Shown here one piece after another: positions 1-20,071 of a stretch of 20,071 nt of DNA. The position numbers and the translations under genes were made by a program. The notes under the pieces are model-generated. The model made no database searches and had not been told where the DNA came from. It worked only from the letters and a program-made list of their open reading frames with translations. Numbering within the stretch: position 1 is the first letter of the stretch; every line of letters begins with the position of its first letter. The DNA is taken from the IMG/VR virus record IMGVR_UViG_3300031772_008745, positions 1 through 20,071 of that record. One strand, given 5' to 3'. Origin of the DNA: a virus.

Positions 1-123
1 ACGTTGAGAATGGTTGACAACTCCGATCGAAATATGTCAAAATCGCAGCCAGTGGTTTTGGAAGGCGAAGTGGTGAGCGAGGTGGTGGGCAAAGACCCAG
101 CCTCGTCAGAATCCGAAGATTAA
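1..123 (+). CDS. 3' end of an unknown protein (partial)
   Basis: Frame 1 is open from the first base to a TAA at 121-123, giving the last 40 residues of a protein that starts outside the window. The tail is hydrophilic and rich in Val, Glu and Ser (it ends in SSESED), like a disordered acidic C-terminus. No domain is recognisable. The next gene follows on the same strand 37 bp later, which suggests co-transcription. Confidence 0.6.
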   Translation, partial: TLRMVDNSDRNMSKSQPVVLEGEVVSEVVGKDPASSESED

Positions 124-160
124 GTTTCCCCACGCGAGTGGGATGATCCGGAGAACGACA

Positions 161-700
161 ATGACAGCAAGCAAAGACTTCAGCGTGAGGTTCCCAGAGA
201 TCAGGGAAAAGGTTGCCACCAAGCACGCCGAGTTCCTCGGCAAGTACAAGCAGGTCTTCCTCAAGAAGGTCGCTGAGCGGGAGATGTCGCGCGACCTGAT
301 ATACGCGAAGATCCTTCTGGTAGCCAAGGTGTTCGTCGACTCTGGGGTTGTTGATTCGTCGAAGGAGGTTGACATTGGGGCACCCAACGGGAACTATGCG
401 AGGTCGGTGGCGCTTGTCTCCAAGCTTTCGCCGTTCTGCATCTACATCTTGAATGACGGGAAGAACGTCACCATCACTGACTCGGTTGCCATTCCAGCCC
501 AGAACAACATCGAGAACCGCCTCGTACTCGTATCCAGCAGCCGGATGGCACATGCGGAGTGCAGGGACGTTCTTGAACCAGGATTCAGCTGGGAAGATCT
601 CTGCATGACGTTGCTGGACTGCATACATATGGTGATCTACAACCGCTCCGAGGTCATCAAGGAGCATTTTCTCAACAGCGTCGAGGGCTCCAATGGGTAG
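161..700 (+). CDS. Unknown 179-aa protein upstream of dnaE
   Basis: The frame allows a start at 143, but ATG 161 is preferred because GGAG at 150-153 lies 7 nt upstream of it. The protein starts MTASKDFSVRF, is mixed alpha/beta in character, and has no signal peptide or membrane segment. The N-terminal 60 residues are Lys/Glu-rich and probably helical. The middle has short hydrophobic strands (FCIYIL, RLVLVSSS). I do not recognise the family. Its TAG overlaps the start of the polymerase gene by 8 bases (ATGGGTAG, 693-700), so the two are very likely translationally coupled. That hints at a replication-linked role, by context only. Confidence 0.8.
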   Translation: MTASKDFSVRFPEIREKVATKHAEFLGKYKQVFLKKVAEREMSRDLIYAKILLVAKVFVDSGVVDSSKEVDIGAPNGNYARSVALVSKLSPFCIYILNDGKNVTITDSVAIPAQNNIENRLVLVSSSRMAHAECRDVLEPGFSWEDLCMTLLDCIHMVIYNRSEVIKEHFLNSVEGSNG

Positions 701-3545
701 CACTGACCAACCCGCCGTGACCCCGCAGCCGTTTGTCCCGCTGCACTGTCACAGCTACTATTCGCTGCTTGACGGACTGGCTTCACCCGAAGCGCTTGTG
801 GCCAGGGCGGCGGAGCTCGGATGCAAGGCCATGGCGTTGACCGATCACGGGACATGTGGAGGACTCTACGATTTCCAACTGGCGGCCGCAAAGGCTGGCA
901 TCAAGCCCATCCTCGGAACAGAGGCTTATATTGTCGATAACATGACCGCCAGGAACAAGGACGATAGGCGTCACCATATCACCCTTTGGGCAAAGGACGC
1001 CGAAGGGTACAGGAACCTCATAGGTCTGAGCACACTCAGTTACGTCAAGGGCCACTATGTCAAGCCGCGCATCGACTTCGACACACTGAATGCGATGCGT
1101 AAGGGCCTTATGGCTGGAACTGCGTGCATGAAGGGCTTGGTCGCCGACGCCGTCCTCGCAGGAGACACTGGCAAGGCGGAGGCTATGGCCCGGCGCCTGA
1201 AGGACATATTCGGCGACGACCTCTATTGCGAAATAATGATCCACCAGTATGCCCCTGGGGCTAGGGAGAAGCAGGAAAGCTTCATCAGGGCCATGAAGGG
1301 CGTCCTTGCCATCGCCGACGCCAACGGAATCAAGTCCGTCTTCACGGACGACACCCACTACTGCCGGAAGTCGGACGCTTTCTATCATGACGTCCTGATC
1401 AGCATCCAGACCAAGGACACCATAAAGAACCCGAAGAGGTTCAGCTTCTCGTCAGCCGACTTCTACATGAAGTCTTACGAACAGATCATATCGAGGTGCT
1501 CTTCCAGAAGCGACCTCGCCGCCAACACGCTTGAGGTCGCCGAAAAGGTTTCGTCTGGCAACCTCATAGTCCCGTCCAAGGAGGTGCTTCCCAACTTCCC
1601 CCTCCAGGAGGGCGTCGAGTCCGAACAGGCCTTCCTCAAGTCTCTCATACGGGACGGCATGATGAGGCGCGGGGTCTTCAACATTCAGGAGTACCGCGAC
1701 AGGATAGTCACGGAACTCGACGTCATAACGAAATGCGGCTTCACCCGCTACTTCCTGATTTTGTGGGATCTGGTGGACTACGCAAAGAGGCGCGGCATCA
1801 GGATGGGCCCCGGCCGCGGCTCTGGCGCCGCATCGCTGTGCCTTTACTGCCTTGACGTGACCATGTTGGATCCGATCAAACACGACCTGATGTTCGAAAG
1901 GTTCCTCAACCCCGACAGAGTCAGCCCTCCAGACGTCGACTTGGACTTCGACGACTCGAAGCGCGACGAGATGTTCAGGTACGTCTCCCAAAAATACGGC
2001 CAGCAGTCCGTGACGAGGATCGGGACATACGGTTCCCTGAAGGCCAAGGACGCTGTCAAGAGGGTCGGAAAAGCTCTGGACATCGGCGGCGATTGGGAAC
2101 TTGTCGGCGACGGGGAGAAGAAGGGGCCGTGGAAGTCCGGCAAGAACACGCTGGAACTTGTGAACATCATGTCGAAGGCCATATCTGATGAGCCTGATGT
2201 GAAACTGCACGAGGCTATGTCGGAAAACGAGGTTAAACAGTATGTCGAGAAATACCCCCAGGTGTTCGAGATTGCACAGAAGATAGAGGGATCCCTGTCG
2301 AACGCCGGAGTCCATCCCGCTGGCGTCATTATATGCAACGGAAGCGTCTCCGACACAATCCCCCTGAGAGTTACAAATGAGGTGCTCTGCACACAGTTCG
2401 ATATGAAGGAGGTCGAGGCTCTCGGCTTGCTCAAGTTCGACTTCCTCGGTCTCAAAACAATCCGTGTCATTGACAAGTGCGTTGCCCTGATCAAGGAGAG
2501 GACGGGGACGGAGATAAACGTGAACACTTTGGAGCCTGATGACGCCGCCACGTTCAGGATAATGAACGACGGAAAGGTGGACGGCATCTTCCAATTTGAG
2601 GGCGGCTTCGGAAAGGGGGGAATCAGCAAGTTGCTGAGGGACATCCATGTTGACGCCTTTGGCGACATGGTGGTCGCCTGCTCGTTGTTCCGGCCTGGCA
2701 CGAGGAGAGCGAAGGTCGATCAGGATTATGTGAGCTACAAGCACAAGAGGAAGACTGTTGAATACGTCCATCCCATGATGAAGGAACTGCTCGGATCCAC
2801 ATTCGGCATGATGGTGTATCAGGAACAGGTTCTGCTTGTCGCGATGAAGATGGCTCTTTTCACCCCCGTCGAGGCCGACTATATGCGGAAGGGTATGGGC
2901 AAAAAGGACGAGGTTCTCCTCAACAAGCTCAAGGACAAGTTCGTCAACGGATGCGTCAAGAACGGGATCACCCAGGCTATCGGGGAAAAGGTCTTTCAGC
3001 TCTGTCTCAACTTCAGCAAGTACGGTTTCAACAAGGCGCACTCGGCGGCCTACGCCTATCTGGCATACCAGACAGCATGGCTGAAGACTCACTATCCTGT
3101 GGAGTTCATGACATCCCTGCTTTCCTCGGTGATCGGCGACGAGGACAAGGTTCTGCAGTATGAGAGGGCGTGCAGGAGCCTTGGCATAGAGGTCTTGCCG
3201 CACAACATCAACAAGAGCGGAGTCTCCTACTCCATTGACAACGGATGCATTAGGAAGCCCCTGACGTCCATCAAGGGCATCGGTGAGAAGGCGGTGGAGG
3301 CGATAGCCGTCCAACAGCCGTTCTCCAGCCTTAACGAATTTGTGACGAAACTCAGCGGCCATGCCGTGAACAGGTCTGTATTTGCAGCCCTCGTAGAATC
3401 TGGAGCGATGGAGTCCTTTGGCATGACGAAACAGCAGCTTCTGGCCAATTATGACCAGGCGAAGGACTTTGCCAAGAAGAAGATCAAGCAGGATCAGAAG
3501 CTTGCCACGTTCGGATCCGCTGACCTGTTTGATTGTGAAGTTTGA
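693..3545 (+). CDS. dnaE: DNA polymerase III alpha subunit (DnaE type), C-terminally short
   Basis: Phage replicative DNA polymerase of the bacterial C family, 950 aa. An N-terminal PHP domain carries HCH (18-20), TDHG (50-53) and a DTH motif ending at H222; its metal ligands look intact, so it may be an active nuclease. The palm has PGRGSG (373-378), the catalytic pair D416/D418 in PDVDLDF, and the third aspartate D583 in LLKFDFLG, matching E. coli D401, D403 and D555. The fingers motif YGFNKAHS is at 777-784, followed by a helix-hairpin-helix (SIKGIGEKA). The protein ends just after SADLF (942-946), which resembles the internal clamp-binding QADMF of E. coli. The OB-fold and tau-binding domains of the 1160-aa host protein are therefore absent. 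Motifs are contiguous, with no intein. Confidence 0.97.
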   Translation: MGSTDQPAVTPQPFVPLHCHSYYSLLDGLASPEALVARAAELGCKAMALTDHGTCGGLYDFQLAAAKAGIKPILGTEAYIVDNMTARNKDDRRHHITLWAKDAEGYRNLIGLSTLSYVKGHYVKPRIDFDTLNAMRKGLMAGTACMKGLVADAVLAGDTGKAEAMARRLKDIFGDDLYCEIMIHQYAPGAREKQESFIRAMKGVLAIADANGIKSVFTDDTHYCRKSDAFYHDVLISIQTKDTIKNPKRFSFSSADFYMKSYEQIISRCSSRSDLAANTLEVAEKVSSGNLIVPSKEVLPNFPLQEGVESEQAFLKSLIRDGMMRRGVFNIQEYRDRIVTELDVITKCGFTRYFLILWDLVDYAKRRGIRMGPGRGSGAASLCLYCLDVTMLDPIKHDLMFERFLNPDRVSPPDVDLDFDDSKRDEMFRYVSQKYGQQSVTRIGTYGSLKAKDAVKRVGKALDIGGDWELVGDGEKKGPWKSGKNTLELVNIMSKAISDEPDVKLHEAMSENEVKQYVEKYPQVFEIAQKIEGSLSNAGVHPAGVIICNGSVSDTIPLRVTNEVLCTQFDMKEVEALGLLKFDFLGLKTIRVIDKCVALIKERTGTEINVNTLEPDDAATFRIMNDGKVDGIFQFEGGFGKGGISKLLRDIHVDAFGDMVVACSLFRPGTRRAKVDQDYVSYKHKRKTVEYVHPMMKELLGSTFGMMVYQEQVLLVAMKMALFTPVEADYMRKGMGKKDEVLLNKLKDKFVNGCVKNGITQAIGEKVFQLCLNFSKYGFNKAHSAAYAYLAYQTAWLKTHYPVEFMTSLLSSVIGDEDKVLQYERACRSLGIEVLPHNINKSGVSYSIDNGCIRKPLTSIKGIGEKAVEAIAVQQPFSSLNEFVTKLSGHAVNRSVFAALVESGAMESFGMTKQQLLANYDQAKDFAKKKIKQDQKLATFGSADLFDCEV

Positions 3546-3567
3546 CGGGCGTTTTAAGCGTTTCGGG

Positions 3568-3575
3568 TGTATAAT
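3568..3575 (+). promoter_or_regulatory. Candidate promoter -10 element, TGTATAAT
   Basis: TGTATAAT lies between dnaE and the 126-aa gene, preceded by TTCGGG. It is one of five exact TGTATAAT copies at gene junctions here. The distance to the next start codon is 48 nt, close to that of the copies at 9330 and 14093. No good -35 box is at the usual distance (TTGACG at 3542 is 22 nt away), so it may act as an extended -10 or phage-specific promoter. Confidence 0.55.
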
Positions 3576-3623
3576 GGCGATGTTAAGGACAAGGTGTCGA
3601 AACGGGTAATGAAAGGAGATAGG

Positions 3624-4004
3624 ATGAGCACTACACAAGAAGCAGTAAGGGCGAAGGTTTCCAGGATGTCTGACGAATCGCTGTCGGACCTGTTCACGGC
3701 CTCTTTTGAGGGAGCCGTCTCAAGCAGGAGTTCGACGGTCAGCATCTCCAACTTCGAATGCGAGGTGAAGCGCACGGCGGCCGACGTTCGTCCGTCGATC
3801 GAAGTTTCGGTTTTCGAGATGGCCGACACGTCGCCCAAGGACAAGGTCTGCAAAAAGGACGAAAAGGGCAAGGTCGTGTCAACGGCGAAGGAAGTCTCCA
3901 AGATCAGCGTGAAGCTGCCGGACGACAAGGTTGCCGAGTTCGACCTTGAGGACTGCCTGAACCTGAGCGCGACCAGCTACATGCTGGTATACAGGCTGGC
4001 GTGA
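3624..4004 (+). CDS. Unknown 126-aa protein
   Basis: ATG 3624 is chosen over an upstream GTG at 3567 because AGGAG at 3614-3618 is 5 nt before it and because the upstream start would overlap the promoter-like TGTATAAT. The protein (MSTTQEAVRAKV...) is charged and soluble. It has a helical N-terminus, then segments such as VRPSIEVSVFEM and SKISVKLPDDKV that look like beta-strands. It has three cysteines and no recognisable metal motif. No family is recognised. Its own promoter and strong ribosome-binding site suggest high expression compared with the weakly led genes after it. Confidence 0.8.
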   Translation: MSTTQEAVRAKVSRMSDESLSDLFTASFEGAVSSRSSTVSISNFECEVKRTAADVRPSIEVSVFEMADTSPKDKVCKKDEKGKVVSTAKEVSKISVKLPDDKVAEFDLEDCLNLSATSYMLVYRLA

Positions 4005-4042
4005 TTGTCGGCAAATGGCGATACGGACTATGGTGATCTTCA

Positions 4043-4276
4043 ATGAAATGCAAAATGGCATTTGAGGATTGGCGCCAAGTCGGTCGGGCGGACAGCGTTT
4101 ACGCCACGAGCCTTGGGATTGAGCTTTCCATGGGAGACTTGCACAGCGGGGCTACATTTGTCGCCGACGTTACGTTGCCGGCACATATCGAGCTCGAAAT
4201 ACTGAAGGCGATGTCGGATTCTAAGGCGTATCCGGTGTTTCGAGTCATCCCAAATGTGGAAAAGGAGTTGCCGTAA
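4043..4276 (+). CDS. Unknown 77-aa protein
   Basis: A small ORF, MKCKMAFEDWRQVG..., 38 bp after the previous gene. A weak GGTGA (4032-4036) precedes the ATG. The sequence alternates polar and hydrophobic residues and is soluble, with no known motif. Its TAA is directly followed by the GTG of the next gene (4277) with no gap, so the two are probably co-translated. The gene is supported by tight packing and the absence of an alternative frame, not by homology. Confidence 0.6.
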   Translation: MKCKMAFEDWRQVGRADSVYATSLGIELSMGDLHSGATFVADVTLPAHIELEILKAMSDSKAYPVFRVIPNVEKELP

Positions 4277-4546
4277 GTGAAGGTTCATATCATCATCGGA
4301 TCAACCGGGGCGTATGAGGAGAGTGCTGAATGGAGTGTTGTCGGCTCTCTCAACCATAACGACGCCTGTGCGCACGCCGATGTGCTGGCGGGATGGATTG
4401 CCGACAACGGCATTCCTGGTGACTCCACGACTCCATCGCCTGTTCGCGAACTGCCGTCTGGTTCCCCCGATCCGAAGCTGCAGGAATATTGGAGGCGTTA
4501 CGGTGTCGAATATTCGGTCGAAACGGTTGACTTGTTGGAGAACTGA
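4277..4546 (+). CDS. Unknown 89-aa phage-type protein, GTG start
   Basis: Starts at GTG 4277, with AAGGAG at 4262-4267 placed 9 nt upstream. The N-terminus MKVHIIIGSTGAYEES is a beta-strand followed by a Ser/Gly/Tyr-rich turn. The middle is helical (NDACAHADVLAGWIADNG) and the C-terminus has YGVEYSVETVDLL. This layout resembles a class of small phage proteins of unknown role, judged by memory of the pattern only. There is no catalytic motif or membrane segment. Confidence 0.7.
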   Translation: MKVHIIIGSTGAYEESAEWSVVGSLNHNDACAHADVLAGWIADNGIPGDSTTPSPVRELPSGSPDPKLQEYWRRYGVEYSVETVDLLEN

Positions 4547-4551
4547 TTGCC

Positions 4552-5163
4552 ATGAGCGATGTCCCAAAGATAGAAAATGTTTCAACGCCAGACGACTATG
4601 CCCGCATAGCCGCCGCCATGTCGGAACGCATTGCAGCCCTTCCTACCCTAGATTACGACAAGCTGTATCTGGAACTGTCGCAGCTCAATGTGAAGGTCTC
4701 TGATGATCCCAGCCTTCAGGTTCTGAGCAAGGAACTACAAAGGATACAGGGGGCCAAGGATCGCGTGGCTGAGATTGTGAAGGACTCTGTGAAGAACTTT
4801 CTTGTCAGGAAACGCATAGGTGAGGTTCTCCAGAGGGGCTGGATACGCTTTTCCGAGGCGGGATCCACCGACAAACGCGAGGGCGAGGCTATGCTCAAGC
4901 TTTCACAGTTCACGGAGACTGCGTCGGAGGCGGAGTCCTTCTACCGCGCCGCCCTCCAGATACTCAAGAACCTCGACAGCCAGCATGAGATTGTGTCACG
5001 GCGCATCAGCTGTTACAACATTGCCATCAAGCTCCGCGACCTCAAGGGATATGGTTCCGACGTTGACGCCATCGTCAGTACAGTGTCCCCAGCCCAACCG
5101 GGCTTCGCGGATAGCAATGCGTACGATGAGAGCCTCTCCAACTGGGACAAGTTGGAGGATTGA
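4552..5163 (+). CDS. Unknown 203-aa helical protein
   Basis: ATG 4552 lies 5 bp after the previous stop, with a distant GGAG (4537-4540, 11 nt away). The protein starts MSDVPKIENVST and is strongly helical and charged, with probable long helices around residues 15-130 (for example LQVLSKELQRIQGAKDRVAE). It ends in an acidic tail, SLSNWDKLED. It has no Cys clusters, nucleotide-binding loops or membrane segments. The position just before the SSB and recA genes would suit a replication accessory or recombination-mediator role, but no sequence motif supports that. The gene is followed by the structured non-coding stretch. Confidence 0.8.
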   Translation: MSDVPKIENVSTPDDYARIAAAMSERIAALPTLDYDKLYLELSQLNVKVSDDPSLQVLSKELQRIQGAKDRVAEIVKDSVKNFLVRKRIGEVLQRGWIRFSEAGSTDKREGEAMLKLSQFTETASEAESFYRAALQILKNLDSQHEIVSRRISCYNIAIKLRDLKGYGSDVDAIVSTVSPAQPGFADSNAYDESLSNWDKLED

Positions 5164-5177
5164 TTCACTTCACAAGA

Positions 5178-5208
5178 CGCATGAACTTTTTTGAAAAAAG
5201 TTGATGCG
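5178..5208. repeat. 31-bp near-perfect palindrome
   Basis: Two 15-nt arms around a central G (5193) match with a single mismatch. The core is AACTTTTTT / AAAAAAGTT, flanked by CGCAT / ATGCG. It sits just after the stop of the 203-aa gene and before the TATAAT at 5227. It could be a protein-binding site, or a weak transcript-ending hairpin, though the G+C-rich stem plus U-run of a normal terminator is missing. Confidence 0.6.
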
Positions 5209-5226
5209 CTTTCCCCGTCTATCCAC

Positions 5227-5232
5227 TATAAT
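5227..5232 (+). promoter_or_regulatory. Possible TATAAT -10 box upstream of the SSB leader
   Basis: An exact TATAAT in the only gap larger than 150 bp before the SSB gene. Unlike the other copies it lacks the preceding TG and the TTC. A TTGATG (5201-5206) lies 20 nt upstream, too far for a good -35 box. If used, transcription would begin near 5239, at the base of the hairpins that follow. Confidence 0.4.
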
Positions 5233-5234
5233 AG

Positions 5235-5376
5235 GCACCAGTTTACACTAGTGTGTTTTTAGTGTAAAGCTAGTGCAGAGTTGGCAGAGCCGTTACTCTG
5301 TAATGCGAGCAGGGCGCTCGCGTCGGAGCGGCCGCCAGTAAACCTCAACGCACCAATGGTGCAAGGAGACGGGTAG
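5235..5376 (+). promoter_or_regulatory. Structured 5' leader of the SSB gene
   Basis: Non-coding, with several exact inverted repeats. (1) TTTACACTA (5242-5250) pairs with TAGTGTAAA (5260-5268), overlapping the 10-bp palindrome ACACTAGTGT (5246-5255). (2) CAGAGT (5276-5281) pairs with ACTCTG (5295-5300), enclosing GGC-AGA-GCC. (3) GCGAGC (5305-5310) pairs with GCTCGC (5316-5321). (4) GCACC (5350-5354) pairs with GGTGC (5358-5362), just before the Shine-Dalgarno AAGGAG (5364-5369). Long-range pairs compete with (1) and (4): GTTTAC (5241-5246) with GTAAAC (5338-5343), and GCACCA (5235-5240) with TGGTGC (5357-5362). The layout suggests translational or attenuation control. T4 gp32, another phage SSB, controls its own mRNA through a structured leader. 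Confidence 0.55.
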
Positions 5377-6318
5377 ATGGATATCGAGTCAGATAGTATC
5401 GTTAACTCCGGTTACACGGACGTCAATATTGACGCCTCGACCGGGGGAGGCTTCAAGGGGAAGGACGGGGATAAAATCTCGCTCTTCATGAAGCTGGAGA
5501 TCAGAACGGAGCCCTACAGGGTTCGACTGGTTTCGCCGGTGCTCAACTTCAGGAAACATTGGGACGCCTTCAAATCCCTCAAACAGTACCCGATCAGTCC
5601 GGCGTACAAGAAGGAGGAGAAGGATCTCGACGTTGCATGGAGCACGGGCAGATGGTGCCCGCGGAAGAGGCACGTGGCCATAGTCATCGACAGGGAAAAC
5701 CCGAAGATGCTCCGCATCTTGGAACAAGGACCGCAGACATTCCAGGCATTCGGAAACTTCGGCACGATGACGAAGAAGAATCCGGCGGGCCCGTCGGGCC
5801 CCGATTGGCTGATTTCGGCTCAGAAGGTCGACGGCCAGGTGAAGTATTCCGTCTTGGCAGATCCCTCCGGCCCGAAGCCGTTTACGGCCGAGGAAATCGA
5901 GCTGATCCACACATCGAAGGTGAGCCTGAAGTGGGTGGAGGAAAAGTTCTATTCCAAGGCGTCCCCTGAATACATCAAGGAACTTTGGGAGCAGCTCCCG
6001 GAGGACAAGAAGTATTCCAAGAAGGGTGACGATGACGAAAAGGACGACGGTAAGGATGGCGGCCATGCGACAACGCAAGCCCAGCCTCCTGCTCCGGTTG
6101 CGACTTCCGCCGCCGCTCCAGCCGCACAGCCTGCGGCTCCCGTCAAGGATGACGGCTTCTTGAAGGACAAACCTGCCGCACCAGCCGCCACGGTGGCGGC
6201 AGTGGCTCCGGCCGCACCAGCCCCTGCCCCAGCGGCAGCTCCGGCTCCGGCGGCCGCTCCGGCTCCGAAAGCCGAACAGAAACCGGTTGAGGAATCGGAA
6301 TCAGTTTCCCTGTTCTAA
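5377..6318 (+). CDS. ssb: Putative single-stranded DNA-binding protein
   Basis: 313 aa, ATG 5377 after AAGGAG (5364-5369). Residues 1-210 form a globular part rich in Lys, Trp and Phe (for example PYRVRLVSPVLNFRKHWDAF), with basic and aromatic residues suited to ssDNA binding. A charged Lys/Asp stretch (216-229) and a Pro/Ala-rich flexible linker (231-299) follow. The protein ends in an acidic tip, VEESESVSLF. A globular domain, disordered Pro/Ala linker and acidic tip ending in Phe is the usual SSB layout, although the tip is not the canonical DDDIPF. The position directly before recA and a primase, and the structured leader, agree. I do not see a clear OB-fold signature, so the call rests on architecture and context. 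Confidence 0.6.
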   Translation: MDIESDSIVNSGYTDVNIDASTGGGFKGKDGDKISLFMKLEIRTEPYRVRLVSPVLNFRKHWDAFKSLKQYPISPAYKKEEKDLDVAWSTGRWCPRKRHVAIVIDRENPKMLRILEQGPQTFQAFGNFGTMTKKNPAGPSGPDWLISAQKVDGQVKYSVLADPSGPKPFTAEEIELIHTSKVSLKWVEEKFYSKASPEYIKELWEQLPEDKKYSKKGDDDEKDDGKDGGHATTQAQPPAPVATSAAAPAAQPAAPVKDDGFLKDKPAAPAATVAAVAPAAPAPAPAAAPAPAAAPAPKAEQKPVEESESVSLF

Positions 6319-6332
6319 GGGAGGAACACAAC

Positions 6333-6370
6333 GGTGCCGTGGTCTGATCTTATGGGTCGGCCACGGCACC
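6333..6370 (+). terminator. Stem-loop between the SSB gene and recA
   Basis: GGTGCCGTGG (6333-6342) and CCACGGCACC (6361-6370) form a perfect 10-bp G+C-rich stem with an 18-nt loop, 15 bp after the SSB stop. The sequence after it (TTCCCGATTC) has no U-run, so it is not a standard intrinsic terminator. It could partially end transcription, or protect the 3' end of a processed SSB mRNA. Confidence 0.45.
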
Positions 6371-6401
6371 TTCCCGATTCAATTTCATCAGGAGAACTAC
6401 A

Positions 6402-7520
6402 ATGTCAAAGAAGGGCAGCGACCTAAGCGCGGTGCTTGCGAACATCGAGAAGTCCCTCGGCAACAAGGGTGAGCCGAAGCTTCACATTTTCAGCGAGATG
6501 AAACAGGGGCCAGTGGAGGTCATCTCATGGGGCATCAAGGAGCTTGACGAGGCCAGCGGCCTCGGCGGCATCCCCCGCGGAAGGCTGATCGAGCTGTTCG
6601 GCCCCGAGTCGAGCGGCAAGAGCTACATCACCCTGAAGGCCATGGCGTCATTCCAGAAGGCTGGGCTCAAGGCCGGCCTGATCGACTTGGAAAAAACGCT
6701 AACCGAGAAGTGGGCCAAACTCCATGGCGTTGACACGACCAGCCTGGTCTACGGCGACGCATTCTCTGGGGAGGAAGCCCTGAACTACATCAAAACGATG
6801 TGCGTCAGCAAGGCTTTGGACCTGATCGTCTTGGATTCGACGGCGGCTCTTATCCCACAGTCGGAGATAGACGGACAGATAGGCGAGGGCCGAATGGCGG
6901 CTCTTGCGGCCCTGATGTCAGGAGCCATTAAGCAGATCCTGCAGGCCGCAGGCGATTCTGGAACGACAGTCATATTCATCAACCAGATCCGCATGAAGCC
7001 AGGGGTCGTGTACGGGAATCCGGAGGACACGCCTGGTGGAAAGGCACTCAAGTTCTACGCCCATCAGCGTCTACGAGTCCACAGAATCGGCCTCATCAAG
7101 AGGAAGGGCGAGGGTGAAAAGGAGGACATCATCGGGATCAAGTCTCGGGTGAAGTTCGAGAAGAACAAGCTTGCGCCGCCGTTCGTGGAGGCAGAGTATG
7201 AGATGTACTTCTCGGAGGACGGGAACGATCCGATCGTCAACCTTGTTCAGATCGCGTCCAATAAGCCCTACCTGATCCTCAAGCGGAAAAAGGTTGGCGA
7301 GGACATGCGGTATTTCTGGGAGGACGAGGACACGGAGTGCGTCAACATCCCAGACGTCGCCGAGTGGCTTGACGCGAACGAGAAGGTCGGTGCCCTCCTC
7401 GACGCCGTTGAAGCCAAAACGACAGACCTCAAGCTCAAGCTACCCGAGGAGGTCACAGCCATCAGGACGAAGCTGCAAACCCCGCCCGCCGAGACCCAGG
7501 TCGTTCAGGACAATGGCTGA
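6402..7520 (+). CDS. recA: RecA/UvsX-family recombinase
   Basis: 372 aa. An AGGAG lies just before the ATG. The protein forms filaments on ssDNA and carries out homologous pairing and strand exchange in phage recombination and replication restart. Walker A is GPESSGKS (67-74). The catalytic glutamate is E97 in LIDLEKTL (E96 in E. coli RecA). Walker B is LIVLD (141-145). The DNA-binding loop region has EIDGQIGEGRM, and INQIRMKPG leads into loop 2 with NPEDTPGGKALKFYA (206-220). It is much closer to bacterial RecA than to T4 UvsX. It has a longer basic mid-section (LIKRKGEGEKED) and an extended C-terminus. Its TGA overlaps the primase ATG by one base (TGATG). Confidence 0.96.
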   Translation: MSKKGSDLSAVLANIEKSLGNKGEPKLHIFSEMKQGPVEVISWGIKELDEASGLGGIPRGRLIELFGPESSGKSYITLKAMASFQKAGLKAGLIDLEKTLTEKWAKLHGVDTTSLVYGDAFSGEEALNYIKTMCVSKALDLIVLDSTAALIPQSEIDGQIGEGRMAALAALMSGAIKQILQAAGDSGTTVIFINQIRMKPGVVYGNPEDTPGGKALKFYAHQRLRVHRIGLIKRKGEGEKEDIIGIKSRVKFEKNKLAPPFVEAEYEMYFSEDGNDPIVNLVQIASNKPYLILKRKKVGEDMRYFWEDEDTECVNIPDVAEWLDANEKVGALLDAVEAKTTDLKLKLPEEVTAIRTKLQTPPAETQVVQDNG

Positions 7521-8287
7521 TGAATTGGGATTGTTTCGCCAGGGAATGCCACGAAGCATTGTTCCGCCAGGATGACCAGAGCCAAAGGGCTCTGGCCTAC
7601 CTGACGGCAACTCGGGGGCTCAGTGTCGAAACGATCAAGAGGCATCTCATAGGCTTCTGCCCCTCGTCGCAGGAGCTGCCGGACGATCCGTCAAACGAAA
7701 AGTGGAACGTCAACGAGAAGCTGAGGAAGAGGGTTGTGGTTCCAGTGTTTTCGGAGTTCGGCGTGGTTGTCGGAGCGGCTGGAAGGTCTCCCGACCCGTC
7801 AGAATCCGGCTGGTGGAACTCGAAGTTCAACAAGGCGAAGTTCATCTTCATGTTCGACAAGGCGAGGAGGCACATCTTTGAGCGCAACAAGGCTTACGTT
7901 TTCGAGGGTTATGTCGATTCCCTGTTCTCCGAACAGGCCGGCCTGCCGAACTCCACCGGTGCCATGGGGACCAGCGTCGCATATAGGAAGATCGGCCTCT
8001 ATGCCAGATATTGCGACAGGGTCTGCATCTGCTTCGACAGCGACGTCAACGAGGCTGGGCGCATGGGTCAGTTGAAAACGGTGGCCGATTTGGGGATGTT
8101 CGGCTTCGGAGAGGTGTCGAAAATCGAGGTGCCAGGTAAGAAGGAGGATCCGGATGAATTCATCCGCCGTGAGGGCCTGGACAAGTTCCTGGCTCTCGAA
8201 AAAGTGCTAACCGACAAGGAAATCGGCATGGCTCTTAAGGAATATGAGAGGCTCAGAGAGCTTACAAGATCCGCAAAGGCAGCATAA
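7520..8287 (+). CDS. dnaG: DnaG-type primase catalytic core (Toprim), no zinc finger
   Basis: 255 aa, coupled to recA through TGATG. It matches the RNA-polymerase domain of DnaG. An N-terminal subdomain has YLTATRGLSVETIKRHLIGF (28-47). A basic loop, WWNSKFNKAKFIF, matches the DnaG stretch where the consensus is NSPET.LF.K. The Toprim fold has E129 in VFEGYVDS and the D-x-D pair D173/D175 in CFDSDVNEAG, followed by EDPDEFI. Both the zinc-binding N-terminal domain and the C-terminal helicase-binding domain of bacterial DnaG (about 580 aa) are absent. Template recognition and helicase contact must then come from partners. It would make RNA primers for the DnaE-type polymerase. Confidence 0.9.
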   Translation: MNWDCFARECHEALFRQDDQSQRALAYLTATRGLSVETIKRHLIGFCPSSQELPDDPSNEKWNVNEKLRKRVVVPVFSEFGVVVGAAGRSPDPSESGWWNSKFNKAKFIFMFDKARRHIFERNKAYVFEGYVDSLFSEQAGLPNSTGAMGTSVAYRKIGLYARYCDRVCICFDSDVNEAGRMGQLKTVADLGMFGFGEVSKIEVPGKKEDPDEFIRREGLDKFLALEKVLTDKEIGMALKEYERLRELTRSAKAA

Positions 8288-8309
8288 TAGACAAACTGGA
8301 GAACAAAAC

Positions 8310-9308
8310 ATGAGGTATGCCGAGGCATTGCGCGGGAGACGTGAGGAAGTGGCCGTTGGGTTCGGGGTTGAGCCCAATATGGGGTTGGACAACAGTTTTC
8401 GCCTGAACGCGAACGAGAAGAAGATATGCAAGTCCGTCAACCGCAAGAAGGAGGATGAGCTGGTTCGCGAGTACGTTCAAACTCGCAACATGTCCATTCT
8501 GGAGGAGCTTTATGTGATGCGGGAGCCGACATTGCACGTCATGGCGAGGAAGTGGGCTTGGCTGGAAACGCCCGCGAACGAGGACGATATGTTCACGGTC
8601 TTCAAGACGGTCTGGCGCAAGTGCGTCGAGGGATACAACTACGAGGCGAAACTCAGGGCTGTCAGGAACAAGGACGGCAGCATCGCTAAGAACCCAGACG
8701 GCACCGTCAAGATGAGCTTCAGGCGAACCCAATTCAACACCTATTTCTTCTCCAGCATGCTCTATATCATCCGCAACATGAGAAAACGCAAGAACAGGCC
8801 GAGTGCCCTGGATGCGGAGGGGCATCCAATTTGTGACACAATGATCAGGCTTGACGCTCCGCTCAGCGACGGCGATGATTCCGGCACCTTTTACGACGTC
8901 ATAGCCGCCAAGGACGAACCTCTGTCCAACACCATTGATTCCGAACACATCATCAAAAAGGTGGCGGGGCAGGACGGGGAGCTGAGAAGCGTACTCAGGA
9001 CGTTCCTTGACCAGAGGCACATCAGGAAGGTCTCGTTGGCCTGCAAGCTCAAGCGCCACGTCCTCCACCTCGACTCTGACGATTACAGGAGGCTCCGCAA
9101 CGGCGACGAGGCCGCCACCGCCCATCTGCAAAGGATGGTTCTGGAGTCCGACGTCTACAAGAAGCCGTTCAGGGTCCTGAATTACGCCGTCTATCCTGGG
9201 AGAGTGGAAGTTGAGATCTACGTCGAGGATTCGGGGATTCAGCGGAGGCTTGCCAAGGCCATAGACGGATGCCGAGACGTCTTAGTGGAAGACGAAGAAA
9301 GTGAATAG
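8310..9308 (+). CDS. Sigma-70-like phage transcription factor
   Basis: 332 aa. Start 8310 is favoured by TGGAG at 8297-8301, 8 nt upstream; a longer in-frame start at 8244 would lie inside the primase gene. Residues about 50-165 follow the sigma region-2 pattern: LVREYVQTRN, then a helix with NEDDMFTVFKTVW, then FNTYFFSSMLYIIRNMRKRK. A Lys/Gly-rich insertion (about 118-135) interrupts region 2. LDAPLSDGDDSGTFYDVIA (181-199) resembles the SLDAPL..DG linker common in sigma factors. The C-terminal 120 residues do not show a clear region 4, so promoter -35 recognition may be weak or different. Phage sigma factors redirect host RNA polymerase to middle or late genes. The TGTATAAT elements in this window are candidate targets. 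Confidence 0.7.
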   Translation: MRYAEALRGRREEVAVGFGVEPNMGLDNSFRLNANEKKICKSVNRKKEDELVREYVQTRNMSILEELYVMREPTLHVMARKWAWLETPANEDDMFTVFKTVWRKCVEGYNYEAKLRAVRNKDGSIAKNPDGTVKMSFRRTQFNTYFFSSMLYIIRNMRKRKNRPSALDAEGHPICDTMIRLDAPLSDGDDSGTFYDVIAAKDEPLSNTIDSEHIIKKVAGQDGELRSVLRTFLDQRHIRKVSLACKLKRHVLHLDSDDYRRLRNGDEAATAHLQRMVLESDVYKKPFRVLNYAVYPGRVEVEIYVEDSGIQRRLAKAIDGCRDVLVEDEESE

Positions 9309-9329
9309 TGGATTCCTGGGCTGTTTCGT

Positions 9330-9337
9330 TGTATAAT
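9330..9337 (+). promoter_or_regulatory. Candidate promoter -10 element, TGTATAAT
   Basis: An exact TGTATAAT in the 76-bp gap before the SpoVS-family gene, preceded by TTTCGT. Its end is 47 nt before ATG 9385 (50 nt before ATG 9388). Apart from one upstream base and the -10 core (TATTGT), the same string occurs before the deformylase gene (18857-18870). Confidence 0.6.
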
Positions 9338-9384
9338 CCCACCAAGCGAAGGATCCGGATTTCGGAGCAACGCCAAGGAGAAAT

Positions 9385-9771
9385 ATGATGCAAGACAGCG
9401 CTGGTGACGTAAGGAAACTCGACGCCCAGGACGAGGACATTGGGAGCAACAAGACATTCAGCAACATCCTCAGGGTCAAGGCTGACCCTCCTGGGATTTC
9501 AGAGGATGAGAAATCCAAAAAGCTCAAGTGCCTGGCGGGAGCCATAGCACACGGCATCAGGCAGTACGGCGAGGTGCAGGCCAGATGCATCGGCGACGCC
9601 GCGACAGCCAAGGGTGCGAAGGCCGTGGCTGTCGCATCCGGGATGGTGGCTGTGACCGGAATTGACCTATACTGCCGTCCGACGTTCATGACCGTCGAAA
9701 TGCAGGACAAGGACATGACCGGCATTTGCTTCGTCATCAAGCACCAATCCGTTCCCAAACCTCAGTCATGA
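9385..9771 (+). CDS. spoVS: SpoVS-family (stage V sporulation protein S-like) protein
   Basis: 128 aa. AAGGAG (9375-9380) precedes two adjacent ATG codons; the second (9388) has the better spacing. Residues 28-121 match SpoVS: ILRVKAD, then LAGAIAHGIRQYGEVQARCIG (49-70 region), then GAKAVAVASGMVAVTGIDL (77-95), then a final strand pair. In Bacillus SpoVS the matching parts are LKVSAKS, EIQAIGAGALNQAVKAVAIA and PSGVDL. The family has an Alba-like fold, affects sporulation and cell division in Bacillus and is presumed to bind nucleic acid. Here an acidic 25-residue N-terminal extension and a short insertion (ISEDEKSKK) are added. It has its own promoter and lies in a DNA-repair region, so a nucleoid or host-regulating role is plausible but unproven. 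Confidence 0.88.
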   Translation: MMQDSAGDVRKLDAQDEDIGSNKTFSNILRVKADPPGISEDEKSKKLKCLAGAIAHGIRQYGEVQARCIGDAATAKGAKAVAVASGMVAVTGIDLYCRPTFMTVEMQDKDMTGICFVIKHQSVPKPQS

Positions 9772-9787
9772 CGGCCGACTTCACCAG

Positions 9788-10459
9788 ATGATCTCCGAAC
9801 AGGCGGCTTATCTGTTGTCCCCCGCCGTCGCAGTAGCACATGACGGCGAAGTTGTTGACTTCATAAGGCGCTGTTGCGGCTTCGACCGTGTGGAATCCAA
9901 CCGCTGGCAGACGAGGGTTGACAGGAAGGGCCATCGGCCCGATGTGGCTCTCGACCTGTGGCAGGCCATGGACATCAAGGACTTTTCGTCGGCTAGGTTT
10001 TTCCTTGCACCCCTCTCCGAACTTGTGATATTGTTCGAGGTGGACTTTTTCAGCCGTCACGAGATGGCTCCCCGTCTGGCGGGGGCTTTGCCGAACGGCT
10101 GGGAACGGTGGGGCGTTGTCAGGGGCAACTGTATGCTGGTGTCGGACAAGAAGGAGTTCATGAAGTCCATCTTGACCGCCGATGCGTTCATAGCCATACC
10201 GCCGTACCGATTTGAACAGTTGGCGGACGACATTGAATGTGCTGGACAGGAAAACAACGAGAACGCTGCTTTTGCAGCCTGCAGGGTGCTGACGAGGCCG
10301 AACTTGGGATATTCCTTCCGCATGTATGTCGGTCATAAAGACGGAAAAACGACGGAGTCTATAGTTGAACATTCGATATTGACGGAGGCAAACGATGCGA
10401 GCCTTGATTTGTGCAGATCCGCACTTGAACAACACAACTTACGGGAAGATCGATGCTGA
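9788..10459 (+). CDS. Unknown 223-aa protein overlapping the SbcD-SbcC gene
   Basis: The only available start is ATG 9788: the frame is closed by a TGA at 9716-9718 and no start codon lies between. No Shine-Dalgarno is visible, so initiation may depend on coupling to the SpoVS stop 17 nt upstream. The protein is soluble, mixed alpha/beta and rich in aromatic and charged residues (for example FFLAPLSELVILFEVDFFS). No motif is recognised. It overlaps the following gene by 65 nt (10395-10459), which is long for this window, where overlaps are otherwise 1-8 nt. The downstream gene's Shine-Dalgarno lies inside it. Confidence 0.72.
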   Translation: MISEQAAYLLSPAVAVAHDGEVVDFIRRCCGFDRVESNRWQTRVDRKGHRPDVALDLWQAMDIKDFSSARFFLAPLSELVILFEVDFFSRHEMAPRLAGALPNGWERWGVVRGNCMLVSDKKEFMKSILTADAFIAIPPYRFEQLADDIECAGQENNENAAFAACRVLTRPNLGYSFRMYVGHKDGKTTESIVEHSILTEANDASLDLCRSALEQHNLREDRC

Positions 10460-13400
10460 AGGACTCTCTTTCAGGACAAGGGATTTCTGTAACGCCTTTG
10501 AGAAGGCCGTTGACAGGGCCGTCGGCGGGGCCGACAAAATTGACACGATAGTCGCCCTCGGCGACATCTTCGAAAATCCTCATCCGCCGAGCAACGTCAG
10601 GTCGTTTCTGCAAGCCCAGGTAAGGAAACTTTCCGACGCCCGCATAGAGACGATCCTCCTTGTCGGCAACCACGACGCGTGCCAGCACCATCAGGCCCTC
10701 CAGGTTGTAACCGGAACGGAATTCGAGCACGTCCAAGTCCATTACGCCCCAAAGATAGTCGAAAACGCCTCCACGATGATGCTCATCTTCCCGCATTCCG
10801 AGGCCATCGAGAAGCAGGAAACCACATTCCGTGAGTCGTTCCTCCGGTTCGCCAAGGATTCAGTGGATGAGGTTGCCAGAGCCAAAAAAGAAGGGAAGGA
10901 TGTCATCCTTCTTGGCCATTTCCCCGTCTTCGGAGCCAAAAGGAATGACAGGTCGATGAACTCGGACGCCGGATCCATTACTGTGGCCGACATATCGTCA
11001 ATCGGCGCCGACTTCGCCTTCTTGGGCGACTACCATGCCTCCCAGATATTCGAGGGTAAGACCAACGTCATGTATGTCGGGAGTTTGGAGCGCACTTCTT
11101 TCGGCGACACCATGTCGAAAAAGGGCTGGATAATATATGACAGCTCCGCCAAGGCAAACGGGAAGATGTGGAAGACGGTCTTTGAGGAATCCCTAGGCCG
11201 TCTGTTCGTGGACATCGATATCACACCGGAAAGGATGGATGCCGTTCTGGCGGAGGCGTCTGGCAAGGTGAACGAGGCCGTTGTCAGGGTTACTTTCTGC
11301 GGAACGACGGAGGAATACAAGGCTTTTTGCTCCAAGAAGGCAGAAGTCAAAAACTCCCTTTCGCAGGCGAAGCACGTTGTCTTCGAGGCCAAGATATTCG
11401 ACCCCGAAGCCGGAGCCGTGGCCGAGGCCATACGCAAGGAGATCCAATCTCGCGGCGAAGTCGGGGTCTCAGACATCCTCGACATCGTCAAGACAGCCAT
11501 CGAGGCTGAGATCAAAGAACCCGACTCGGTCGAAGCCTCTATGAAGGTCGTCGGCGACATCATGTCGGCCGTCAAGGCGCTGCAGTCGGTTACGACCGAA
11601 GGCAAGCCAGGCAGGATACGCCTCCACGGCGTCAAAATGCACAATTTCCAGCGGTACGGGGAGGAGGCCAACGTTGTGGAGTTCGACCGAGGAGCGGGGG
11701 AGTTCCTTGGCGTTCTCGACGCCAGCGGCAAGCTGAGGGCGAAAAACAAGGCTGAAGTCTTCAAGGCCGCCAAGGCGTTCATGTCGGGCGTTGACCCAGA
11801 GAAAAAGCACCTGATCTCCATCTTGGGCCAGATCGAGGGCGACGACAGGGAGTCTAATGGCGCCGGCAAGTCCTCGATCCTCGAGGCGATATCATACGCC
11901 TTCTTTGAAAGGCTCGCAAGGGAGTTCGCCCACAAGGACAGCTACAAGGGCATCTCGACGACATCGGCCGTCACCTCGATCGGCGGCAAACTGAAAAACG
12001 ACTGCTATGTTGATGTCGTGTTCAGCTCGGAGGGGGAACTGTGGCTGGTCAGGAGGGGGAGGAAGGTCGCCAAGGGCGGCACCCACACCTCGGTTTTCAG
12101 CCTCGTGTGCATCAGCTCCGAGGAAGGCCAAGAGGGGTCGGCATCAGGGCACCGCAAGAAGGGGTCTGTGGAGGCTCTGGCTCAACTCGTCCAGATGGAC
12201 TACGAGACCTTCGTCAACAGCGTCATGTTCGGGCAGAACGAGGCTGACCGCTTTATCACGGGGACGGACAAGGTCAAGAAGGACATACTCGCTAAGGTCC
12301 TGAGGTTGACCGTCCTCGACGACTGCCTGACGGAAATACGCGAGCGGAAAAAGAACGCCGCAAGGGACGCCGAGTCGGTGGAGATACAGATATCCTCTCT
12401 CAGCTCACAGAGCTCGCCCGGCGAGAAGAAGTCCCTTGAGGACAAGGTTTCGGCCTGCGATGTGGCGATGGAGACGGCCGCCAAGGAGATCTCTGCCAAA
12501 CAGGCGGAGCTTGACGAGCTGCGGGGCAAGTCGCCTCAGGACGAATGCGACAGGATGTCGGCAGAGCTGATGGCCAAACAGGCCGAAATGGGCATGATGT
12601 CCAAGGACGGCGAGACGAAGCTCCAAGTCTTACGCGACGCCCACTCGGACGCCGTCAAGAGGGCGACTAAGGCCCGCCAGGAGGCCGAGGTGGCCGCACA
12701 GCAGAAGACCAGCTCGGGATGCGACCTTGCGGGCATCCAAGAGGCCATGGCGGCCTTCAACGAAGCCGATGTCGCGAAGAGCCTGTCCCTTGTGGAAAAG
12801 GCCAAGGAAGCCAAACCCAAGAGGCAGGCAGAATACCGAGACATGCAGGCGAAGACAACCGACATGTCCAAGCAGAAGGGGAGGCTGGAGGGCAGCATAG
12901 AATCACTGGATAAGGACATCGGAAAGTTCAACATCCGCCTCTCCGCATGCCCCGCCGGAGGCGTGACGCGGTGCACGGAATGTGAAAGCGAAGTCCCCAG
13001 GAGCCATTTCGAGGCGAAGATAGCCGAAAAGGAGGCCGAGAAGAAGGCAGTCTCATCCCTCCTCTCCACCCTTGTGGCAGAGATGTCATCCCTGCACACT
13101 CAGATGGCAGACGTCAAGCGGAAGCTGGACAACATTGACGAATATGTCGGCAAGGAGGCCTCGCTTACGGCGTCTTTGAAGGACCAACAGAGGCGGGTGG
13201 AAAGGGTTGCGGAATTGGGCCGAAAGATCTCCGAACTTGACGCGAGGATAGTGTCCTCATCTTCGGACTCGGCAACCGAATTGGAAGCCGCCTCGAAGGC
13301 CAACATCCAGTGCGACAAGCTGACGGGAGAGATCAGGCGCGTCATTGACCCGCTTAAGGACAAATGCCGACAACTTGAGCTGGTTATCAATGAGGCTCGA

Positions 13401-14099
13401 TCAAAACTGAGCACGCACGCCGAGAAGGTTCGTAGCCTTGAGGCAGTTGTGGCCGGATTCAGGTCGAAGAGGGATTCCCTCATTTCCGACATTTCCGGAG
13501 CGAAAGCCAGGATCGATATGATTGTGAAGAACACCGAGAAGATAGCGGCGTTGTCGTCGGATCTGGAGGTGAAGAGGGCGGCCTTCGAACGACTGAAGGT
13601 CATCGAAAAGGTCTTCGGGCTTGACGGCATCAGGACCCACATGATGCGGAAATATGTCCCTCTCCTCAATTCCTACATAGCCGACTTCATCGAAGTGATG
13701 TCGAAGGGGAGGATTGTGGTCACAGTCTCAATGGACGAAACCACCTCCGAGCTCTGTATGGATATAGCCGGGGCATCAGCCCCTGTTGCGGAACTTGTGT
13801 CCAAGGGCGAATTCATGAGGATCAAGCTGGCGGTAGATCTCGCCCTCGGCCTCCTGTCACTCGCCAAGAACGACAACGCTCCAGACTTCGTGTGCCTTGA
13901 CGAGGTGTTCGCCCCCGTTGACCAAGCTGGTAAGGAGCTGATATTCGACGTCATCGAAAGGCTTCAGAAGCAGTTCAGGATGGTCATAGTCATCAGCCAT
14001 GACCAGACAGTCAAGGAGAGGATCAAAGACACCATAGTGGTCAACAAGGTCAACGACGTTAGCAGGATAGAGAAACAGACCTTCCGTTCCGATGTATAA
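10395..14099 (+). CDS. sbcD-sbcC: Fused SbcD-SbcC (Mre11-Rad50) nuclease-ATPase
   Basis: 1234 aa. GGAGG (10384-10388) is 6 nt before the ATG. The Mre11/SbcD phosphodiesterase half (about 1-390) has D8-P-H10, GD at 56-57, GNHD at 91-94, H175 in LLGHFP and H214 in GDYH. In GDYH the first His of the usual GHxH is Asp. The Rad50/SbcC half starts near 405 (RIRLHGVKMHNF), with Walker A NGAGKS (488-493) and Q-loop Q614. Coiled-coil arms of roughly 210-240 residues flank the zinc hook C860-T-E-C863. The signature is reduced to SKGE (1136-1139, usually LSGGE), with Walker B VCLDE (D1169, E1170) and H1202. An insertion of about 50 residues precedes the P-loop. The complex resects DNA ends and opens hairpins. 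In T4 (gp47/gp46) and E. coli these are two separate proteins. Confidence 0.95.
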   Translation: MRALICADPHLNNTTYGKIDAEGLSFRTRDFCNAFEKAVDRAVGGADKIDTIVALGDIFENPHPPSNVRSFLQAQVRKLSDARIETILLVGNHDACQHHQALQVVTGTEFEHVQVHYAPKIVENASTMMLIFPHSEAIEKQETTFRESFLRFAKDSVDEVARAKKEGKDVILLGHFPVFGAKRNDRSMNSDAGSITVADISSIGADFAFLGDYHASQIFEGKTNVMYVGSLERTSFGDTMSKKGWIIYDSSAKANGKMWKTVFEESLGRLFVDIDITPERMDAVLAEASGKVNEAVVRVTFCGTTEEYKAFCSKKAEVKNSLSQAKHVVFEAKIFDPEAGAVAEAIRKEIQSRGEVGVSDILDIVKTAIEAEIKEPDSVEASMKVVGDIMSAVKALQSVTTEGKPGRIRLHGVKMHNFQRYGEEANVVEFDRGAGEFLGVLDASGKLRAKNKAEVFKAAKAFMSGVDPEKKHLISILGQIEGDDRESNGAGKSSILEAISYAFFERLAREFAHKDSYKGISTTSAVTSIGGKLKNDCYVDVVFSSEGELWLVRRGRKVAKGGTHTSVFSLVCISSEEGQEGSASGHRKKGSVEALAQLVQMDYETFVNSVMFGQNEADRFITGTDKVKKDILAKVLRLTVLDDCLTEIRERKKNAARDAESVEIQISSLSSQSSPGEKKSLEDKVSACDVAMETAAKEISAKQAELDELRGKSPQDECDRMSAELMAKQAEMGMMSKDGETKLQVLRDAHSDAVKRATKARQEAEVAAQQKTSSGCDLAGIQEAMAAFNEADVAKSLSLVEKAKEAKPKRQAEYRDMQAKTTDMSKQKGRLEGSIESLDKDIGKFNIRLSACPAGGVTRCTECESEVPRSHFEAKIAEKEAEKKAVSSLLSTLVAEMSSLHTQMADVKRKLDNIDEYVGKEASLTASLKDQQRRVERVAELGRKISELDARIVSSSSDSATELEAASKANIQCDKLTGEIRRVIDPLKDKCRQLELVINEARSKLSTHAEKVRSLEAVVAGFRSKRDSLISDISGAKARIDMIVKNTEKIAALSSDLEVKRAAFERLKVIEKVFGLDGIRTHMMRKYVPLLNSYIADFIEVMSKGRIVVTVSMDETTSELCMDIAGASAPVAELVSKGEFMRIKLAVDLALGLLSLAKNDNAPDFVCLDEVFAPVDQAGKELIFDVIERLQKQFRMVIVISHDQTVKERIKDTIVVNKVNDVSRIEKQTFRSDV

Positions 14100-14100
14100 T
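14093..14100 (+). promoter_or_regulatory. Candidate promoter -10 element, TGTATAAT
   Basis: TGTATAAT preceded by TTCCGA, overlapping the last codon and stop of the SbcD-SbcC gene (GTA-TAA). Its end is 52 nt before the preferred GTG start of the next gene, similar to the 47-48 nt at 3568 and 9330. Confidence 0.5.
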
Positions 14101-14141
14101 GATCCAGTGGAACGTGAAACGCCAATGCGAGAAAACGAAAC

Positions 14142-14147
14142 GGAGGA
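14142..14147 (+). promoter_or_regulatory. Shine-Dalgarno GGAGGA deciding the start at 14153
   Basis: GGAGGA lies 5 nt before GTG 14153. The alternative ATG 14099 has no such site and would lie at or before the expected transcript start of the TGTATAAT promoter. Confidence 0.6.
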
Positions 14148-14152
14148 CTCTT

Positions 14153-14908
14153 GTGAGCAAGAAAAGCAAGAAGCGCAAGGAAAACAAAGAGAATATCCAG
14201 TTGGGCAAAGCCAACACGATGCAGTTGGTTCCGTCAAGGAAGACAACGACCCTTGCCGCTGAACTTGAGGCTGTCTATGCGGCGGAAAATCTTTCAACGG
14301 TCTGCTGCAGGCAATGCACCTGTTGCAGGGTTGCCTGTCCGCAGATGAAGTTCTCCGAGGCCAACAACATCATTGACACGATCTGGAACAAGTGGGACAA
14401 GGCCGACAAGAAGGATCTTCTTGTGACGTCGGTCAAGTATTACTTTTCCGACAGCCTGATAAAGCCGTGCCCGCTCCTTTCCGGCAACACTTGCCGAGCG
14501 TACGACATCAGGCCGCTCAACTGCCGTCTTTACGGGCTCTGGCCGGAGGACATGTGGGAGAGCAGGGTTGAAATGTTTGTGAAGTCGACGGGGCTTGACA
14601 GGGACAAGATCCCCCTGAACCGGCAGTGCCCCAACGTCAGGCGGGCAGACGGCCTTCCGCCGATGACGCGCGACCAGATCGAGAAGCGTTTCAGGGCGTT
14701 GGACGCCATGGATGCCGTCTTGGGCATCAGCGAGGCGAAGATCAAGTCTGCTTGGAACTACCGAACCATCCACGACTGGGTGCTGCTCAAGTTTTGGGGT
14801 GAGGACGTTTTGGTGAAGTGGACCAACGTCATCCTTTCTTCGAACAAGGAGAACCGTCAGGACATCCTTGAGGCGTTCCTGAACGAGGTCAGGAAGGTTG
14901 AGGTGTAA
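14153..14908 (+). CDS. YkgJ-family cysteine-cluster protein
   Basis: 251 aa from GTG 14153 (an ATG at 14099 would add 18 residues). The N-terminus is very basic (MSKKSKKRKENKEN). The cysteine cluster is C51, C52, C55, C57, C58 and C62, followed by C106 and C114 in CPLLSGNTCRAYDIRP and C124 in LNCRLY. This is the YkgJ / UPF0153 pattern, thought to bind zinc or an iron-sulfur cluster. The C-terminal half is helical with a Trp-rich end and no known domain. Its biochemical role is not established in any family member that I know. The basic tail suggests nucleic acid binding. It has its own promoter just after the Mre11-Rad50 fusion. Confidence 0.82.
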   Translation: MSKKSKKRKENKENIQLGKANTMQLVPSRKTTTLAAELEAVYAAENLSTVCCRQCTCCRVACPQMKFSEANNIIDTIWNKWDKADKKDLLVTSVKYYFSDSLIKPCPLLSGNTCRAYDIRPLNCRLYGLWPEDMWESRVEMFVKSTGLDRDKIPLNRQCPNVRRADGLPPMTRDQIEKRFRALDAMDAVLGISEAKIKSAWNYRTIHDWVLLKFWGEDVLVKWTNVILSSNKENRQDILEAFLNEVRKVEV

Positions 14909-14910
14909 CT

Positions 14911-15180
14911 ATGGAAACGGGGAAGCATGATTTCAGCGGGTCGTGTGCGCCAAGGGACGGGGATGATGCTGGCCCGATGTCTTGCGGGCAGCATACGTTC
15001 AGCCTTGGGGTGTTCCAGTGGGTCACGAAGGCCGGCGGCAAGGGATGCAAGAAAAGTGCCGTCAAGGTGAGGGTGTATGGGCCATGCCATAATAGTGAAA
15101 ATGTGTATGCCAAGGCTCGAGAAATCGTTGCCCTTCTTGACGCGGGTGGATACTCTGGGCCGAAGAGAGTAAGGGCTTGA
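14911..15180 (+). CDS. Unknown 89-aa small basic protein
   Basis: ATG 14911 is 2 bp after the previous stop, with GAGGT at 14900-14904. The first 27 residues are polar and contain two Cys. The C-terminal half (SAVKVRVYGPCHNSENVYAKAR..., ending GGYSGPKRVRA) is a basic alpha/beta segment of a type common among short phage proteins. There is no catalytic motif. It is the first in a run of closely spaced small genes leading to the glutaredoxin and radical-SAM pair. Confidence 0.72.
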   Translation: METGKHDFSGSCAPRDGDDAGPMSCGQHTFSLGVFQWVTKAGGKGCKKSAVKVRVYGPCHNSENVYAKAREIVALLDAGGYSGPKRVRA

Positions 15181-15181
15181 T

Positions 15182-15496
15182 ATGTCCCAAAAAATCGTCA
15201 GAGGCTGGGTTAAGGACGCCAGATATTTCGAGGATCAGAAAAGCCTTGTCATCATCGTGGAGGATCCTGAGAGCAGGCGACAGCTGAAGCCCATACAGGT
15301 TACGATAGCCGCCATCAAGCAGGCGTCAGGCATGACCGTACCGGACGACGATGCCGAAGCGTGGAGATATTTCGCCAAGCTCTTGACGCGAAGGAGCGAA
15401 CCTCTCGCCATAGAGTTTGACGACACCGCCGACAAGGTCCCCTTCAAGGACATCGAACTGATGATGGACAAGGTGGCCAAGGAGGTCGGGCGATGA
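15182..15496 (+). CDS. Unknown 104-aa protein
   Basis: ATG 15182 with AAGGG at 15171-15175. An alpha/beta protein: two or three beta-strands (KIVRGWVKDARYF, SLVIIVEDP, LKPIQVTIAAI), then a helix (DAEAWRYFAKLLTRR), a strand (PLAIEF) and a C-terminal amphipathic helix. No family is recognised. Its stop overlaps the next gene by four bases (ATGA at 15493). Confidence 0.75.
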   Translation: MSQKIVRGWVKDARYFEDQKSLVIIVEDPESRRQLKPIQVTIAAIKQASGMTVPDDDAEAWRYFAKLLTRRSEPLAIEFDDTADKVPFKDIELMMDKVAKEVGR

Positions 15497-15711
15497 AGAA
15501 GTCGCGCAGGGTCAGAATCAACGGGGAGGACTGGCGGTATTTCATCGACAACGGCGCCAGCGACGACGATGACGACAATACGTTCTGCCGCATCATCCTG
15601 TACGCCCCCGGAGGAGGCAGATATTTCTGGAACGTCGGCGAAAGGGTAACGATGGCGGCTTCCGGCGTCAAGAGGGCTTTTGCCGAGGGCAAATTCTTCA
15701 AGGTTCGGTAA
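15493..15711 (+). CDS. Unknown 72-aa protein
   Basis: ATG 15493 overlaps the previous stop, with a strong AAGGAGG at 15479-15485. It is a small protein with a basic N-terminus (MKKSRRVRINGEDWRYF), an acidic Asp run (about residues 24-28), and a beta-rich middle containing an aromatic turn (APGGGRYFWNVG). Probably a single compact domain. The function is unknown. Confidence 0.72.
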   Translation: MKKSRRVRINGEDWRYFIDNGASDDDDDNTFCRIILYAPGGGRYFWNVGERVTMAASGVKRAFAEGKFFKVR

Positions 15712-15730
15712 TTCACGAAAGGGCGCAGAT

Positions 15731-15871
15731 ATGGGGCACAAGCGTTTTGAAATGTTCTTCGAACGGCACATAGGCATTGGGCTGAGATGGGACCATGCAG
15801 GTTTCCCCCTGCACCTGTCGTTGGCCCTCCCGTTCGTAACCGTCACCGTCGGCATCGGGTCTTACAAATGA
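15731..15871 (+). CDS. Unknown 46-aa small protein, hydrophobic C-terminus
   Basis: The preferred start is ATG 15731, with AAAGGG at 15718-15723 (7 nt spacing); an upstream in-frame start at 15680 would lie inside the previous gene. The N-terminal half is polar and aromatic (MGHKRFEMFFERHIGIGLRW). The C-terminal half is hydrophobic (LHLSLALPFVTVTVGIG), long enough for a short membrane segment or two buried beta-strands. Its stop is shared with the next start (ATGA at 15868), which supports it being real. Confidence 0.62.
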   Translation: MGHKRFEMFFERHIGIGLRWDHAGFPLHLSLALPFVTVTVGIGSYK

Positions 15872-16146
15872 AAAGCAACTTGATAACGATGATAGTTGAC
15901 GAACACTGCGAGAAATGCGAGGAAGTGAAAAGGGCTGTCACAAAATCCCTCTCTGACAACGGGATTACCGCAAAAATCAGGTTCATCAAGTACGACACGG
16001 ACGAGGCGGTTGATTTGGCCATCGTCCACAACCTTTCGCAGGTCCCGTCAATGGTCGTCAACGGCGTCGGGTTCGCCGGTTTCCCCAACGAAATCGTTTT
16101 CTTGGTTGCCCTCGGGAAGAAGTCAGGTTTCGGGAAGAAGTCATGA
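15868..16146 (+). CDS. Glutaredoxin/thioredoxin-like protein
   Basis: 92 aa. The start is ATG 15868, overlapping the previous stop (ATGA); a longer frame from 15787 would overlap the 46-aa gene. Redox-active C14-E-K-C17 follows the first strand (LITMIVDEHCEKC), and the cis-proline site is VPSMVV with P60, as in glutaredoxins and NrdH. It probably passes electrons to a reductase; in phages the usual partner is ribonucleotide reductase. It overlaps the radical-SAM gene by four bases. The C-terminus holds a small tandem repeat (GKKSGFGKKS), coded by two 14-bp direct repeats at 16112 and 16130. Confidence 0.8.
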   Translation: MKSNLITMIVDEHCEKCEEVKRAVTKSLSDNGITAKIRFIKYDTDEAVDLAIVHNLSQVPSMVVNGVGFAGFPNEIVFLVALGKKSGFGKKS

Positions 16147-16880
16147 GCTGGATACCCGACATAGTCGGAATCAACCCTGTGGCGGAGGCTGGGTTCCCCG
16201 ACGTAATATGTCCCGTCGTTTTTCTCGCCGGCTGCAACCTCCGGTGCTCATACTGCCTCAATTCATCCATAGTCAGTGAAAAACCAAAGTCGGACATGAC
16301 GGTTGACGGAGTCTTGGAATACCTGAAGGAGAATGAGGAGGATACGATTCTGGTCTCCGGCGGGGAACCGTGTATGAGCGAATCGCTCCTGCCTTTTGTG
16401 AGGGCTCTCGTGGGCGGCGGCATATCGGTCAGGCTTGCGACCAACGGGTCGTTCCCAAGGGTTGTAAACGACCTGATCCTTAATGGACTGATTTCTTTTG
16501 TGGCTCTTGACATCAAGTTCGATGTGTTTTCAGACAGGTTCCCTGACGATGTCGCCGAACTTGTTGGGACATCGGATGTCTCAACCTATGCGAACAATGT
16601 TCGTGATTCAGTTGATCTGATGGAGGCGCATTCCGGAAACGGCAAGATCGGTTGCGAATACAGGACAACGCTTTATCCACCCTTGATAGGGGAGAGGGAA
16701 ATCAGGGGGATATCGCACTGGCTGGGGCGTGAGGCAACATGGGTTCTTCAGCAGTACCGAGATGCGGATGGCTGCGGCTTCGGAGGGGCAAAGGCAAAGC
16801 CGTATGGGAGAAAAACCGTTGATGAGCTATTGGGAGTCGCCAAGGCTCTGATCCACAACACCTATTTGCGGGAGCCGTAG
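16143..16880 (+). CDS. nrdG: Radical SAM activating enzyme, NrdG/PflA type
   Basis: 245 aa. The [4Fe-4S] motif is C31-x3-C35-x2-C38 (CNLRCSYC), preceded by FPDVICPVVFLAG, the lead-in typical of the NrdG2/PflA-like activases. The SAM-binding motif SGGEP is at 72-76, followed by a strand with ATNGSF. Length and layout fit an activase that installs a glycyl radical, most often on anaerobic ribonucleotide reductase NrdD. The NrdD partner is not in the window, so the substrate is inferred. A different small radical-SAM enzyme such as QueE is less likely, since QueE usually has a different cysteine spacing. The gene is coupled to the glutaredoxin gene by ATGA. Confidence 0.85.
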   Translation: MSWIPDIVGINPVAEAGFPDVICPVVFLAGCNLRCSYCLNSSIVSEKPKSDMTVDGVLEYLKENEEDTILVSGGEPCMSESLLPFVRALVGGGISVRLATNGSFPRVVNDLILNGLISFVALDIKFDVFSDRFPDDVAELVGTSDVSTYANNVRDSVDLMEAHSGNGKIGCEYRTTLYPPLIGEREIRGISHWLGREATWVLQQYRDADGCGFGGAKAKPYGRKTVDELLGVAKALIHNTYLREP

Positions 16881-16888
16881 AGGACATC

Positions 16889-17395
16889 ATGCCACAAGAG
16901 GAAAAGATATATGAGATGCTTCAGGATGGTAACGATATTGTCTTTAACTTGCGACAGAAATATCCGAAAATATTATGGGCAGTTATTCCGGATCAAATCG
17001 TCGTAATTGGTGTCACCAACAAAAAGCGTCCGGCAACTCAAAAAAAGCTTGCGTTTATCACAAAAATTAATCCTGCTATGCGAACTATAATCAAGACTTT
17101 TGGGAACAAGGATGTTAAATATGTTATTGAGGTATACGCTTCTGAATTTATGCAATGGAGTGCACCAAGAAGGCAATGGCTTATGTTTCATGAACTTCTG
17201 CATGTTCCTGGCCCCGATGACAAGGGATTATTAGATCATGATGTAGAAGATCAAGCGGTCATATTAGACGCCGTTGGAATAGATTGGTGGTCGAAAGATT
17301 CACTACCAGATATTTTGTCTGGCGATACCTTTCCGTTTAGGGAGGAGCTGGCTTTGAGACTTCATAATTCAAATCCATATGATTCAGATGTATAA
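16889..17395 (+). CDS. Putative phage metallopeptidase (HExxH)
   Basis: 168 aa, ATG 16889 with GAGGA at 16880-16884. The zinc-protease motif H101-E-L-L-H105 follows a helix (RRQWLMF). A downstream LDHDVEDQAVILDAVG (115-130) could supply a third metal ligand (H117 or D118). The arrangement, HELLH plus an HD-E-D segment followed by a Trp-rich end, matches the phage metallopeptidase family, whose biological role is not established. There is no signal peptide, so it acts in the cytoplasm. Base composition is clearly more A+T-rich than in the upstream genes. The gene ends in GAT-GTA-TAA, which forms part of a TGTATAAT element. Confidence 0.8.
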   Translation: MPQEEKIYEMLQDGNDIVFNLRQKYPKILWAVIPDQIVVIGVTNKKRPATQKKLAFITKINPAMRTIIKTFGNKDVKYVIEVYASEFMQWSAPRRQWLMFHELLHVPGPDDKGLLDHDVEDQAVILDAVGIDWWSKDSLPDILSGDTFPFREELALRLHNSNPYDSDV

Positions 17396-17396
17396 T
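17389..17396 (+). promoter_or_regulatory. Candidate promoter -10 element, TGTATAAT
   Basis: TGTATAAT preceded by TTCAGA, overlapping the stop of the metallopeptidase gene in the same way as the copy at 14093. An AGAGGA site follows, but no ORF starts 45-55 nt downstream, so it may drive the endonuclease gene or be left over from a gene displaced by it. Confidence 0.45.
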
Positions 17397-17538
17397 AGAG
17401 GACGCCTTAGTCTGATAACCGGATAATTCCCCGATTAATGTCGGCTCTTGTAAGCGGTTGTGATGTAACTACACGATGTAAAGAAAAAGTCATCTTAAGA
17501 TAAAGGAATTGTTGGTGGTTGTATTGTATAATTAGGGT
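17396..17538 (+). other. Non-coding gap before the homing endonuclease
   Basis: 143 bp without a gene. It holds a 10-bp palindrome ATCTTAAGAT (17492-17501), a direct repeat GATGTAA (17462 and 17475) and a second TGTATAAT just before the endonuclease start. No tRNA fold or terminator is evident. Confidence 0.5.
17525..17532 (+). promoter_or_regulatory. Candidate promoter -10 element, TGTATAAT, adjacent to a start codon
   Basis: TGTATAAT ends only 6 nt before ATG 17539, so a transcript from it would begin at or near the start codon. Upstream bases fit the shared consensus less well than the other copies. Confidence 0.45.
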
Positions 17539-18837
17539 ATGAACATCAAGATTCGGCTTCTTCGAAATGGCAAGAGGTGGGATAATTTTGATGGCGAAAG
17601 ATGGACAAAAGAAGAGGATAAAATACTGCAGGATATGTATTCCACCTGCGACAAGAAAGAGATTATGTCTCTTTTGCCACACAGGACGTGGGGATCAATT
17701 TCGACCAGAAGCATCAAGTCGTTCGGACTTTCCCGTAATCTGTTTGATTGGAGGCCAGAAGAAGATAAAATCCTTCGCGATAAGTATGCAAGGAGTCGCC
17801 TTCAAGACTTGATGATTCTTTTGCCGACAAGAACTTGGAGTAGCATTCAGAGTAGAGCCAGCAAAGTGTTGAGCCTGTCACGCAACGTCAGGGCTTGGAG
17901 CAATGAAGAAATCGGCGCACTTTCTCAGCATTACCCTAACGGTGGTGTGAAATCCACTCGGGATCTTTTACCGTTGAGGTCTGATTCCGTCATTAGATGC
18001 AAGGCCAGCGGGCTCGGGATTCGCCAGATACGTGGAGAGAATTGTAATCTAGCTTCGTTGTTTTTGCCGCATCCGATTTCCTATTATTGGTTGGGGTTCT
18101 TGTTAGCTGACGGGCACTTTGATCCAAGCCGTGGCATAGGCAGTCTTTGTTTGGCAAAAAAAGATGAGAATTCCATTCGGGAGTTTGCATCATTTATATC
18201 GTGTCAAAACATTAAGCCAAGTCAACACGATTCTGTTTCGGTTTATTTTCATTCTCATAAAGACATCCCAAGATTGTGTCAAAAGTTCTCAATTCAAAGC
18301 AACAAAACCCGTTATCCGCCTGACTTATCTGCCATAGACAATGACAAAAACGCGATGTTGTCGATGTTGATTGGTCTTATCGATGGGGATGGTTGTATAT
18401 ACAATGCGGATAATATCCGGCGATCCTATATGGGTCTGATGTGCCACGCAAGTTGGATTGGAATTTATCAAAGGTTTGTGAAATTTCTCCTTAGGGAATT
18501 TAAGGTCAACGGGGTCAGCCCCAAATGCTCTGTCGGTTTGGTCAACAAGAGAATCGGGTCTTCTATAAGACGATATGTTAGATTCAACATTTTTGACCAT
18601 TATTTGCTAAAAGAAATGAAGCGAATGGCAATTCGGATGGATCTGCCGATGATGAGGAGAAAGTGGGACAAGGTTGATTTGGAATATGTTACTGAAAGAG
18701 AATCAACTCCTCTGGTTATGGAGAATGTCAGAAGGTTGGTCGGACAAGGTTTGAAATATAAAGAAATTATGAAGAAGACCGGATATACAGAATCTCGGGT
18801 CAAGTGGAGTATTAAAAAGTGTCTTGCGCGGCCGTAA
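17539..18837 (+). CDS. Modular LAGLIDADG homing endonuclease
   Basis: 432 aa. Two LAGLIDADG motifs mark a single-chain enzyme: [10 protein letters not shown] with D191, and LIGLIDGDG (277-285) with D284. Each aspartate would bind a catalytic metal. Before them are three tandem Myb/SANT-like repeats of about 45 residues (about 22-65, 71-115 and 120-160). Each begins W-x-x-E-E-D/I and contains LLP.R (LLPHRTW, LLPTRTW, LLPLRSD), probably DNA-reading modules. A C-terminal helix-turn-helix-like segment lies at about 393-425 ([20 protein letters not shown]). A+T-rich and isolated from its neighbours, it is a free-standing selfish gene. There is no good Shine-Dalgarno. No intron or intein is visible around it. 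Confidence 0.9.
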
Positions 18838-18842
18838 GGTTG

Positions 18843-18870
18843 TTGACATTACGTCATTTTGTTGTATTGT
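18843..18870 (+). promoter_or_regulatory. Promoter of the deformylase gene
   Basis: A perfect TTGACA (18843-18848), a 16-nt spacer, and TATTGT (18865-18870). The bases before the -10 box read TTTTGT-TG, almost the same as at 9324-9331. The -10 box ends 7 nt before ATG 18878, so the transcript may have little or no leader. Confidence 0.65.
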
Positions 18871-18877
18871 TGAAGAT

Positions 18878-19537
<660 letters not shown>

Positions 19538-19571
19538 AGTCGGAAAACCGTTGAAATAGGAGAATGACGCC

Positions 19572-20071
19572 ATGAATGAAGAGATCAGCAAGCAAACAAA
19601 AGCAAGCGAAGCACTGTGGTTCCTCAACGACCATCCGGGGATAAATTGCCCCGTCTACGGTGGGTTCATGTCCGATTGCGCGTTCTGCATGAACCCCGTT
19701 TCCAAGGAGGGTGTTGAAAAGATGTCCCCCGTCATTCTGGAAAGAGGGCACCCCAGGTTCCAAGAGTTCGCCCACCTTCTGGATCCAGAGGACAAGGATC
19801 TCCCCGACGCCGACGTGTATGTCACCTACGAGGCCTTCTACGGGAAGCCGTGGGAGTGCGACCATGTCGACTATCATTGCGAAGTCGATTTCTTCGCGTT
19901 CAAGGGGAACGTGACGAGCGTCAACTGCCACGACTATGCCAACTGGAACCGATATCACGGCTTCAACCTTTGGCGGCCGTCACTTGAGGACATGCTGATC
20001 GTAGCGGCCTCTGAGGTCAGGAAAATCTTCGGGCCCTTCGACGGCAACAGCTTCCTGACAGGCGAGGAGAG
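19572..20071 (+). CDS. Unknown protein, 5' part (cut by window end)
   Basis: ATG 19572 with AGGAG at 19558-19562 (9 nt spacing) opens a frame that stays open to the last base, giving 166 complete codons. An ATG at 19564 is too close to the Shine-Dalgarno. The protein begins MNEEISKQTKASEALWF and has cysteines in CPVYGGFMSDCAFC (C-x10-C-x2-C). Later segments are rich in aromatic and acidic residues, with further Cys and His (ECDHVDYHCEVDFF). The Cys/His pattern could bind a metal, but no known motif fits. It follows the deformylase gene by 34 bp and is probably co-transcribed with it. Confidence 0.75.
   Translation, partial: MNEEISKQTKASEALWFLNDHPGINCPVYGGFMSDCAFCMNPVSKEGVEKMSPVILERGHPRFQEFAHLLDPEDKDLPDADVYVTYEAFYGKPWECDHVDYHCEVDFFAFKGNVTSVNCHDYANWNRYHGFNLWRPSLEDMLIVAASEVRKIFGPFDGNSFLTGEE

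Follow-up and report, generated by a model that had tools for sequence, protein, structure and literature searches.

A structured leader upstream of a putative SSB gene in a viral replication gene cluster

The leader of a putative SSB gene (positions 5235-5376) in a viral replication gene cluster contains local hairpins in excess of chance expectation. The explanation that we prefer, held with somewhat less than even confidence, is that the SSB gene is transcribed separately and that this leader is its lineage-specific structured 5′ UTR, tuning mRNA stability or translation.

The replication gene cluster

The window, i.e. the whole stretch of DNA that was analysed, is a virus record of 20,071 bases in which a cluster of replication genes is found. 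This cluster includes the following:

693-3545: DnaE-type DNA polymerase gene
4552-5163: upstream ORF, 203 aa
5377-6318, plus strand: putative SSB gene, 313 aa, with a conserved core, a Pro/Ala-rich linker and an acidic tail with the end EESESVSLF
6402-7520: RecA/UvsX-like recombinase gene
7520-8287: primase-like gene
10395-14099: fused SbcD-SbcC-like gene

The SbcD-like and SbcC-like regions at 10395-14099 are joined in a single 1234-aa ORF, and a pattern search of IMG/VR for such a fused ORF returned no match. A phage-encoded SpoVS-domain protein (Pfam E 2e-18) is present at 9385-9771. A LAGLIDADG-type ORF with a Myb-like N-terminus (17539-18837) is located in a low-GC island (42-45% vs ~55%) and is probably a free-standing homing endonuclease.

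Of all intergenic gaps in the window, the one from the upstream ORF to the SSB gene (5164-5376, 213 nt) is both the longest and the most structured (z -5.7). Among six gaps longer than 40 nt, structure was found only in the two that flank the SSB gene, the gene starts at 3621, 15862 and 18866 being approximate in this comparison. The second of these, the SSB-RecA gap (6319-6401; MFE -35.2 kcal/mol, z -4.6), contains the following element, which may stabilise a 3′ end, terminate transcription or belong to the RecA leader:

6319-6375, plus strand: stable hairpin, GGUGCCGUGG...CCACGGCACC, without a U-tract

Assignment of the SSB gene

The product of 5377-6318 had been called an SSB from the sequence alone, and this identity is borne out by its profile family, its synteny with RecA and its likeness to gp377 of phage G. 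No match to Pfam or PHROGs was obtained at standard thresholds. A permissive PHROGs search returned the SSB family phrog_1607 (E 0.11), and phage G gp377, which is annotated as an SSB, aligned with E 0.03 across 87 residues. A two-sequence profile detected ORFs in other phages that directly precede RecA (best E 3.5e-9), and its iteration yielded 13 such sequences, the majority of which have RecA as the next gene. This family has relatives among proteins of the SPO1 group, one of which is annotated as a putative SSB. An AlphaFold model built from 12 sequences reached a pLDDT of 61, and the single-sequence model was uninformative. The best PDB match of the SSB model was the ssDNA-binding protein PrgE, with a non-significant E of 0.03, and the viral matches found by Foldseek include named SSBs. 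A sequence relation to T4 gp32 was not detected. Because these individually weak lines agree with one another and with the gene order, SSB is the best assignment for the product.

Structure of the leader

The minimum-energy fold of the leader is composed of three consecutive stem-loops (SL1, SL2 and SL3), the last of which reaches the Shine-Dalgarno sequence:

5235-5276, plus strand: SL1, -15.6 kcal/mol, z -3.2
5281-5338, plus strand: SL2, long imperfect G+C-rich hairpin with the core GCGAGC/GCTCGC at 5305-5321
5344-5368, plus strand: SL3, GCACC-AAU-GGUGC (5350-5362) plus a CTC/GAG extension, hairpin P ~0.99
5364-5368, plus strand: Shine-Dalgarno AGGAG, 8 nt ahead of the ATG at 5377

The coordinates of every element named in the sequence-only reading are correct, including those of a last hairpin ending 1 nt before the Shine-Dalgarno. 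The core of SL1 is formed by TTTACACTA (5242-5250) and TAGTGTAAA (5260-5268), whereas its outer GCAC/GTGC pairing needs an RNA that starts at or before 5235. The SL2 region (5278-5341) folds with -30.5 kcal/mol (z -2.95). In SL3, CTC 5344-5346 pairs with the Shine-Dalgarno GAG 5366-5368; the probability that G5366-G5368 are unpaired is 0.15-0.20 in the leader alone and 0.27-0.56 once the first 84 coding nucleotides are included.

Folding energies, which are nearest-neighbour predictions at 37 °C, were compared with those of shuffled controls as the sequence-only reading had proposed, and the leader folds better than its shuffles. Its MFE is -58.2 kcal/mol, with z -3.84 in one run (1 of 200 shuffles as good) and -4.07 in a second (0 of 200). 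At least four exact local hairpins had been claimed; five were counted (stem of at least 5 bp, loop of 3-9) against 0.84 expected, a count reached in 0.2% of 2000 dinucleotide shuffles. Strong folding is nevertheless not unique to the leader, since it ranks 14th of 332 plus-strand windows in a coarse scan with 30 shuffles each (top 4-5%) and some coding windows fold equally well.

Several other identities were tried and rejected. Rfam 15 gave no match to a known RNA family or riboswitch at the gathering score, the best sub-threshold hit being a chance lncRNA. The resemblance of AGTTGGCAGAGC to a tRNA D arm suggested a tRNA remnant, and both ARAGORN and cmscan were negative. No hairpin followed by a U run, as in an intrinsic terminator or attenuator, occurs in 5160-5376. 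A leader peptide could be encoded only in the frame that ends with TAG 5374-5376 and is open to 5263, in which the sole starts are TTG 5281 and a late ATG 5356 without a Shine-Dalgarno; the openness of this frame is unremarkable at this G+C content. The one loop pairing found, a possible pseudoknot between the SL1 loop (5251-5257) and 5347-5353, is matched by 30% of shuffles.

Predicted transcription of the SSB gene

Three elements are located upstream of the leader:

5178-5208: near-perfect palindrome CGCATGAACTTTTTTGAAAAAAGTTGATGCG, 31 bp, with a T6-GA-A6 core, 93% over 15-nt arms
5215-5224, plus strand: CCGUCUAUCC, 10-bp complement of 5371-5380 with two G-U pairs, start codon included
5227-5232, plus strand: TATAAT, consensus -10 box, predicted transcription start ~5239-5240

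TATAAT occurs eight times in the window against 1.92 expected (none of 100 shuffles reaches eight), seven times on the plus strand. The motif TGTATAAT is present in five copies against 0.44 expected, all on the plus strand and at or near gene junctions (3568, 9330, 14093, 17389 and 17525), and likely represents a phage-specific promoter class. The TATAAT copy of the SSB gene is without the TG, and no good -35 box is found at the usual spacing from it, TTGATG 5201-5206 being 20 nt away. The promoter is presumably active, with a start near 5239-5240. Such a start would remove the GCACC strand, so that the outermost pairing is lost, as had been anticipated for a start near 5239. In an RNA that starts at 5240 the z of the leader weakens to -2.8, which counts against the structured-UTR explanation. 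The palindrome separates the upstream ORF from the predicted SSB promoter, in a region (5170-5234) that folds with z -4.2, and is possibly an UP-element-like A/T tract, an operator or the hairpin end of the upstream unit.

Leaders of syntenic SSB genes

Searches of IMG/VR with the SSB, RecA, polymerase, SbcCD and upstream-ORF sequences, of GTDB genomes with the SSB and polymerase, and of phages and plasmids with the SSB detected no relative close enough for the leader to be aligned and its covariation assessed; entries from this genome or from very close ones may be hidden from these searches. Scans for the DNA patterns of SL1 and SL2 hit nothing but unrelated loci selected by the pattern itself. 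For the 13 SSB genes with this synteny, folding of the 142 nt before the start is unremarkable (z ~0 to -2.5), and only the 80-nt gap of phages L006/L007 is clearly structured (z -4.9). The SSB leader of phage G is A-rich and unstructured (z -1.3). Because most syntenic SSB leaders are unstructured, a strongly structured SSB leader is a lineage trait and not a family trait.

The SSB leaders of three phage lineages (L002, L003 and L004; L006 and L007; L008) have in common a TTGACA promoter-like element, the hairpin CTACCANNNNGGTAGCAAC and an A/C-rich open ribosome-binding site. They are located at 1746 in L002, 2854 in L003/L004, 2925 in L006/L007 and 485 in L008. The stem of the hairpin is invariant and its loop variable, and the arrangement of hairpin and open ribosome-binding site recalls the layout of the T4 gene 32 operator.

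Possible function of the leader

According to the preferred explanation, control of the SSB gene would reside in the gap 5164-5376. The promoter with the -10 box at 5227-5232 would produce a separate SSB transcript with a 5′ UTR of ~137 nt containing the three stem-loops. The 5′ and middle stem-loops would protect the mRNA and set its lifetime, whereas SL3, which partly pairs with the Shine-Dalgarno, would damp or tune ribosome entry. No dedicated ligand would be needed for these effects on stability and translation.

Autogenous control, proposed by analogy, is the strongest competitor, although it must be called unlikely. Excess SSB would bind the leader and block ribosome entry, with SL1-SL3 serving as the recognition element. 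The gene encodes a putative SSB with its own structured leader ending at the Shine-Dalgarno, and there is precedent in the gp32 proteins of T4 and RB69, which repress translation of their own mRNA (PMC535899, PMC3014915). In the T4 operator, a 5′ pseudoknot of ~28 nt precedes an A+U-rich stretch with UUAAA that is unstructured and covers the ribosome-binding site (PMC535899). The sequence-only reading had drawn this comparison, and it holds as an analogy only: 5343-5376 contains no UUAAA or UAAA repeats and the same stretch is occupied by the SL3 hairpin, so the leader is not a T4-type operator. The proposal is further weakened by the lack of a supported pseudoknot, by the unstructured state of most syntenic SSB leaders and by the patchiness of the trait even among T4 relatives, the T4-like phage RB49 being without the gene 32 pseudoknot (PMC3014915). 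A slightly smaller chance is given to the leader being an SSB-responsive translational operator unlike the T4 gp32 pseudoknot, the SSB itself being only a remote relative of those already known. Should the leader respond to SSB, it would represent SSB autoregulation independent of that pseudoknot, which, according to a 2010 review, is perhaps the sole viral case of such a structure in autoregulation (PMC3014915). Otherwise its interest is moderate and local, as one more phage 5′ UTR with structure.

Silencing of read-through transcripts, as in T4 gene e, is less probable again. RNA from the upstream genes would hide the SSB AUG, while the promoter-made RNA would be translated. In RNA that starts at or before 5164, the partner of CCGUCUAUCC (5215-5224) is GGGUAGAUGG (5371-5380), which leaves the AUG unpaired with a probability of only ~0.01-0.03. 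The 5′ strand is located immediately before the -10 box, so promoter-made RNA does not contain it, a geometry also found in T4 e, soc, 49 and I-TevI (PMC3014915). However, equally good pairing is seen in 7.6% of upstream shuffles and in 9% of other real segments, and the AUG is captured to the same degree in 12% of shuffles; the helix is therefore not significant alone. A replication protein that is needed early is also no obvious target for the silencing of early transcripts.

The hairpins may have no RNA function at all and represent sites that act in the DNA or a G+C-rich palindromic patch that arose by chance. Other plus-strand coding windows fold equally well, and the leader is lineage-specific with no conservation known. 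This account is rather improbable, as the excess of exact local stems over expectation and the fact that the structure stops exactly at the Shine-Dalgarno both speak against it.

A conformational switch is the weakest explanation. The sequence-only reading had proposed mutually exclusive long-range pairings of GCACCA 5235-5240 (also at 5350-5355) with TGGTGC 5357-5362 and of GTTTAC 5241-5246 with GTAAAC 5338-5343, and this proposal failed: two long-range exact 6-mer complements are observed against 0.77 expected (two or more in 20% of shuffles), their ensemble probabilities are at most 0.0007 and 0.005, respectively, and forcing them costs +4.0 and +8.8 kcal/mol. The energy model predicts a different bistability, which involves the following element:

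5274-5303, plus strand: alternative hairpin, core CAGAGT 5276-5281 / ACTCTG 5295-5300, excludes SL2, favoured (P ~0.7-0.8) in RNA with a start at 5237-5244

The two forms are nearly isoenergetic (~1 kcal/mol apart), and the fold of 5269-5338 flips with the 5′ end of the RNA. When the RNA starts at or before 5235, GCAC 5235-5238 captures GTGC 5273-5276 and SL2 then forms (core P 0.99-1.0); with starts at 5236-5245 the SL2 core falls to 0.2-0.45 and the alternative hairpin mostly wins (P 0.56-0.82). A switch by this route, set by the exact 5′ end or by folding order, is very doubtful: the difference of ~1 kcal/mol falls inside the error of the energy model, comparative support is lacking, and the exchange has no evident output because SL3 and the Shine-Dalgarno are the same in both forms.

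Comparison with known systems

The leader resembles those of T4 and RB69 gene 32 in being a phage SSB leader with structure 5′ of the ribosome-binding site. It differs from that of T4 gene 32 in having three G+C-rich hairpins over ~140 nt, one of them abutting the Shine-Dalgarno.

In T4 e, soc, 49 and I-TevI, start-hiding structures form only in RNA begun upstream of the local promoter (PMC3014915), and the predicted helix over the SSB start codon would likewise be confined to such RNA. Unlike the local hairpins of the T4 e group, the helix of the window closes a multibranch domain of ~150 nt, and the gene encodes a replication protein.

The window shares with L002/L003/L004, L006/L007 and L008 an SSB gene directly upstream of RecA, a hairpin upstream of the Shine-Dalgarno and a promoter-like element before the leader (TTGACA in those phages, TATAAT in the window). 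Their leaders have no sequence similarity to that of the window; unlike it, they place a short hairpin, CUACC-(5 nt)-GGUAG, ahead of the A/C-rich open ribosome-binding site.

The preferred explanation has precedents: stabilising stem-loops are 5′-terminal in ompA mRNA and are located in the 5′ UTR of Acinetobacter recA mRNA (PMC7509114). As in the E. coli ompA stabiliser, a strong Shine-Dalgarno is preceded by a long leader with a stem-loop that lies at its predicted 5′ end or close to it; unlike in ompA, the last stem-loop of the SSB leader touches the Shine-Dalgarno.
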